This document shows, one piece after another, positions 1-64,000 of a DNA stretch of 64,000 bases; position 1 is the first letter of the stretch, and each line of letters starts with the position of its first letter. The position numbers and the translations under genes are program-made. Under the pieces are notes generated by a model, which saw only the letters and a list, made by a program, of their open reading frames with translations, searched no databases and was not told the DNA's origin. This stretch comes from an uncultured Alphaproteobacteria bacterium (GTDB lineage Bacteria; Pseudomonadota; Alphaproteobacteria; HIMB59; GCA-002718135), in assembly GCA_902553005.1 (NCBI GenBank), contig CACDIK010000002.1, forward strand, positions 1 through 64,000, in the 5' to 3' direction.

Positions 1-305
1 TCTTTTTATCAAATATTAGCAATTATCAGGTTGAGAATATTTTAAAAACTTTAAAATTAGATATATATTTAGATCAAAAAGTTAATTCATTATCATTTGG
101 AGAAACAAAAAAATTAGAGTTTTTACGATTAATTATAGAAAACAAAAAAACTTGGATTTTAGACGAACCTTTTTCTAATTTGGATGATGAGTCAATTGAT
201 GTAATAGCACAAACTTTTGAAGATCATCGCTCTAAGGAAGGCTCAATAATATTCAGCTCACATCAAGAATCAGAAATAAATGTTTCAGAGGAAGTTCTGC
301 TGTAA
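1..305 (+). CDS. ccmA: Heme exporter ATP-binding subunit CcmA (5' truncated by window edge)
   Basis: Only the C-terminal ~100 residues are present; the reading frame runs from base 3 to a TAA at 303-305. It shows an ABC signature variant (LSFGETKK), a Walker B with D-loop (WILDEPFSNLDDES) and an H-loop (SSHQE), so it is the C-terminal half of an ABC ATPase. Its position 5 bp before ccmB identifies it as CcmA, the ATPase that with CcmB drives the CcmABCD step releasing holo-CcmE during c-type cytochrome assembly at the inner membrane. The Walker A half lies outside the window. Confidence 0.93.
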   Translation, partial: FLSNISNYQVENILKTLKLDIYLDQKVNSLSFGETKKLEFLRLIIENKKTWILDEPFSNLDDESIDVIAQTFEDHRSKEGSIIFSSHQESEINVSEEVLL

Positions 306-310
306 ATAAA

Positions 311-982
311 ATGAATATTTTAAATAAAATAATTTCTTTTTATTATAGAGAGTACAAATTAAATCTAAGTGGCTTTCAAGATATTTTAACAAATATTATT
401 TTTTTCTTTGTTTCAATTTTTATATTTATTTTCTCTATTGGACCAGACAAGGAAGCAATTTCTAGTATAGGTATTGGCATTGTATGGACATTATTATTAT
501 TAAGCTCAACATTATCTTTAAGGAAATTTTATCAAGACGATTTTGAAAATGGCAATTTATTGGTTATGCATTTGAATGGATTTAGTTTTGGTTTTATTGC
601 TATTTTAAAAACTTTTTCACATTTTATCTTTGTTCAGGTACCTTTTTTAATATCTATACCGGTTGCAAGTATCTTATTAAGTATTGCAAATGATAAAATT
701 ATCTATCTGTTTTCCAGTTTTGCAATAGGATCATTTATTTTATCATGCCTGGGTTCTATTTCATCTTCAATGAACCTAATGAACCAGCGAAACTTCCTGC
801 TAGGAAGTGTTATAGTTATGATATTTAGTGTTCCAATAATTATTTTTTCTGTTGGTATTGTTAATCTTGAAGAAAACTTTAATTCTCTCATAAGTATATT
901 ATTTGGAATACTATTGATAGTTTTTGCTATAAATCCTTGGGCAAGTGGTTTGTGTCTTAAACTTGCATTAGAAAATAATTGA
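311..982 (+). CDS. ccmB: Heme exporter permease CcmB
   Basis: A 223-residue, strongly hydrophobic protein with about six membrane segments, the usual CcmB length. It is the membrane partner of CcmA in the cytochrome c maturation System I complex. It starts 5 bp after the ccmA stop and ends 1 bp before the ccmC start, so it is read in the same operon. Identification rests on size, topology and operon position rather than on a sharp catalytic motif. Confidence 0.92.
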   Translation: MNILNKIISFYYREYKLNLSGFQDILTNIIFFFVSIFIFIFSIGPDKEAISSIGIGIVWTLLLLSSTLSLRKFYQDDFENGNLLVMHLNGFSFGFIAILKTFSHFIFVQVPFLISIPVASILLSIANDKIIYLFSSFAIGSFILSCLGSISSSMNLMNQRNFLLGSVIVMIFSVPIIIFSVGIVNLEENFNSLISILFGILLIVFAINPWASGLCLKLALENN

Positions 983-983
983 T

Positions 984-1682
984 ATGAAGTTTTTAGTTAA
1001 TCCTAGTAAATTTAATAAGGTTGCAGATTATGTATTTCTACCTGTGTTGATTTTATCAATTATTTTATTTTTTACAGGATTAATATTTGCATTTTATTTA
1101 TCCCCTGATGACTATCAACAAGGATCAACAGTACGTATAATGTATGTTCATGTTCCCAGTGCTTGGTTAGCATTACTTACCTATGCTATTATGACATTAT
1201 ATAGTATTGCGGGACTGGCCTTTAGAATACCGTTTGGATTTATCATTAACACGGCAGTAGCTCCTATTGGAGCAGTCTTTACTCTAATATGTATATTAAG
1301 TGGATCTTTGTGGGGTAAGCCAATGTGGGGTACATGGTGGGTATGGGATGCACGTTTAACCTCGGTGGCAATACTTTTTATTATTTATATTATTATTATT
1401 TTTATGAATTTATCTTTTGAAAATAGGGCTGTAAGAGAAAAAGTTGTAGCAATATTTGTTCTTGTTGGATCGATAAACCTCCCTATAATAAAATTTTCTG
1501 TAGATTGGTGGAATACCTTACATCAACCAGCAACAATAAGTAAATTATCAAAACCCAGCATTGACCCCTCAATGATGATTCCTTTAATTATTATGACTCT
1601 TGCATTTATTATGGTTGGGTTAGGAATAGCTATTTTAAGAATTAAAACAGAGATAATTTCAAGAAAATCCAATCTAAGTTAA
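984..1682 (+). CDS. ccmC: Heme transporter CcmC
   Basis: A 232-residue polytopic membrane protein. It carries the tryptophan-rich heme-handling motif WGTWWVWDARLTS around residue 115 and the two flanking periplasmic histidines expected in CcmC (MYVHVPSAW and NTLHQPATIS). CcmC presents heme to the chaperone CcmE. It directly follows ccmB. A 61-bp spacer separates it from ccmD, which the ORF track omits because of its small size. Confidence 0.96.
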   Translation: MKFLVNPSKFNKVADYVFLPVLILSIILFFTGLIFAFYLSPDDYQQGSTVRIMYVHVPSAWLALLTYAIMTLYSIAGLAFRIPFGFIINTAVAPIGAVFTLICILSGSLWGKPMWGTWWVWDARLTSVAILFIIYIIIIFMNLSFENRAVREKVVAIFVLVGSINLPIIKFSVDWWNTLHQPATISKLSKPSIDPSMMIPLIIMTLAFIMVGLGIAILRIKTEIISRKSNLS

Positions 1683-1743
1683 TTTGTGACTTTTAGTCCC
1701 TTGGATTAAGTATCTTTCCTAAATTTTTTTGCTATTAGGAATT

Positions 1744-1848
1744 ATGTATTTCTGGTACATTTTAGGATCATACTTTTCAGCCTTTCTTTTAATTATTTTG
1801 TTATTATTTTTTAGTTATTTAAAATATAGACGAATAAAAAGTAAATGA
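1744..1848 (+). CDS. ccmD: Small membrane protein CcmD
   Basis: A 34-codon ORF too short for the ORF track. It reads MYFWYILGSYFSAFLLIILL and continues into a basic tail (KYRRIKSK). One membrane helix with aromatic N-terminus and cationic C-terminus is the classic CcmD pattern, and the gene lies between ccmC and ccmE as in other System I operons. Its TGA overlaps the ccmE ATG (ATGA at 1845-1848), which suggests translational coupling. CcmD helps release holo-CcmE from CcmABC. Confidence 0.9.
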   Translation: MYFWYILGSYFSAFLLIILLLFFSYLKYRRIKSK

Positions 1849-2285
1849 GTTTACGATTTCAAAGATTGCTGCTTATATTGCTTACTTTGGTAATTATACT
1901 AAGTGCAGTCTTACTAATTTTATATAATACAAGAGAAAATGTGTCGTATTTTTACACACCATCTGAGATTGATGAGCTGGAAATCGTAATAAATAAAACG
2001 ATAAGAATAGGTGGTTTTGTAGAAAATGATAGTTTTAATAAAATTTCTTCAAGTTCATTTAAATTTAACATTACTGATGAAAAAGCATCTATACTTGTTA
2101 CTTTCAGTGGAATTCTTCCTGATTTATTTAGAGAAGGACAAGGTGCAGTGATAGAAGGTGCTTTTGTTGATAATGATATTTTTAAAGCAACTAATGTTTT
2201 TGCAAAACATGATGAAAATTATATGCCAGCGTCAATAAAAAAAGATCTGAAAGATACAGGTTATTGGAATAAAAAATATAAATGA
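1845..2285 (+). CDS. ccmE: Periplasmic heme chaperone CcmE
   Basis: 146 residues with an N-terminal membrane anchor (residues ~8-28) and a beta-barrel OB-fold domain. The covalent heme attachment site is visible near the C-terminus as AKHDENYMP; the His in this motif binds heme and the Tyr is an axial ligand in the family. It overlaps ccmD by 4 bp upstream and ccmF by 4 bp downstream (both ATGA). It carries heme from CcmC to the CcmF/H ligation complex. Confidence 0.96.
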   Translation: MSLRFQRLLLILLTLVIILSAVLLILYNTRENVSYFYTPSEIDELEIVINKTIRIGGFVENDSFNKISSSSFKFNITDEKASILVTFSGILPDLFREGQGAVIEGAFVDNDIFKATNVFAKHDENYMPASIKKDLKDTGYWNKKYK

Positions 2286-4144
2286 GCTCATTAGTAGGTT
2301 TTTTAAGCTTAGTTTTTGCTATTGGTATTAATTTTTATTTATTTTTTTCTAGATACATATTTAAATTTCAAAAACAGAAATTTAATTTATTCATCCGTTT
2401 TTCGTCATTATTAACTTTGTTATCTTTTTTTTCATTAATGTATGCATATGTAGTATCTGATTTCTCAAATTATAATGTCTTTCAAAACTCTCACTCAAAT
2501 AAACCCTTAATATATAAAATATCAGGTACTTGGGGAAATCATGAAGGTTCGATGCTTTTGTGGCTAAGTATATTATCAGTTTTTAGTTTCTTTTTTTCTT
2601 TTACAAAAAATATAGACGAAAGTTTTAAAAGATTAACATTAATTATCCAATCTTTACTTCATATTTTATTTGGTCTCTTTATTGTCTTTACATCTAATCC
2701 ATTTCTAGTTAATTCAATTTTAGTAAATGAAGGTTTGGGTTTAAATCCAATTTTACAAGACCCAGGTTTGGCAGTTCACCCTCCAATTTTATATGGAGGC
2801 TACGTTGGCTATTCCATAGTTTTCAGTATTGCAATCGCTGGTTTATTTCAAAATTCAGATGATGAATGGCTTTATGTTGCAAAAAAATGGTCATTGATTA
2901 GTTGGACTTTGTTAACTGGTGGAATAGCCCTAGGTTCATATTGGGCATATTATGAATTAGGCTGGGGTGGGTGGTGGTTTTGGGATCCAGTCGAAAATAT
3001 TTCACTGATGCCTTGGATAGCTGGACTTGCATTAGTTCATTCTCTTATGATGGTAAGAGGTGAGCAAGCTATTAAAAAGTGGATAGTTTTTTTATCAATT
3101 CTATGCTTTTCATTAAGTGTTTTTGGAACATTTTTGGTAAGATCTGGAATCTTAACAAGTGTACATTCATTCGCAGCAGATGCATCTAGAGGCATATTTA
3201 TATTACTAATATTTTTTATTGTGACTGGATTTGGTTTTTTAGTTTTTTTAATAAAAGAGCCAAAAAAATCAAATGCTTTAAACCTGTTATTTATCAACAA
3301 GGTTTCAGCGCTTGTAATAAATAATATTTTAATGATTATAGCAACCTTAACTATTCTTTTAGGAACTATATACCCAATTATAATTGAAGTTTTGTATAAT
3401 AAGAGAATATCAGTTGGAGGCCCTTATTTTAATGCAACAGTAATTCCTATAATGATCCCTGGTTTTTTATTAATGAGCATTGCGCCAATTTTATCCTGGC
3501 AAACTAATAAAATGCAAAATTCAAAAAAATATGTACTAGGTTTTATTATCTTAAGTATTTTAGTTTTAATTCAATCATATTTTTTAGATTTTAATACATG
3601 GGGCTTAGTTGGACTACTTCTAGGTTTTTGGATAATATTAGCCTCAATTATTGCAATCTTTTCTTCGTACAAAGTTAAATTTAATATTAAGTTTTTCCAA
3701 ATAATTAATCCTCATATAGCGCATATTGGAGTTGGTATTGCTATAGTTGGGATTACCTGTTCTAGTGTTTTTCAAAATGAGTTAGATTTTAATCTCAATG
3801 AGGGAGATAAGTTTGATGTAAATGGAAAAACAGTTTTGTTTCAGGAAATAGAAACAACTAATCAAATTAATTATCAAGCTTTAAGGGGAAAATTTTTATT
3901 TGATATTGAAAAAAATCAATCAAAAAAAATAGAGGCTGGAAAAAATTATTATCCGGTTTCTAAAATTATTACATCTGAAGCTGGCATTTTACATCAGTGG
4001 AATAAGGATATATATTTTATCCTTGGTGATCAAAAAAATAATGAGTGGTTTGTAAAAGTTTTAATTAATCCATTTGTTAGCTTTATATGGCTTGGAGTAA
4101 TAATAATGATGTATTCAGGTATAATTGCAGTTACAAGAAGATGA
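2282..4144 (+). CDS. ccmF: Cytochrome c heme lyase subunit CcmF
   Basis: A 620-residue, many-helix membrane protein, slightly shorter than the common ~650. It carries the WWD motif WGGWWFWDPVENISLMPW near residue 225 and the conserved periplasmic histidine segments (GTWGNHEGSM, DPGLAVHPP, LTSVHSFA). CcmF receives heme from CcmE and, with CcmH, joins it to apocytochrome CxxCH sites. The gene overlaps ccmE and ccmG through ATGA junctions. Confidence 0.97.
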   Translation: MSSLVGFLSLVFAIGINFYLFFSRYIFKFQKQKFNLFIRFSSLLTLLSFFSLMYAYVVSDFSNYNVFQNSHSNKPLIYKISGTWGNHEGSMLLWLSILSVFSFFFSFTKNIDESFKRLTLIIQSLLHILFGLFIVFTSNPFLVNSILVNEGLGLNPILQDPGLAVHPPILYGGYVGYSIVFSIAIAGLFQNSDDEWLYVAKKWSLISWTLLTGGIALGSYWAYYELGWGGWWFWDPVENISLMPWIAGLALVHSLMMVRGEQAIKKWIVFLSILCFSLSVFGTFLVRSGILTSVHSFAADASRGIFILLIFFIVTGFGFLVFLIKEPKKSNALNLLFINKVSALVINNILMIIATLTILLGTIYPIIIEVLYNKRISVGGPYFNATVIPIMIPGFLLMSIAPILSWQTNKMQNSKKYVLGFIILSILVLIQSYFLDFNTWGLVGLLLGFWIILASIIAIFSSYKVKFNIKFFQIINPHIAHIGVGIAIVGITCSSVFQNELDFNLNEGDKFDVNGKTVLFQEIETTNQINYQALRGKFLFDIEKNQSKKIEAGKNYYPVSKIITSEAGILHQWNKDIYFILGDQKNNEWFVKVLINPFVSFIWLGVIIMMYSGIIAVTRR

Positions 4145-4665
4145 GAAGAATATTTATTTTAACACCATTATTAGTACTTTTAATAATATGTATTTTTTCA
4201 CTAGTTTATTTATTAAGTGGTAAAGATCCGAATAAACCACCAAGTGCACTTTTAAATAAAGATGTTCCTATTTTTGAAAGTACTTCATTGTACAATTCTA
4301 AAGAGATAATTAAAACAATAGACATAAAAAATAAAAAAACCTTGATTAATTTTTTTGCTTCTTGGTGTAGTCCTTGTAAAATAGAGCATCCACTCTTTTT
4401 TGAAATTCGTAAAAAACATCCAGAATTATATTTGTTGGGATTTAATCATAAAGATCCAACTACAGATGCAAAAAAATATTTAGAGGATGATGGAAATCCA
4501 TATGATTTTGTTGGTGTAGATGCTGATGGATTAATTGCATTAGAGTTTGGTGTTTTTGGACTGCCAGAAACATATTTAATTAATGAAGATGGTAAGATTA
4601 TATTTAAGTTTATGGGTCCAATAACCAAGGATGTTTTGAAAAATGAAATCGAGCCACTTCTTTAA
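4141..4665 (+). CDS. ccmG: Thiol:disulfide interchange protein CcmG/DsbE
   Basis: The ORF track opens at 4087, but the ATG at 4141 is the better start. It overlaps the ccmF TGA by ATGA and gives MRRIFILTPLLVLLIICIF, a normal membrane anchor. The product is 174 residues with a periplasmic thioredoxin fold and the redox motif FFASWCSPCKIEHP. It reduces apocytochrome c or CcmH cysteines before heme attachment. The 3' end overlaps ccmH by 23 bp. Confidence 0.95.
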   Translation: MRRIFILTPLLVLLIICIFSLVYLLSGKDPNKPPSALLNKDVPIFESTSLYNSKEIIKTIDIKNKKTLINFFASWCSPCKIEHPLFFEIRKKHPELYLLGFNHKDPTTDAKKYLEDDGNPYDFVGVDADGLIALEFGVFGLPETYLINEDGKIIFKFMGPITKDVLKNEIEPLL

Positions 4666-5029
4666 AATTCTACATATAACAATTTTAAGTTTAATGTTTT
4701 TTACTTTCAAAATATATGCACTAGAAAATATCGATGAAAGAGTAAAAAATTTAACCTTAGAGTTACGTTGTATGACTTGTCAAAACCAAAGTATTTATGA
4801 CTCGGATGCTGAATTCTCAAATGATATCAAAAAAATAGTTAAACAAAAATTACAGGCTGGTGAAAGTGAAAGAGATATCAAGAAGTTTTTAGTTGAAAGA
4901 TATGGTGAATACATTCTTTTTAGACCACTTATGAACTATAATAATATTTTTCTTTGGAGTTTTCCTTTTATATTACTAATAATTGGCGTATTTTTTGTAT
5001 TAATTAAGACCAAAACAAAAAAGGCTTGA
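4643..5029 (+). CDS. ccmH: Cytochrome c biogenesis protein CcmH (CcmH/CycL type)
   Basis: 128 residues: a signal-anchor, a periplasmic helical domain with the signature LRCMTCQNQSIYDSDAEF, and a C-terminal membrane helix (residues ~100-122). The LRCxxCQ motif handles the apocytochrome thiols. This is the short CcmH; no CcmI/CycH TPR domain is fused to it and none follows. It is the last gene of the ccm run. Just after the stop is only an A/T-only inverted repeat (AAAACAAAA/TTTTGTTTT) followed by a T-run, a weak terminator candidate. Confidence 0.95.
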   Translation: MKSSHFFKILHITILSLMFFTFKIYALENIDERVKNLTLELRCMTCQNQSIYDSDAEFSNDIKKIVKQKLQAGESERDIKKFLVERYGEYILFRPLMNYNNIFLWSFPFILLIIGVFFVLIKTKTKKA

Positions 5030-5049
5030 ACAATTTATTTTGTTTTTTT

Positions 5050-5101
5050 TTATTTAGCTTATATGGTTTCCTTATAATTTAGAAATACTTCTTCAAGGAG
5101 G
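5050..5101 (+). promoter_or_regulatory. Promoter and strong ribosome binding site of the binding-protein gene
   Basis: A perfect -10 hexamer TATAAT lies at 5073-5078 with a weak -35 region (TTATTT around 5050). A full Shine-Dalgarno AAGGAGG at 5095-5101 stands 4 bp before a GTG start. Such a complete Shine-Dalgarno is uncommon in this window and suggests high expression. Seen by eye only. Confidence 0.5.
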
Positions 5102-5105
5102 AAAC

Positions 5106-5939
5106 GTGAAAAAATTTATAATATACTTATTATCAATTGGTATTTTTGGAGTGGCATCAATTGCAAATTCACAAACAATAAGAATTGGTACAGAAGGTGC
5201 TTATCCACCATGGAATAATCTAAACTCAGCTGGTGAACTAGAGGGTGCAGAGATAGACTTTGGTAACGAAGCTTGCAAAAGAATGGGTGTTACTTGTGAG
5301 TGGGTAACTCAAGATTGGGATGGTATAATACCTGCCCTTCTTCAAGGCAAATATGACATTATTATTGCTGGAATGTCTATTACTGAAGAAAGAAAAGAAA
5401 AAGTTAATTTTACAACTGGTTATATGACTGATGGTGCAAGATTTGCTGTTTTAAAAAATAGTGGCTTAGCAAATTTAAATATTGCAGGTATGGCTAAAGT
5501 TAATCTTAATAATGCAGGTGGAAAAGAACAGGCTGCAATAGGTCAACTAATTGCTGCAATGGACGGTAAAACTGTCTGTGTTCAATCTTCAACAATTCAC
5601 CAAAATTTCTTAGAAAAACATATGTCTGGTGCGGTAGATGTAAAACTTTACCAAGCGGTTGACGATCACAATTTAGATTTAGCTGCTGGAAGATGTGATG
5701 CGGTTCTTGCTGACGTAGGATCAATTATTGATTTTATGGAATCTGATGGTGGTGTTGATGTTGCATTTACTGGTCCAACTTTTTCTGGTGGAGTCTTCGG
5801 CGATGGTGTTGGTGGAGCAGTTAGAAAAGAAGATACAGATATCTTAGAGATGTGGAATGCTGCTATTGCAGAAATGTCTAAAGATGGGACTACTGCTGAA
5901 ATAACTAAAGTGTGGTTTGGTAGAGACATTTCTATGTAA
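5106..5939 (+). CDS. Amino-acid ABC transporter periplasmic substrate-binding protein (SBP family 3)
   Basis: 277 residues from a GTG start after a strong RBS. A signal peptide (MKKFIIYLLSIGIFGVASIANS) precedes a solute-binding-protein family 3 domain: TIRIGTEGAYPPWN at the N-terminus, GAEIDFGNEACKRMG, and DGIIPALLQGKYDIIIAGMSIT are typical of polar amino-acid or opine binding proteins. It would capture substrate in the periplasm for an ABC importer. No permease or ATPase gene is adjacent, and the gene has its own promoter and terminator, so it is a monocistronic, probably highly expressed binding protein. The substrate cannot be deduced. Confidence 0.9.
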   Translation: MKKFIIYLLSIGIFGVASIANSQTIRIGTEGAYPPWNNLNSAGELEGAEIDFGNEACKRMGVTCEWVTQDWDGIIPALLQGKYDIIIAGMSITEERKEKVNFTTGYMTDGARFAVLKNSGLANLNIAGMAKVNLNNAGGKEQAAIGQLIAAMDGKTVCVQSSTIHQNFLEKHMSGAVDVKLYQAVDDHNLDLAAGRCDAVLADVGSIIDFMESDGGVDVAFTGPTFSGGVFGDGVGGAVRKEDTDILEMWNAAIAEMSKDGTTAEITKVWFGRDISM

Positions 5940-5960
5940 ATACATCGTATATTAGTTAAA

Positions 5961-5988
5961 AAGCGGTCTCATAGACCGCTTTTTTTTA
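5961..5988 (+). terminator. Rho-independent terminator after the binding-protein gene
   Basis: A perfect 9-bp stem AAGCGGTCT / AGACCGCTT with a 3-nt loop (CAT), followed immediately by a T-run. It lies 21 bp after the stop codon and is one of the few GC-rich hairpins in the window. Confidence 0.9.
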
Positions 5989-6036
5989 ATAAAATTATAG
6001 TAATAATGATTAAATAAAATTAAACAAAAATTTATA

Positions 6037-6318
6037 ATGAATTCTCTTTTGTATTTAATTATCCAAGTAATAAACCTATTTCAATTTGTTCTCATAATTT
6101 ACATAATTCTAACATGGTTAGTAAACTTTAATGTAATTAATACAGGTAATAGATTAGTTTATAGCGTCCTAGATGCTTTATATCGATTATGTGAACCAAG
6201 CTTAAATTTTGTTAGAAGATACTTACCTAATTTTGGATCCATAGATTTATCTCCTATAGTTGTTTACCTAGGTTTGTGGTTTATTAAAAGTTTATTAATT
6301 GAGTATTGGCCTAGATAA
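6037..6318 (+). CDS. YggT family integral membrane protein
   Basis: 93 residues with two hydrophobic helices. The YggT signature is present between them: TWLVNFNVINTGNRLVYSVLDALYRLCEPSL, then PNFGSIDLSPIVVYLGL, corresponding to the family's P-x(4)-R and G-x-DxSPI elements. Function is poorly defined; family members are linked to envelope and osmotic homeostasis. It sits 2 bp upstream of folD and is probably co-transcribed with it. Confidence 0.9.
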   Translation: MNSLLYLIIQVINLFQFVLIIYIILTWLVNFNVINTGNRLVYSVLDALYRLCEPSLNFVRRYLPNFGSIDLSPIVVYLGLWFIKSLLIEYWPR

Positions 6319-6320
6319 TT

Positions 6321-7199
6321 ATGCCACAAATCTTAGATGGAAAAAAAGTAGCGCAAAAATTAAAAGATGAGCTAAAAATAGAAATTGATAATTTAAAGTC
6401 AAAATTTAATTTTGTTCCGGGGTTAGCTGTAGTTCAAGTAGGAAATGTCTCTGCAAGTAGTGTCTATGTTAAAGCAAAAACAAAAGCTGCTAAAGAGGTT
6501 GGAATTAATGTTTTTGATCATCATCTAGAGGAGACAACTAACCAAGATGAGTTAATCAATTTAATTAATCAGTTAAATATTGATAAAAATATAAATGGCA
6601 TACTTGTACAACTACCTCTCCCAAAAACAATAAATGAAGAGACTGTTCTAAATAGTATAATTCCAGAAAAAGATGCAGATGGCTTTCATCCATTAAATGT
6701 CGGTAAACTTTCTATCAGCCAAAAAAATGATGAAAAATTATTGATTCCATGCACTCCATATGGTTGTCTGTTACTTTTACGAGAACTTGACATTAATTTA
6801 GCTGGTAAAAATGCTGTGGTGATTGGAAGATCAAATATAGTTGGAAAACCTATGTCTCAATTATTACTCAAGGAATCTTGTACTATAACAACAGTTCATT
6901 CAAAAACTGTAAATATTGAAAATATTTGTAAAAATGCTGATATTTTAGTAGCTGCTATAGGTAAGCCTGAGTTTGTAAAAAAAAATTGGGTAAAAGAAGG
7001 CGCAATTGTTATTGATGTGGGTATAAATAGAATCAAAATAAATGAAGAAAAATCTAAATTAGTTGGTGATGTTCTATTTAGTGAAGTGGAAAATATTGTA
7101 AGTGCAATTACTCCAGTTCCCGGAGGAGTAGGGCCAATGACTATTGCTTGTCTTCTAAGAAACACAACTATAGCCTTTAAAAATTCATATGACGTATAA
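6321..7199 (+). CDS. folD: Bifunctional methylenetetrahydrofolate dehydrogenase/cyclohydrolase FolD
   Basis: 292 residues, full length. The catalytic region has YVKAKTKAAKEVGI (Tyr and Lys of the active site), the substrate motif VQLPLPK, DADGFHPLNVGKL, the NADP-binding segment VIGRSNIVGKPM and the C-terminal TPVPGGVGPMT. The enzyme interconverts 5,10-methylene-THF and 10-formyl-THF in the cytoplasm, supplying one-carbon units for purines (compare purH in this window). It follows yggT by 2 bp. Confidence 0.97.
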   Translation: MPQILDGKKVAQKLKDELKIEIDNLKSKFNFVPGLAVVQVGNVSASSVYVKAKTKAAKEVGINVFDHHLEETTNQDELINLINQLNIDKNINGILVQLPLPKTINEETVLNSIIPEKDADGFHPLNVGKLSISQKNDEKLLIPCTPYGCLLLLRELDINLAGKNAVVIGRSNIVGKPMSQLLLKESCTITTVHSKTVNIENICKNADILVAAIGKPEFVKKNWVKEGAIVIDVGINRIKINEEKSKLVGDVLFSEVENIVSAITPVPGGVGPMTIACLLRNTTIAFKNSYDV

Positions 7200-7288
7200 A
7201 AATTAGCTGTAAAGCAAAATAAAGTTTAAAAACAAAATTAGAAATAAATGGAAACTAAAGATTTAAATTTATTAAATAATTATATTTT

Positions 7289-8032
7289 TTATTTGTTCCC
7301 CTTTTTATGCTTTATATATTTATTAATAAAATTGTCATGATCCATTACGTCTAAATCTTGTTTTTTTGACCAATTCCCAAGTATCTTTTCTTCATAGTTG
7401 GAGTGCTCTTGAGTATAATTTTTTAAAAACATGAATCTTGATCTAGTTGCATCAAGAGCATGACAATCAGTAAATGCAGGTAAGCTATATATTAAGTCGT
7501 AAGTATAATAGCTGGTATATTGATTAAAAAAAATATCTAATAATTTTTGTTTTTTTTTGTTTAGTAACAAATTGTTAAAACCAATAAACCCCGATTCTGT
7601 ATAATAGCCAATCCTATCATAAATTGATAACAAAGTGTCTTCAGGCAAACATTGATTAAACCAACTATTAGGAATTTTACTAAGAAATTCAGTATCTGCA
7701 TCAATATAAAAAAATTGTTCAGAGTATTTTCTTGCATCGCTCTGAGCAAAAACCTTATAAGAAAATCTTACAGGATCTAATAAATAAGATACTTTTGAAT
7801 TAATTTTAGACTTTTCTTTATTTCTCTCAATAAATTTGTAACATAAAGGCTGTTCTGTAAATAAGTTTAGATAAACTATATTTTTATTTTTAGGATATAA
7901 GTCTACATTATCTTCAACATAACAGTAAAGTTTGAGACTTTGATCTGTTTTTATAAAACTATCAATAAGTTTGTTTGCGTATTTTTCAAATAGTGAAAAA
8001 TTAAAAGTTGTAACAAAAATTTTTTTAATCAT
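7289..8032 (-). CDS. Glycosyltransferase-like protein, GT-A fold, unknown acceptor
   Basis: 247 residues, no signal peptide. The N-terminus IKKIFVTTFNFSLFEKYANKLIDSFIK is a sugar-nucleotide-type Rossmann start, and FFYIDADTEFLSKIP contains a DxD-type metal/nucleotide motif, as in GT8-like enzymes. A later NTLLSIYDRIGYYTESGF-like segment fits an acceptor loop. It lies 12 bp downstream of argG on the same strand. Other genes of this general type occur at 18748 and 31402. The donor and acceptor sugars cannot be read from the sequence. Confidence 0.65.
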   Translation of the reverse strand: MIKKIFVTTFNFSLFEKYANKLIDSFIKTDQSLKLYCYVEDNVDLYPKNKNIVYLNLFTEQPLCYKFIERNKEKSKINSKVSYLLDPVRFSYKVFAQSDARKYSEQFFYIDADTEFLSKIPNSWFNQCLPEDTLLSIYDRIGYYTESGFIGFNNLLLNKKKQKLLDIFFNQYTSYYTYDLIYSLPAFTDCHALDATRSRFMFLKNYTQEHSNYEEKILGNWSKKQDLDVMDHDNFINKYIKHKKGNK

Positions 8033-8044
8033 TTAGTATTAAGT

Positions 8045-9226
8045 CTAATTTTTTAATCTTAATGAAGAAATTTTTATAAAACCTTCTGCATCTTTTTGAT
8101 TATAATCTCCTACTTCATCAAATGATACCAAAGATAATTTATATTTGCTTAAAGGAGATTTACGTCCACTTATAATTATGTTTCCTTTATAAAGTTTTAA
8201 TCTGACCTCACCAGTTACATTTTTTTGGGTTGAGTCTATTAAATTTTGCATAGCAATTCTTTCGGAAGAAAACCAAAAACCGTTATATATAGTTTCAGCA
8301 TACTTTGGCATAATTTCATCTTTTAAATGGGCTTCCCCCCTATCAAGAGTTATACTTTCTATTGCTCTATGAGCTTTTAGTAATATTGATCCACCAGGAG
8401 TTTCATAGATACCTCTAGACTTCATTCCTACAAAACGATTTTCTACAATATCCTCTCTTCCTATTCCGTGTTCAAAGCCATATTTATTTAATTCAGTAAG
8501 TATTTCATGGGGTTTCAATTCTTTTTGATTGATAGCCACTACATCTCCACCTTTAAAACTTAAGGTAATTTCATCAGGTGAATTTTTAGAATTGTCTATT
8601 GATTTAGTTCTTGAAAAAACATACTCGGGCGCTTCTTTCCATGGATCCTCTAAAATCTTTCCCTCAGAAGATGTATGCAGTAAGTTAGCATCTGTACTGA
8701 ATGGCGCCTCTCCTTTTTTGTCTTTTGGAATAGAAATTTGGTTTTTTTCTGCAAAATTAATTAGATCTTTTCTTGAATTCAAATCCCATTCTCTCCATGG
8801 AGATATTACTTTAATTTCTGAATTATTTGCATAGTAGCCTAACTCAAACCTAACTTGATCATTCCCTTTACCTGTTGCTCCATGGGCTACAGTATCTGCA
8901 CCTACTTCTTCAGCAATTTCAATTTGTCTTTTAGCTATTAAGGGTCGTGCTATAGCAGTTCCTAAATAATAAGATCCCTCATAAATAGCGTTTGCTCTAA
9001 ACATGGGAAATACGTAATTTTTGACAAATTCTTCTTTTAAGTCTTCTACAAAAATCTCTTTCACCCCTAGAGACTCTGCTTTTTTTCTAACTGGAGATAA
9101 CTCTTCACCTTGACCAAGATCAGCTGTGAATGTAACAACGGGACATTCATATTTATTTTGAAGCCACTTAAGTATAACACTAGTATCTAATCCACCGGAG
9201 TAAGCTAAAACAATTTTTTTAGGCAT
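8045..9226 (-). CDS. argG: Argininosuccinate synthase
   Basis: 393 residues, the normal length. It starts with the ATP-pyrophosphatase P-loop [15 protein letters not shown]. The citrulline/aspartate-binding region includes [16 protein letters not shown] and [10 protein letters not shown], and GRKSPLSKY is at the C-terminus. The enzyme joins citrulline and aspartate in arginine synthesis. It follows the IalB-like gene with no gap and precedes the glycosyltransferase-like gene by 12 bp on the minus strand. Confidence 0.98.
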
Positions 9227-9700
9227 TTAACATTCTTCAATTAATTTATTATAAACTGCAGTAAAGCCATTGAGTGTATATTTATCATTAGTAACAGTAC
9301 CTCTAGAAGACTCGCCTGTAACTTTAAGTTCAAGCCCTTTTTTCATAGCAAAAATTACTTTAGCATCTTCTTCAGTCCAAGCAGCAGTTGGCAAATCCTC
9401 AGTTGTATAAAATTTGTATTCTCCTTTATCTATATTTATAATAATATCAGAAGGTACTTTGTAACTATAACCAGCCTCTATTTGAACTACTGTGTCTGGA
9501 TTACCTATATTTTTATAGACTAAAACGTAGAAGTCTCCCCTTTTCTTATCACTTGGTAAATCTGTATCTATTGCTAAACTCCCAATATAACAGTACTCAT
9601 CAGTTTTCTCAAATGACCATTTACCCACCTCTAGGGCGATTAATGTGCTAGGTAGTGCTACATATAGCACTATAAAAAACTTAATAAAAATTTTCATCAA
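9227..9700 (-). CDS. IalB-like secreted protein (invasion-associated locus B family)
   Basis: 157 residues with a signal peptide (residues 1-22). The mature part begins VGKWSFEKTDEYCYIGSLAI and ends with TGESSRGTVTNDKYTLNGF, matching the IalB family pattern of an N-terminal GxW...C and a C-terminal G-SxxG...YSLxGF beta-sandwich segment. IalB homologues are common in free-living alphaproteobacteria, where the name does not imply virulence; their role is unknown but periplasmic. It is divergent from the ECF sigma gene and directly upstream of argG. Confidence 0.75.
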   Translation of the reverse strand: MMKIFIKFFIVLYVALPSTLIALEVGKWSFEKTDEYCYIGSLAIDTDLPSDKKRGDFYVLVYKNIGNPDTVVQIEAGYSYKVPSDIIINIDKGEYKFYTTEDLPTAAWTEEDAKVIFAMKKGLELKVTGESSRGTVTNDKYTLNGFTAVYNKLIEEC

Positions 9701-9769
9701 TGGCCTCTTTTAGTATATCTTATGCAAATAGTTAAGAAAGTTTAGACAAAGTTAGAACCTTTTTAAAAT

Positions 9770-10306
9770 ATGGAAAAAATACATTTAACCAACTTAATGA
9801 AAAGAATTCAAAAAGACCGCGACGAATTGGCTTTCTCTGAAATTTTCGATTTTTTTGCCCCAAAAGTTAATGCTTATTTTATTCAAAATAATATCAAATT
9901 TGAAAGCTCTGAAGAGTTAACGCAGGAGGTTTTGAGCACTGTTTGGGTAAAATCAAATCTGTATGAACCAGAAAAATCCGCTCTTTCTACATGGATTTTT
10001 ACTATTGCAAGAAACAAAAAGATAGACTTTTACAGGAAAAATTCAAAGATAGATTTCAGAGAAGAAGACATAAGGGACTTTTTATACCAAGATAAAGAAG
10101 TTGATCCAGTTGAGGAAATCGAGACAAACAAACAAATTGAACAAATAAATAATCAATTAAATGAACAACAGAAAATAATGATAAAAATGAATTTTTTTGA
10201 GAACAAAAGTCATAAAAAAATTGCCGAAGAGCTTGAAATTCCTCTTGGGACAGTTAAATCTAAAATAAGGCATATTTTGAAAAATGTGCAGAAAATGTTA
10301 GTATGA
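9770..10306 (+). CDS. ECF-family RNA polymerase sigma factor (RpoE/ECF11-like)
   Basis: 178 residues. Sigma region 2 includes EELTQEVLSTVWVKSN and STWIFTIARNKKIDFYRK; region 4 includes NEQQKIMIKMNFFENKSHKKIAEELEIPLGTVKSKIR, a helix-turn-helix. The TWIFTIARN stretch resembles the Rhodobacter RpoE/ECF11 group, whose partner is a ChrR cupin anti-sigma; such a gene follows here with a 4-bp ATGA overlap. In that group the regulon responds to singlet oxygen and organic hydroperoxides. I did not find a TGATCC-type RpoE promoter upstream of the gene. Confidence 0.92.
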   Translation: MEKIHLTNLMKRIQKDRDELAFSEIFDFFAPKVNAYFIQNNIKFESSEELTQEVLSTVWVKSNLYEPEKSALSTWIFTIARNKKIDFYRKNSKIDFREEDIRDFLYQDKEVDPVEEIETNKQIEQINNQLNEQQKIMIKMNFFENKSHKKIAEELEIPLGTVKSKIRHILKNVQKMLV

Positions 10307-10932
10307 ATGGAACAGTAGTAAAAAACCAACTTATTTTTGATTTTGCATCCGGAGTTCTTGGACCTGCAAAATCGATTTTTGCATCAACTTATTTACAATT
10401 AAACTCAAGCGCCTCAAGAATGAGTAATACTTTTGAAGGCATACTTGGGGACAATCTAATGAATAATGTAGATATTGCGCCTAAAAGTTTAAAATATTCA
10501 GATTGCATAAATAATGACATTATAAAAGCTGAACATCCAGTTAAAAATCCGATTACTACTTTTTTTGGCGATTTAAATAATTTAAATTGGAAACAAGTTT
10601 ATAAAGGTTTTAGAGAATTCACCGCCTTAATTGAAGATAAAGATGAGTTAAAATTAATAAAAATGGACCCAGGAGTTTCCGTGCCACTTCACTCACATGG
10701 AGGTAAAGAATACATACTGGTTTTAGAAGGTAGCTTTCGAGATGAACATGGCGAATATTCAAAAGGTGATATACAAATAAATGATCAGAAAATAAAACAT
10801 ACACCTATAGCATCAAAAGATACTGGGTGTGTATGTCTAAGCATTACTGAAAAAGATGTGATCTTCTTTGGTAAGTACGGATCTTTCTTAAACTTATTTA
10901 CATTTATTAAATCTTTTTTTAAGCAAAAATAA
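10303..10932 (+). CDS. chrR: ChrR-like cupin anti-sigma factor lacking the zinc-binding anti-sigma ligands
   Basis: 209 residues. The N-terminal part (residues 8-60, QLIFDFASGVLGPAKSIFAS onward) aligns with the ChrR anti-sigma domain, but the H-x3-C-x2-C zinc ligands are replaced by Y30, N34 and A37, and the early His is also absent. The C-terminal cupin keeps all four metal ligands with ChrR spacing: H130, H132, E136 (PLHSHGGKE) and H166 (KHTP). It overlaps the sigma gene by ATGA. It likely restrains the sigma factor until an oxidative signal, but zinc-independent binding would be needed. The alignment to ChrR is from memory of the family. Confidence 0.85.
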   Translation: MNGTVVKNQLIFDFASGVLGPAKSIFASTYLQLNSSASRMSNTFEGILGDNLMNNVDIAPKSLKYSDCINNDIIKAEHPVKNPITTFFGDLNNLNWKQVYKGFREFTALIEDKDELKLIKMDPGVSVPLHSHGGKEYILVLEGSFRDEHGEYSKGDIQINDQKIKHTPIASKDTGCVCLSITEKDVIFFGKYGSFLNLFTFIKSFFKQK

Positions 10933-10950
10933 TTTCATTATAGTATAACG

Positions 10951-11952
10951 TTGAACGTGACCAAAATTCACGTTGATTTCATCAGAGGTAAAAGAATTGA
11001 GAGTACCCATCATATTAAAGCATTAGTAACAAACGCTGATGGTAAAATTTTATTATCAACAAATAATGATAACGATTTTTTTTTCCCTCGATCTTCAATT
11101 AAAATATTTCAAGCTATTCCTTTTGCAATGTCAGGAGCGATCAAAAAATATAAATTAAATTCAAAACATATAGCTTTATCCTGCGCTTCTCACAAAGGAG
11201 AGATATTTCATATAAGTGAACTACAAAAATGGATTTCAAAAATAAACTTAAAAATAAAAAATTTAAAATGCGGTGTTCATGGACCATTAGATAAAACGGC
11301 TTCAGAAAAAATAATTTATTCTGGAAAAAAATTTAATGAGTTACATAACAATTGTGCTGGCAAACACTTAGCTATGTTAACAAGTTGCTTGGATAATAAT
11401 CATAGCATCGAAAATTATTTAGATTTCAATCATCCTCATCAAAAGAATATTAGAAAAGTTTTCAATAAATTCACAGAAACGAAATTATCAAAAAAAAATT
11501 TCTCATTAGATGGTTGCAGTGCTCCACAATATTCATTCCAAATAAAATCAATATCTAAAGCCTTAAATAATTTAATTAAATGTTATAATAGTGATCTTGA
11601 ATATTCAATAGCAGCAAGAATACTAATTGATTCGACTTTAAAATATCCAAATTACATTGGAGGAACAAAAAGCTTTGATACTAAAGTGATTGATTCTTCA
11701 AAAAGTAAAATATTTTGTAAACATGGTGCTGAAGGTGTTTTTTTGTTTGCTCATTTGAAAAAGGGAATAAGTGGAGTAGTTAAAGTAACAGATGGTAATG
11801 AAAGAGCAATACCAATAACTATAATGAATATTTTTAAGAAATTAAATATAATTAATAAAAGTGAATTAAGAAACTTACAAAGAAAGGAAGAATTTTATCT
11901 AAAAAATCATGCAGAAAAGAAGATTGGGTTTATTAACTGTAAGATAATATAA
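10951..11952 (+). CDS. Asparaginase II family protein (alphaproteobacterial/Rhizobium type)
   Basis: 333 residues from a TTG start (a GTG two codons later is an alternative). It shows the family blocks FFPRSSIKIFQAIPFA, LSCASHKGE...H, CGVHGPL, NNCAGKHLAML and DGCSAPQYS. The family is the Rhizobium-type L-asparaginase, unrelated to the E. coli periplasmic enzyme and without a signal peptide, hydrolysing asparagine to aspartate in the cytoplasm. It lies 18 bp after the chrR-like gene, so read-through from the sigma operon is possible. Its 3' end overlaps the convergent DUF3429 gene by 20 bp. Confidence 0.88.
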   Translation: MNVTKIHVDFIRGKRIESTHHIKALVTNADGKILLSTNNDNDFFFPRSSIKIFQAIPFAMSGAIKKYKLNSKHIALSCASHKGEIFHISELQKWISKINLKIKNLKCGVHGPLDKTASEKIIYSGKKFNELHNNCAGKHLAMLTSCLDNNHSIENYLDFNHPHQKNIRKVFNKFTETKLSKKNFSLDGCSAPQYSFQIKSISKALNNLIKCYNSDLEYSIAARILIDSTLKYPNYIGGTKSFDTKVIDSSKSKIFCKHGAEGVFLFAHLKKGISGVVKVTDGNERAIPITIMNIFKKLNIINKSELRNLQRKEEFYLKNHAEKKIGFINCKII

Positions 11953-12370
11953 GTAACAAAAACATACCAATCAATATTGTTAATGGCAGTCTTAGAAAAT
12001 AGAAGGCACTTTTATTTAATTCGTTAGAAAATATAATAATGTAGTCAAAAAATAATTGTGTTAACAACAGCAGAATTATTAAAATAAATATTATTAAAAT
12101 ATTAATATTATAAAGGTTTAATATTATAATAATAACTGAAAATAGACTTGGTAGAAAACCATAAACTACAATATATGTGGGTGGATTATTTTTTAAATTC
12201 CAGTTAATTGATCCAATAAAAACTATGATTATTAAACTGTAATAAGTAATAAAATTGAGCAAAATCTCTTCTTCAATTTTCAAAAAAAAATATTTATCTA
12301 AAAATACTATAGCGTATGGTATTAAACCAAAATATGAAATTAGGAATTGTATATTAATTTTTTTGAACAT
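11933..12370 (-). CDS. DUF3429-like small membrane protein
   Basis: 145 residues with four to five hydrophobic segments. The start INIQFLISYFGLIPYAIVFL and the segment YYSLIIIVFIGSINWNL match the DUF3429 pattern of a YLGLiPF-like helix and a FxGxxxW turn. Function is unknown. It overlaps the asparaginase end tail-to-tail and is divergent from the fructosamine-kinase-like gene by 5 bp. Confidence 0.6.
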   Translation of the reverse strand: MFKKINIQFLISYFGLIPYAIVFLDKYFFLKIEEEILLNFITYYSLIIIVFIGSINWNLKNNPPTYIVVYGFLPSLFSVIIIILNLYNINILIIFILIILLLLTQLFFDYIIIFSNELNKSAFYFLRLPLTILIGMFLLLILSYS

Positions 12371-12375
12371 TAATT

Positions 12376-13248
12376 ATGGTTAAAAATAGTATCATTTTAG
12401 AAATAGAAAAACTTTTAAATAGTAAAAAAATTTTAGATTACAACATTTTATCTGACTCTTTTGGAATAAATTGTTTGAAAATTGAGACAGACGATAAAGA
12501 GCGATATATTGTAAAATATTATTACAAAAAAGAGGGTAAGTTCAATGCAATAAAATCTGAAGCTGATAATATTCTTTTTTTAAATAGTCATAAGTTCAAT
12601 TTTTTTCCAAAAATCATTAATAATAATAAATTTCTAATAATGTCATTCATAGATAACAATAATCATCTGCCAATTAAGACCAATGATGATTTATTAGGTG
12701 CTATAATTTCACTTCATTCTAAAAGGAGTAATGATTATGGATTTAATTTTGATACTCAAATTGGTGGATTAAAGCAGTCAAATTCTAACTCAAAAAATTG
12801 GGTAGAATTCTATAGAGACAAAAGATTGCATTACATATTTGATTTAATTAATAAAAAACAACCAATGGATAAGGCTATAAATACTAAAATTGAACTATTA
12901 TTAAAAAAAATAAATAATTTCATTCCCAGCAATCCAAAACCATCACTGCTACATGGTGATTTATGGGAAGGAAATATACTTTTCAAAAATAAAAAGTTTT
13001 CAGGTTTTATTGATCCAGGATCCTTTTATGGTCATAATGAATTAGAAGTATCCTATTTGAGATGGTTTAATCCTAAATTTATTGATAGGAATTTTTTAGA
13101 TAAATACAATGATCATATAAGTATTGATAAGTATTTCTTAAATTATGAACCAATTTATCAATTGTATTATTCATTATTAAATGTCTATTTATGGGATAGA
13201 AGCTATATTGAAAATGTTCGAGGTTTGTTAGAAAAAATTAAAATATGA
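12376..13248 (+). CDS. Fructosamine kinase family protein
   Basis: 290 residues with a protein-kinase-like/aminoglycoside phosphotransferase fold. It shows RYIVKYYY (ATP-binding lysine), the catalytic loop LLHGDLWEGNIL and the metal-binding DPGSFYGHNELEVSYLRWF, which is the fructosamine/ketosamine-3-kinase form of the motif. Family members phosphorylate ketoamine (Amadori) adducts or small-molecule hydroxyls to reverse glycation. The gene is isolated between two minus-strand genes, so no pathway partner is apparent. Confidence 0.85.
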   Translation: MVKNSIILEIEKLLNSKKILDYNILSDSFGINCLKIETDDKERYIVKYYYKKEGKFNAIKSEADNILFLNSHKFNFFPKIINNNKFLIMSFIDNNNHLPIKTNDDLLGAIISLHSKRSNDYGFNFDTQIGGLKQSNSNSKNWVEFYRDKRLHYIFDLINKKQPMDKAINTKIELLLKKINNFIPSNPKPSLLHGDLWEGNILFKNKKFSGFIDPGSFYGHNELEVSYLRWFNPKFIDRNFLDKYNDHISIDKYFLNYEPIYQLYYSLLNVYLWDRSYIENVRGLLEKIKI

Positions 13249-13252
13249 AAAA

Positions 13253-14305
13253 TTAAACACAGGGGTTGGGATCAGATAAGTGTATGTCTTCAATTTCTTT
13301 TAATAATTCTTTTGACAGCGTAATATCGATGCTATCTATATTCTCTTTAAGTTGGTCCATTGTTGTAGCACCAATTATATTACTCGTAACAAATGGACGA
13401 TCATTCACAAAAGCATTTGCGAAAGTGGAAGGCGCGATATTGTGTTTTTGAGCAAGTTTAAAATATTTTTCAATAGCTCTTTCTCCTCTTTCAGTATGAT
13501 GTCTAGAAAATCTTCGTGGCCAAAGGGTGTATCTAGCTTTTTGAGGATTTTTTCCACCAATGTATTTACCGCTTAGTCTACCGCCTGCTAAAGGTGAGTA
13601 AGCAAGTAAACCACAACTTTCTCTGATAGAAACTTCAGAATTATGAATATCAAATACACGGTTAACTAGACTATAAACATTCTGTATTGACATCATACGA
13701 GGAAGATTTTTTTCCTTAGATATTTGGAGATATTTCATAACACCCCAGGGTGTTTCATTTGATAAACCTGCATATCTAATCTTACCTGACTTAACAAGCT
13801 GATCTAAGTTATATAAAACCTCTTGTACTGTAGTCCAATCATTATCACTTGCGTCATACTCAAAGTCTAAAACTCCAAACTTTGGTACTTTTCTTTCAGG
13901 CCAATGAAGTTGGTATAAATCAATATAATCAGTTTTTAATCTTTTAAGACTTTCATCTATTGCAGCATTCATATTCTTTTTATCAAAACCAAGATTTTTA
14001 GATCCTTCTCTAATCCACTCTAGACCATCTGATTTTGATGCTATTTTTGATGCTAAAATTATTTTATCTCTATTTTTTTTTTCATGAAACCAGTTGCCAA
14101 CTATTTCTTCAGTTTTTCCATAAGTTTCTTTGCGAGGCATTACAGCATACAATTCTGCAGTGTCAAAAAAATTTACTCCTCTTTCGACAGCATAATTCAT
14201 TTGATCAAAACCATCTTGTTGGCTATTTTGTTCACCAAATGTCATGGTACCTAAACAAATGACGCTTACATCAATATCTGTATTTCCCAGTTTTCTATAT
14301 TTCAT
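13253..14305 (-). CDS. Aldo/keto reductase (Tas-like)
   Basis: 350 residues. The N-terminus MKYRKLGNTDIDVSVICLGTMTFG, FFDTAELYA (catalytic Asp and Tyr), DLYQLHWPER (catalytic His) and the C-terminal NIIGATTMDQL are classic AKR features; the overall form resembles E. coli Tas. It is an NADPH-dependent carbonyl reductase of unknown substrate. It is convergent with the fructosamine-kinase-like gene (4-bp gap) and divergent from the BI-1 gene. Confidence 0.92.
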   Translation of the reverse strand: MKYRKLGNTDIDVSVICLGTMTFGEQNSQQDGFDQMNYAVERGVNFFDTAELYAVMPRKETYGKTEEIVGNWFHEKKNRDKIILASKIASKSDGLEWIREGSKNLGFDKKNMNAAIDESLKRLKTDYIDLYQLHWPERKVPKFGVLDFEYDASDNDWTTVQEVLYNLDQLVKSGKIRYAGLSNETPWGVMKYLQISKEKNLPRMMSIQNVYSLVNRVFDIHNSEVSIRESCGLLAYSPLAGGRLSGKYIGGKNPQKARYTLWPRRFSRHHTERGERAIEKYFKLAQKHNIAPSTFANAFVNDRPFVTSNIIGATTMDQLKENIDSIDITLSKELLKEIEDIHLSDPNPCV

Positions 14306-14375
14306 ACTATTTTTATAAAATGCCTTGAAATTGTCGGATTTATAGCGATATTAGTAATAATTAAAAGGAGAAATT

Positions 14376-15128
14376 ATGGCTTTAGACTTTAATCAACGAT
14401 CTTATACTAAATCAGTAGATCAGGCGGCAATTGATGAAGGCTTGAGAGCGTACATGCTTAAAGTCTACAATTATATGACAATCGGCTTATTGCTTACTGG
14501 TTTTATTGCTTACTTTTTTGGAAAAGCATCAATAGTTACTAATGAGATGGGGCAAATTGTTGGGGTAACTCAGGTAGGGGCATTACTTTTTGGGTCTCCT
14601 CTAAAATGGGTGGTTATGCTAGCACCTTTAGGATTTGTTTTTTATTTAAGTGCGAGAATTAACAGAATGTCAGTTTCAGCCGCACAAATTACTTTTTGGC
14701 TTTTTGCAAGTATCATGGGTTTATCTCTTGCATCAGTATTTATAGAATTTACTCAAACTTCGATAGCAAGAGTATTTTTCATTACGGCAAGTACTTTTGG
14801 GGCAATGAGCTTATATGGCTACACTACAAAAAGAGATCTAACAAAACTTGGTGGTTTTTTGTTCATGGGTCTAATTGGTATTATTATAGCAAGTGTGGTA
14901 AATATTTTCGTTGGATCAACAGCCCTTCAATTTGCAATCTCAGTTATTGGTGTTTTAGTATTTGTTGGTTTAACAGCGTACGATACTCAAAATATCAAAA
15001 ATATGTATTATGGTGGGGATAGTGAGGAGATAGGTTCTAAGAAAGCATTAATGGGTGCCTTAAAACTATACCTAGATTTCATTAATCTATTCATTTTATT
15101 ACTACAATTATTTGGCCAAAGAAGATAA
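14376..15128 (+). CDS. Bax inhibitor-1 / YccA family membrane protein
   Basis: 250 residues with seven predicted membrane helices after a soluble N-terminus. Family landmarks are LRAYMLKVYNYMTIGLLLTG near the start, a central TFGAMSLYGYTTKRDLTKLG segment, and the C-terminal TAYDTQNIKNMYYGG plus KLYLDFINLFILLLQLFG. Bacterial TMBIM/BI-1 proteins are pH-sensitive calcium-leak channels or protease-associated membrane proteins. A good Shine-Dalgarno (AAAGGAG) precedes the ATG and a hairpin terminator follows, so this is a monocistronic unit. Confidence 0.93.
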   Translation: MALDFNQRSYTKSVDQAAIDEGLRAYMLKVYNYMTIGLLLTGFIAYFFGKASIVTNEMGQIVGVTQVGALLFGSPLKWVVMLAPLGFVFYLSARINRMSVSAAQITFWLFASIMGLSLASVFIEFTQTSIARVFFITASTFGAMSLYGYTTKRDLTKLGGFLFMGLIGIIIASVVNIFVGSTALQFAISVIGVLVFVGLTAYDTQNIKNMYYGGDSEEIGSKKALMGALKLYLDFINLFILLLQLFGQRR

Positions 15129-15162
15129 TTCTTTTAAATCCAAAATATCTTTTTATTATACC

Positions 15163-15188
15163 CAGTCTTTTATAGACTGGGTTTTTTT
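15163..15188 (+). terminator. Rho-independent terminator after the BI-1 family gene
   Basis: Stem CCAGTCT / AGACTGG (7 bp) with a 5-nt loop, then seven T. The ATG of the next ORF (15189) begins at the base directly after the T-run, so that gene has no room for a leader beyond the terminator. Confidence 0.8.
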
Positions 15189-16994
15189 ATGTCTAACTTA
15201 GAAAATAAACTTAAGAAAATAGTTAACACCTTTAACAATATAAATAAGGAACAAGGCTATAAAGATATAAAAAAGTTATCTGAAAAATATCAGAAGAATA
15301 TAAAAGTTCTAAATGTATTATCACAGATATCCCAAAAGATGGGTGATATAGATACAGCATTAAACTCTTTAAAAAAAATTTTATTAATCGAAAATAATAA
15401 TGTCGCTCTTCTTTCTAAAATTTATAAATTATTTTTATTCAAATCTTCATTGGATGAAGCTTTAGAATATATTGATACAATTTTAAGAATAGATAAGGGA
15501 CATTATGAGTCAATGCGTGATAAAGCTTATATTTATTTTTTAAAAAATGATTTTATTAATGCAAAAAAATACATAGATGAAATTTTGAAATTAAAAGATG
15601 AAGATTTCTTTGCCTATAATATTAAAGGTTTAATATATTTAAAAAATAACGTTTTGCATGAAGCAAAAGATTATTTTGAGCAAGCAATTAAAATAAATAA
15701 TAAACATGTTGATAGTTACAATAATTTAGGTGTGTGTTTGCTCGAATTAGAGAAATTGAATGAAGCATACAAAATATTTAAAGACGCTTATGAAATAGAC
15801 TCTAGTAATACTAAAACTCTTATAAATCTGGGTAATGTTTTAAGTCTTCAAGATAATATTTTAGAAGCTATAAAAATTTACAGTCAAGCTTTAAATTTGT
15901 CTCCTAATAATCAAGAAATTTTATCTAATATAGCAATATGTTATTGTAGAGAAAATAAAGAAAAGGAAGCTAAAATTTACTATGATAAAGCAATAAAAAT
16001 TAATCCATATGATTATAAATTGAAATATGCCTATTGTACTTTACAGTTAAAAATAAATAATTTTACCAGTTCATGGGATTTGTTTGACTCAAGATTATTG
16101 ATAGAAAAAAATAAAATTAAATTAAATAATTTTGAATTAGTTAAGAATAATCTGTTTGAGAATTTAAATATTCACCCAGAAAATAAAATACTAATTTTAA
16201 GAGAGCAAGGAATAGGTGAAGAAGTTTTATTTAGCTCTGTATATCAAGAGACCATCGATAAGTTTAAAGATATTAAAATTGAAGCTGATAAAAGACTGGT
16301 ATCGGTATTTAATCGATCGTTTCAAAATGATATATTTGTCGAAGATGGATATTATTCAAAAAAATCAAACATATCTGAATTTGATAATGTTGTATATGCA
16401 GGAAGTATAATCAAATTCTTTAGAAAAAGAAAAAGTGATTTTACTATTAGTAATTATTTAATTGCTAGAAATGATATTATTGAAAAATACAAAGAAAAAT
16501 TATCTAATTATAAAGATAAACTCAAAGTAGGTATTTCATGGAAAAGTGTAATAAATATTTATGGAAGTTTAAAATCATTATCTATCAAAGATTTTGAACC
16601 ATTATTTACAAATGACAGGCTTATTATAAACTTACAATATGGAAATATTGAAAAAGACAAAGAATATTTATCAAGTCAGAACAAGAATTTAAAAATTTTT
16701 AATGAATTAGACTTATTCAATGATATTGAGGCTTGTATGGGCTTACTAAAAAACTTAGATTTATTTATAACAGTTAGTAACTCGACAGCTCATTTTGCTG
16801 GAGCTCTAGGTATACCCACAATATTAATATGTCCTAAAAAATCGTCTACGTATTACTATTGGAATACAAAAAGTGGATCATCAATATGGTATAAAAATTT
16901 AAAAGTTTTAAGAGTAGAAAGTTCAATAAATAAAACTATAGAGCAAATTAACAACATTGTAGAAAAAAATAATGAATTTAATTTCTCAAATTAA
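15189..16994 (+). CDS. TPR repeat protein with C-terminal GT-B glycosyltransferase domain (paralogue 1)
   Basis: 601 residues. Residues ~1-290 form about eight TPR units (for example VDSYNNLGVCLLELEKLNEA and NQEILSNIAICYCRENKEKEA). Residues ~310-590 resemble the heptosyltransferase/GT9-GT41-like module of TPR-glycosyltransferases: ILREQGIGEEVLFSS, VGISWKS, and DLFITVSNSTAHFAGALGIPT. A role in glycosylating a protein or surface glycan is plausible. It overlaps its paralogue by 23 bp. The ATG follows a terminator T-run without a visible RBS, so an internal start is possible. Confidence 0.8.
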   Translation: MSNLENKLKKIVNTFNNINKEQGYKDIKKLSEKYQKNIKVLNVLSQISQKMGDIDTALNSLKKILLIENNNVALLSKIYKLFLFKSSLDEALEYIDTILRIDKGHYESMRDKAYIYFLKNDFINAKKYIDEILKLKDEDFFAYNIKGLIYLKNNVLHEAKDYFEQAIKINNKHVDSYNNLGVCLLELEKLNEAYKIFKDAYEIDSSNTKTLINLGNVLSLQDNILEAIKIYSQALNLSPNNQEILSNIAICYCRENKEKEAKIYYDKAIKINPYDYKLKYAYCTLQLKINNFTSSWDLFDSRLLIEKNKIKLNNFELVKNNLFENLNIHPENKILILREQGIGEEVLFSSVYQETIDKFKDIKIEADKRLVSVFNRSFQNDIFVEDGYYSKKSNISEFDNVVYAGSIIKFFRKRKSDFTISNYLIARNDIIEKYKEKLSNYKDKLKVGISWKSVINIYGSLKSLSIKDFEPLFTNDRLIINLQYGNIEKDKEYLSSQNKNLKIFNELDLFNDIEACMGLLKNLDLFITVSNSTAHFAGALGIPTILICPKKSSTYYYWNTKSGSSIWYKNLKVLRVESSINKTIEQINNIVEKNNEFNFSN

Positions 16995-18759
16995 TGATAT
17001 TCTTAAAAAATTTGAAACTGGTGATAAATTAAAAAGTTATAAAGAACTTCAAAAAATTTTTAAAAAAAATAAAGATAATAATTTATTACGATATAACCTA
17101 GCAGTTATTCAACAAAGTCTAAACATGAATGAAGAGGCTAGAATAAATTATAATTATTTAATAAAAAATGAAAAAAATCTGAAAGCAATGATTAATCTTT
17201 ATAATATGGATATTACAGAAGCGAATTATTATGAAGCTTTTAACACAATAGAAAGTATTTTAAAAATAAAGACAATTGAAAACGTAATTAAAGACAAAGC
17301 TTTTGTTCTTTATAAATTAAATAGAATTGAAGAAGCAAAAAAAATTTGCATATTTTACCTAAATAAAAATAATGAAAATTTAGGTTTTCTTACTGTAATA
17401 GGTCAGTGTTTATTTCATGAAAGAAAATATGATGAAGCTATTATAATTTTTGAAAAAATACTACAAATAGACTCAAAAAATCTCTCAGCATTAAACTCTT
17501 TAGCAAGGACACATAATGAAAAAAACGACAAACTAAAAGCAGAAGAATACTATCTAAAAGCACTAAAGATTGACGGGTCATCTTTTTATTTGTTAAATAA
17601 TATTGCAGGTTTTTATCGAGAGAATTCATCTTATGATAAAGCTATTGATTACTACAAACAAGCTCTTTCAGTAAATCCAAATAATGCATATATCTATAAC
17701 AATTTAGCTAAAATCTATTTTGATTTAAACAATCATGAAAAAGCTATGGAAAATAGTTTTAAAGCTTTGAAAATGAAAAAAAGTGATGGTGATATTCAAA
17801 AAACAATTGCCTTCATATATCTTAAAGATCATGATTTTGAAAATGGTTGGAACTACTATGATGGAAGATTGGATATAGAGGATTTTAAAGAGAAAAATAA
17901 TTTCATAAAAAAATTAAACAAAAAATTATACAGATCACGTAGTCTTAATAATCAAAAAGGTAAATTTCTAATTGTACGTGAACAGGGAGTTGGGGATGAA
18001 ATACTTTATAGTTCTATGTATGAAGATGTATTAAGTGATTTTGATAATATAATTATAGAGTGTGATCCTCGTTTATTAAATTTCTACAAAAGATCATTCC
18101 CAAAATATAGAACAAAATTTGTTAGCCTTGGAACTATTACAAATGATGATGAAGAGTTTAAAAAAATTGACTATATAATTTATGCTGGAAGCCTAGGAAG
18201 ATATTACCGAAAGAATATAAAAGATTTTAAAAATAATTCTTTTTTAAAATTATACGAAAAAAAATTAGAGGAAATGAATAGAAAATTGTCAATTTATAAA
18301 AAAAAATACAAGATTGGATTATCATGGAAAAGTTTTAGTGATAAATTTGCCACAGATAAATCTCTAAACCTTAAAGATCTTAATAAAATGTTTAGTCTTA
18401 ATAATTGTGATATCTTTAATTTACAATATGGTGATGTTGAAGATGAAATAAATAGTTTCAATAATACAACTAAAAATAAACTACTTAGTATAGAGGGTTT
18501 GGATTTGATAAATGATTTTGAAGGTATTGCTTCATTATTAAAGTCACTTGATGTTTTTATTTCTGTTAGTAACAGTACTGCCCATCTTGCAGGAGCGTTG
18601 GGAGTGAAAACAATTTTGATTAAGCCAGAAAATTTTGCTGTTTTTCATTACTGGAATCAAAAAACAGATAATACTCCATGGTATCCTTCAGTTAGACTGA
18701 TTGACAAAAAAATCTTTTTAAATGATTCTAAATTTTTAAAAAATATTTTAGGTATTTGA
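16972..18759 (+). CDS. TPR repeat protein with C-terminal GT-B glycosyltransferase domain (paralogue 2)
   Basis: 595 residues with the same architecture as the preceding gene: N-terminal TPRs (YDEAIIIFEKILQIDSKNLSAL, NAYIYNNLAKIYFDLNNHEKA) and the C-terminal module LIVREQGVGDEILYSS, IGLSWKS, DVFISVSNSTAHLAGALG. It retains GDE where paralogue 1 has GEE in the first motif. The two are tandem paralogues, presumably from duplication followed by strong divergence. The 3' end overlaps the convergent glycosyltransferase gene by 12 bp. Confidence 0.8.
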   Translation: MNLISQINDILKKFETGDKLKSYKELQKIFKKNKDNNLLRYNLAVIQQSLNMNEEARINYNYLIKNEKNLKAMINLYNMDITEANYYEAFNTIESILKIKTIENVIKDKAFVLYKLNRIEEAKKICIFYLNKNNENLGFLTVIGQCLFHERKYDEAIIIFEKILQIDSKNLSALNSLARTHNEKNDKLKAEEYYLKALKIDGSSFYLLNNIAGFYRENSSYDKAIDYYKQALSVNPNNAYIYNNLAKIYFDLNNHEKAMENSFKALKMKKSDGDIQKTIAFIYLKDHDFENGWNYYDGRLDIEDFKEKNNFIKKLNKKLYRSRSLNNQKGKFLIVREQGVGDEILYSSMYEDVLSDFDNIIIECDPRLLNFYKRSFPKYRTKFVSLGTITNDDEEFKKIDYIIYAGSLGRYYRKNIKDFKNNSFLKLYEKKLEEMNRKLSIYKKKYKIGLSWKSFSDKFATDKSLNLKDLNKMFSLNNCDIFNLQYGDVEDEINSFNNTTKNKLLSIEGLDLINDFEGIASLLKSLDVFISVSNSTAHLAGALGVKTILIKPENFAVFHYWNQKTDNTPWYPSVRLIDKKIFLNDSKFLKNILGI

Positions 18760-19449
18760 GTTAAATTTATTAGAAAGATATTCATCTCTTTCTAATATCC
18801 ATTCTTTTGCAAATTCAACATCTTGCCATTCGGAAAACCAGGGTCCACCTCTTGTATAATGAACTGCATAGGGCTTTTTATTATTATGACCTGAGGTCCA
18901 ACCTTCCAACCAGTTCCATCTTTCGTCTAGTAAGCCAATTTCATTATCTTGACACCATTTGAATTGATGAAGATATGCACCAGTTTCATTATTTACTTTC
19001 TCAACTGTAAGATTCTTTGTGCTTGGATGAGAACAATTATATAGGATAAAACTAGACCAATTTTTTCTTGGATAGATTGTTTGTTTTTGTCCATCCATCT
19101 TATGTTTTTCTTTAGGGGTATAATCATGTTGAACACAATAAGCAGCTTTAGTTTCATCAAGATTTTTTAACAAATTTGCAACATCTCCTAAAAAAATAAA
19201 ATCACAATCACAAAAAACTGCCCACCCTTTATAATTCATAAGTTTAGGAACTAAAAATCTGGAATAAGTAAATTCTGTAGAAGCTAGTGGGTCGACATTT
19301 CTAGTATATAACTTTTTAGCTATGAGTTCCTCGAGCTTTAAAGACATAACGTTTACTTTAATGCTAGATCGCTTTAAAAGTGAATGTTTACATACTCTAT
19401 ATGCAATATCTTCTTTAGAATCATACCCAATGAAGAAATTTAGTTTCAT
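18748..19449 (-). CDS. Glycosyltransferase, GT-A fold (GT8-like)
   Basis: 233 residues, cytoplasmic. It begins LNFFIGYDSKEDIAYRVCKHSLL, has the DxD motif in WAVFCDCDFIFLGDV, and ends with conserved LDERWNWLEGW and AVHYTRGGPWF. This is a recognisable marine bacterial/cyanophage glycosyltransferase type that acts on an unknown glycan. It converges with the two TPR-glycosyltransferases, making a three-gene glycosylation cluster, and abuts hemY (1-bp gap) on its own strand. Confidence 0.75.
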   Translation of the reverse strand: MKLNFFIGYDSKEDIAYRVCKHSLLKRSSIKVNVMSLKLEELIAKKLYTRNVDPLASTEFTYSRFLVPKLMNYKGWAVFCDCDFIFLGDVANLLKNLDETKAAYCVQHDYTPKEKHKMDGQKQTIYPRKNWSSFILYNCSHPSTKNLTVEKVNNETGAYLHQFKWCQDNEIGLLDERWNWLEGWTSGHNNKKPYAVHYTRGGPWFSEWQDVEFAKEWILERDEYLSNKFNSNT

Positions 19450-19450
19450 A

Positions 19451-20752
19451 TTAATAATTACTATTTCTTAACATTTTATGTGATGCCCAAACAAGCGAAT
19501 TATAATTTCCAGAATTAGATAAACTACTCCACTCATCTTGGGTTTGGTTAGTAATTCTACAAATCCATGTATCTTCCACATTTGCATTTTCAGCTCTCAA
19601 AATCCATGCATCACTTTTCTGTTTATCATTATTTTGTCCAAGTTCTATGTCTGACATAAAGTAACAGATTTCTTTTGATGGATTAGATCCAATCATACCT
19701 GAAATATTTTCCCTAGCCAAATCCCAGTTTAGATTTTTTATAGCAAAATACACTAAAAGTTTTTTAGACTCCTCTGAATTTAAATTATTTTTAACCAAAT
19801 CATTTATAAATTTTATTTCACTTAAATCATTCTGAATTAAAATTTTTGTTATAATAGATCTCAGTAAAGAACTTTGATTTAAGTTCCAATACTTCTTAAT
19901 TTGTTTACTTAAATTTCTTTTATCATTTAAATTTGCAAGAATCTCTAAGTGTAATTTTATATATGGAGCAAAGCTTTTCTTTAATTCAATTGCTTTTAGA
20001 ATATTTTTTAAAGCATCTTTTAATTCACTATCAGATTTAATTTTTGCTATCTCATAATATCCAATTGATTTATTTTCACTAAGATCATTTTTATTTATAA
20101 TTTTATTTGAGAAGGCTTTATCTGATAATAAAATTAGTTGATTCCAATTCTTTGTTTTGGCAGCAATAAATATTAATGTTTCATAAAGCTTTTCAATATT
20201 AGGGTTTAAAGAGAATAATTTTTCTCCATATAAAAAAGCATGGTGATAATCATGGTTTTTTAAATTTTGTTCCATTAAACCCCTATAACCTAGTGTTTCT
20301 GTCTTTTTTGATTTAATCATATCCTCATAGACATTGTTAAGTTCTGGAAATTTTTTCTCTATCTTTAATACCTCAGATTTTAATAAAAGAGATAAAGATG
20401 GGTCATCTTTTAAATAAGAGGTCATTTTTTTATGAGATTTTATTGCAGATTTATTGTCTTTATTTGCTACAGCAATCATTGCATCAACAAAATGTAAGTA
20501 ACCTTTTTCAATTTTATTATATTTATTTTTTAGAAAATATTTACCGAGTGAAAGTCGTGATCGGAAAAATAAATAAAGCACAAAATATAATAGAAAAACA
20601 AAAGATAAAAAAACAACGGCAAATAAATTTGAAGAAAAAGAATATTTTAAATTTCCTATATCTAAGGATACAATAAATGGATTAGTAAAAATAAAAGTGA
20701 GCGCTATGATTAATAGTAAAAACTGCAATACAAAAATTGAAAATCTATACAT
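19451..20752 (-). CDS. hemY: HemY-like TPR membrane protein
   Basis: 433 residues. Two N-terminal membrane helices (residues ~7-25 and 42-65) precede the HemY_N segment RSRLSLGKYFLKNKYNKIEKGYLHFVDAMIAVANKD, followed by TPR-like helices and the C-terminal DAWILRAENANVEDTWICRITNQTQDEW, which carries the family's W-x-C ending. HemY of this type is co-encoded with heme synthesis genes but its function is unresolved. It overlaps the mitofilin-like gene by 8 bp. Confidence 0.85.
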   Translation of the reverse strand: MYRFSIFVLQFLLLIIALTFIFTNPFIVSLDIGNLKYSFSSNLFAVVFLSFVFLLYFVLYLFFRSRLSLGKYFLKNKYNKIEKGYLHFVDAMIAVANKDNKSAIKSHKKMTSYLKDDPSLSLLLKSEVLKIEKKFPELNNVYEDMIKSKKTETLGYRGLMEQNLKNHDYHHAFLYGEKLFSLNPNIEKLYETLIFIAAKTKNWNQLILLSDKAFSNKIINKNDLSENKSIGYYEIAKIKSDSELKDALKNILKAIELKKSFAPYIKLHLEILANLNDKRNLSKQIKKYWNLNQSSLLRSIITKILIQNDLSEIKFINDLVKNNLNSEESKKLLVYFAIKNLNWDLARENISGMIGSNPSKEICYFMSDIELGQNNDKQKSDAWILRAENANVEDTWICRITNQTQDEWSSLSNSGNYNSLVWASHKMLRNSNY

Positions 20753-21629
20753 TATTTAATTTTGATATTTCTGTTATAAAATTATTATAGTTATTCATTT
20801 CATTTAAAGATACTTTAAAAAAAACTTTATAATTTTCTATCTTACTTATACTGTTATAAGCTTTTGTTATGTTTCTATTTTTAATAAAAAATTTAGTTTC
20901 CTCTAATATTAAAATTTTTTCATCAGAAATAATATTTTCAGAAGATGGAGAGAGGTTTATATGAGGTAAAAGAATTTTGTTAAATAAACTATTATTTTCA
21001 TTCACAATATTCTTCAAATATAAATTAACTTCTTTATTAAATTGATCTTCTAGAAATAAATGACCTTTGTATTTATTTCTTTTTAGAATTGATAATTTTT
21101 CCAAAATAGGTCTTTTGTTGTTTTTTAAAATTGTTTCAAGATATTTAAGCTCTCTTTCAAAATCTATGTTGTTTTCATATTTGATTTTTATTAGTTCAAC
21201 TACTTCTGTGATAGATTGATTTACTAGCTCAGGATTGTTATTAGGCTGATCTGCAATATTTTTATTTTTTATAGAAGAAATCTCATAACTTAAAGAATTA
21301 AAATTCTTATTTAACAATTCTATACTTTCATTAATTGACGTCAAATCAACTTTTGATTCTTTATTTGAATTTTCTTTAATAAGTTTTTCTATGTTTGTTA
21401 AAGCAGTTTTTGTTTCTAATATTTGTTTAGATATATTTTTTATAAATTCAGAATTTTTATTAATATTGTCTCTAAGTTCATTTTCTAATTCAATCTGAAT
21501 TTTGGATACCTTATCTTCATTTTGATAATTCGTATAAAGAAGATAAATTAAGAAAAAAACACATAATAAAAGAATAAAGCTTAATGAAAATTTAGAAAAA
21601 ATATAAAAACTTTCAAAAATTTTTTTCAT
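20745..21629 (-). CDS. Mitofilin/HemX-like inner membrane protein
   Basis: 294 residues: one N-terminal membrane helix (residues ~12-32), a long coiled coil (about residues 40-135, rich in E/K/N and I/L heptads) and a helical C-terminal domain. This architecture and its place immediately upstream of hemY match the alphaproteobacterial mitofilin-like (COG4223) protein. Sequence identity to the family is not obvious by eye, so the call rests largely on architecture and neighbours. Confidence 0.7.
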   Translation of the reverse strand: MKKIFESFYIFSKFSLSFILLLCVFFLIYLLYTNYQNEDKVSKIQIELENELRDNINKNSEFIKNISKQILETKTALTNIEKLIKENSNKESKVDLTSINESIELLNKNFNSLSYEISSIKNKNIADQPNNNPELVNQSITEVVELIKIKYENNIDFERELKYLETILKNNKRPILEKLSILKRNKYKGHLFLEDQFNKEVNLYLKNIVNENNSLFNKILLPHINLSPSSENIISDEKILILEETKFFIKNRNITKAYNSISKIENYKVFFKVSLNEMNNYNNFITEISKLNNV

Positions 21630-21690
21630 GCCCTTTTTTTAGCATTATTAGTTTGTTGTTTAACAGTGTAAAATACTATACCAAAAAAAT

Positions 21691-22701
21691 ATGCTTGTAT
21701 TTGCTGCAGAAACTTCGTGCGACGAAACATCGGTGTGTCTAATGAAAAACAGCTCTATTGTAGAACATATTACTTTTTCTCAAGAAATTCATAAAATACA
21801 TGGTGGGGTTGTTCCAGAGTTAGCATCAAGATCACATTTAGAGAAAATACAAAGTATAACATTTGATTTATTTCGTAATAAAAAAATAGAACCAAAAGAA
21901 ATAGATGTTTATACTGCTACTTGTGGACCCGGACTTATAGGCAGTTTATTGGTTGGCTCAACTTTTTCCAAATCTTTAGCAATTTCTTTCAACAAACCAT
22001 TCATTCCAACTAATCATCTAGAAGGACACATATTGTCTACAAGTTTTAATAACAATATTAAATTTCCAAATCTCATCTTGCTTTTAACCGGGGGGCATAC
22101 TCAGGTTTATTTGATGAAAAGTGAGAATGAAATAGAGCTATTAGGACAAAGTGTTGATGATGCAATAGGAGAAGCTTTTGACAAAACGGCAAAATTAATC
22201 GGCCTATCATATCCTGGTGGTAGTGAAATTGAACAACAAGCACTTAAAGGGAATGAGGACAAATTTGTTTTACCAAAACCATTAGTTAAAGAAAAAAATT
22301 TTAATTTTTCATTTTCTGGTATTAAAACAAATATAAACCTTTTAACAAAAAAAAATAAAATTGATAAAAAATTTGTAGAAGATTTGTCAGCATCATTTCA
22401 AAAAAATATTACTGAAATTCTTATTGAAAAGTTAGAAAGAGGCTTAAAAAGATTAGGATCTGAAAATAAAAATATAAGATCAATTTCCGTAGTAGGAGGA
22501 GTCTCAAATAACAAATATATTCGAAGTAAAATAGAAAATTTTTTTGTCAAAAAAAATATTGAAATTTATTATCCTATAAAAGAAATGATGGGAGATAATG
22601 CTGCAATGATTGCATGGGCATGTATGAAATTTTATAAAAAAGAAAGAAATGATTTATTTTTTAAACCAATGCCTAGATTAGATGTAAGAAGTGTATTATA
22701 A
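21691..22701 (+). CDS. tsaD: tRNA N6-adenosine threonylcarbamoyltransferase TsaD
   Basis: 336 residues, full length. ASKHA fold with the opening VFAAETSCDETSV, the metal-binding HxxxH in NHLEGHILS, LTGGHTQVY, DDAIGEAFDKTAKLIGL and the C-terminal MGDNAAMIAWA. It transfers the threonylcarbamoyl group to A37 of ANN-decoding tRNAs. It is divergent from the mitofilin-hemY pair; in many alphaproteobacteria hemC and hemD also sit at this junction, but not here. Confidence 0.97.
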   Translation: MLVFAAETSCDETSVCLMKNSSIVEHITFSQEIHKIHGGVVPELASRSHLEKIQSITFDLFRNKKIEPKEIDVYTATCGPGLIGSLLVGSTFSKSLAISFNKPFIPTNHLEGHILSTSFNNNIKFPNLILLLTGGHTQVYLMKSENEIELLGQSVDDAIGEAFDKTAKLIGLSYPGGSEIEQQALKGNEDKFVLPKPLVKEKNFNFSFSGIKTNINLLTKKNKIDKKFVEDLSASFQKNITEILIEKLERGLKRLGSENKNIRSISVVGGVSNNKYIRSKIENFFVKKNIEIYYPIKEMMGDNAAMIAWACMKFYKKERNDLFFKPMPRLDVRSVL

Positions 22702-22740
22702 AATTAATCTCGTAAAAAATATGAACTAAAAAATATTAAA

Positions 22741-23145
22741 ATGAAATATTGGTTGTTGAAATCTGAACCAGATGCGTGGTCTTGGGATAATCAAGTTAAA
22801 GAAGGTGCATCGATGTGGGATGGAGTTCGAAATTATCAAGCTAGAAATAATTTAAAAGAGATGAAAAAAAACGACTTATGTTTTTTTTATCACTCAGTAA
22901 CAGAAAGAAGTATTGTTGGTATTGTTAAGGTTGTAAAAGAATATTATCCAGATCCTACTGATAACTCAGACCGTTTTGTTGTGGTCGATGTTAAAGCAAT
23001 AAAAAAATTAAAAAACCCAGTCTCTCTTGATCAAATAAAAGAAAATAATAAGTTGAAGGATATAGCTCTTGTAAAACAAAGCAGACTCTCCGTAATGCCT
23101 TTAAAAAAAACTGAATGGGATATTATAATTAAAATGTCAAATTAG
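22741..23145 (+). CDS. EVE domain-containing protein
   Basis: 134 residues, a single EVE (PUA-like) domain. Family landmarks are KYWLLKSEPDAWSWDNQVKEG, WDGVRNYQARNNLKEMKKND, LCFFYHSV, GIVKVVKEYYPDPT and the closing QSRLSVMPL. EVE domains bind modified bases in DNA or RNA. In alphaproteobacteria this gene is often near tsaD, as here (39-bp gap). Confidence 0.93.
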   Translation: MKYWLLKSEPDAWSWDNQVKEGASMWDGVRNYQARNNLKEMKKNDLCFFYHSVTERSIVGIVKVVKEYYPDPTDNSDRFVVVDVKAIKKLKNPVSLDQIKENNKLKDIALVKQSRLSVMPLKKTEWDIIIKMSN

Positions 23146-23200
23146 CTTAAAAAAATATTTACTTGTTGATATTTTAATAAATTAGAATTACTCTCTTAAT

Positions 23201-25123
23201 ATGGAAATCAAAGAACAATGGCTTAAAAATGCAAAAGTAGATGAAGAAAAATATTCTTCAATGTACAATCAATCGCTACATAACAATGATGAATTTTGGT
23301 CTGAACAAGCAAATAGAATTGATTGGATAAAAAAATTTACAAAAATCAAAAATGTAAAATATTCTAAAGATGATGTGAGTATTAAATGGTTTGAAGATGG
23401 TAATCTTAATGTTTCTTATAATTGTATAGATAGATATGCTAAAAGTAGTCCTGATAGAACCGCAATAATTTGGGAGGGTGATGATCCTAATGAAACAAAA
23501 AAAATAACTTATAAAGAGCTATTATTAAATGTATCAAGAGCAGCAAATGTACTTAAAAAAATTGGTGTAAAAAAAGGTGATAGAGTAACCATATATTTAA
23601 CAATGATACCTGAGTTAGCGTATATAATGTTAGCTTGTGCAAGAATTGGAGCTGTACACTCAATTATATTTGGAGGTTTCTCCGCAGAGTCTATTGCTGG
23701 TAGAATTAAAGATTGTCAATCAGAGTATATTGTAACCGCTGATGAAGGAGTAAGGGGTGGCAAAACCATTCCTTTAAAATTAACAACAGATAAAGCACTA
23801 GAATCATGTCCCGATGTTAAGAAGTGTTTAATTGTTAAAAGAACAAATAAAGAAATAAAATTAATAAAAGACAGAGATTTATTCTATGATGATGTTCTTA
23901 AAGAAGTTAATGATTTTTGTGAACCAGAAATTCTAAATGCTGAAGATCCATTATTCATTTTATATACATCAGGATCAACGGGTAAGCCAAAAGGGGTAAT
24001 GCATACATCAGGAGGTTATATAGTTTATGCTTCTATGACTCATGAATATATTTTTAACTACAGTGATGGCGATATATATTGGTGCACTGCGGACATAGGA
24101 TGGATAACTGGTCATAGTTACATTATTTATGGACCTCTTTCTAATGGAGCTACAACTTTAATGTTTGAAGGAGTTCCAAACTATCCTGACTTCTCAAGAT
24201 TTTGGCAAATAGTAGATAAACATAAAGTAAATATTTTTTATACTGCTCCAACTGCAATTAGAGCTTTAATGAGAGAGGGTGATGATTACGTAACTAAAAC
24301 TAGTAGATCATCATTAAAGCTTTTAGGAACAGTTGGTGAGCCTATAAATCCAGAAGCATGGAAATGGTACTTTGAAATTCCAGGTAATTCAAATTGTCCA
24401 ATTGTTGACACTTGGTGGCAAACTGAAACTGGGGGAATATTAATATCTCCTCAAACTGGTGCTATAAAATTAAAACCTGGTTCAGCTTCAAAACCATTTT
24501 TTGGTATTGAACCATGTATTGTAGATAAAGGTGGTAATGAACTAGAAGGGGAATGTGAAGGAATGTTATGTATGAAAAAATCATGGCCCGGCCAAATGCG
24601 AACAGTTTATGGTGACCATAAAAGATTCATTGATACATATTTTTCGCAATTTGATGGAAAATATTTTACGGGTGATGGATGTAAAAGAGATAAAGATGGC
24701 TATTATTGGATTACAGGTAGAGTCGATGATGTAATTATTGTTTCTGGTCATAATCTAGGTACAGCAGAAATAGAAAGTGCCTTTGTTTCTCATAAAGATG
24801 TATCTGAAGCAGCGGTGGTGGGCTACCCTCATGATATTAAAGGTAATGGTTTATATTGTTATGTTTCCTTAAAGGTGGGTATAGAAACGTCTGATGATTT
24901 AGTACTAGATTTAAAAAAAACTATCAGAGAAAAAATAGGTCCAATTGCAACACCTGATTTTATACACATCACTGCTGGTTTACCAAAAACTCGATCAGGC
25001 AAAATTATGAGAAGAATTCTGCGAAAAATTGCCTGTAATGATTTTGATAATTTGGGAGATACATCAACACTAGCAGACCCATCAGTTGTTAATGATTTGG
25101 TTAAAAATAGAAAAAATAAATAA
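23201..25123 (+). CDS. acs: Acetyl-CoA synthetase
   Basis: 640 residues. Acs N-terminal region ([15 protein letters not shown]), ATP/AMP P-loop [19 protein letters not shown], adenylate motif [10 protein letters not shown], hinge region [21 protein letters not shown], and the C-terminal lysine segment [16 protein letters not shown], whose lysine is the acetylation switch in the family. It activates acetate to acetyl-CoA. It is monocistronic by position, with tdk convergent 3 bp downstream. Confidence 0.98.
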
Positions 25124-25126
25124 AAA

Positions 25127-25678
25127 CTATCGAGGCTCCCAGTGCTTTAAACATCTAGGCTCATAAATATTTGCTGCTCCAACTTGCGTTCTTTCACCCC
25201 CCAATGTTTTTCTAAAAGTTTTGGTTGCCTCCAAACCACATACATTGCAAAAACCATAAATCTTTACTATTTTATCTGACAACCCCAGTAACATCGAAGA
25301 TGTTTCCCAAGGTTTACCTCTTGAGTCTTGATCAAGACCTGCGCAAACAACATCTATACCTTTATTCAATATTATTTCTACATTGTTTAATGTATCTTTT
25401 GTGTCCATAAACTGAATTTCGTCTAAAAAAACCATATCAACTACATTTTTTTCAAAAATAAATTTTTTTAACGTTGTTGCCCAATCATTCATTGCGTAAC
25501 ACTCATGACTCAAATCATTATGTGTAATTATTTTTTCATTTGAGTATCTGTTATCAATACTTGGTTTAATTACTATAATTTTTTTATTTTGATGTTTTGC
25601 CCATAGAATTCTTTTCAGTAATTCACTTGTTTTGCCTGCAAACATCGCTCCAACGATTGTCTCAAGATTTCCTCGCAT
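25127..25678 (-). CDS. tdk: Thymidine kinase (type II, TK1-like)
   Basis: 183 residues. P-loop GAMFAGKTSELLKRI, DEIQFM, the lasso segment and zinc site FCNVCG...CLKHW, and the substrate-loop tyrosine near GAANIYEPR. It phosphorylates thymidine for salvage in the cytoplasm. It is convergent with acs and divergent from rsmB. Confidence 0.95.
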   Translation of the reverse strand: MRGNLETIVGAMFAGKTSELLKRILWAKHQNKKIIVIKPSIDNRYSNEKIITHNDLSHECYAMNDWATTLKKFIFEKNVVDMVFLDEIQFMDTKDTLNNVEIILNKGIDVVCAGLDQDSRGKPWETSSMLLGLSDKIVKIYGFCNVCGLEATKTFRKTLGGERTQVGAANIYEPRCLKHWEPR

Positions 25679-25747
25679 AACTCAATATATTTTATTTTTA
25701 CAATTTATTATATAATTATTTTAAATAAGTATAAACTTTATAAAGTA

Positions 25748-27013
25748 ATGATAAAAGGTGTAAAAATTAGATTTGAAATTCATAATATATTATTTTCAAT
25801 TTATAAATTTAATAAAACTCTAAATAATTCTTTAGTTAAAAAACAAATTAATAAACAAAAAAAAGAAGATATAGCTTTTTTATATAATGTAACGCTTAAC
25901 TCAATGAGGTTACATTTACATTGTTTAAAGATAATGGACAAATTTATAAAAAAAAAATTAAGAGATCAGGAAAAGATTTTATTAATAAGTGCTATTACCC
26001 AAATTGTATTTTTAAACTTTAAGGAGTACGCTGTCATAAATTGTTCAGTTGAAATAGCAAAAAAACTAAAATTATATCCTGGAATTATAAATGCAACATT
26101 AAAAAAAATAGCCAAAAATAAAAATGATTTGAAACAAATCAAAATTAATTTTAGCAATTTGCCTCCGTGGTTTCAAAAAAAAACTCACTTTATGTCTGAT
26201 TATGAAAAAAAACAATTTTTACAAAATTTTCACAAGGAACCAAATATTCATATTGTTTTTAAAGATGAAGAAAAGTTAAAAAAATTTGATGATAAATTAT
26301 TTAAAACATCAACTATATCTGGTTTTTTATTAGATGAAAAAAATTTTCAGGAAAAAATTTCTTTTATTAATGGTGATTGGTGGGTGCAAGATTTTAGCTC
26401 TTTTCTTCCATTATACAATTTTAAAGAAATAAATAAAAATAAGCTACTTCTTGATGCCTGTGCTGCACCAGGTGGAAAATCTTTTCAAATTTTATCTAAG
26501 AAATTAAATGTTATCTTAAATGATAAAAGCAAAAATAGAATTCAAACTCTTAAATCTAATTTAAAGCGACTCAAATTAAGTGCTAAAATTTTGAATGAAG
26601 ATTTTATTCGATTTGATAATAAAGGAAAGTATGACGTAATTATAATTGATGCTCCTTGTTCGGCTGTTGGAACAATAAGAAGGAATCCTGAAATTTTTTT
26701 TAAAAATAAAGGCCCAAATTTTGACAAGCTGCTTTCTTTACAAGAAAATATGTTAGAAAAAGCATCATTTTTATTAAATACAAACGGATTTATAATTTAT
26801 ATGACTTGTTCTTTTTTAAAAATTGAAACCATAGATCAAATTAAAAAGTTCCTTAAATTAAACAATAATTTTGTGCTTTCAAATTTTAAATTAATAGAAA
26901 ATCAGAAAAATTACTCAAAATTTATTAAAAATAATTTTATGATAACTATTCCTAATGTGATTTTTGACTATAATATTGATGGATACTTTGCAGCTTTTTT
27001 AAAGAAAATATAA
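25748..27013 (+). CDS. rsmB: 16S rRNA (cytosine-967-C5)-methyltransferase RsmB-like
   Basis: 421 residues. An N-terminal NusB-like helical domain (residues ~1-130, including EYAVINCSVEIAKKL) precedes a SAM methyltransferase domain with motif I DACAAPGGKS, motif IV DAPCSAVGTIRRNPEI and motif VI MTCSF; both cysteines used by m5C RNA methyltransferases are present. It shares a TAATG junction with the heparinase family gene. The order rsmB-heparinase-purH is widespread in alphaproteobacteria. Confidence 0.93.
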   Translation: MIKGVKIRFEIHNILFSIYKFNKTLNNSLVKKQINKQKKEDIAFLYNVTLNSMRLHLHCLKIMDKFIKKKLRDQEKILLISAITQIVFLNFKEYAVINCSVEIAKKLKLYPGIINATLKKIAKNKNDLKQIKINFSNLPPWFQKKTHFMSDYEKKQFLQNFHKEPNIHIVFKDEEKLKKFDDKLFKTSTISGFLLDEKNFQEKISFINGDWWVQDFSSFLPLYNFKEINKNKLLLDACAAPGGKSFQILSKKLNVILNDKSKNRIQTLKSNLKRLKLSAKILNEDFIRFDNKGKYDVIIIDAPCSAVGTIRRNPEIFFKNKGPNFDKLLSLQENMLEKASFLLNTNGFIIYMTCSFLKIETIDQIKKFLKLNNNFVLSNFKLIENQKNYSKFIKNNFMITIPNVIFDYNIDGYFAAFLKKI

Positions 27014-28545
27014 TGATTTTAATAATAAAGAAAATATTATTTATATTTATAACCTCTAAGTTCAATGCAAAAAAAAATTTATCTTTTTTAGATTTAAACT
27101 TTAAAAAAATAGATTTTACAAATCACGATAAAATAAAATCATTTATTTTTAAAGAAAATTTTTATACTTACAAAAATAAAAATATTCATAGTTTTGATTT
27201 TTTAAATTTCTCAAATAAACTTGGTGGTAAAATAGGTATAAATTTGTCTAAAAAAGCAATCTTTGGGTGGCATAAACTAAACAAAAATAAGTTAGGCTTT
27301 CCTTGGATAGAAGATCTATCATCTAAAAGACTAATAAATCTTTTGTATAACTATGAATATATAAATTCTGCTTCAAAAGAAGGTGACAAGAAAAAGTTAG
27401 ATTTTATAATCTATTTTCATATTCAAAGAATTTTATTTGATTTCAACTCAAAAAAAATATCTGAATTTACTTCGTATGATTTAAAAGCATATTTGTTATC
27501 TTGCTCACTCCTAAAAAAAATTAATGAAACAGATATTGATTATATAAAATATATTGTTGATAACCAAATTGATAAAATTGGTATGCATAAAAGTTATAAT
27601 CTCTTGGAGCATTCTAAGTTTATAAATAATCTTAGTGAAATAAAAAATATTTTACTTTTTTCTAAATCAAATAAATCAAATGTTTTTGATGAAGTAATTC
27701 TTAAAATGACATCAATATTGAATGAATATTTTCATTTAGATGGCTCACTAGCTCTATTTAATGGTACTAATAATGTTTATACAATCAATATCTACAAATC
27801 TTTAAACAAAGAGAGTTATTTAAAAAAAAGAGAGTTTTCAAATATTAATAATGGAATTGCATTTTACTCAGATAAAAATAAAAAAATATTTTTTGATGTA
27901 GTGCAACCTAATTCAGATATGATAAGTTCTAACTTAAGTGCGGGAACTTTATCACTTGAATTGAGTGGTTTTGGAGAGAAAATAGTTACAAATTGTGGTG
28001 CCTCAGAAAGTTATGGTAAAAATCCAGAATATTTAAGATACAGTGCAGCTCATTCTACTATTATTCTACAAAACACTAATATTAGTGAAATAAAGGAAGA
28101 CAACCCACATATTAAATTTCCCCAATCAGTAGTCTTTAGAAAGGAGACTAACGGTCAAGAAGAAATATTTGAGGGGTCACATAATGGATATTTAAAAAAA
28201 TTTAATAAAATATTAAAAAGAAAATTAATTATTTATAAAAATAAAAATAAATTAAAGGGAGAAGATAGCTTTATTTCTTATAAAAATCTCCGTAATAGAT
28301 TGATTTACCATATAAGATTTCACCTAGCCAATGAAATGATTTTAAATTTTACAAATAATAAAAAAAATATAATTTTAAAAACAAAAATGAACAATATATG
28401 GCTGTTTAAAAGTAATACTGAACTTATAATAGAAGATAGTATATCGGTTGATAATAATATTACTAAACCTACTAAACAAATTGTAATTAAGGGTGTATTG
28501 TCAGATAAAAAGATTATAGAAAAATGGTCGTTAGAAAAAATCTAA
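27013..28545 (+). CDS. Heparinase II/III family protein
   Basis: 510 residues. The N-terminal alpha-helical part contains YFHIQRILFDFNSKKISEFT and YNLLEHSKFINNLSEI; the C-terminal beta-sandwich has AGTLSLELSGFGEKIVTNCG, YLRYSAAHSTIILQNTN and a His-containing RLIYHIRFHL segment, matching the family. Despite the name, the alphaproteobacterial copies between rsmB and purH have no proven substrate. No signal peptide is evident. Its end overlaps purH-N by 22 bp. Confidence 0.85.
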   Translation: MILIIKKILFIFITSKFNAKKNLSFLDLNFKKIDFTNHDKIKSFIFKENFYTYKNKNIHSFDFLNFSNKLGGKIGINLSKKAIFGWHKLNKNKLGFPWIEDLSSKRLINLLYNYEYINSASKEGDKKKLDFIIYFHIQRILFDFNSKKISEFTSYDLKAYLLSCSLLKKINETDIDYIKYIVDNQIDKIGMHKSYNLLEHSKFINNLSEIKNILLFSKSNKSNVFDEVILKMTSILNEYFHLDGSLALFNGTNNVYTINIYKSLNKESYLKKREFSNINNGIAFYSDKNKKIFFDVVQPNSDMISSNLSAGTLSLELSGFGEKIVTNCGASESYGKNPEYLRYSAAHSTIILQNTNISEIKEDNPHIKFPQSVVFRKETNGQEEIFEGSHNGYLKKFNKILKRKLIIYKNKNKLKGEDSFISYKNLRNRLIYHIRFHLANEMILNFTNNKKNIILKTKMNNIWLFKSNTELIIEDSISVDNNITKPTKQIVIKGVLSDKKIIEKWSLEKI

Positions 28546-29123
28546 AAAAAAAATTTGCTTTAATATCTGTATTTGATAAAAAAAATTTAAAGTATCTCTG
28601 CTCAAACTTGAGTAAATTTAATTACAATTTTATGTCCAGTGGTTCTACGGGAAATAAAATTCGTGAATTAGGATTTAAATGTAAAGATATTTCAAAAATG
28701 ACAAATTCTAAAGAAATGTTTGGAGGTAGGGTTAAAACATTAAATCCATTAATATATAGCTCACTACTTTACATTAGAGATGATAAAATTCATAAAAAAC
28801 AGTTTCAATTATTAAACATACCTGAAATAGATATTGTTGTAGTTAACTTATATCCTTTTAAAAAATATTTAAAAAAAAATAATTATGATCAAATTATTGA
28901 AATGATTGATATTGGTGGGCCAGGTTTATTACGAGCTGCCGGAAAAAACTTCAAATACATAACTCCAGTAGCTGATATTAAGGATTATAAAAAATTAGTA
29001 ACAAATTTAACTAAGAATAATGGGGAAACAGACATTATTTTTAGAAAAAAAATGGCTCTTAAGGTTTTTAAACAATCAGCACAATATGACAAAATTATTT
29101 ATAATTGGCTAAATGAAAATTAA
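28524..29123 (+). CDS. purH: PurH N-terminal half: IMP cyclohydrolase domain as a separate ORF
   Basis: 199 residues, equal to the MGS-like IMP cyclohydrolase domain of bifunctional PurH. It contains ALISVFDKKNL, SSGSTGNKI, GGRVKTLNPLIY, VVNLYPF, MIDIGGPGLLRAAGKN and a final YDKIIYNWL. The ORF stops exactly at the interdomain linker, where the AICAR transformylase ORF starts in another frame with an 11-bp overlap. Either the bifunctional enzyme has become two subunits or one frameshift in an A-rich stretch separates the halves. This domain closes the IMP ring. Confidence 0.9.
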   Translation: MVVRKNLKKKFALISVFDKKNLKYLCSNLSKFNYNFMSSGSTGNKIRELGFKCKDISKMTNSKEMFGGRVKTLNPLIYSSLLYIRDDKIHKKQFQLLNIPEIDIVVVNLYPFKKYLKKNNYDQIIEMIDIGGPGLLRAAGKNFKYITPVADIKDYKKLVTNLTKNNGETDIIFRKKMALKVFKQSAQYDKIIYNWLNEN

Positions 29124-30030
29124 AAATAGTAAAATCAAATTAAGATATGGAGAAAATCCAAATCAAATAGGCTACTTAATTAGTAATAAAAGAAATTCAA
29201 TTTTTAGCTATCAAATTAGTGGGAAACAAATAAGTTATAATAATTTAATTGATATTGATAGTGGATTAAAATGTTTAAAAGAATTTCTTGAGCCTACTTC
29301 CATAATTCTGAAACATACTAATCCTTGTGGTATAGCGTCAGCAAAAAACATAGAGGCCGCTTTTAATAGATCTTATGAAAGTGATCCTAAAAGTGCTTTT
29401 GGAGGAATAGTTTTGCTAAATAGAAAAGTAACTTCTAAACTTGCTATGAAAATATACAAAAATTTTTACGAAATGATAGTTGCTTTAGATTTCAATCAAG
29501 ATGCACTAAAAATTTTAAAAAAAAAGAAAAATTTAATTTTATTAAAAATACCCAATATAAAAAAAACGACCCTCGAATATAGATCAACTTTATTTGGTGA
29601 TCTTTATCAAACAACAGATTTAAACCCAATTAATAGAAAGTTTTTAACCTTAGTTTCAAGAAAGAAAGGGTCAACAAAAACAATTAATGATTTAATTTTT
29701 TCACTTAAAGTTGCAAAACACTTAAAATCAAACGCTATTGTTTTATCCAGAAACAAACAAACTCTAGGTTTGGGTCATGGTCATACAAACAGAGTAGATG
29801 CATTATATTATGCTATTAAAAATATGAATAAATATTTTAAAAAAGGTAATTTCGTTTGTGCTTCAGACGGTTTTTTTCCTTTTGTAGACAGTATAAATTT
29901 ACTAAATAGGAATGGATGCAATGCTGTAGCTCAGCCAGAAGGCTCGATAAATGATAAGGTAATAATTTCTTTTTCAATAAAAAATAAATTATCATTATAT
30001 TTCATAAAAAATAGACTCTTTAAACATTGA
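29113..30030 (+). CDS. purH: PurH C-terminal half: AICAR transformylase domain as a separate ORF
   Basis: 305 residues, starting MKIKNSKIKLRYGENPNQ, i.e. at the domain boundary. It retains the catalytic KHTNPCGIA motif, SDPKSAFGGIV, a divergent GLGHGHTNRVDAL (usually G-x-G-x-GQxSR), and SDGFFPFVDSI...QPEGS. It transfers a formyl group from 10-formyl-THF (see folD) to AICAR. It would need translation from its own ATG inside the 3' end of the upstream ORF; no clear RBS is visible. Both halves retain active-site motifs, which argues against simple decay. Confidence 0.9.
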   Translation: MKIKNSKIKLRYGENPNQIGYLISNKRNSIFSYQISGKQISYNNLIDIDSGLKCLKEFLEPTSIILKHTNPCGIASAKNIEAAFNRSYESDPKSAFGGIVLLNRKVTSKLAMKIYKNFYEMIVALDFNQDALKILKKKKNLILLKIPNIKKTTLEYRSTLFGDLYQTTDLNPINRKFLTLVSRKKGSTKTINDLIFSLKVAKHLKSNAIVLSRNKQTLGLGHGHTNRVDALYYAIKNMNKYFKKGNFVCASDGFFPFVDSINLLNRNGCNAVAQPEGSINDKVIISFSIKNKLSLYFIKNRLFKH

Positions 30031-30179
30031 ATAAAAAAAATAAAATTTCAAAATATTTAAAAATTTTAATTAAAGATCATCCTAAAATTACATCAGGTAG
30101 GAAAAATTTTGATCAACATAATTATAGAATTATAAAAACAATAGAAATAATTAAGAAATATTTTAAATTTAAAGAATAG
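30027..30179 (+). CDS. Possible small basic protein, unknown
   Basis: A 50-codon ORF missing from the track, starting at a TTG that overlaps the purH stop (TTGA). The product is very basic and begins LNKKNKISKYLKILIKDHPK, followed by ITSGRKNFDQHNYRII. No RBS, no recognised family. It fills nearly all of the purH-to-next-gene gap, which mildly favours it, but in such AT-rich DNA an ORF of this size can occur by chance. Confidence 0.3.
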   Translation: MNKKNKISKYLKILIKDHPKITSGRKNFDQHNYRIIKTIEIIKKYFKFKE

Positions 30180-30186
30180 ATCAGAA

Positions 30187-30951
30187 TTAAAAAGAGGTAT
30201 TATTTAAAATATTTTCCCAAGCTTCTCCAGTTTCTATCTCTTTGAGAGTCCACTGACCATATGCCAAATTATTAAAAATTTTATAATCTATAATGGGATT
30301 TTCTATGTTCTGTATTTTACCTATGTAACTTAAGGTTTTGTCAGTAAAGTATGATGGAACTCCGTTATACATTGCCATAAAACCTGCTGTAGATTGTAAA
30401 CTAACAAATGCCCACGCATCTTTTAATAATAAATTCAATGGTTTTTTTGATAATTTATTATGTACTATAATTCTTCTATCGGAATATTTTTTAACTAATT
30501 GTGTTGTCTCTTCAGTCCAATTTGGTACGTTGTACATTTTTTTCATAGTTTCAGATGGTTCAGAAAGGATAATATAGCTACCTGTTTTTTTTTGATCAAG
30601 TATCTTTAAGTTTAGCTTACTTAGTCTATCACTTGGAAAATTGCCCTTACCATTATGTATAAAATTGTTATAGACAATTCTAAAATAACCATCCATATTT
30701 TTAACTTTAGTTAATTTATTTTCAAATACTCTTTGTGACTGATTAAAATAACCATGATCCATATAGTAAAAATTCTTAACTTTATTAATTACGTCAAGAG
30801 TTCCTCTAAGTACTCCATAAGTCGCAATAGTTTTATCAAATTCTTTAAAATTATTTACATGACATAAAACAGAATTAGAACCTTTAGCAAAATTATAACA
30901 TAAAGTTCTATTCATTATATGATCTGTGTAAATAACTATAGGTTTTTCCAT
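30187..30951 (-). CDS. Uncharacterised protein, possibly polysaccharide/glycosyltransferase related
   Basis: 254 residues, no signal peptide or membrane helix. The C-terminal third, LLKDAWAFVSLQSTAGFMAMYNGVPSYF, resembles the donor-side motif of GT-B or capsule (KpsC-like) proteins, where a helix, an S/T-x-x-GF-A stretch and G-x-P-x follow each other. The N-terminal part (IVIYTDHIMNRTLCYNFAKG, YYMDHGYF) fits a Rossmann-like half. I do not recognise a named family. It marks the left edge of the accessory region with long spacers. Confidence 0.45.
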   Translation of the reverse strand: MEKPIVIYTDHIMNRTLCYNFAKGSNSVLCHVNNFKEFDKTIATYGVLRGTLDVINKVKNFYYMDHGYFNQSQRVFENKLTKVKNMDGYFRIVYNNFIHNGKGNFPSDRLSKLNLKILDQKKTGSYIILSEPSETMKKMYNVPNWTEETTQLVKKYSDRRIIVHNKLSKKPLNLLLKDAWAFVSLQSTAGFMAMYNGVPSYFTDKTLSYIGKIQNIENPIIDYKIFNNLAYGQWTLKEIETGEAWENILNNTSF

Positions 30952-31401
30952 TATATTTATATTATAAATTAATAAATTTTTTTATAAATTTTAAAATATG
31001 GTCTAATAATTTAAAATTAGTATTAATATTTAAATTCTTTAATTACCTTATGTAAGATAGGTTTTTTCCCTAAATAAAGTGCATAAAAGTTTAAACCTAT
31101 CTATTAATTATACATCTTGATTTTAAGACATAAATAAACATAGATTATCGAATTTAATAAAAAATAGATTTATTTAAGTTATTTGAATTAATATACTTAT
31201 TAACAAAAAATTATGATTAACAATTTTAATTCTGCATAATATTCCAAATTTGCTATAAATTTATGTGATAAAAAAATATTTTAATATGAAATATTTACTA
31301 TTTGCATTTAATATTGGAGGAAAAATTTTTTTGACTTTTTATCAATTTAGTAGATTAAAAACTACTTGGATTAATTTACAATTAATGCTGCGATAATTGC
31401 C
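30952..31401. other. 450-bp AT-rich intergenic region
   Basis: Nothing strongly supported is coded here. It holds a 9-bp inverted repeat GATAGGTTT (31056-31064) / AAACCTATC (31093-31101) with a 28-nt loop, and a 36-codon ORF at 31286-31396 (MKYLLFAFNIGG...) that matches nothing I know. The spacer is far longer than is normal in this compact genome, consistent with a region of gene turnover. Confidence 0.6.
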
Positions 31402-32118
31402 TTGATCAATTTTATTTTTTTTTATGTGGATACTAAAAAGGGCTACTTGTCTGAAAGACACAGAGGTATTGAGCGCGAAAACATTGATCTGTTTATTAAA
31501 TCTATAAGAAAATATCATATTGAATCAACAATTATTCACTGTACTGATAAATTTACAAAAACTTTTAAAGATGTTGATATAGTTCATAGAGAGAAATTTG
31601 ATTTAAACCACATAATGTTTGGTAGAGTAAAATGTTTTTCAAGTTTTCCTATTAATAAATCATCAATTTATTTAGACCCTGATATGCTTGTAATGAAAAC
31701 AATACCTGTAAAATTATTTGAAGAAAAGGCTGATGTTTTCTTATTAAAGAGAAGTTTTGATTTAACAGATATAATGCCAACTACATTTAGAAAACTAGAA
31801 TTTCCAAATCACAAAAATAAAAATTTGGAAAATATCTATCCTTTTATTGGTTGTTTTGTTATCCTTAAGAAACAAAATTTCTGGTTAGAGTGTCTAAACT
31901 ATTATGAAAATCTTAGTGAAAATTATAAAAATTGGTTTGGTGACCAAGAAATATTTAAAAGGTTAGTAGAGGAAAATAATTATAAATTTGCTTTTTTAGA
32001 AGAAAAAAATTTTGCATGCCCTCCACAGCATCTGAGTGGAAAAGATAGGCCATTTATAGTTCATTTTAAAGGTAAATATAATAAGGAATTAATAAAAAAA
32101 TATTTTGAATTTGTTTAA
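31402..32118 (+). CDS. Glycosyltransferase-like protein, GT-A fold
   Basis: 238 residues from a TTG start. The segment FGRVKCFSSFPINKSSIYLDPDMLVMKTIP holds a DPD (DxD-type) motif in the usual place, followed by YPFIGCFVILKK and a C-terminal GDQEIFKRLVEENNY plus HLSGKDRPFIVHFKGK, the pattern of a small GT8-like transferase with a late His. Acceptor unknown. It stands alone between long spacers. The start codon is uncertain. Confidence 0.65.
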   Translation: MINFIFFYVDTKKGYLSERHRGIERENIDLFIKSIRKYHIESTIIHCTDKFTKTFKDVDIVHREKFDLNHIMFGRVKCFSSFPINKSSIYLDPDMLVMKTIPVKLFEEKADVFLLKRSFDLTDIMPTTFRKLEFPNHKNKNLENIYPFIGCFVILKKQNFWLECLNYYENLSENYKNWFGDQEIFKRLVEENNYKFAFLEEKNFACPPQHLSGKDRPFIVHFKGKYNKELIKKYFEFV

Positions 32119-32157
32119 AAAATTAAATTAAATAATTAGGTACAAATTACAATTTAG

Positions 32158-32359
32158 TTAAAGAAAATATAATATAGATTTATTAAATTCATTTTGTAAA
32201 ACGTATATATTTGCAAGGTTTATATATGCTTTATTATTTTTACTATTTAACTCAATTGCATTTAAAAAAAGTGATTTTGCTTCATCAAAATTACCTACTT
32301 CTTGGTTTTTTAACCCTATCATTAATTAATACTTTATAGTTATTTTTATTTTTTAACAT
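32158..32359 (-). pseudogene. Frameshifted, truncated TPR gene remnant
   Basis: Not in the ORF track. On the minus strand a 54-codon ORF (32158-32322) reads IGLKNQEVGNFDEAKSLF and later KAYINLANIYVLQ, clear TPR sequence. An overlapping ORF in another frame starts at 32359 (MLKNKNNYKVLIN). Joined across one frameshift near 32322 they align without gaps to the N-terminus of the TPR-sulfotransferase at 33164 (NYKNLIENGIKYAQKGKLIEAE; YINLANVYIMQ). The rest of that homologue is missing, so this is a decayed relative on the opposite strand. Confidence 0.75.
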
Positions 32360-32410
32360 TTTCTATTTACTAAAAAAATTTAAGATATATTTTCGTATGA
32401 TAAATAAATC

Positions 32411-33007
32411 ATGTCTAATCCTAATCTTTTCTTCTCTACACCTGTTTGGGTTTCTACAATAAATAATTATAAAGAAACTAATGAAAAAATATATCATTAC
32501 ATTAAGAATTTACAAAATGAGGATAACAAAGGAATAATTCGCAGTAATGTTAAAGGGTGGCACTCCAACAATTTTAATTTAGAAGATGAAAATGTAATTG
32601 AATTTATTAATTTGATTTCTCCAAATATTAACAACGTTTTAAATGATATGAATTGGGATATATCTAAACAAAGAGCAAAGATATCAGCTATGTGGGCAAT
32701 AATTAATATAGGAGGAGCTTCCAATTCTAGACATCATCATGGAAATAGTGACATAAGTGCTGCATATTATGTAAGAGCACCTAAAAATTGTGGTGAGATT
32801 GTTTTTTATGATCCAAGACCCGCCCCAGTATACTTTCATCCATTATCAACAAAACCAAACAGTTTAAATGCTATGCAGAATGCCGTAAATCCAGTAGAAG
32901 GTGGTTTAGTACTCTTTCCTAGTTATTTAGATCATTCAGTAAATCCAAATCTCAGTAATGAAGAAAGAATTGTGATAAGTTTTAATCTAAATTTAGTTAG
33001 GAAATAA
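32411..33007 (+). CDS. Putative 2OG-Fe(II) oxygenase (TIGR02466-like)
   Basis: 198 residues. It opens NLFFSTPVWVSTINNY, typical of this family, and contains the cupin-like core SRHHHGNSDISAAYYVRAPKN (first iron ligand region) and LVLFPSYLDHSVNPN...ERIVISFNLN (distal His and 2-oxoglutarate-binding Arg). Such enzymes hydroxylate small molecules, sugars or proteins and are frequent in marine phage and bacterial accessory islands. Substrate unknown. It lies between the TPR remnant and the TPR-sulfotransferase. Confidence 0.85.
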   Translation: MSNPNLFFSTPVWVSTINNYKETNEKIYHYIKNLQNEDNKGIIRSNVKGWHSNNFNLEDENVIEFINLISPNINNVLNDMNWDISKQRAKISAMWAIINIGGASNSRHHHGNSDISAAYYVRAPKNCGEIVFYDPRPAPVYFHPLSTKPNSLNAMQNAVNPVEGGLVLFPSYLDHSVNPNLSNEERIVISFNLNLVRK

Positions 33008-33163
33008 ATATTTTAAGATTAAAATCTTTTTTGATACAGGATTAAGATTTCCAAACATTAAAAGATAAGTAAAATTCGAGGATAATCCATCTTTTGTTTA
33101 AGCTAAAATATTGAATTATTTTTTAATTGATAGCATGTTAATAATAAATAAAAGAAAGTATTC

Positions 33164-34786
33164 ATGAATTATAAAAATCTAATTGAAAATGGAATTAAAT
33201 ATGCACAAAAAGGAAAGCTTATAGAAGCTGAGAATAATTTTAAGAAAGCTATTGAAAAAGATTCAAGTCTTACTGATTCATATATAAATTTGGCCAATGT
33301 ATACATAATGCAAAGAAGAGTTGAAGAGGCAATTAATTTATTAAAGACTTACTTAAAAGATATATCTTTTAATCAAAATATCATTGGTCATTTTTGGAAA
33401 ATTAGCCAAAATTTTAATAGAGAAGAAAAGTTCTTTGAAATAATTAGTTCCTATGAAGATTCAAAAACTCTGAATAAAAAAGAATTGGCTTACATATATT
33501 ATATACATGGAAGATATTGTGCCAAATTAAATGACATTGAATTGTCAATTAAATATTTTAAGAAGTCTATATTTTTTGATGAATTGTTTACGGATAGTTA
33601 CATCAATCTTGTAGACTGGTTAGAAAGAATAAATGAAATTTCACAAGCAAACTTATATTTAAATAAGTTTAATAATGTAGTAAAAAAAATTGATTATAAA
33701 ATAAAGTTTTTTGAAGCATTATTATTGTCAAGAGTAAAAAAATTTAAAGCATCTGAAAATATTCTAAATAAATATAAATTAGAAAAATATTTCGAGAAAG
33801 ATAAATATTATTACATTAAACTATTAAATCTTAAATCGAAAAATAATGAAAGGTTAAGAAATTTTTCAATAGCTTATAATTCAATTGTGAAAAGAAATTT
33901 ATTTTTATCTAACTTAGAAGAAAATCAAAAAATTGATAGAGGTGATATTAATCAAACCATACAAAATTATAAAAAAGTTTACACAAAACATAATAAACAT
34001 TTTGATATAAATAAATTAAAAATAGGTAAAAAAATTGACCTCGTTTTTTTAATTGGATTTCCAAGATCAGGAACTACATTACTAGATACTATATTGCGTA
34101 CTCATTCAAAAACACTTGTTTTAGAGGAGGAAATTTATCTTGAAAATACAAGAAATTATTACTTTACTTCTAAAAATAATAGACTTGACGCAATAAAAAA
34201 TATTTCACTAGAAGAAGTAATAAATTTGCGCAAACATTATTTTGATCAAATAAATATTGATTATAAAAATATAATAACTGTAATTGACAAACTACCTCTT
34301 ACAATTACAGAATTGGGATTTGTAAAAAAAATTTTTCCAGATGCTAAAATAATTCTAGCATTAAGACATCCATGTGATGTAGTTATAAGCTGTTTTTTTA
34401 GCTCTTTCAAAATGAATAGGGCGATGATTAATTTTTTGAGTATTAAAAACACAGTAGACTTTTATAATAAAGTATTAGATCTATTCGAATTTTATGAGAA
34501 TGAGTTAGATCTTGAAATTATAAAAATAAAATATGAAGATATTGTCTTCGATTTTGAAAATGAAACAAAAAAATTATTTAAATTTTTAAATCTTGAGTAT
34601 GAGGAAGATATTAATAAATTTTATGAAACTGCTCAAAGTAGAAAAATGATATCAACACCAAGTTACTCACAAGTAACTAGCCCTATATATTCAAGTTCTA
34701 TTGATAGATGGAAAAATTATGAATCGTTAGTTAAAATTGAAAAACCGTTAAGAAAATGGATAAAAAGACTGAATTATTTAAACTGA
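33164..34786 (+). CDS. TPR repeat sulfotransferase
   Basis: 540 residues. Residues ~1-200 are TPR-like (LIEAENNFKKAIEKDSSLTDSYINLANVY; NDIELSIKYFKKSIFFDELF). Residues ~280-535 are a sulfotransferase domain: 5'-phosphosulfate loop LVFLIGFPRSGTTLLDTILRTHS, 3'-phosphate region ILALRHPCDVVISCFFSSF and the late SPIYSSSIDRWKNYE loop. It would transfer sulfate from PAPS to a protein or glycan; the TPRs probably bind the acceptor. It is monocistronic, and its 5' end is homologous to the remnant at 32158-32359. Confidence 0.88.
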   Translation: MNYKNLIENGIKYAQKGKLIEAENNFKKAIEKDSSLTDSYINLANVYIMQRRVEEAINLLKTYLKDISFNQNIIGHFWKISQNFNREEKFFEIISSYEDSKTLNKKELAYIYYIHGRYCAKLNDIELSIKYFKKSIFFDELFTDSYINLVDWLERINEISQANLYLNKFNNVVKKIDYKIKFFEALLLSRVKKFKASENILNKYKLEKYFEKDKYYYIKLLNLKSKNNERLRNFSIAYNSIVKRNLFLSNLEENQKIDRGDINQTIQNYKKVYTKHNKHFDINKLKIGKKIDLVFLIGFPRSGTTLLDTILRTHSKTLVLEEEIYLENTRNYYFTSKNNRLDAIKNISLEEVINLRKHYFDQINIDYKNIITVIDKLPLTITELGFVKKIFPDAKIILALRHPCDVVISCFFSSFKMNRAMINFLSIKNTVDFYNKVLDLFEFYENELDLEIIKIKYEDIVFDFENETKKLFKFLNLEYEEDINKFYETAQSRKMISTPSYSQVTSPIYSSSIDRWKNYESLVKIEKPLRKWIKRLNYLN

Positions 34787-34834
34787 AATTTCCATTTGGG
34801 TAAGTGAAACTTTTGAAACTAACCCGCTCAATAT

Positions 34835-34886
34835 TTGGAGCGGGCGAAGGGTTTCGAACCCTCGACTTCAACCTTGGCAAGGTTGC
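34835..34886 (-). repeat. Partial duplicate of tRNA-Gly 3' end (att-like site)
   Basis: This segment matches 36120-36171 over about 52 bp with one mismatch (T for A next to the T-loop, GGGTTTCGAAC against GGGATTCGAAC). It covers the acceptor 3' strand with CCA, the T arm, the variable loop and the whole anticodon arm, then diverges inside the D-arm side. It cannot form a tRNA because the 5' third is missing. A CCCGCTC/GAGCGGG hairpin (34823-34844) overlaps its outer end. Confidence 0.9.
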
Positions 34887-34961
34887 CTAATAGAAATAAT
34901 TTGTAATTTCCTTCAAATTATGTGAAATAATTTTAAAACAAGTTTAGTTTTTGTAATCGAA

Positions 34962-34981
34962 GTGTCCCCCATATGTCCCCC
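34962..34981. repeat. Paired TGTCCCCC repeat, left end of cassette
   Basis: Two direct copies of TGTCCCCC begin 11 bp apart (34963 and 34974) within GTGTCCCCCATATGTCCCCC. This C-run motif is striking in the AT-rich background. A near-identical pair with the same spacing lies at the other end of the cassette (36066-36084). Possible arm-type recombinase sites, or the remnant of an integrase gene 3' end: the minus strand reads GDIWGTL here and GDNWGTL there. Confidence 0.6.
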
Positions 34982-35076
34982 AAAAGAGAGATCTTTGAGC
35001 TATTGAAGGCAACAATTCTGAAAGGCAACAGAGAGGCAAATTCTTATTTTTTTATAATCATACTTTGTCCTGATTA

Positions 35077-35904
35077 CTAAATATAATTAAAATGCTTCAT
35101 TAACGTTTTTAAATTATTTTCTATAAGCCCAAGCTTTGTTTTTGATAAAATATCTTTCCATTGATTTGATGTTCCGGATCTGAAAAATCTTGAATGTTCT
35201 GAAGATTCATCAAAACCATATTTATTTTCTATTTTTTTAAGATTATTAAAATTAGTATTTTCTATTGTTTGATCAATGTCTGCGTCACTTAAATTGAGCT
35301 TTATTCTGTGCGTTTTATTTAAGAATTCTATAACTTTAATAACTACTTCCTTTATATTTACCTTTAAGTCTTCATACCTAATAATTAATCTGGGTACAGT
35401 TTTATAATTTAACCATGATAAAACATTAAGCTCCCAAGTAGAAATTAGTTCATAAGCACCATTTGTATTAATTATGTTTTTTTTTTCAAAAAGAAGCTCA
35501 TTAATTATTTTATCTAAACTTTTGCCGCTAAAATTTTTAAAAGAAATGACCACATCCCTTGGGTCTCTTATAATATAAATAAAACCTGCATTTACAGTTT
35601 CATTTGTAAATTTTTTATGTCTAACACTATGGGTTTTAAATATATTTAAGTGATTTGATTTCTTATTTAGTATTTTTTGACAATCAATAATATTTTCTGA
35701 TACCCAGTCAAAATGCAAAACATTGTTGTCAGAATAGATTTTATTTTCAAATTCATCAAAGTTTTTTTTAATTGACAATAATGGTATTGACTTTAAGGTT
35801 TTTAGATTAAACTCTTTATCAAAATTATAAAGGTTTGAAATTATAGCTCTCATCCATGTATTGCCAGATTTAGGATATGAAGCCAAAAAAATATTTTTAA
35901 ACAC
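35077..35904 (-). CDS. Sulfotransferase, cytosolic type (Sulfotransfer_1)
   Basis: 275 residues, full length. The PAPS 5'-phosphosulfate loop is LASYPKSGNTWMRAII at the very N-terminus; the 3'-phosphate motif is YIIRDPRDVVISF; the C-terminal PAPS loop is FFRSGTSNQWKDIL (family RKGxxGDWK). A His in LNIFKTHSVRHK sits where the catalytic or acceptor base lies. It probably sulfates a surface carbohydrate or small metabolite. It is the only gene inside the tRNA-Gly-bounded cassette and is not closely similar to the TPR-sulfotransferase at 33164. Confidence 0.9.
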   Translation of the reverse strand: MFKNIFLASYPKSGNTWMRAIISNLYNFDKEFNLKTLKSIPLLSIKKNFDEFENKIYSDNNVLHFDWVSENIIDCQKILNKKSNHLNIFKTHSVRHKKFTNETVNAGFIYIIRDPRDVVISFKNFSGKSLDKIINELLFEKKNIINTNGAYELISTWELNVLSWLNYKTVPRLIIRYEDLKVNIKEVVIKVIEFLNKTHRIKLNLSDADIDQTIENTNFNNLKKIENKYGFDESSEHSRFFRSGTSNQWKDILSKTKLGLIENNLKTLMKHFNYI

Positions 35905-36065
35905 TTAAAATATTTAGGAAGAAATTTCTAAATAAAAATTTCAAATTTAAATATTTATTTTTTTTAATAAATATAATTACTAATTTTAAAAATTTATATC
36001 TGGTAATGAAATTAATTATTATATTTTGTTTAAAATCAAGGTGTTGTATTATTTTGATATATGGA

Positions 36066-36084
36066 GTGTCCCCCAATTGTCCCC
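36066..36084. repeat. Paired TGTCCCC repeat, right end of cassette
   Basis: GTGTCCCCCAATTGTCCCC contains TGTCCCCC and TGTCCCC starting 11 bp apart (36067 and 36078), in the same orientation and spacing as the pair at 34962-34981. It is 36 bp from the 3' end of the tRNA-Gly gene. Together the two pairs are symmetrically placed just inside the att-like repeats. Confidence 0.6.
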
Positions 36085-36120
36085 GGAGATTTTAAAATAA
36101 TATGAATTTAGTATATTTGT

Positions 36121-36195
36121 TGGAGCGGGCGAAGGGATTCGAACCCTCGACTTCAACCTTGGCAAGGTTGCGCTCTACCCCTGAGCTACGCCCGC
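36121..36195 (-). tRNA. tRNA-Gly (anticodon GCC)
   Basis: On the minus strand: acceptor GCGGGCG pairing with CGCCCGC, D arm GCTCAGGGGTAGAGC, anticodon arm CAACC-TTGCCAA-GGTTG with anticodon GCC, T arm GAGGG-TTCGAAT-CCCTT, discriminator T and encoded CCA. All four stems pair. It is the only tRNA I see in the window. It lies between blh and the sulfotransferase cassette and appears to be the insertion site for the latter. Confidence 0.97.
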
Positions 36196-36249
36196 TTGAA
36201 ATACACAATTACCATTTTGAATTTATAAGTCAATATTTGAGAAAACGAT

Positions 36250-37068
36250 TTATTTAAATCTTCTTCTGTAGACAATATCAACAAGTAACATATGAGGAAG
36301 CGTTAAAGCAGCGAGTCCAATGAAAATTACTTTTAATATCGACTCATATAATGATAAATTTTGGACTAAATAATAAACAATTAATAAACCTCCAATCCAA
36401 GAAATTACTGTAAAAATTATTGTGGAGTAAATAACAAAGTATTTATTTTGTAAATTTAAATAAATATTTTTAATCAGATGTTTTAAATGTTTGTAAGTGT
36501 GAAAAAAACAGAAATATATAGCGAAGCTTAGTAATGGATCGAAAAAATAAAAAATTAATAAAAGAAATATAATCTCAATAATTCCTTTTCGTAATTTCTT
36601 TTCAAAGAAAGAGAGATAAACAAAATATATTATAGATAATAATGTTAAAAAATATGGGATGAAAAAAAATTTTTGGATTGAGTAAATATTATTATTTGTC
36701 AGATATTCAAATATCAAAAAAGATTGATCTTCGTTGAAAAATATTATTCCAAAAATAATAGTCATTCCATAAGTAAAGCTTATAGAATACTTGTATTTAT
36801 TTATTTTAAAATTTGTCCAATCACATAATCCAAAATGGGCAATAGTCATTATAATAAAAATCGTTAATGAAATAATAGGAAAATATAACCAAAATAAAAT
36901 GACTAGAAAAAATAAAATTAGGTAGTAAAATAAAAATTGTAGAAATTGAATTCTGTTATTAAAACCTACTAAAGAAGCAACAGCACCATCAAATGAACCA
37001 TGTGGAAGACCAATGAAAAAAATTAATAAAAAGGAAATAATATTTAAAATTGTTAGGTCTGCTAACAT
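36250..37068 (-). CDS. blh: Brp/Blh family beta-carotene 15,15'-dioxygenase
   Basis: 272 residues with about eight membrane helices. The conserved histidine motifs of Blh are visible: GLPHGSFDGAVAS, IAHFGLCDW, CFFHTYKHLKHL and LPHMLLVDIVY. The enzyme cleaves beta-carotene to two retinal molecules at the membrane. It is the last gene of crtI-crtB-crtY-blh, starting 1 bp after the crtY stop. Its presence implies a rhodopsin in the genome, although none is encoded in this window. Confidence 0.93.
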   Translation of the reverse strand: MLADLTILNIISFLLIFFIGLPHGSFDGAVASLVGFNNRIQFLQFLFYYLILFFLVILFWLYFPIISLTIFIIMTIAHFGLCDWTNFKINKYKYSISFTYGMTIIFGIIFFNEDQSFLIFEYLTNNNIYSIQKFFFIPYFLTLLSIIYFVYLSFFEKKLRKGIIEIIFLLLIFYFFDPLLSFAIYFCFFHTYKHLKHLIKNIYLNLQNKYFVIYSTIIFTVISWIGGLLIVYYLVQNLSLYESILKVIFIGLAALTLPHMLLVDIVYRRRFK

Positions 37069-37069
37069 A

Positions 37070-38152
37070 TCATTTAAATAACTCTTTTATAAAAGGAAGC
37101 TTGGGCATGCTATTTATAATTTTTAACTTAGTTAATAAATTCGATTCACCCATCATAAAACTTTGGAATTCTTTTCCATTTAGATTAGATGCGAGTTTTA
37201 TAAATGACCTTCCATCTTCTCTATTATTTTTTAAAAAATTAATAAAAACTTTATCCATTTTTCTTTCTAAAAAATTATGTATATTTACATAATTGTTCTT
37301 TGAATTTTTTAACAATTGAATTTGTTTTATAAGAAATGAAAAAGCATATCCAGTAGAGGGTTTGCAAGCACCTCCTCTAATACCAATATTGAAGATTTTA
37401 GAATTAACTGATTTTTTTTCCCCTGCAAAAAACATTGGTATTACCCCTTTTTCTGAACTCTGTTCTTTAAAATTATTAATATTATTTTTCTTTAAGTAAT
37501 CATTTATTCTTTCCCTATACCAGGAACTGTGAAAGACATCTTTTGAAAAGACCGTCGATTCAACAAGCGCTTTATTGTGACTAAATGGTAGGATGTATAT
37601 AAAATGCAAAATATTATTTTCTTCCGTAAAGTGCATCAAGGTTAATTTATCTTCATTAAAAGTATTATCTGCCACGGTAATATGAATTCCAAAAAAATGT
37701 TGTAATAATTCATCTTTTTTTTCTTTTGCTGATCGTGAATCATATATTTTTTCAGCGTAATATATTTTATCATCAGTAGTGATTATTTTAAAATAATTTT
37801 TTTCAGGAAAATATTGGACAACTTGTTTGTTTATAATTTTTAAATTATTTTTTGTTTCTAGGCAAAATTTTTTCCAAGTTTTAAAACTAATGACACAGTA
37901 AGGTTTATCCAAACTTGTATGTGTTACATTGGTATTTTTGTTGCCAATACTCCATTTGTACCATTTTTTTTCAATAATTTTTTCAAATGGCTTCATCCAA
38001 TCTGTTAACCAAAAACCAAAAATATTATCTCTTTTGTTTGTATCTTCACTTTCAAATGCAATAATTTCGTTAAAACTATCTCCGTAAAGAATTTTATTTA
38101 CAGCTAAACCACTAGGGCCTAACCCAATTATAGCAGCTTTATAAATTTTCAT
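37070..38152 (-). CDS. crtY: Lycopene beta-cyclase CrtY
   Basis: 360 residues. N-terminal FAD/NAD-binding motif AAIIGLGPSGLAVNKIL, acidic FESE, a central HFTEENNILHFIYILPFS and the family motif GIRGGACKPSTGYAFSF. It cyclises both ends of lycopene to give beta-carotene. It overlaps crtB by 14 bp and is followed by blh after 1 bp, so the operon is tightly coupled. Confidence 0.93.
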   Translation of the reverse strand: MKIYKAAIIGLGPSGLAVNKILYGDSFNEIIAFESEDTNKRDNIFGFWLTDWMKPFEKIIEKKWYKWSIGNKNTNVTHTSLDKPYCVISFKTWKKFCLETKNNLKIINKQVVQYFPEKNYFKIITTDDKIYYAEKIYDSRSAKEKKDELLQHFFGIHITVADNTFNEDKLTLMHFTEENNILHFIYILPFSHNKALVESTVFSKDVFHSSWYRERINDYLKKNNINNFKEQSSEKGVIPMFFAGEKKSVNSKIFNIGIRGGACKPSTGYAFSFLIKQIQLLKNSKNNYVNIHNFLERKMDKVFINFLKNNREDGRSFIKLASNLNGKEFQSFMMGESNLLTKLKIINSMPKLPFIKELFK

Positions 38153-39020
38153 TTGGGAGATTATCTCTAATTTTTTGATACTGATATTTCATAAAAGGGA
38201 TAAAAATAAAAAGTAAAATTGATTTAGCTGTAATTAAAGATTTCTCTAATAAGTTTAAATATACCCTTTCTCTTAAATATTTTTTTTTATTGGATTTTAT
38301 CTTAATACCAATCCCTCTATAAATATTAGCCGCAATGAATATTCCTAGTCTTGTGGATGGTGGGATATACTTTAAACCAGCAAAACCATTTTTATAAAAC
38401 ATATCTGAAAGGACTATTACTTCATGAATTGCATTTGATATTCTTTCATCTTTTTCTGAGCTTTTGTTATGAAGATCAGTTAAATTTTCTAGTGATATAT
38501 CAGGTATCCAATTAGCAGGTAAATATATTCTTTTCATTTTGGAATCTTCATAAACATCTCTAGCTATATTTGTTAGTTGCATTCCAATACCTAAATCAAT
38601 TGCAGATTTTGCTGCTTTTTCATTTTTTACTCCTATAATTTTAGACATCATTAATCCGACAGTTCCGGCAACATGATAAGAGTATTTTATAAGTTCTTCC
38701 TTGTTTTGAATTCTTGTTTTTTTCTGATCCAAAATTAATCCCTCTATTAAGTCTATAAAAATTAAATTGTTAATTTCATTTTTTTGCAAAAAAATATTTA
38801 CTTTATTATTTTTATTGGTCTTTATTTCTTCAATTGAATTTTTGAGATAGATAGTTTGATCTTTGTTGTGTTTATCAGCAATATCATCAAAATATCTACA
38901 AATTGAATATAGAATACCAGCATTTTTTTTTGAACTTTTTGGTAAAAAAAAACTTGCCCAATAAAAACTTTTACCTTCTCTTTTAAGGTCAGTCGACGAA
39001 TTTAGTTCTAAATCAATCAT
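38139..39020 (-). CDS. crtB: Phytoene synthase CrtB
   Basis: 293 residues. The trans-isoprenyl synthase fold shows both aspartate-rich motifs: CRYFDDIADKHNK (first DDxxD-like) and LTNIARDVYEDSKMKRIYLP (second). FYWASFFLPKSSK near the start is the usual family opening. It condenses two geranylgeranyl diphosphates to phytoene. The gene for GGPP synthase (crtE) is not in this operon and must be elsewhere. It lies 2 bp after crtI. Confidence 0.94.
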   Translation of the reverse strand: MIDLELNSSTDLKREGKSFYWASFFLPKSSKKNAGILYSICRYFDDIADKHNKDQTIYLKNSIEEIKTNKNNKVNIFLQKNEINNLIFIDLIEGLILDQKKTRIQNKEELIKYSYHVAGTVGLMMSKIIGVKNEKAAKSAIDLGIGMQLTNIARDVYEDSKMKRIYLPANWIPDISLENLTDLHNKSSEKDERISNAIHEVIVLSDMFYKNGFAGLKYIPPSTRLGIFIAANIYRGIGIKIKSNKKKYLRERVYLNLLEKSLITAKSILLFIFIPFMKYQYQKIRDNLPNENL

Positions 39021-39022
39021 TG

Positions 39023-40498
39023 TTATTTTAATTCAGATTTGATGATATTTTCAACAACTTTAGCTGAGGAAAGAACACCTGGTATTCCAGCCCCTGGATG
39101 TGAGCCTGCTGCAGAAAAATATAAATTTTTAATTTTTTTGTCTTTGTTGTGATATCTAAACCAAGCTGACTGTGTAAAAATTGGGGCTATAGAAAATCCT
39201 GCTCCGTGCATAGAATTGTAATCGTTTTTAAAATCTTTAGGGTTCATCCAAAAAACATCTGTAATACTCTTTTCTAAATCTGGCATAATTGTTTGTGATA
39301 ATTCTTTAACTATCTTATTTTTAAGGTTTTCTGATTCAACATCCCAATCAATTTTGCCTTGTAAATTGGGTACTGGGCATAGAACATAAAAACTATCACA
39401 TCCTTCTGGAGCAAACGATTTATCAGTTGCGGTAGGCCTATGAATATATAAAGAAAAATCTTCAGATAATATTTTATTTTTAAATATATCATGAAGTAAA
39501 GATTTAAATCTTTCAGTCATCCAAATAGTATGATGAGCAACTTTATGGTATTGTTTTTTCGTACCAAAGAAAAGAACAAAAAGCCCCATTGAATACAATA
39601 AGTTTTTTTCTTTTAATACAGGTCTTTTTAAATTTTGTTTTTTTAAAAGTTTAGAGTAAACCATGGGTGGATCAGCATTACAAACAACTAGATCTATATT
39701 AGAAATCTCTTCATTGTTTGTTAATATTTTTGTTATCCTATTATTTTCCACAATAAATTCTTTTGCCTCTGTATTTGTTTTTATTTTAATACCACAATCA
39801 ATCATTAATTGTTTTAGTTCAGATACAATTTTACCAGTTCCGCCCATACAAAAAAATACGCCCCATTTTCTCTCTAAATAATGAATCAAAGCGTAAATAG
39901 ATGTTGTTGTGTGTGGATCACCTCCAACTAAAAGTGGGTGAATTGAAAATGCTTTTCTAAGATATGGATTTTTTAGATAACTATTTACAAGTTGAGATAC
40001 TGTGAAATAACTTTTTAAAATAATTAAATTAGGAATAACACCTAACATTTTAAAAAAAGAAATAAATGGTTTGTCAGCTAATTGTGTGAACCCTACATCA
40101 AAAATTTTTTTTGATTGATTTAAGAGTTTAGAATATCCTTTGATGTCTCTATTATCATATTTGCTTATTTCATTATTTGTCTTTTCGATAGTAGAACAAT
40201 AATCAAAAGTTTTACCATCATGAAAATAATATCTATACCAGGGCTCAAGAGGAACAAAACTCAAATAATCTTCTCTTTTTTTCCCAAATAGACTAAATAA
40301 TTCATCAAAAAGAAATGGTGCTGTTATAACTGTTGGTCCAGCATCATGTTTAAAACCATTCACTTCAAAAACTCTTGCTCTTCCTCCAAGCTCGTCTAGT
40401 TTTTCAATAATTGTTGTATCATAGCCTAATTTTTTTAGTCTTAGACTAATCGCAATACCTCCAAAACCACTTCCTATAACTACTGCTTTTTTTCCCAT
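39023..40498 (-). CDS. crtI: Phytoene desaturase CrtI
   Basis: 491 residues. It opens with the dinucleotide-binding motif AVVIGSGFGGIAISLRLKKLGYDTTIIEK, then ELGGRARVFEVNGFKHDAGPTVI, and closes with LYFSAAGSHPGAGIPGVLSSAKVV, the CrtI signature. It converts phytoene to lycopene with FAD. It is the first gene of the carotenoid operon; the 57-bp divergent spacer to prdX must hold its promoter. Confidence 0.96.
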   Translation of the reverse strand: MGKKAVVIGSGFGGIAISLRLKKLGYDTTIIEKLDELGGRARVFEVNGFKHDAGPTVITAPFLFDELFSLFGKKREDYLSFVPLEPWYRYYFHDGKTFDYCSTIEKTNNEISKYDNRDIKGYSKLLNQSKKIFDVGFTQLADKPFISFFKMLGVIPNLIILKSYFTVSQLVNSYLKNPYLRKAFSIHPLLVGGDPHTTTSIYALIHYLERKWGVFFCMGGTGKIVSELKQLMIDCGIKIKTNTEAKEFIVENNRITKILTNNEEISNIDLVVCNADPPMVYSKLLKKQNLKRPVLKEKNLLYSMGLFVLFFGTKKQYHKVAHHTIWMTERFKSLLHDIFKNKILSEDFSLYIHRPTATDKSFAPEGCDSFYVLCPVPNLQGKIDWDVESENLKNKIVKELSQTIMPDLEKSITDVFWMNPKDFKNDYNSMHGAGFSIAPIFTQSAWFRYHNKDKKIKNLYFSAAGSHPGAGIPGVLSSAKVVENIIKSELK

Positions 40499-40555
40499 TT
40501 TTAATTTTGTAATTGTATTTAAATACCTTATTTCTTAATAAATATAATATTATTT

Positions 40556-41068
40556 ATGCTTACAAAGACAGATTTATTTGAATTACTTAGTGTAAAAAAT
40601 AAAGATTTTCAAATTCATGATCATGATCCTTTATTTACAGTTGAAGACTCTGAAAATCTAAGGGGTGAAATTAAAGGAGCACATACAAAAAATTTATTTT
40701 TAAAAAATAAAAAAAATAATTTTTATCTTTTTAGTTGTGATGAAAATGCAAAGGTTGATTTAAAGCAATTTTCTAAATCTATCGATGCTAAAAATTTATC
40801 ATTTGCTAATGCTGAATATTTAGAACAATTTCTAGGTATAAAGCCAGGATCAGTTTCACCATTTGCCCTTCTTAACGACAAGCATAATGTTGTTGAATTT
40901 TACTTAGATGAAAAGCTTTTTAACAGTGAATTAATTAACTTCCACCCCCTAATTAACACAACAACTATAAGTATAAAGACTTCAGAATTTATAAACTTCC
41001 TCCTTGAAAATAATAAAAAAATTCATATTTTTTCTTTGGATAGTTATAGTATAGTTAAATCTTTATGA
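40556..41068 (+). CDS. Prolyl-tRNA deacylase, ProX/PrdX (YbaK-like) type
   Basis: 170 residues, a free-standing YbaK/aa-tRNA-editing domain. It shows the N-terminal FQIHDHDPLFTVEDS, the KNLFLKNKKNNFYLF sheet-lysine motif, and GIKPGSVSPFALLND. Such proteins hydrolyse Ala-tRNA(Pro) or related mischarged tRNAs. It overlaps the thioredoxin-like gene by 4 bp (ATGA). Confidence 0.92.
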   Translation: MLTKTDLFELLSVKNKDFQIHDHDPLFTVEDSENLRGEIKGAHTKNLFLKNKKNNFYLFSCDENAKVDLKQFSKSIDAKNLSFANAEYLEQFLGIKPGSVSPFALLNDKHNVVEFYLDEKLFNSELINFHPLINTTTISIKTSEFINFLLENNKKIHIFSLDSYSIVKSL

Positions 41069-41931
41069 GTGAAAATACAAATATAATCGATGTTACTGAA
41101 GCAGAGTTTAATGATCAGGTTATTGAGGCAAGTGAGAGAAAATTAATTGTTGTTGATTTTTGGGCTCCTTGGTGTGGTCCTTGTAAACAATTAACACCAA
41201 TTTTAGAAAAAATAATTTCAAAATCAGGAGACAAAATCACTTTAGTAAAAATAAATATTGATGAAAATCAACAAATTGCTGCACAATTAAGAATTCAATC
41301 AATTCCTACTGTCTACGCTTTCAAAGATAAACAAATTGTTAATGCATTTCAGGGTGTTATTCCTGAAGGCCAAATTATTGAATTTATTGAAAAGTGTTTA
41401 GGTTCTAAAATTAATGAAGACTTCACTGAATTTTATAATGAAATAGAAAGTGCTATGGCTGAAAATAAGTTTGAAGAAACTAAAGACACTCTTCTAGAAT
41501 TTATTTCTAAAAACTCAGACGAAATTAAAGGTATTTGTTTTTATTTAGAGTGTTTGATTGAACTTAAACAATTTGAAGAGGTTGAGATGTTCATTAGTTC
41601 ATTAGAAAAAGATGTACAAGATAAGGATGAAGTTAAACAGGTTTTAAAAAAAATGGAAATTGTGAAAAATAATTCATCCGGACCAAATATAAATGAGTTG
41701 CTTGGCAAACTTGAGAGTGAACCAAATAATATTGATTTAATTTTAGAAATATCAGATAAATATTTTTCAATGAAACAATATGAAAATGGAATGGATTTGC
41801 TTCTAAAAAATTATCCAAAAAATAAGGATAGTATAAAAAATAAGATGGTAGAATTTTTTGCTGTACTTGGAAATACTGATCAAATTACTATTCAGTATAG
41901 GAAAAAACTTTCACAATTAATGTTTTCATAA
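41065..41931 (+). CDS. YbbN/CnoX-like thioredoxin with TPR-like C-terminus
   Basis: 288 residues. The thioredoxin domain (residues ~1-115) contains VVDFWAPWCGPCKQLTPILEK with an intact WCGPC site and the cis-proline loop SIPTVYAF. The C-terminal ~170 residues are helical and TPR-like, as in YbbN/CnoX chaperedoxins, though YbbN of E. coli lacks the second Cys. Role: redox-linked holdase for client proteins. It sits between prdX and the Lon-domain gene, an order common in alphaproteobacteria. Confidence 0.9.
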   Translation: MSENTNIIDVTEAEFNDQVIEASERKLIVVDFWAPWCGPCKQLTPILEKIISKSGDKITLVKINIDENQQIAAQLRIQSIPTVYAFKDKQIVNAFQGVIPEGQIIEFIEKCLGSKINEDFTEFYNEIESAMAENKFEETKDTLLEFISKNSDEIKGICFYLECLIELKQFEEVEMFISSLEKDVQDKDEVKQVLKKMEIVKNNSSGPNINELLGKLESEPNNIDLILEISDKYFSMKQYENGMDLLLKNYPKNKDSIKNKMVEFFAVLGNTDQITIQYRKKLSQLMFS

Positions 41932-41932
41932 C

Positions 41933-42526
41933 ATGGAAATCCCTATTTTTCCTTTAAACGGTGCCGTCCTTTTTCCAGGAACAAGCTTGCCTCTAAATAT
42001 ATTTGAAAAAAGATATATTGAGATGGTTGACTACGCTCTTTCAAAGGAAAGGCACATAGGTATGATACAATCTGATGAAAAAAATAAACTCTATAATATT
42101 GGTTGTATTGGAAAAATTCATAGTTTTAGTGAAACAGCAGACGGACGATATTTAATTAGTCTACAGGGAACTAATTGTTTTAATGTTAAGAAAGAATTAG
42201 AAAAAAACTATAAGTTTAGGTTAGTAGAAGCTGAATTGTTGGATTTTGAAGAAGATAGGAACATCATAAATGAAAAACAAAAAAATAATCTTTTAGATAA
42301 GTATAGCCAATACATTAAAGTCAAAAAAATTAACTTAAATTTAGAAGAAATTCGAAACATAGATTTTAATCAAATTGTAAAGTTTATAGCAATGATATCC
42401 CCTTTTAGTGATATTGAAAAACAAGTTCTTTTGGAAACAAAAAATTTAAGCGATTTTTATAAAAAACTTCATTCAATTTTAGAGCTTGAAATTGTTGAAG
42501 ATAATAATAGCAAAACTATTAATTAA
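41933..42526 (+). CDS. LON substrate-binding domain protein
   Basis: 197 residues consisting only of the Lon N-terminal (PUA-like) domain. It starts EIPIFPLNGAVLFPGTSLPLNIFEKRYIEMV and continues IGMIQSDEKNKLYNIGCIGKI, without ATPase or protease domains. It is probably a peptide- or substrate-binding adaptor of unknown function. It follows the YbbN-like gene by 1 bp and overlaps the convergent ubiH-like gene by 8 bp. Confidence 0.9.
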   Translation: MEIPIFPLNGAVLFPGTSLPLNIFEKRYIEMVDYALSKERHIGMIQSDEKNKLYNIGCIGKIHSFSETADGRYLISLQGTNCFNVKKELEKNYKFRLVEAELLDFEEDRNIINEKQKNNLLDKYSQYIKVKKINLNLEEIRNIDFNQIVKFIAMISPFSDIEKQVLLETKNLSDFYKKLHSILELEIVEDNNSKTIN

Positions 42527-43700
42527 CACCCATAGCAAAATCGCTTATTTGATTTTTTAATTTTTTACTTTTCTCAATTAGATTGATAGCTGAAAATCTT
42601 GCATGATTAAAAATTGTATTGTCTAATTTAAAGACACTATCAACTTTGTCAGTAATTTGATAAAGCCTATAAGCTTTGAAAAAATTATCTTTCTGAAACT
42701 CTTTACAAAATATATCATCTCCCAATTCAAAACCTAGAGAGTTATATTTTTTAACAAGATTATATAGACTTTCTACATCTTGCATACCTAGATTCCATCC
42801 TTGTCCTGCAATTGGATGAAATGAATGGGCTGAGTCGCCTAAGTAAATAATTCTGTTCTCAAAAAATTTAGAGTTTAAATGAGCTTTTAAGGGAAAGCTT
42901 TGTTTGGTGATTATTTTTTTTATCTCACCCACACTTCCCTGTGTCCTTTCATTTAGAATGGAAATAATATTATTATCATCTAAGGAAAGTAAAGAATTTA
43001 TAAATTTATTATTGTTTGTCCAAACTATTGAGCTTTGAAACTGATTTTTATTTTTTTGCATTGGTAGGATTGCAAGAGGTCCATTTTTAAAGAAAAACTC
43101 ATAAGCAGTATTATAGTGATTCTTTGAGTGATAAAAATTTATTACAATTGCTTTCTTTTTATAATCTTTTTTATAAATTGGTGTTTTAAAAATTTTTCTT
43201 ATGGAACTATTTTTGCCATCACACGCGAATAGAATATTTGAATTAACATAGAAATTATTTTGCTTAGTTATAATTCTGTCGCTTTGATAAAAAATATCTT
43301 TAACATGAACATTGTTAAAAATTTCTACGTTTTTTTGTTTTTGTAATTTTTTATACAGGCAATAAAGTATAAACTCGTTTTTGACTATATATCCAAGATT
43401 GGATTTTCTTCTTTGATTGTCAAAATAAATTTTGTTTGATTGATTTCTGTCTATTATTTTAATATTCTTTATTGGTTCTGCGTGATTGCTAATATCCTTC
43501 CAAATGTTTATTTCTTCGAGAAATTTTTTTGTACCCTCTGAAATTGCTGTTGTCCTTTTATCTAAATAATTTTTATGATTAAATTTAGTGTTTTGCTCTA
43601 AAACTACTACTTTATTACCAAGTTTAGAAAGTGAGTAAGCTGCGACTGCCCCTATAAGCCCTCCTCCTATTATATTAATATTTGATTGAATTTCTTTCAT
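42519..43700 (-). CDS. FAD-dependent ubiquinone biosynthesis hydroxylase (UbiH/UbiF/UbiL family)
   Basis: 393 residues. FAD-binding NIIGGGLIGAVAAYSLSKLG at the N-terminus, the DG motif ILFACDGKNSSIRK and the second FAD motif YLGDSAHSFHPIAGQGWNLGMQDV are the signature of this monooxygenase family. It would hydroxylate the ubiquinone ring; which carbon (C1, C5 or C6) cannot be decided from sequence alone. Divergent from ftsK. Confidence 0.92.
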   Translation of the reverse strand: MKEIQSNINIIGGGLIGAVAAYSLSKLGNKVVVLEQNTKFNHKNYLDKRTTAISEGTKKFLEEINIWKDISNHAEPIKNIKIIDRNQSNKIYFDNQRRKSNLGYIVKNEFILYCLYKKLQKQKNVEIFNNVHVKDIFYQSDRIITKQNNFYVNSNILFACDGKNSSIRKIFKTPIYKKDYKKKAIVINFYHSKNHYNTAYEFFFKNGPLAILPMQKNKNQFQSSIVWTNNNKFINSLLSLDDNNIISILNERTQGSVGEIKKIITKQSFPLKAHLNSKFFENRIIYLGDSAHSFHPIAGQGWNLGMQDVESLYNLVKKYNSLGFELGDDIFCKEFQKDNFFKAYRLYQITDKVDSVFKLDNTIFNHARFSAINLIEKSKKLKNQISDFAMGVN

Positions 43701-43747
43701 AATTTTCTTCGAATTACCATAATCTAAATGTATTACAATCTAACTAT

Positions 43748-45970
43748 ATGTTCAAGTATGGTTCTTTTCGAAATTTTGTCATTAAATTTTTTGTAGGAAT
43801 AATTTTATTTGGTTTTGGATTAATTTATTTAGTCAGTCTATATACATTTTCCCCTAATGATCCGGGTTATCAAAATTTTAATGAAGGTGAGATTCAAAAT
43901 ATTCTGGGCCACTTTGGTGCATATTTATCAAGTTATTCATTAGTATTTATTGGAACACTAAGCTATTTATTTGCTCTATTTTTAACAATAGAAGGTGGTA
44001 GGTTTTTTCTAGGTATTGCTAATCGATTTGTAATTTTAAATTCTATATCAAATCTAGTTGGTATTATAAGTATAAATATTTCCTTAAAATCATTTGGTGA
44101 ATATTATTTAGAGAAGGGTGTATTGTCTCAGATCATTGTAGATCTATTTTCAATTATTAATTTAAATTTTTTAGATAATATTTTTGTTTATTATATCAGT
44201 AATTTTTTAATTTTTGTAATTGGACTTTTTTTAATACTTGTATCCTTTAGAACAAAAATGTCTTGGATAAATAAAATTATTCATTCGTTAAGAGTGTTCA
44301 GATATTTAAAGTTTTTGTTTTCAGTATTTAGTCTGTTAAAATATTTAAAATTTAAAAAAAGAACTTCTAAAAAAACTTTGAGGAGTGAGCCAACTATTAA
44401 AAAAAGAAATTATGTAAATATAAATAGAAATAGTAATTTAAGCACTAAAACTGAAAAACAACTAGAATTGGATAACTTCAGTTTTAGTCTTCCTTCAAAA
44501 GATCTTCTTTCAATATCAAACTTTAAAAAAAATCAAAATAAAGAACTCGATAAGATAAATACTGATGCGGCTTTAAAATTAGAAAAGACACTTTCCGAAT
44601 ATGGTGTTGAAGGAAAGATAATTGGTTTTAGTAGTGGTCCTATTGTTACCTTGTTTGAGTTTGTTCCAAATGCAGGTATCAAATCGAGTAAAGTTATAGG
44701 TTTATCAGATGATATTGCTCGAGCAATGTCCTCTATCTCTGCTAGAATTTCAACTCAACCAGGTAAAACCAGTTTAGGAATCGAAATACCAAACAGTAAA
44801 AGGGAAAGTGTTTTGTTTGGGGATTTAATTAAAGAAGGAGAGTTTGAGATAGAAAACGATTCTCTAACACTCGCACTAGGAAAGGATATATCTGGAAAAA
44901 GTATTTTTGCAAATTTAGAACGAATGCCACATCTCTTAATAGCTGGAACAACAGGTTCTGGAAAATCAGTAGGCATTAACACAATGATCTTAAGTATTTT
45001 ATATAAATTTAAACCCAATGAGTGCAAATTAATTTTGATCGATCCTAAAATGTTAGAACTAAGTATTTATGAAGATATTCCTCATTTATTAACACCTGTT
45101 GTAACAGATCCAAAAAAAGCTGTTTTTGCTCTTAAATGGGTCGTGAGAGAAATGGAAAACAGATATAAATTGATGAGTTCTTTAAATGTCAAAAATATAG
45201 ATTCCTATAATGATAAGGTTGTTAGAACTGTTTCATCTGGAAGAAAAATTTATAGAGAGGTTCAAACCGGAATTGATGATGACTCAAGAAAGCCAATAAT
45301 TGAAAAACAAGAAATTCTTCTAGAAAAAATGCCTTACATAGTTGTTGTAATTGACGAGATGGCTGATTTAATGATGGTTGCAGGAAAAGAAGTAGAGTCA
45401 TTAGTACAAAGATTAGCTCAGATGGCTAGAGCCTCTGGTATACATCTTATAACAGCAACACAAAGACCTAGTGTTGATGTTATTACTGGAACGATAAAAG
45501 CAAATTTTCCAAGTCGTATAAGTTATAAAGTATCAAGTAAGTTTGATAGTAGAACAATATTAAATGAAATGGGAGCGGAACAACTACTAGGAAGTGGTGA
45601 TATGTTATTTTTGGAAAACGGGGGTATTATTAAAAGACTACATGGTGGGTTTGTTGCAGAAAATGAAGTTGATAGGGTTGTAGCTCATATAAAAAAACAA
45701 GCTACATTTGATCATAAAAATGAAATTTCTCTATTTGAAGATGATTTAAGCTCTACAATGAGAGAGGATTTGATTTCAAATAATAATGATGAATTATATA
45801 GTAAAGCGGTTGATATAGTTATCAAACAACAAAAAGTTTCTACTAGTTATGTTCAACGATATCTTCAGATTGGCTACAATAGAGCAGCTAGAATTATAGA
45901 AAAAATGGAAGAAGATGGAATTATCAGTGAGGCGAACAACGCAGGTAAAAGATATGTTCTTAAAAAGTAA
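43748..45970 (+). CDS. ftsK: DNA translocase FtsK
   Basis: 740 residues. Four N-terminal membrane helices (within residues 1-165), a basic linker, and the C-terminal motor: Walker A LIAGTTGSGKSVGINTMI, Walker B IVVVIDEMADLMM, ATQRPSVDVITG, and the gamma domain SYVQRYLQIGYNRAARIIEKMEEDGII, which reads KOPS. It moves and resolves chromosome ends at the division septum. The 3' end overlaps lolA. Confidence 0.97.
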   Translation: MFKYGSFRNFVIKFFVGIILFGFGLIYLVSLYTFSPNDPGYQNFNEGEIQNILGHFGAYLSSYSLVFIGTLSYLFALFLTIEGGRFFLGIANRFVILNSISNLVGIISINISLKSFGEYYLEKGVLSQIIVDLFSIINLNFLDNIFVYYISNFLIFVIGLFLILVSFRTKMSWINKIIHSLRVFRYLKFLFSVFSLLKYLKFKKRTSKKTLRSEPTIKKRNYVNINRNSNLSTKTEKQLELDNFSFSLPSKDLLSISNFKKNQNKELDKINTDAALKLEKTLSEYGVEGKIIGFSSGPIVTLFEFVPNAGIKSSKVIGLSDDIARAMSSISARISTQPGKTSLGIEIPNSKRESVLFGDLIKEGEFEIENDSLTLALGKDISGKSIFANLERMPHLLIAGTTGSGKSVGINTMILSILYKFKPNECKLILIDPKMLELSIYEDIPHLLTPVVTDPKKAVFALKWVVREMENRYKLMSSLNVKNIDSYNDKVVRTVSSGRKIYREVQTGIDDDSRKPIIEKQEILLEKMPYIVVVIDEMADLMMVAGKEVESLVQRLAQMARASGIHLITATQRPSVDVITGTIKANFPSRISYKVSSKFDSRTILNEMGAEQLLGSGDMLFLENGGIIKRLHGGFVAENEVDRVVAHIKKQATFDHKNEISLFEDDLSSTMREDLISNNNDELYSKAVDIVIKQQKVSTSYVQRYLQIGYNRAARIIEKMEEDGIISEANNAGKRYVLKK

Positions 45971-46541
45971 ATATATAAATTATTTGTGTATTATAATTTT
46001 TTTAAATTTTTCTAACAGCGTTGATGCAAATACTAAAACTAAGATTCTAGATTATTTAAATTCTCTTCAATATTTTTCTGCATCATTTATTCAAAATGAT
46101 AATGAAACCTTAAGTGAAGGGATGGTTTACATTGGGGATAAAAGAGTAAGAGCTGAATATTTATCACCTTCAAAAATTTTAATAGTTTTAGATGAGGATA
46201 AGGCTATGTATTATAATTATGAATTAGAAGAAGATGAGTTTTTTAATCCCAAAAACACAAATGCTTGGTTCTTTTATGATATTTTTAGAAATCCAAATTT
46301 TTTTGAAGATAGTAAAATAAAAATTAAAAATAAAGAAATAATACTTGAAAAAAGTGGTTTTAATAATCAAGAAACAAAATATTTAATAAATGTTTATTTT
46401 GAAAATAATCCAATGATATTAAGAAAAATAGAGGTTTTCATAAATGATGAATTCCTTCAAATATCTATTTTTAATCATAGTTATAATGAAGATTTTGATA
46501 AAGATTTTTTTAAATTGATAAACCCAAGCCTTCTTGGTTAA
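45954..46541 (+). CDS. lolA: Outer membrane lipoprotein carrier protein LolA
   Basis: The ORF track opens at 45915, but the ATG at 45954 gives a proper signal peptide (MFLKSKYINYLCIIIFLNFSNSVDA) and a shorter overlap (17 bp) with ftsK. The product is 195 residues. The LolA pattern is visible: LNSLQYFSASFIQND, GMVYIGDKRVRAEYLSPSKILIV, and a late beta-strand pair. It ferries lipoproteins across the periplasm. The ftsK-lolA order is conserved in alphaproteobacteria. Confidence 0.88.
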   Translation: MFLKSKYINYLCIIIFLNFSNSVDANTKTKILDYLNSLQYFSASFIQNDNETLSEGMVYIGDKRVRAEYLSPSKILIVLDEDKAMYYNYELEEDEFFNPKNTNAWFFYDIFRNPNFFEDSKIKIKNKEIILEKSGFNNQETKYLINVYFENNPMILRKIEVFINDEFLQISIFNHSYNEDFDKDFFKLINPSLLG

Positions 46542-47134
46542 ATTGTTATTAACAATTTATCATTTTTTGATTGTATTTTGATAACTGTGTTTATTTGATT
46601 CATTTTTTTTCTTATTCTTGTAAGGTGACTATCAAGTGAGTTTGTTTGTATTGTACTCTTGATGTTTAAAATATTTTCTTGAATAAAATTTTTTGTGCCT
46701 TCTTTTTCATAAATTAAATAACTTAAAATTTCTGATTCTAATTTAGTTAAGTAGCAGAAAGAATTATTATTTATATTTGTCATTTTCTCGTTAATAATAG
46801 TAATATCGTGAAATATAATTTTTATATTTTCTAAAAAATTTTTAGTTATAGTTTTTATCTGGTTAATTGATATTGGTGTTTTTATTAATTGGTTATTAAT
46901 TTTCATACTTTCATTTTCTATATTTGATAATATTAGAAAGTTCCCTTTTAATTTTTTAAAATCAAATGGTTTTGTTCTTTTATCATTATTTAAGATTATA
47001 ATATTTATATTATTGTTTTCGATATAATTTTGAGTTTCACTGAGACTCATAAAATATAACTCATAATCAGAAAATAACTCGCTCAAGAAAAAATTAATTT
47101 TTTTATCTGAAAATATATTTATTTTATTTTTCAA
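46538..47134 (-). CDS. Orphan OmpR/PhoB-type winged-helix regulator with degenerate receiver
   Basis: 198 residues from a TTG start that overlaps the yggS stop (TTGA). The C-terminal ~70 residues (FCYLTKLESEILSYLIYEKE through SLDSHLTRIRKKMNQI) are a Trans_reg_C winged helix. The N-terminal ~110 residues have the alpha/beta rhythm of a receiver, but I see no phosphorylatable Asp in the expected strand (INIIILNNDKRTKP) and no acidic pair. No histidine kinase is nearby. It may act without phosphorylation. Confidence 0.7.
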   Translation of the reverse strand: MKNKINIFSDKKINFFLSELFSDYELYFMSLSETQNYIENNNINIIILNNDKRTKPFDFKKLKGNFLILSNIENESMKINNQLIKTPISINQIKTITKNFLENIKIIFHDITIINEKMTNINNNSFCYLTKLESEILSYLIYEKEGTKNFIQENILNIKSTIQTNSLDSHLTRIRKKMNQINTVIKIQSKNDKLLITI

Positions 47135-47769
47135 TTTCTTTTACCAAACAGAATTGTTCCAAGTCTTATATAGGCTGGTTTAAAAGGGAGTGCTTCTTTA
47201 TAGTCTCCACTCATGCCTATACTAAGTTTACTAATACTATTTTCTTTTGCTAAGTTTTGAAGTTGTTTAAAATGATATTTTGGATCATCTGCTATGGGGG
47301 GTATACACATAAGCCCTTGTATATTTAAATTAATTTCATTTTTTAAGAAGAAAAGAAAGTCTTTAGTATCTTCAGGAAAAATTCCACTCTTGGATTTTTC
47401 TCTTCCAGTATTTATTTGAACGAAAAACTTTTTATCTTTTAACAAATACTGGTGTTTAGAAAATTCCTTTGCAATTTTTTCTCTATCTACGGTGTGAAAA
47501 ACATCAAACAATGATAGAGCATCCTTTACTTTGTTTGATTGTAAGGGGCCTGTTAGGTGTAATTCAATTTTTGGATTGTCTTTTTTTATATTTACAAATT
47601 TGTTTTTTGCTTCTTGAACTCTGTTTTCTCCAAAAATGTGTACACCCTCTTTTATAGCCTCAATAACGCTCTCTAGTGGGTGGTTTTTAGAAATTGCAAC
47701 AATTTTCCCTGTTTTGCTGTGTTTTTCTAATATTTCCCTAATTTCATTGAATTTTTCTATATTAAACAT
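47131..47769 (-). CDS. PLP homeostasis protein YggS (alanine racemase-like barrel)
   Basis: The track starts at 47847, but the ATG at 47769 (MFNIEKFNEIREILEKH) is the better start; the extra 26 residues are an implausible hydrophobic extension. The product is 212 residues: IVAISKNHPLE (PLP lysine), GVHIFGENRVQEAKNKF, ELHLTGPLQSNK, FFVQINTGREKSKSGI, LSIGMSGDYKEAL and the final YIRLGTILFGKR. It balances pyridoxal phosphate. It overlaps the winged-helix regulator gene by 4 bp. Confidence 0.93.
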   Translation of the reverse strand: MFNIEKFNEIREILEKHSKTGKIVAISKNHPLESVIEAIKEGVHIFGENRVQEAKNKFVNIKKDNPKIELHLTGPLQSNKVKDALSLFDVFHTVDREKIAKEFSKHQYLLKDKKFFVQINTGREKSKSGIFPEDTKDFLFFLKNEINLNIQGLMCIPPIADDPKYHFKQLQNLAKENSISKLSIGMSGDYKEALPFKPAYIRLGTILFGKRN

Positions 47770-47832
47770 AAAAATAGATGTTGTAAAAAAACAACATAAT
47801 TTAAAAAAATATAATAAATCATTATGCTTTTT

Positions 47833-47861
47833 TTGAACTTTATTCAATTTTTAAATAATAG
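47833..47861 (+). promoter_or_regulatory. Candidate sigma-70 type promoter of the porin gene
   Basis: TTGAAC (47833-47838), a 17-bp spacer and TAATAG (47856-47861). Start of transcription would be near 47868, leaving a leader of about 57 nt that contains the inverted repeats described next. By-eye assignment. Confidence 0.5.
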
Positions 47862-47868
47862 GATCTTC

Positions 47869-47908
47869 AATACAAGTTTGTTTCTTGTATTTAATGAATA
47901 TTCATTAA
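47869..47908 (+). promoter_or_regulatory. Porin leader: hairpin plus perfect 18-bp palindrome
   Basis: Two dyads follow the candidate promoter: AATACAAG / CTTGTATT (8-bp stem, 7-nt loop) and directly after it the perfect palindrome TTAATGAATATTCATTAA (47891-47908), which ends 7 bp before the AAGGAG ribosome binding site. They could stabilise the porin mRNA or form an operator. No named regulator can be assigned. Confidence 0.55.
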
Positions 47909-47924
47909 CTCAAAAGGAGTAATT

Positions 47925-48968
47925 ATGAAAAAAGAACTATTATTGGGAACTGCTCTAGTTTCTACGCTTGGCGCTGCTTCAGTTGCTGAAGCTGTAACAG
48001 CTACTATGAGCGGTAATCACCAAACTGGTATTGAGTTTGATTCACCAAATGGTGGAACTGACACAAATTCTCAGACTCAAGACAACAACTTTACTGTGTC
48101 ATTATCAGAAACTACTGATGGCGGTATGACTATTTCTTCAAGCTTTATGCTTATGAATGAAAATGCTGCTGCTGGTGATTTAGATGCTGGTTTCACTTTA
48201 GCATTTACTGATGGATCTAAGCTTGATGTAATTAATGCTGGTAACGCATCTGGTACACATGACATTTCTATCCCAGGTTCAGCTGGTGCAGAAGGTGTAA
48301 CAACTGCAACTACTAACTCAGCAGAAACTGGTTTAGATTTTGCAACTGGTGCATCTAAACAAGGTATTGAGTATCACACAGCTTCTGATTTCTTAGCTGA
48401 TGGACTAAAAATGTCTTTCTCAGCTTCAACAGATGGTGGTGAAACTGCTGGTACAACTTACAGAATTGACGGTCACGTTGCGATTGGTGCTACTTATGTA
48501 ACTGATCTTGGTGACAGCGCTGTAACAATTGGTGCTGGTTGGTCTGAAGTAGACGGATCAAAAACTAGTACTTCTGCATCAAATGACACTGGTGGTTTCC
48601 ATGTTGGTCTAAGTGCTGTAACTGGTGACTTAACTGTTGCTGTTGGTTTTGCTGATGGTAACAAAGTTGGTACTGGTATCAAAGGCGCAAAAGAAATGAG
48701 TGCTGATGTTGTAAAAGCTGGTATTAAATATGTATCTGGTGATCTAACATTTAATGTTGGTATTGCTTCAGGTGATTCAAAAGATAATACTATTGGTTCT
48801 ATCTCTGGATCTGATGATTCAAAAGATGTAACTTCAGCTAGTGTTTCTTATGCTGTAGCTGCTGGTGTAACTGCACTTCTTGGTTATACCTCTGTAGAAG
48901 CAAGTGATGAAGGTGCTTCATCAACTGATGGATCAGCTTGGTACATCGGTGCTAATATGGCATTTTAA
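47925..48968 (+). CDS. Major outer membrane porin (alphaproteobacterial type)
   Basis: 347 residues with a clean signal peptide (MKKELLLGTALVSTLGAASVAEA) and a 16-strand-like beta-barrel pattern of alternating small polar/hydrophobic residues. It ends ...GSAWYIGANMAF with the C-terminal Phe needed for BAM recognition. The codon use is clearly less AT-rich and more G/T-start biased than its neighbours, and it has a strong RBS (AAAAGGAG), its own promoter and a terminator, all typical of a very abundant protein. It is a diffusion pore for small solutes. Confidence 0.88.
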   Translation: MKKELLLGTALVSTLGAASVAEAVTATMSGNHQTGIEFDSPNGGTDTNSQTQDNNFTVSLSETTDGGMTISSSFMLMNENAAAGDLDAGFTLAFTDGSKLDVINAGNASGTHDISIPGSAGAEGVTTATTNSAETGLDFATGASKQGIEYHTASDFLADGLKMSFSASTDGGETAGTTYRIDGHVAIGATYVTDLGDSAVTIGAGWSEVDGSKTSTSASNDTGGFHVGLSAVTGDLTVAVGFADGNKVGTGIKGAKEMSADVVKAGIKYVSGDLTFNVGIASGDSKDNTIGSISGSDDSKDVTSASVSYAVAAGVTALLGYTSVEASDEGASSTDGSAWYIGANMAF

Positions 48969-48990
48969 TTAAAGATTTTATATCTTATAA

Positions 48991-49020
48991 AACGGCACTT
49001 TAACGAGTGCCGTTTTTTTT
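48991..49020 (+). terminator. Rho-independent terminator of the porin gene
   Basis: Perfect 9-bp stem AACGGCACT / AGTGCCGTT with a 6-nt loop and a run of eight T, 22 bp after the stop. It isolates the porin from the downstream DUF3576 gene. Confidence 0.93.
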
Positions 49021-49059
49021 ATATTTTACATTTAGTCGACTATACAATAATTATATTAA

Positions 49060-49668
49060 ATGATTTTAACCCGATTAATTATCTCTTTTTTGTTACTTTT
49101 TATCTTTTCTTGTAACAGTAATAAGAGCGATGAGGAAATGGATGAGTTGTGGTCAAAAGCGCAAACAACTGGTGAGATAGTAAATAGATCTGGGACAAAA
49201 TTTAATACAGCTACAAATAAAGAGTTAGCAATAAGAGACGCTGAAACCAGACTTCAATCAGGTGGTGGTTTGTTTGGGAAGGGCGGTATGTCCTTGGGTG
49301 GTATTATGGGAGGAAATAATCAAGAACAAAACATGTCAGAGGGGATGATTGCAATGTCAGTAAATCCGTTTCTTTGGAGAGCTGCATTAGAAACTATTGA
49401 TTTTATGCCTCTTAGCTCAGCTGATCAAATTGGAGGCACAATTATTACCGACTGGTATTCTACAACAAGCAATGAGAAAGAGCGTTGCAAACTTAATATT
49501 TTTATTACAGGTTTAAATCTTAAAACAGAGAATCTTAGGGTGGTATCTTTTTGTCAAGAATTTAAAAACCCTACTTGGATAAACAAAGAAACAGAGAAGG
49601 AAAATAATATTAAGATAGAAAACGCAATATTGAATAAAGCAAAAAAATTAAAACTACAATCAAGTTAA
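49060..49668 (+). CDS. DUF3576 family lipoprotein
   Basis: 202 residues. The lipobox-like signal MILTRLIISFLLLFIFSCNSNK places the lipid-modified Cys at residue 18. The mature part has MSEGMIAMSVNPFLWRAALETIDFMPLSSADQIGGTIITDWY, the DUF3576 core. Function is unknown; the gene regularly precedes leuS-lptE-holA in alphaproteobacteria, hinting at an envelope role. It ends 3 bp before leuS. Confidence 0.9.
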   Translation: MILTRLIISFLLLFIFSCNSNKSDEEMDELWSKAQTTGEIVNRSGTKFNTATNKELAIRDAETRLQSGGGLFGKGGMSLGGIMGGNNQEQNMSEGMIAMSVNPFLWRAALETIDFMPLSSADQIGGTIITDWYSTTSNEKERCKLNIFITGLNLKTENLRVVSFCQEFKNPTWINKETEKENNIKIENAILNKAKKLKLQSS

Positions 49669-49671
49669 AAA

Positions 49672-52185
49672 GTGTCATCGCGATACAATCATAAAGTAGT
49701 TGAAAAAAAGTGGCAGGATATTTGGTCAAAAAATAAAATTTTTCAGACTTCGCGAGATGAAAAGAGAGAGAAATTTTATGTTTTAGAAATGTTCCCATAC
49801 CCTTCAGGTAAAATACATATGGGCCATGTAAGAAACTACACACTAGGAGATGTGATTGCGAGATACAAAAAAATGAAGGGTTATAATGTATTACACCCAA
49901 TGGGTTGGGATGCATTTGGTCTTCCTGCAGAAAATGCAGCTTTAACTGAAAAAAAACATCCTGAAAGCTGGACATATCAAAATATCAAAACAATGAAAGA
50001 GCAGCTTTTAAAAATGGGGTTATCTCTTGATTGGCAAAGAGAAATTGCAACATGTCATCCAGAATATTACAAACATGAACAGAAATTTTTTATTGATATG
50101 TTTAAAGCCGGTCTTGCTTATAAAAAAGAGGCTGAGGTCAATTGGGATCCTGTAGACAAAACTGTGTTAGCCAATGAACAAGTTATTGATGGTAGAGGTT
50201 GGAGATCAGGGGCTGTTGTTGAAAAGAAAAAATTATCACAATGGTTTTTAAAAATAAGTAAATATTCTGATGAGCTCTTGCAAAATCTTGATAATTTAGA
50301 AAACTGGCCAAACAAAGTAAAAATAATGCAATCTAATTGGATTGGTAAATCAATAGGGGCAGAAATAGACTTTCATGTTTCAGAAAGTGAAACAAAAATT
50401 AAAATATTTACAACGAGACCAGACACTATTTATGGAGCAACTTTTTTAGCTGTTTCAAGTGAACATGAGTTAGTAACTAAAATTTCAAAAAATAATAGTG
50501 GTTTAGAAAAATTTATTAAGGATTGTGAAAATATAAACCCTGATAAAGTTAAAAAAGGTTTTGATACTAGTTTATTTGCAGACCATCCATTTATAGAAGG
50601 TAAAAAACTTCCAATTTTTGTCGCTAATTTTGTGCTTAAAGAATATGGGTTGGGTGCAATTTTTGGTTGCCCTGCACATGATCAACGAGATCTTGATTTT
50701 GCAAGAGAATATAATCTTGATGTAATACCGGTTGTTAAACCAGCTAATATTGTTGAAAATAATTTCAAAATCACAACTGAGGCTTTTACTGATGAAGGTA
50801 CAATGATTAATTCACCTTCAATAAATGGATTAAGCATAAATGATGCTAAAGATAAGATTATTGAACATATTGAGAAGAAAAAAATTGGAAGAAGAAAAAT
50901 AAACTTTAAGTTGAGAGATTGGGGGATTTCACGTCAAAGATTTTGGGGTTGTCCAATTCCGATAATTTATAGAGAGGATGGAGAGATTTTGGCTGTTGAA
51001 GACTCTGAGTTGCCTGTAAAACTTCCAGAAATAAAAAAATTTACTGAATCGTCCAGTGCGCTAAACAATATCTCTGAATGGAAAGAAACTGTTTGTCCTA
51101 AAACAGGTTTAAAGGCTAAAAGAGAGACAGATACGTTTGATACTTTTTTTGAATCTTCTTGGTATTATTTTCGCTATTGTAATGCAAGATTGGAAAAGCC
51201 TTTTGACAAAAAAGATATAGATTATTGGTTGCCTGTTGATCAGTATATCGGTGGTATTGAACACGCTATATTGCATCTTCTTTATTCAAGATTTTTTACA
51301 AAAGCATTAAGGGACCTGAATTATTTTAATTTAGATGAACCGTTTAAGGGTTTGTTTACACAAGGAATGGTAACCCACATTACTTACAAGAATAAAAATG
51401 GGGTTTGGTTAGAGCCAAAGGACGTTGAAATAGTAAATGGTGCTTTTAGAGATAAAAATGGTCAAGAAGTTACAACTGGGAAAATTGAAAAAATGAGTAA
51501 ATCTAAAAAAAATGTTGTTGATCCAAACGACATTATTAGTTCTTATGGGGCAGATACAGCTAGGTGGTTTATGTTATCTGATAGTCCACCAGAAAGAGAT
51601 TTGCAATGGACTGATACTGGTATAGCAGCATCTTTTAAATTTATTAATAAATTATATGAATTGGTTGAGAGGTATAAAAAACACCAATCAAATAATGATC
51701 AAAATTCTAAAGATATAAATGAATTAAAAATTATCATTAATGAGGTTGCAGAAAATATAGAAACGTTTCAATTCAATAAATCAGTTGCAAAAATTTACGA
51801 ATTTGTAAACATTCTTAATGATGCATTATTAAGAAAAAAATTGTCACAAAAAAACTTTAAATGGTCTTTGGAAAAATTATCAATTATATTACAGCCGTTT
51901 GTGCCCCATATAAGTGAAGAGATATGGTCAAGCCTTGGAAACCAAACCTTATGTATTAATCAAGCCTGGCCCTTAGAAGATGTAATGAGAAAATCAGAAA
52001 TAAAGATTGCCGTACAAATAAATGGTAAAACCAAAGAAATAATTGAAATTGATGACAAGTTTTCTAAAGAAAAAGTTTTAGAAACTGTAAAGCTTAATGA
52101 TAAGATTAAAAAAAATTTATTAGGTAAAAATATTGTGCGGGAGATCTATGTTCCTGGTAAGATTGTAAACTTGGTTATCAAATGA
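49672..52185 (+). CDS. leuS: Leucyl-tRNA synthetase
   Basis: 837 residues from a GTG start ([17 protein letters not shown]). Class I motifs: HIGH equivalent [16 protein letters not shown], the CP1 editing domain with [12 protein letters not shown], and KMSKS as [12 protein letters not shown]. The C-terminal anticodon-binding domain is intact. It charges tRNA-Leu. It overlaps lptE by 4 bp (ATGA). Confidence 0.98.
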
Positions 52186-52670
52186 AAAAGTTTTTTTTTA
52201 TTACTTTTTTTATATTTATTATATCATGTGGTGAAGTTGAATTTGTTTACAAAGAAGATAAAAATCTCATAAATCCATTGTATGGAAAAACTGAAGTTAA
52301 TACCTCAGGTTATAATATAAATTTTATAAATTCATACTTACCAATGTTTTTTGGAAAGAATAAAGATGATCATTTCAATCTATCGATTAAAATTGAGCAA
52401 AATAAAACAAAAAGTTCTGTTGAAACTAATCAGGCTGCGTCTAAAATAAGATATGAACTTAAATTTATTTATATCTTAGTATTAAATGAAAAAAATTGTG
52501 TTACTTTTAATAAAGAATCAATATCTTATTTTTCAATAATTCCTAAGTCTGCGGGTTATAATTATGGTACCGACTCATCTTTAGATAAAAAATATCAGTT
52601 GGCTATAACAGAAAACTTAAATCGATTTGTTTCTTTAATAACTGATAAAGACTTAAATAATTGTTTATGA
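52182..52670 (+). CDS. lptE: LPS-assembly lipoprotein LptE-like
   Basis: 162 residues with a lipoprotein signal ([15 protein letters not shown]; Cys 16). The rest is a small alpha/beta domain with [22 protein letters not shown] near the end. Sequence similarity to LptE is weak by eye; the call depends on lipobox, size and the leuS-lptE-holA order found in many proteobacteria. It would plug LptD in the outer membrane for LPS insertion. It overlaps holA by 4 bp. Confidence 0.75.
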
Positions 52671-53605
52671 AAATCAATTCAATAAACATACTTATAAACC
52701 AAAAATCTGTTCTTAATAAAAAATTTTATTTTATAAGTGGGAATGAAAAAACTCTTATGGAAAAAATAAAAACAATAATTGTTGAAAGTTTTAAAGAAAA
52801 AGAAAATGTTCAAATTAAAAATATAGATAATATTAATGATTTTGTTGATGAAATTGGGCTTTTTGGAGATAAAAGTATTTACATTGTAAATGGAAATAAG
52901 GGAATAGATGAAGAGACTTTGGATAATCTGAGGTCATCGGAAAATCATTTTATTTTTTTTCAGGAAAATTCACAGAAAATTAAAAAAATAAAAAATTTAT
53001 TTAGTGTTGATAAAGACTCTTACCTAATTGACTGCTATGAATTAGACAAAGATTCAAAAATAAAAATTTTAAATGAATTTTTACGAGTAAACAAATTAGA
53101 AATCTCTCAAGATATTTATTGGTTCTTAATTGATAAATTAGACAGCAAATATATCTTCTTTGAAAAAAATTTAAATAAAGTACTGGAATTAGACCAGAAA
53201 GACATAATATTAGATAAAATTAAAAAAATATTGACTGTTGATGAATCTGGTAAAGAAAGAATTTTCTTCAATTTATTTGAAAAAAATAAGAAGATTATAG
53301 GACTTTATAGAGATAAAATTATAAATAACTCAGATGTAAACGAGCTTTATTATTATTGTAAAATTTTCTGCCAACTTATCATAGATTGTAATAGTGAAGA
53401 TGAATATATAAAAAAAATTCCAATATATTTATTTAAAGAAAAAAACTATTTAATTGATATTTATAGAAAATATAATTCTAAAAAGAAAAAAATGCTTTTA
53501 AAATTACTTTCATCAACCGAAAGTGTTTTGCGAAAAGAAAGTGGTTTATCTTTGACTCTTGGTCTTCGTTTTCTTTTGAATATTAAAAAAATTACTATTT
53601 CTTAA
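52667..53605 (+). CDS. holA: DNA polymerase III delta subunit HolA
   Basis: The track begins at a TTG (52661); the ATG at 52667 overlaps the lptE TGA as ATGA and is the natural start, giving 312 residues. HolA pattern: KFYFISGNEKTLMEKIKTIIVESF, FVDEIGLFGDKSIYIVNG and a C-terminal helical collar domain with RKESGLSLTLGLRFLL. It opens the sliding clamp within the clamp loader. The 3' end overlaps parB convergently by 11 bp. Confidence 0.88.
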   Translation: MKINSINILINQKSVLNKKFYFISGNEKTLMEKIKTIIVESFKEKENVQIKNIDNINDFVDEIGLFGDKSIYIVNGNKGIDEETLDNLRSSENHFIFFQENSQKIKKIKNLFSVDKDSYLIDCYELDKDSKIKILNEFLRVNKLEISQDIYWFLIDKLDSKYIFFEKNLNKVLELDQKDIILDKIKKILTVDESGKERIFFNLFEKNKKIIGLYRDKIINNSDVNELYYYCKIFCQLIIDCNSEDEYIKKIPIYLFKEKNYLIDIYRKYNSKKKKMLLKLLSSTESVLRKESGLSLTLGLRFLLNIKKITIS

Positions 53606-54434
53606 GTCTTTTCATTAAATCATCTAATTGATTTAAATCAGAGTAATAAAGAGTTAGTGAGCCAGATGAGCCATTCTCATTAAATTGAATAGATGTTTTT
53701 AGACCTATTTTGTCTGAAAGCTCCTTTTCAAGATCGGTTATATTTGGGTCTTTTGAAATTTTTTTAGTTTTATTTTTTTTAAATTGAGATGTTATTTTTT
53801 CTATCTGTCTTACGCTAAGTTTTTTCTCAATTATTTCTTTTGCCTTATTAATAGCATCGGGTACACCAATAAGAGCTCTCGCGTGGCCCATTGATAAATC
53901 ACCATTTATTACCATTTGTTGTATTTTTATATCAAGCTCTAAAAGTCGTAAAATATTTGAAACGTGGCTTGCACTTTTACCAATTAGTTTAGCGAGGTTT
54001 TCATTATTGATATCTTTAATATCAATTAATCCTTTGTAGGCATTAGCCTCTTCAATAACATTTAAATCTTCTCTTTGAATGTTTTCAATTAAGGCTGCTT
54101 CTAGAACATTAATGTCATCAAGATTTTTAATGACACATTCTACTTCATGCATTCCATTTAATTGACAAGCCCTCCATCTTCTTTCTCCCGCAATAATCTG
54201 GTATTGATCATCTTTTATTGGCTTTATGATTATAGGTTGAATTAATCCTTGGTTTTTAATTGAAGAGGAAAGCTCTTTAAGATCTTCATCTTTAAAGTTT
54301 TTTCTTGGTTGAGAAGGATTAGGGATTATTTGAGATATATTAATTTTTTGAATCCCGTTGCCGCTGTTAGAATTATTATTTGTAGTTGATAAAAGAGCTC
54401 CTAGGCCCATTCCTAGTTTGTTTTCTTTATTCAT
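53595..54434 (-). CDS. parB: Chromosome partitioning protein ParB
   Basis: 279 residues. KLGMGLGALL at the start, the CTPase/N-domain with PNPSQPRKNFKDEDLKEL and the GERRWRA motif, then the parS-reading helix-turn-helix (ENLAKLIGKSASHVSNILRLL), and a C-terminal dimerisation helix. It binds parS near the origin and spreads as a CTP-dependent clamp. It overlaps parA by 8 bp. Two parS-like sites lie 3.2 kb away in the mnmE/mnmG region. Confidence 0.97.
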   Translation of the reverse strand: MNKENKLGMGLGALLSTTNNNSNSGNGIQKINISQIIPNPSQPRKNFKDEDLKELSSSIKNQGLIQPIIIKPIKDDQYQIIAGERRWRACQLNGMHEVECVIKNLDDINVLEAALIENIQREDLNVIEEANAYKGLIDIKDINNENLAKLIGKSASHVSNILRLLELDIKIQQMVINGDLSMGHARALIGVPDAINKAKEIIEKKLSVRQIEKITSQFKKNKTKKISKDPNITDLEKELSDKIGLKTSIQFNENGSSGSLTLYYSDLNQLDDLMKRLKK

Positions 54435-55200
54435 GGTTTTTATTTTGATTTAAAATTACTTCTTTTGCAAGCTCTATATAAGCCAAAGAACCTGCGGCTT
54501 GTGTATCATATATTAATGCTGGTTTTCCATGGCTGGGAGCCTCAGATATTTTTACATTTCTTGGAATTGTTGTTTTATAGACTTGATCACCAAAATGATG
54601 TCTTACATCTTTCTCAACTAAAGAACTTAATGAATTTCTTTTATCCAACATTGTTAATAGTATTCCTTCGATTTGAAGATCATTATTATAGTTTTTTTGT
54701 ATTAATTTGATTGTTTGCATCAAAGCTGAAAGACCCTCTAGAGCAAAAAACTCTGATTGAAGAGGAATTAGTGTAGTGTCTGATGCTACTAATGAGTTAA
54801 TAGTTAGCAAACCAAGTGCTGGTGGGCAGTCTACAAAAATAAAGTCAAAATTATCAATTTCAGCAAATATTGATTTAAATACATACTCTCTGTTTTCAAA
54901 ATTTGTCAACTCTACCTCCGCTGCAGCCAAATCTGTGTTAGCTCCAATTATTTTGAGACCAGGAATTAATGTTTCTTTTATTCCTTCTGTAAGAAGTTTC
55001 TTTTCATGAATCATTTCATAGATCGATGGTTTTCTTTCATCATAAGAAAGTCCTAATCCTGTACTAGCATTACCTTGTGGGTCAGCATCGATGATTAAAA
55101 CATTTTTTTTCACTGCAGCTAATGAAGTAGCTAGGTTTATTGTGGTTGTGGTTTTGCCAACACCGCCTTTTTGGTTGGATATAGAAATAATTTTTTTCAC
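54427..55200 (-). CDS. parA: Chromosome partitioning ATPase ParA
   Basis: 257 residues. Deviant Walker A SNQKGGVGKTTTTINLA, DADPQGNASTGLG, Walker B FIFVDCPPALGLLT and the late RNVKISEAPSHGKP. It is the ATPase that moves ParB-parS complexes along the nucleoid. It overlaps rsmG by 4 bp and parB by 8 bp within the mnmE-mnmG-rsmG-parA-parB run. Confidence 0.98.
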   Translation of the reverse strand: MKKIISISNQKGGVGKTTTTINLATSLAAVKKNVLIIDADPQGNASTGLGLSYDERKPSIYEMIHEKKLLTEGIKETLIPGLKIIGANTDLAAAEVELTNFENREYVFKSIFAEIDNFDFIFVDCPPALGLLTINSLVASDTTLIPLQSEFFALEGLSALMQTIKLIQKNYNNDLQIEGILLTMLDKRNSLSSLVEKDVRHHFGDQVYKTTIPRNVKISEAPSHGKPALIYDTQAAGSLAYIELAKEVILNQNKNHE

Positions 55201-55802
55201 AGTTTTTTATATTTTTTTATTTTTAATACATAACCATCACCCTCACTTTGACTTGGAAAAAGATCGTATTCAAAGCTAAAGGATTTTTTTGCATCTTGTA
55301 TTTCTTTCTTAACATTTCTTCCTTTTAGAAAAAGAAGTGATGTATTTTTTTTACTAAAAAACCGTGAATAATCTAATAGTTTTAATAGTGGAGCGAAGGC
55401 TCTGCAGATAATAAAGTCAAATTTTTGATTTTTGATTTTCTCTACCCTTGTGCAAATAGTTTTAACTCCTAAATTCTGTTCGTGTGCAAATTCTTTAATA
55501 AAGTTTATTTTTTTTATTTTAGAGTCTATTAATAATATGTTTGTATACCCAAAAATATATAAGATCACGCCTGGTAAACCTGCACCAGTGCCAAAGTCTA
55601 TTATTGAAGCATTTTTTTTCAAAATAAACTCAGATAATTGCAATGAATCATTAATGTGTCTATCCCATGCAATATTAATTGTGGAAGGCCCTACTAAATT
55701 ATGTATTTGGTTACTTTTTTCTAACTTCAGTATGTAGTTATCTATTAAATCAATTTGCTTTCTACTAAGATTATATTTTTTTATTACAGAGCTTTTATCC
55801 AA
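55197..55802 (-). CDS. rsmG: 16S rRNA (guanine-527-N7)-methyltransferase RsmG (GidB)
   Basis: 201 residues. RsmG features are NLVGPSTINIAWDRHINDSLQL, the SAM motif IIDFGTGAGLPGVIL and IICRAFAPLLKLLDY. It methylates G527 of 16S rRNA in the 30S subunit. It lies 1 bp after mnmG and overlaps parA by 4 bp. Confidence 0.96.
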   Translation of the reverse strand: MDKSSVIKKYNLSRKQIDLIDNYILKLEKSNQIHNLVGPSTINIAWDRHINDSLQLSEFILKKNASIIDFGTGAGLPGVILYIFGYTNILLIDSKIKKINFIKEFAHEQNLGVKTICTRVEKIKNQKFDFIICRAFAPLLKLLDYSRFFSKKNTSLLFLKGRNVKKEIQDAKKSFSFEYDLFPSQSEGDGYVLKIKKYKKL

Positions 55803-55803
55803 A

Positions 55804-57669
55804 TTATGCTGCTTTTTTATTTTTATTTTTTTTAATGTATCTGAGCAAGGCTATAGTGGCTGCTGGTGTTACGCCTGATATCCTTGAAGCAGCACCAAGT
55901 GTTGGTGGCTTAATTTTTGATAATTTTTCAACTATCTCATTAGATAAACTTCCGACTAATTTATAATTAGTTGATTTAGGGATTTTTAAATTTTCTTCCT
56001 TTTCAAAATCTTGTATATCCATTCTTTGTCTATCAAGATAACCGGCATATTTAGCCTCTATTTCTATTTGCTCCATTACATCATCCTCTAGGTCATTTAA
56101 CTCCGGAAGTATTTTTTTAAGCTTATGGGTTGTAATATTAGAAAAGGACAAGAGGTCTATAATATTTCTTTTTTTTCCATCTTTGTTTATTTTTATGCCT
56201 TTTTTAAGGAGTGCGTCTGGTGAAAATTTTTGATTTTTAACAAACTTAAAACCCGCATTTATTCTTATAGATTTTTTTTCGAATTTTCTTTGCCTATCTA
56301 TATCAACACAACCGATATCAATTCCTAGAGGCGTAAGTCTCAAATCTGCATTATCAGCCCGAAGTAAAAGTCTGTATTCAGACCTTGAAGTAAACATTCT
56401 ATATGGCTCTTTAGTTCCTTTTGTAACCAAATCATCTATTAAAACACCTATATATCCAGAAGATCTGGGTATTATAAATTCTTTATTAGATGTTGTTTTA
56501 AGCGATGCATTTATTCCAGCCATTATACCTTGTGCAGCTGCTTCTTCGTATCCAGTTGTTCCATTTATCTGTCCTGCAAAAAATAAATTTTTAATTTTTT
56601 TAGTTTCAAGAGTGTGTGTTAGTTCTTGTGGATCAACAAAATCATATTCAATAGCATAAGCGGGTTGTGTAATTGTAACATTTTCTAAACCTTTAATCGT
56701 TTTAACAAATTGCTCTTGAATTTCAGTTGGAAGTGAAGAGGATATTCCGTTTGGATATATTAGATCACTATCTAATCCTTCTGGCTCAAGAAATATCTGA
56801 TGTGATGACTTATTTTTAAATTTATGAATTTTGTCTTCAATAGATGGGCAATACCTAGCCCCCATTGATTGTATCTCACCTGAGTACATAGGTGATAGGT
56901 TAAGGTTTTGAGCAATTATTTCGTGAGTGTTTTTATTAGTATGGGTAATAAAACAAGATATTTGAGGAATGTGGATATCTCTGTTGATAAAAGAAAATGG
57001 AATAAGCTTTTTATCTGGGTGTTGTTTGTTTAAGTCATTGAAATTTATGGTTTTTTTAAGTAATCTTGGGGGTGTTCCTGTCTTTAACCTGCCTATTGAA
57101 AACTTTAACTCTTTAAGCCTTTTTGCAAGCTTTATTGAGGGTTTATCTCCAACCCTTCCTGCTTCTTGCTTCTCAGATCCTATTCTTATTAATCCTTGTA
57201 AGAAAGTACCTGTGGTTAAAACTACAGATTTGGAGAATATTTTTTTGTTGTCATCTAAAACAACACCCATCACGCTATTGTTTGAAACAATTAAGTCTTC
57301 AACTGATCCTTCGATAATTTGAAGGTTTTTTTGGTCAGATACGAGTTCATTTATAGCATTTTTATATAAAATTCGGTCTGTTTGGGCCCTTGGACCCCTT
57401 ACAGCAGCGCCTCTACTGGAGTTTAACATCCTAAATTGTATACATGATCTATCTGTGGCTTTAGCCATTATTCCATCTAAAGCATCTATTTCCTTTACAA
57501 GATGACCTTTTCCAAGGCCTCCAATTGCAGGATTGCAAGACATTTCTCCTATTTTTTCAATTTTATGAGTTATTAGGGCTGTTTTTGATCCGGTTCTTGC
57601 AGATGAGCATGCTGCTTCTACGCCCGCATGCCCTCCACCAATCACAATTACATCAAATTTATTGTCCAT
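55804..57669 (-). CDS. mnmG: tRNA uridine-5-carboxymethylaminomethyl enzyme MnmG (GidA)
   Basis: The track starts at a GTG at 57681, inside a parS-like palindrome; the ATG at 57669 ([16 protein letters not shown]) fits the family better and gives 621 residues. FAD-binding [60 protein letters not shown] and the C-terminal MnmE-binding domain with [10 protein letters not shown] are visible. With MnmE it builds the cmnm5 group at the tRNA wobble uridine. Confidence 0.96.
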
Positions 57670-57673
57670 GTTT

Positions 57674-57689
57674 ATTTTCACGTGAAATT
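57674..57689. promoter_or_regulatory. parS: parS-like site 1, mnmE-mnmG junction
   Basis: ATTTTCACGTGAAATT contains the 12-bp palindromic core TTTCACGTGAAA of the bacterial parS consensus TGTTTCACGTGAAACA; the outer two bases on each side differ. It lies between the mnmE stop and the mnmG ATG, 3.2 kb from parB. Confidence 0.85.
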
Positions 57690-58974
57690 ACTTACCAATA
57701 CAAAAATCACTAAATATTATATCTAAAATTTTCTCAATATCAAACTTTTGATTAATTCCATCAATATACATAATTGATCTTCTAACATTTTCAGCAGCAA
57801 TATCTATTTCTTTTAAATCTAAACTTTTAAGCAATACAAGGGATTTCTTTAGGCTTTCCATATGTCTTTCACGTGAAAAGACCGGTCCAGAAATTGGTTT
57901 TTTCTTTAATTTAGAAGATATGGTTTTAATAAGAGGCTCAATCCCGTAACCAGATACTGATGAAATGCTATGCACCCCGCTAATTTTCTTTTTATTAGTA
58001 TCATATTTTGATTTAACAAATATTTTTGATTTGATTTTACTGTAGTTTTTCTTTTCATTGTTTTTGAGAAAAACTATATTTAAATCAGATTTTTCAGCAC
58101 TTTCTAAGGATCTTTCAATGCCTATTTTTTCAATTAAATTCTTATGTTTTCTTATTCCAGCTGTATCAATAAATATGTATTTATCCCCTTGTATATCAAG
58201 CGTGGAGCTTACTAAATCTGTTGTAGTTCCTGGTATACTAGTAACTATAGAAACTTCCTTGTTGTTAATATAATTAATAAAGGAAGACTTTCCTGTGTTT
58301 GGCTTTCCAATAATAGTTACTGTAAAACCGTTATGAATTTGTCTAGATAAAGCTGATCTTTCGATAATATTTTCAATTTGTTTATATATGTTCTTATTTT
58401 GTTCTCTTATGCTTTTATATATTTCTTTAGGAAGGTCTTCGTCAGCAAAATCAATTATGGCTTCTATATCTGCTAGAAGTTTTTTTTGTTTATTTGATAT
58501 TTCATTAACTAATTTATCTAAATTTCCACTTAAATTACCAATGGCTATCCTTCTTTGATTTTCAGTTTCTGCATTAACTAAATCATTAATTGTTTCAGCT
58601 TCTAAAACACTAAGCTTATCATTGATTAGAGCTCTTTTGGTAAACTCTCCAGGCTCAGCAAGCCTGATCTGTTTTTTTAATAGGATTTTAGTTATTTTGT
58701 TAATTACAGAAATACTTCCATGACAAGATATTTCCACCATATCCTCCCCCGTATAGCTTTTTGGTGATTTAAAAAAAGTTGTTAGCGTCTGATCTACAAC
58801 ACTCTTTCCGTCCAATAAGTCGTTTAATGTAGCAAAGTTTGTTTTAAATTTTTTTTTAGAAGATATTGATTTAATAATTGTATGAGATCCTTTTCCCGAA
58901 ACCCTAAAAACAGCTATACCTGATTTACCTCTTTGAGTAGCAAGGGCAAAAATCGTATCCTTTGAAACTTTCAT
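57688..58974 (-). CDS. mnmE: tRNA modification GTPase MnmE (TrmE)
   Basis: 428 residues. N-terminal tetrahydrofolate-binding domain (DTIFALATQRGKSGIAVFRVSG; GEFTKRALINDKL), a G domain with P-loop IIGKPNTGKSSFIN, G2/G3 PGTTTDLVSS and FIDTAGIRKH, and the C-terminal CIGK tail (Cys-x-Gly-Lys motif). The NKxD guanine motif is not obvious (FLKNNEKK), which is unusual. It acts with MnmG in wobble-uridine modification. Its 3' part carries a second parS-like site. Confidence 0.94.
   Translation of the reverse strand: MKVSKDTIFALATQRGKSGIAVFRVSGKGSHTIIKSISSKKKFKTNFATLNDLLDGKSVVDQTLTTFFKSPKSYTGEDMVEISCHGSISVINKITKILLKKQIRLAEPGEFTKRALINDKLSVLEAETINDLVNAETENQRRIAIGNLSGNLDKLVNEISNKQKKLLADIEAIIDFADEDLPKEIYKSIREQNKNIYKQIENIIERSALSRQIHNGFTVTIIGKPNTGKSSFINYINNKEVSIVTSIPGTTTDLVSSTLDIQGDKYIFIDTAGIRKHKNLIEKIGIERSLESAEKSDLNIVFLKNNEKKNYSKIKSKIFVKSKYDTNKKKISGVHSISSVSGYGIEPLIKTISSKLKKKPISGPVFSRERHMESLKKSLVLLKSLDLKEIDIAAENVRRSIMYIDGINQKFDIEKILDIIFSDFCIGK
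57865..57880. promoter_or_regulatory. parS: parS-like site 2, inside the 3' end of mnmE
   Basis: TCTTTCACGTGAAAAG has the same 12-bp core TTTCACGTGAAA as site 1 and lies 191 bp from it, within mnmE coding sequence. Two close copies of this core next to parAB make chance occurrence unlikely. Confidence 0.85.
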
Positions 58975-59079
58975 TTTTTGGGAATTAAACCCAAGATGAT
59001 GTTATGTAAATAAGAAAAATATTAGCCATTAAGTTGCTCAATTGTTGTTTTAAATAATAAATGGTTTATTTTAATTTAT

Positions 59080-60366
59080 GTGAGAAAAATTTTAATTATA
59101 ACTTTCCTATTTTTTTCCCAAAAAGCATACGCAGATTTGAAAATCAATTATCCTTATCAAGTTTTTATACAATCTGATGAATTGATTAATAATATAAAAT
59201 TTTATCAATCTTCAAAATATCCATTTATATGTAATCAAGATGATGATGATTTCGATAATGATGTGGTCTCAATTAAAAACACAGCGTTTAAAGAATCATT
59301 AAAGCTGTCTTTTAACAAAACGTTTACTGATTGGGATACCATGGATGAATTTTCATCAAAAATGGTAGAGTTTTCGTTGGCAACCTGCAAGACAATGTTG
59401 TTTGGGTCTGATGCAGAAAAAGAAGAATTATTAAACTTTATAATTGAAATTTCAAAACTAGAAAAATTTTATTCAATTACTCCTGAGTGGGTTATGGATC
59501 ATAGTGGGCCATTTTGGTTTGCAAGACACGTTCCTCCTGTTTTATTTGCCTGGAGCTATGTAAGGGATATGGCTGATGAAAAAGAACAAAGGCAAATTAA
59601 TGAATGGGTTGAGGGTTTATACAACAAACTAATTGTTGATGATAATTGCCTAGAATGGAGGGCAGGTTCCTGTTTTGCCAACCATGCTTACAATGTTCGT
59701 AATGCATTAATAGCTATGTCAATAATGCTAAATGATGAAGAAAAGTTTAATCATAATGTAGATGCTTTTTTTAAAGTATTAGAATTAAATATTAGAAAAG
59801 ACGGTCTTTTAGAGAATGAATTAAGAAGAGGGCATTGTAGTTCTCATTATCATATGTTTGCTTTTAGTGCGATCTTTGGCATTTTACAAAATCTGAAAAC
59901 CCAGGGGTATGACTACTACAACAAAGAGCTGTACAATGGTTTTGAAATTAAAGATATACTGGATGTAGCAATAAATAAATTTCTTATTTATCCAAAAAAA
60001 TATTTATCTACTGTCAAAGATCCTTATGCAATAACAACATGTCCTACAAAAGGTCAAGAATTTGTATATGAGTTTGAGCAAACAGATTTTTTTGCTACTG
60101 CTCACTATGGTTTTGTGTCTTTATTTCAGAGTAATGTTGAGGATTCAGAAAAAATTGATTTTTCAAATATAAAAAAATTACAAATCACATGGGATAAAAA
60201 AGTTGGTAACGACCCAAAGTATTTTTATGAAGATTATAACGAAAATGGAAAAGAAGACTCGTTATATTACAATGTCTATGATGTTACAAAAGGTATGTAT
60301 TATCACTCTTGGGGAAACGCAGTGTATGGTGGTAACCCAATATTACTTTCTAAAATAAATTTTTAA
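59080..60366 (+). CDS. Alginate lyase-like (PL5-type alpha/alpha toroid) secreted protein
   Basis: 428 residues from a GTG start with a signal peptide (MRKILIITFLFFSQKAYA). A helical domain contains CFANHAYNVRNALIAMSIML and DGLLENELRRGHCSSHYHMFAFSAI, resembling the catalytic His (NNH) and Tyr (YHxYAL) regions of alginate lyase AlgL/A1-III. It may cleave a uronate polymer in the periplasm or be a non-enzymatic relative. It stands divergent from mnmE and convergent with the FG-GAP gene, in a place where housekeeping genes are expected. Sequence match is by eye. Confidence 0.6.
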   Translation: MRKILIITFLFFSQKAYADLKINYPYQVFIQSDELINNIKFYQSSKYPFICNQDDDDFDNDVVSIKNTAFKESLKLSFNKTFTDWDTMDEFSSKMVEFSLATCKTMLFGSDAEKEELLNFIIEISKLEKFYSITPEWVMDHSGPFWFARHVPPVLFAWSYVRDMADEKEQRQINEWVEGLYNKLIVDDNCLEWRAGSCFANHAYNVRNALIAMSIMLNDEEKFNHNVDAFFKVLELNIRKDGLLENELRRGHCSSHYHMFAFSAIFGILQNLKTQGYDYYNKELYNGFEIKDILDVAINKFLIYPKKYLSTVKDPYAITTCPTKGQEFVYEFEQTDFFATAHYGFVSLFQSNVEDSEKIDFSNIKKLQITWDKKVGNDPKYFYEDYNENGKEDSLYYNVYDVTKGMYYHSWGNAVYGGNPILLSKINF

Positions 60367-60373
60367 TATTAAT

Positions 60374-61813
60374 TTATTCTAACCAATCAACCCACTTATT
60401 AACCTGTTCTGGTTTTAAAATATCAAACCGCATGTTTCCTTTGTTAAGGAGAAAAATATTTGCGCTCCTTGTGTCTTGAACCATTGCCGAACACATCGCG
60501 TCCATCAAGCCGTCACTATTAACATCAATAAGAATGCTTTTGTTGCAGTAGGTGTTCCAAGGGTGTGAGTGCTCATCTTTAACCATCGAGCCCCATTCCT
60601 TTGGATCTTGCCATTCATCAAGTGGTTTTAAATGGATGTTGTTATCAGAAAGCTCTAACTTTCCATTTATATTTTCATAAACAACCCAAGAGGATGCCGA
60701 ATAAAAAGGACCAACAACGGAGCTTATAATATCAACGTCTCCATCGTTATCAAAATCAAAAGAGGTCATTTCTGCAACAGTTGAAAAAATAAAATTGCCG
60801 TCTTTTGCAGGTTTTAGCTTTTGGGCAATCTTAAATTTTCCCGTTCCATCACCGTGCATTAATATTGTTTTTTGTACAGATTTATCAGACCATTTTTGAG
60901 GGGAGTATTTGGCATATTTAGGATTATAAAAATCGTGTGATGATATGATATCTAGAAAACCATCGTTATTAAAATCACCTGTTGTTATAGAATGACCACC
61001 ATGTTTAGTGCATAAAACTGCGTTGAAGTTTCCTTCTCCATCATTAAAGTGGCATACTGTGCCTTTAAATTCAGAAGTAATAACATCAACATCACCATCA
61101 TTATCTATGTCTCCAGCATCTGACCCATGAGAAAACCCTAGATAAAGATCGTGTTCTTTGTCTGTTAAATAACCTGTATGTTTTGATTTTACCCAGCTAA
61201 AAGATTTTTCAGAAATAAGAACATGGTTTGGGCTTTCATAACTGAAATTTCCATCTATTAATTGAACTGAGGCGTTTGGATGGAATATATCATCTATATT
61301 ATCTCCGTTGAAATCATCGACGATCATTCTTTGAAGAGAGCTTGCATAACCAGCCTCGTTTGATCCATTATACTTAAAGAAATTAGGGTTTTTTATTTTG
61401 TTGAATGTAAAACCGCTTGTTATTAGATATGGTAGAACAGGGTTATAAAGTGCGTTTCCATTGGCACAACCTTGTCTTCCTTCTGACTGAGTAAAGTTTC
61501 CTGTTGTGCCGCCGGTACCACACCTGTGTCCTGCACCAAAACCAAGATAGTCTAGTTTATTATCTCCATTCCAATCACCAAAAGCTGATCCAGATTTATA
61601 AAAAATTCCTTTGTCCGAGTTGATATTTTTTTTAAACCATGAGTTGCTGGGTAAAACATACTTTCCGTTTTGGTTTTTAAGTGTTTCGTCTATAAAATGT
61701 CCTGAAAGGGTAATACCTAGTTTACTAGCACTTTCTCTAAATTCATTTGCTTGAACGTTTGAGAAAAAAAATAGAGTTAAAAAGAGAAATGTTAATAATT
61801 TTTTAGGAAACAC
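60374..61813 (-). CDS. Secreted FG-GAP/VCBS repeat protein
   Basis: 479 residues from a GTG start with a signal peptide (residues 1-22). At least five calcium-binding FG-GAP/VCBS units are visible: DFNGDNIDDIFHP, DIDNDGDVDVITS, DFNNDGFLDIISS, DFDNDGDVDIISS and DVNSDGLMDAM, spaced 50-100 residues, giving a beta-propeller. Early Cys-rich HRCGTGGTTGNF is unusual. Likely periplasmic or surface carbohydrate- or protein-binding. It is convergent with the lyase-like gene, 7 bp apart; the two may act on the same polymer. Confidence 0.85.
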   Translation of the reverse strand: MFPKKLLTFLFLTLFFFSNVQANEFRESASKLGITLSGHFIDETLKNQNGKYVLPSNSWFKKNINSDKGIFYKSGSAFGDWNGDNKLDYLGFGAGHRCGTGGTTGNFTQSEGRQGCANGNALYNPVLPYLITSGFTFNKIKNPNFFKYNGSNEAGYASSLQRMIVDDFNGDNIDDIFHPNASVQLIDGNFSYESPNHVLISEKSFSWVKSKHTGYLTDKEHDLYLGFSHGSDAGDIDNDGDVDVITSEFKGTVCHFNDGEGNFNAVLCTKHGGHSITTGDFNNDGFLDIISSHDFYNPKYAKYSPQKWSDKSVQKTILMHGDGTGKFKIAQKLKPAKDGNFIFSTVAEMTSFDFDNDGDVDIISSVVGPFYSASSWVVYENINGKLELSDNNIHLKPLDEWQDPKEWGSMVKDEHSHPWNTYCNKSILIDVNSDGLMDAMCSAMVQDTRSANIFLLNKGNMRFDILKPEQVNKWVDWLE

Positions 61814-61862
61814 AATTTTTTTTTATTGGAAAAAAATAGAAAAAAAAAGAGAATTTTTAAAT

Positions 61863-63119
61863 TTATTTTGTTCCCATGCTTTGGAAGAACTCACTATTGG
61901 TTTTTGTATTTTTCATTTTATCTAACAAGAACTCCATCGCTTCTGTACTTCCCATTGGGGCTAGTATTTTTCTTAAAATAAAGATTTTTCCAAGCTCGTC
62001 TTTATCAAGTAATAGTTCTTCTTTTCTTGTTCCTGACTTACCAATATCAAAAGCTGGATAAGTTCTTTTTTGACTAAGTTTTCTATCTAGAACCATTTCA
62101 CTATTACCAGTACCTTTAAATTCTTCAAATATAACTTCATCCATTCTGCTTCCTGTATCTATTAAAGCAGTGGCAATAATTGTAAGTGATCCACCTTTTT
62201 CTACGTTCCTTGCAGCTCCAAAAAATCTTTTTGGTCTTTGTAATGCATTGGCATCAACACCACCTGTTAATACTTTTCCACTAGATGGAACAACAGTGTT
62301 GTAAGCTCTTCCAAGCCTAGTGATTGAATCAAGAAGGATTACAACATCATGTTTATATTCAACTAGTCTTTTAGCTTTTTCAATTACCATTTCAGCAACC
62401 TGAACGTGACGAGATGCAGGCTCATCAAAGGTTGAACTAATTACCTCACCCTTAACTGATCTTTGCATATCAGTAACTTCTTCTGGTCTTTCATCAATTA
62501 ACAAAACAATCAGTTTAGCGTCTGGACTATTAGCAGTAATAGCATTAGCAATTTTTTGCATAATTATTGTTTTACCAGTGAAAGGTTGTGCTACGATTAA
62601 TTGTCTTTGTCCTTTTCCAAGAGGGGCAATAATATCAATTATTCTTTCTGTATTATCTGGCATAGGTTTTTCTTGCTCAAGTTTGAACCTTGCTTCAGGA
62701 TACAACGGTGTTAAATCTTCAAAGTTAACCCTGTTCTTAACTAAATCAGTTTCTTGACCATTTATTTTGTTAATTTTAGTTATGGCAAAATATCTTTCTC
62801 CTTGCTTTGGAGATCTTATTTCACCTTCAACGCTGTCACCTGTTCTTAAGCTAAATTTTTTAATTTGAGATGGAGAAATATAAATATCATCTGGCCCTGG
62901 AAGATAGTTTGATTCTGAAGACCTTAAAAAGCCGAAACCATCTTGCATAATTTCAATAACCCCTAAACCAGTAATAATTTCACCTTCTTCAGCAATTGTT
63001 TTTAGAATTGCAAACATCAAATCTTGTTTTCTAAGAGAAGAAGGGTTTTCTATACCAAGCTTATCTGCTTGTTTTAAAAGCTCTTGGGGTTCTTTTCCTT
63101 TTAATTCCTGTAAATTCAT
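61863..63119 (-). CDS. rho: Transcription termination factor Rho
   Basis: 418 residues. N-terminal Rho domain and RNA-binding OB fold ([22 protein letters not shown]), P-loop [17 protein letters not shown], Walker [17 protein letters not shown], the Q/R loops ([22 protein letters not shown]) and SGTRKEELL near the end. It is an RNA helicase ending transcription. It is read away from the candidate replication origin gap at 63120-63540. Confidence 0.98.
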
Positions 63120-63540
63120 AATGTTGTTGGGGTAGTTTAGAAATGAAATATTTTAATAATCAAAATTGAAGTTAATGTCAAAATAATAATAAATATATAA
63201 TTTATATATTTAATTGTAGTATTAGTTGTAAGGTTAAAAAGCTTAATTACTGCTTTATTATTACACCATTCTTTATTTACCAACATATGAATAACAAACC
63301 TAACAAATATGTTAATTTAAAGAATTTTGAAAAAAATTATTATTTTTAAATAATTTGCGATACAATAAATCTATAATAACTTGTTATTAATTTTGTATAA
63401 TAAATATATTAACAACCACCCTATAATATTTAGACAAGTTATTAAGTTGTTAACAACACATTTTTAAAACAAAAGAACTATTTCTTAAATTCAAATTATA
63501 TTTAATAGTGTTTATAACTATAATTTTTATTAACACATTT
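63120..63540. other. Candidate replication origin (oriC) region
   Basis: A 421-bp non-coding gap, very AT-rich, between leftward rho and rightward maf. Contents seen: inverted repeat TAATAAC-TT-GTTATTA (63374-63389); palindrome GTTGTTAACAAC (63446-63457); near-matches to the DnaA box TTATNCACA at 63539 (TTATGCACC, 8/9) and on the minus strand at 63509-63517 (TTATAAACA, 8/9); and several A/T-only stretches that could unwind. In other alphaproteobacteria the rho/hemE side and maf flank oriC. No clear DnaA box cluster is visible. Confidence 0.5.
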
Positions 63541-64000
63541 ATGCACCAAAAATTTATACTAGCTAGTTCAAGCAAATCTAGATACAAAATATTAAAAAAC
63601 GCAGGATTAAACTTCACACAAAAAAAACCAAATTGCAACGAAGAGGATATTAAAAAAACTATTAATAGAAAAACAAAACCTGAGATTTTTGCAAAAAAAC
63701 TTTCTTATGAAAAAGCAAGAAGTGTAAGTATAAAAAAATTGTATGCTAATAAGATTGTTTTGGGCTGTGATACAGTCATTTATCACAATGGAAAAATTTT
63801 AGATAAAGTAAACTCTATTGATAAGGCCAAAAAAAAAATCAAGTCTTTATCAGGAAAGGAACACCTAATAGTATCAGGTCTAACTATTTGTTTGAACGGC
63901 TACAAGATTTGGGAAAATTACGAAAAAACTCATGTTAAAATAAGAAAACTTAATAACAATGAAATAAATACATATCTAAAAAAAACAGGCAAACAAATAC
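63541..64000 (+). CDS. maf: Maf-like nucleotide pyrophosphatase (3' truncated by window edge)
   Basis: Open reading frame from ATG 63541 to the window end (153 codons), not in the ORF track because it has no stop here. It starts MHQKFILASSSKSRYKILKN, the Maf signature (LASxSxxR), followed by FAKKLSYEKARS, VLGCDTVIYHNGKILDK and SLSGKEHLIVSGLTI. Maf proteins hydrolyse non-canonical or house-cleaning nucleoside triphosphates. It is the first gene on the right of the putative origin. Confidence 0.93.
   Translation, partial: MHQKFILASSSKSRYKILKNAGLNFTQKKPNCNEEDIKKTINRKTKPEIFAKKLSYEKARSVSIKKLYANKIVLGCDTVIYHNGKILDKVNSIDKAKKKIKSLSGKEHLIVSGLTICLNGYKIWENYEKTHVKIRKLNNNEINTYLKKTGKQI

Follow-up and report, generated by a model that had tools for sequence, protein, structure and literature searches.

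The window, the 64,000-nucleotide stretch of DNA analysed here, encodes an ECF sigma factor and a ChrR-type anti-sigma factor that lacks the zinc ligands of its anti-sigma domain (ASD) and keeps those of its cupin. We favour the reading, with a probability of roughly 0.7, that this is a working ECF11-type sigma/ChrR pair whose ASD no longer uses zinc and whose signal would pass through the cupin.

The sigma factor ORF (9770–10306, + strand, 178 aa) and the ChrR-type ORF (10303–10932, + strand, 209 aa) have 4 bp in common (ATGA), as the first-pass annotation had stated. The sigma protein matched Sigma70_r2 and r4_2 and is of the ECF11/RpoE type; its best PDB match was SigE of R. sphaeroides (2q1z_A, E = 1.6e-32), with the next best at only 2e-9. 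The downstream protein matched Cupin_7 (the ChrR cupin, PF12973, E = 1.7e-14) and aligned with R. sphaeroides ChrR (2z2s_B, E = 3.7e-19) over residues 7–187 on 8–198. It scored 112.2 bits against TIGR02451, slightly below the curated cut-off of 124.5, which is a model threshold and not a functional feature. Because of the Cupin_7 match, the near-threshold TIGR02451 score, the near-full ChrR alignment and a sigma factor far closer to SigE than to other solved ECF sigmas, the pair is, on these sequence matches, of the ECF11/ChrR kind. Two marks of ECF11-type ChrR family membership were found, a Cupin_7 domain with an H-x-H-x3-E...H site and a co-encoded ECF11 sigma factor. Throughout the genus loci the sigma gene adjoins ChrR and, with few exceptions, overlaps it by 4 bp.

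In R. sphaeroides ChrR (2z2s/2q1z, ECF11/AS11), the ASD zinc is held by His6, His31, Cys35 and Cys38, and the cupin metal by His141, His143, Glu147 and His177 (PMC6852236). The ASD helices H1–H3 of the window protein (aa 3–48, 10309–10446) carry V6 (10318–10320), Y30 (10390–10392), N34 (10402–10404) and A37 (10411–10413) at these four ASD columns, and the ZAS motif H/C-x24/25-H-x3-C-x2-C is absent. The first-pass annotation had named Y30, N34, A37 and a missing early His; its residue numbers were right, and the early position is V6. Residues 1–50 contain no Cys or His at all, so the ligands have not just shifted. A site elsewhere in the domain was ruled out, as the ASD helices of the scored genus loci lack Cys, and the sole N-terminal Cys flagged (locus L217) lies before the start codon. 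The cupin domain (aa 91–185, 10573–10857) retains H130 (10690), H132 (10696), E136 (10708) and H166 (10798), with a spacing (HxHx3E-x29-H) identical to that of ChrR, again as first annotated, and this pattern was intact in all 76 related loci scored.

The window protein thus resembles R. sphaeroides ChrR in domain order, exact cupin spacing, the C-x-C after the cupin (here C176-x-C178, in the cupin region), its operon with an ECF11 sigma and a related tail motif. It differs in lacking the H6/H31/C35/C38 site, in overall identity (about 27%) and in a helix IV that is short or unresolved in the model and carries Cys68. The conserved C-terminal tail, GKYGSFLNLFTFIKSFF (10858–10929; dN/dS 0.033), is an extended version of the family tail L-T-G-x-x-G-R-L-L-N-P-F seen in other members.

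The ligand loss is fixed in the clade. The genus comprises marine single-cell genomes (AG- and AH- isolates), and by these names we place it in AEGEAN-169, within the HIMB59 order; AEGEAN-169 and HIMB59 have been handled as synonyms (PMC10308909). The motif Y-x3-N-x2-A was present in 77 of 77 genus loci (74 of 74 by a stricter count), and in a sister HIMB59 family the zinc ligands were absent in 13 of 13 proteins, with an intact cupin and a shorter N-terminus. These counts answer in the affirmative whether the loss is clade-wide, as the first-pass annotation had asked. Among 38 genus members, pairwise dN/dS was lowest in the cupin (0.031), followed by the ASD (0.083), sigma (0.10) and the linker (0.19), and core positions of the ASD were invariant across the genus loci. 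The ASD is therefore under purifying selection, and clade-wide ligand loss, an intact cupin and low dN/dS together identify a maintained gene. A single decayed copy was ruled out by the shared motif and the low dN/dS of the ASD.

At the sequence level, loss of the ASD zinc site is not special to the HIMB59 order. A class-wide sample of 289 genomes yielded 111 ChrR-family proteins outside the order; H31/C35/C38 were kept in 82 and absent in 29, including a frame-broken copy (L154), and the cupin ligands were kept in 110. For Alphaproteobacteria outside the order, the motif was absent in 28 of 109 ChrR-family proteins, about a quarter. A second, phylum-wide sample added 86 proteins, of which 25 of 50 from Alphaproteobacteria and 0 of 36 from other classes lacked the motif; the 25 of 50 is not a rate, because this set was partly chosen from low scorers. 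The cupin site was kept in all 86, giving 196 of 197 proteins over both samples outside the order. A 213-protein tree, built with the ligand columns left out and poorly supported at depth, has 19 changes in the state of the zinc motif, at least 6 of them forced by strongly supported branches. A share of true ChrR proteins is thus overlooked by the zinc motif and by the TIGR02451 cut-off.

The tightest comparison comes from one family, f24. In four of its proteins (L276, L282, L285 and L287) Cys35 is replaced by S or N and Cys38 by A or V; their HHCC relatives are at 54–59% identity. Some f24 members have only the two Cys replaced (H-H-S-A, H-H-N-A), with near relatives at 59% identity that are HHCC. 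The family also contains L034, L036 and L043, which the tree places with R. sphaeroides ChrR. His31 is often retained in zinc-less proteins. Of 24 Cys35 replacements in the first set, 17 were to S, T, D or N (background 18.7%), often as S/D/N-P-x-x-R; in the second set 11 of 25 were, and another 10 were to K or R. We rejected a helix N-cap in place of Cys35 as a rule; because the second set was weaker and the counts are uncorrected for relatedness, it is a tendency. The reverse case also occurs: one protein (L068, genome G316) keeps the HHCC zinc motif and has lost the cupin metal ligands. Zinc-less ChrR genes with no neighbouring sigma gene were seen at loci L072, L075, L076, L094, L097, L098, L100 and L152.

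What would hold the ASD together in the window protein? An AlphaFold model, built from a 12-sequence alignment (mean pLDDT 66.9), has helices at residues 3–16, 21–33 and 35–48, followed by the cupin. In a Foldseek search with this model six ChrR chains came out on top (E = 7.5e-14 to 8.6e-09), the best being 2q1z ChrR (E = 7.5e-14, 180 columns), to which the predicted ASD helices 1–3 were matched. The model does not resolve helix IV, the sigma2-binding element of ChrR, since pLDDT for residues 44–80 is below 50. Helices 2 and 3 are separated by a single non-helical residue, N34, which therefore stands where a helix N-cap would be. On our preferred reading, ordinary side-chain contacts would hold the three-helix bundle together in place of zinc: Y30 would put an aromatic ring where ChrR has His31, N34 would serve as a helix N-cap in the position of Cys35, and A37 would leave a small side chain in that of Cys38. 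Such a metal-free fold would be reached much as in RseA, which has a ChrR-like ASD fold without zinc (PMC6852236). The first-pass suggestion of a zinc-free anti-sigma fold thus gains support from the clade-wide loss, the purifying selection, the predicted helices and the sigma gene that is always adjacent in the genus.

The domain might instead be losing its function, with sigma bound weakly or not at all and either constitutive or otherwise controlled, and with the cupin kept for a separate role. ASD zinc is needed to inhibit sigma-E in R. sphaeroides (PMC6852236), and in V. cholerae ChrR the first Cys is needed, the second is not, and a C33S variant is constitutively open (PMC11976125); ligands essential in both proteins are absent here. 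In the sister family the N-terminus is truncated and the model lacks helix 1, has no clear helix 3 and shows a helix where helix IV is expected; on the strength of the first two features, its ASD may be eroding. Outside the order an adjacent sigma gene was missing for 8 of 28 zinc-less copies compared to 9 of 81 zinc-keeping copies, uncorrected for relatedness. However, an ASD with a dN/dS of 0.08 and invariant core positions, next to a sigma gene that it nearly always overlaps, speaks against decay in the genus, and we consider loss of function unlikely.

It is less likely still that sensing has moved to Cys68 (10504–10506), which would replace the zinc thiolates as the redox group at the place of helix IV, the element that grips sigma2. 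The anti-sigma domain has no other Cys, this candidate sensor is invariant in 77 of 77 genus loci, and a cysteine of V. cholerae ChrR is reported to be important in sensing (PMC11976125). However, the sister family has no Cys at this position, and conservation of the cupin can by itself account for sensing.

Zinc economy, with an oligotroph short of metal giving up the site to reduce its zinc demand, is the motive proposed by the first-pass annotation and very improbable as a general reason: the HIMB59-type clade is streamlined and oceanic and zinc-less copies trend weakly to smaller genomes (median 3.6 versus 4.2 Mb; p = 0.03 without phylogenetic correction), but loss is common in 3–6 Mb genomes (for 19 of 28 zinc-less copies the genome is at least 3 Mb), 9 zinc-keeping copies are in genomes below 2.6 Mb, small genomes such as G250 (1.6 Mb, L077) and G070 (1.8 Mb, L074) retain HHCC, and the cupin metal site stays in zinc-less copies.

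We therefore return to a working pair with a metal-free ASD. The ASD site has disappeared again and again, the cupin site hardly ever, which suggests that ASD zinc is a replaceable structural support and that the cupin carries the signal. Our best inference, in line with the first-pass annotation, is that signalling runs wholly via the cupin. The zinc-free ASD would keep the sigma factor inactive, and photo-oxidative stress, in the form of singlet oxygen or organic hydroperoxides, would be read by the metal-bound cupin; ChrR would then be lost and sigma released. Free sigma would then turn on its own operon and probably also an operon encoding photolyase, amine oxidase, DUF1365 and CFA synthase. 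The natural loss pattern is no proof that the zinc-less proteins answer the same signal. Against the preferred reading stand the zinc requirement of R. sphaeroides ChrR, the open C33S variant of V. cholerae, the modest AlphaFold model, the reduced ASD of the sister family and the failure to find a promoter common to the sigma gene and the photolyase operon.

These proteins bear on a disputed question. The singlet-oxygen sensor of ChrR has been placed in zinc-thiolate oxidation (PMC6432622), in the cupin (PMC4960319) and in a sensing Cys (PMC11976125). To respond to 1O2, R. sphaeroides ChrR requires E147 and H177 of its cupin (PMC6852236), and in the C11H variant of RsrA, giving an HHCC-type ZAS, oxidative zinc loss fails to release sigma (PMC4960319). 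The repeated disappearance of the zinc site is in effect a natural experiment on which half of the protein detects light-driven oxidative damage, and with the near-invariant cupin it provides ready-made test proteins, including the f24 members. The broader proposal, that in the HIMB59 order and several other alphaproteobacterial lineages the ASD is metal-free and photo-oxidative stress is read by the cupin alone (or with Cys68), with zinc thiolates uninvolved, we put at slightly under even odds. If true, this broader proposal would contradict oxidation of the ASD zinc thiolates as a required step of singlet-oxygen sensing in the family.

Zinc-free ASDs are known in general. About 44% of all class I anti-sigma domains, and 28% of soluble ones, lack Hx3Cx2C (PMC7406223). 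RseA of E. coli and RskA of M. tuberculosis are zinc-independent class I proteins that, on our reading, share with the window protein an ASD fold without metal; they differ from it in being membrane-bound, in having no cupin and in sequence, which is not close. Like the ChrR family, groups AS19-1 and AS27 combine zinc and non-zinc members in one phylogenetic group; the text that names them does not name the ChrR group, AS11, and does not discuss a cupin partner (PMC7406223). Loss of the zinc ligands among ChrR-group proteins that keep their cupin site is apparently undescribed, as no description was found in the literature searched, of which coverage was partial.

The presumed target operon is carried by the HIMB59 order and encodes a photolyase (phr), an FAD amine oxidase, DUF1365, CFA synthase and DUF2878; in the sister family DUF3833 takes the place of DUF2878. 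DUF1365 was found in 51 of 61 relatives, most misses being incomplete genomes. The phr, amine oxidase, DUF1365 and CFA synthase genes are of the kinds that make up the core sigma-E/ChrR (ECF11) regulon. This regulon includes genes for furan fatty acid synthesis, which are required for ChrR turnover (PMC6852236). The photolyase and furan-fatty-acid-type genes form one apparent operon in both families (L244:2810-8007, L248:3971-9126).

Upstream of the sigma gene, a conserved block, TTTTAGTATATCTTAYRCAAWTAGTTAAG (9708–9736, + strand), is probably its promoter region; it is also found upstream of sigma in near relatives and is single-copy in its own genome. No clear motif or promoter common to the sigma gene and the phr operon was found, and because we found no block like 9708–9736 upstream of the operon, its control by sigma is something we infer. 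The block, about 30 bp, is nearly invariant in one genus subgroup, and another subgroup carries a conserved block of its own, TTATTATACCATTC...AAGTTTAAGAT. The same intergenic region is shared by a divergent gene for an IalB-like protein (PF06776; 9227–9700, − strand). Close to the sigma/ChrR operon, 11933–12370 (− strand) encodes a small membrane protein that matches DUF3429 below threshold.
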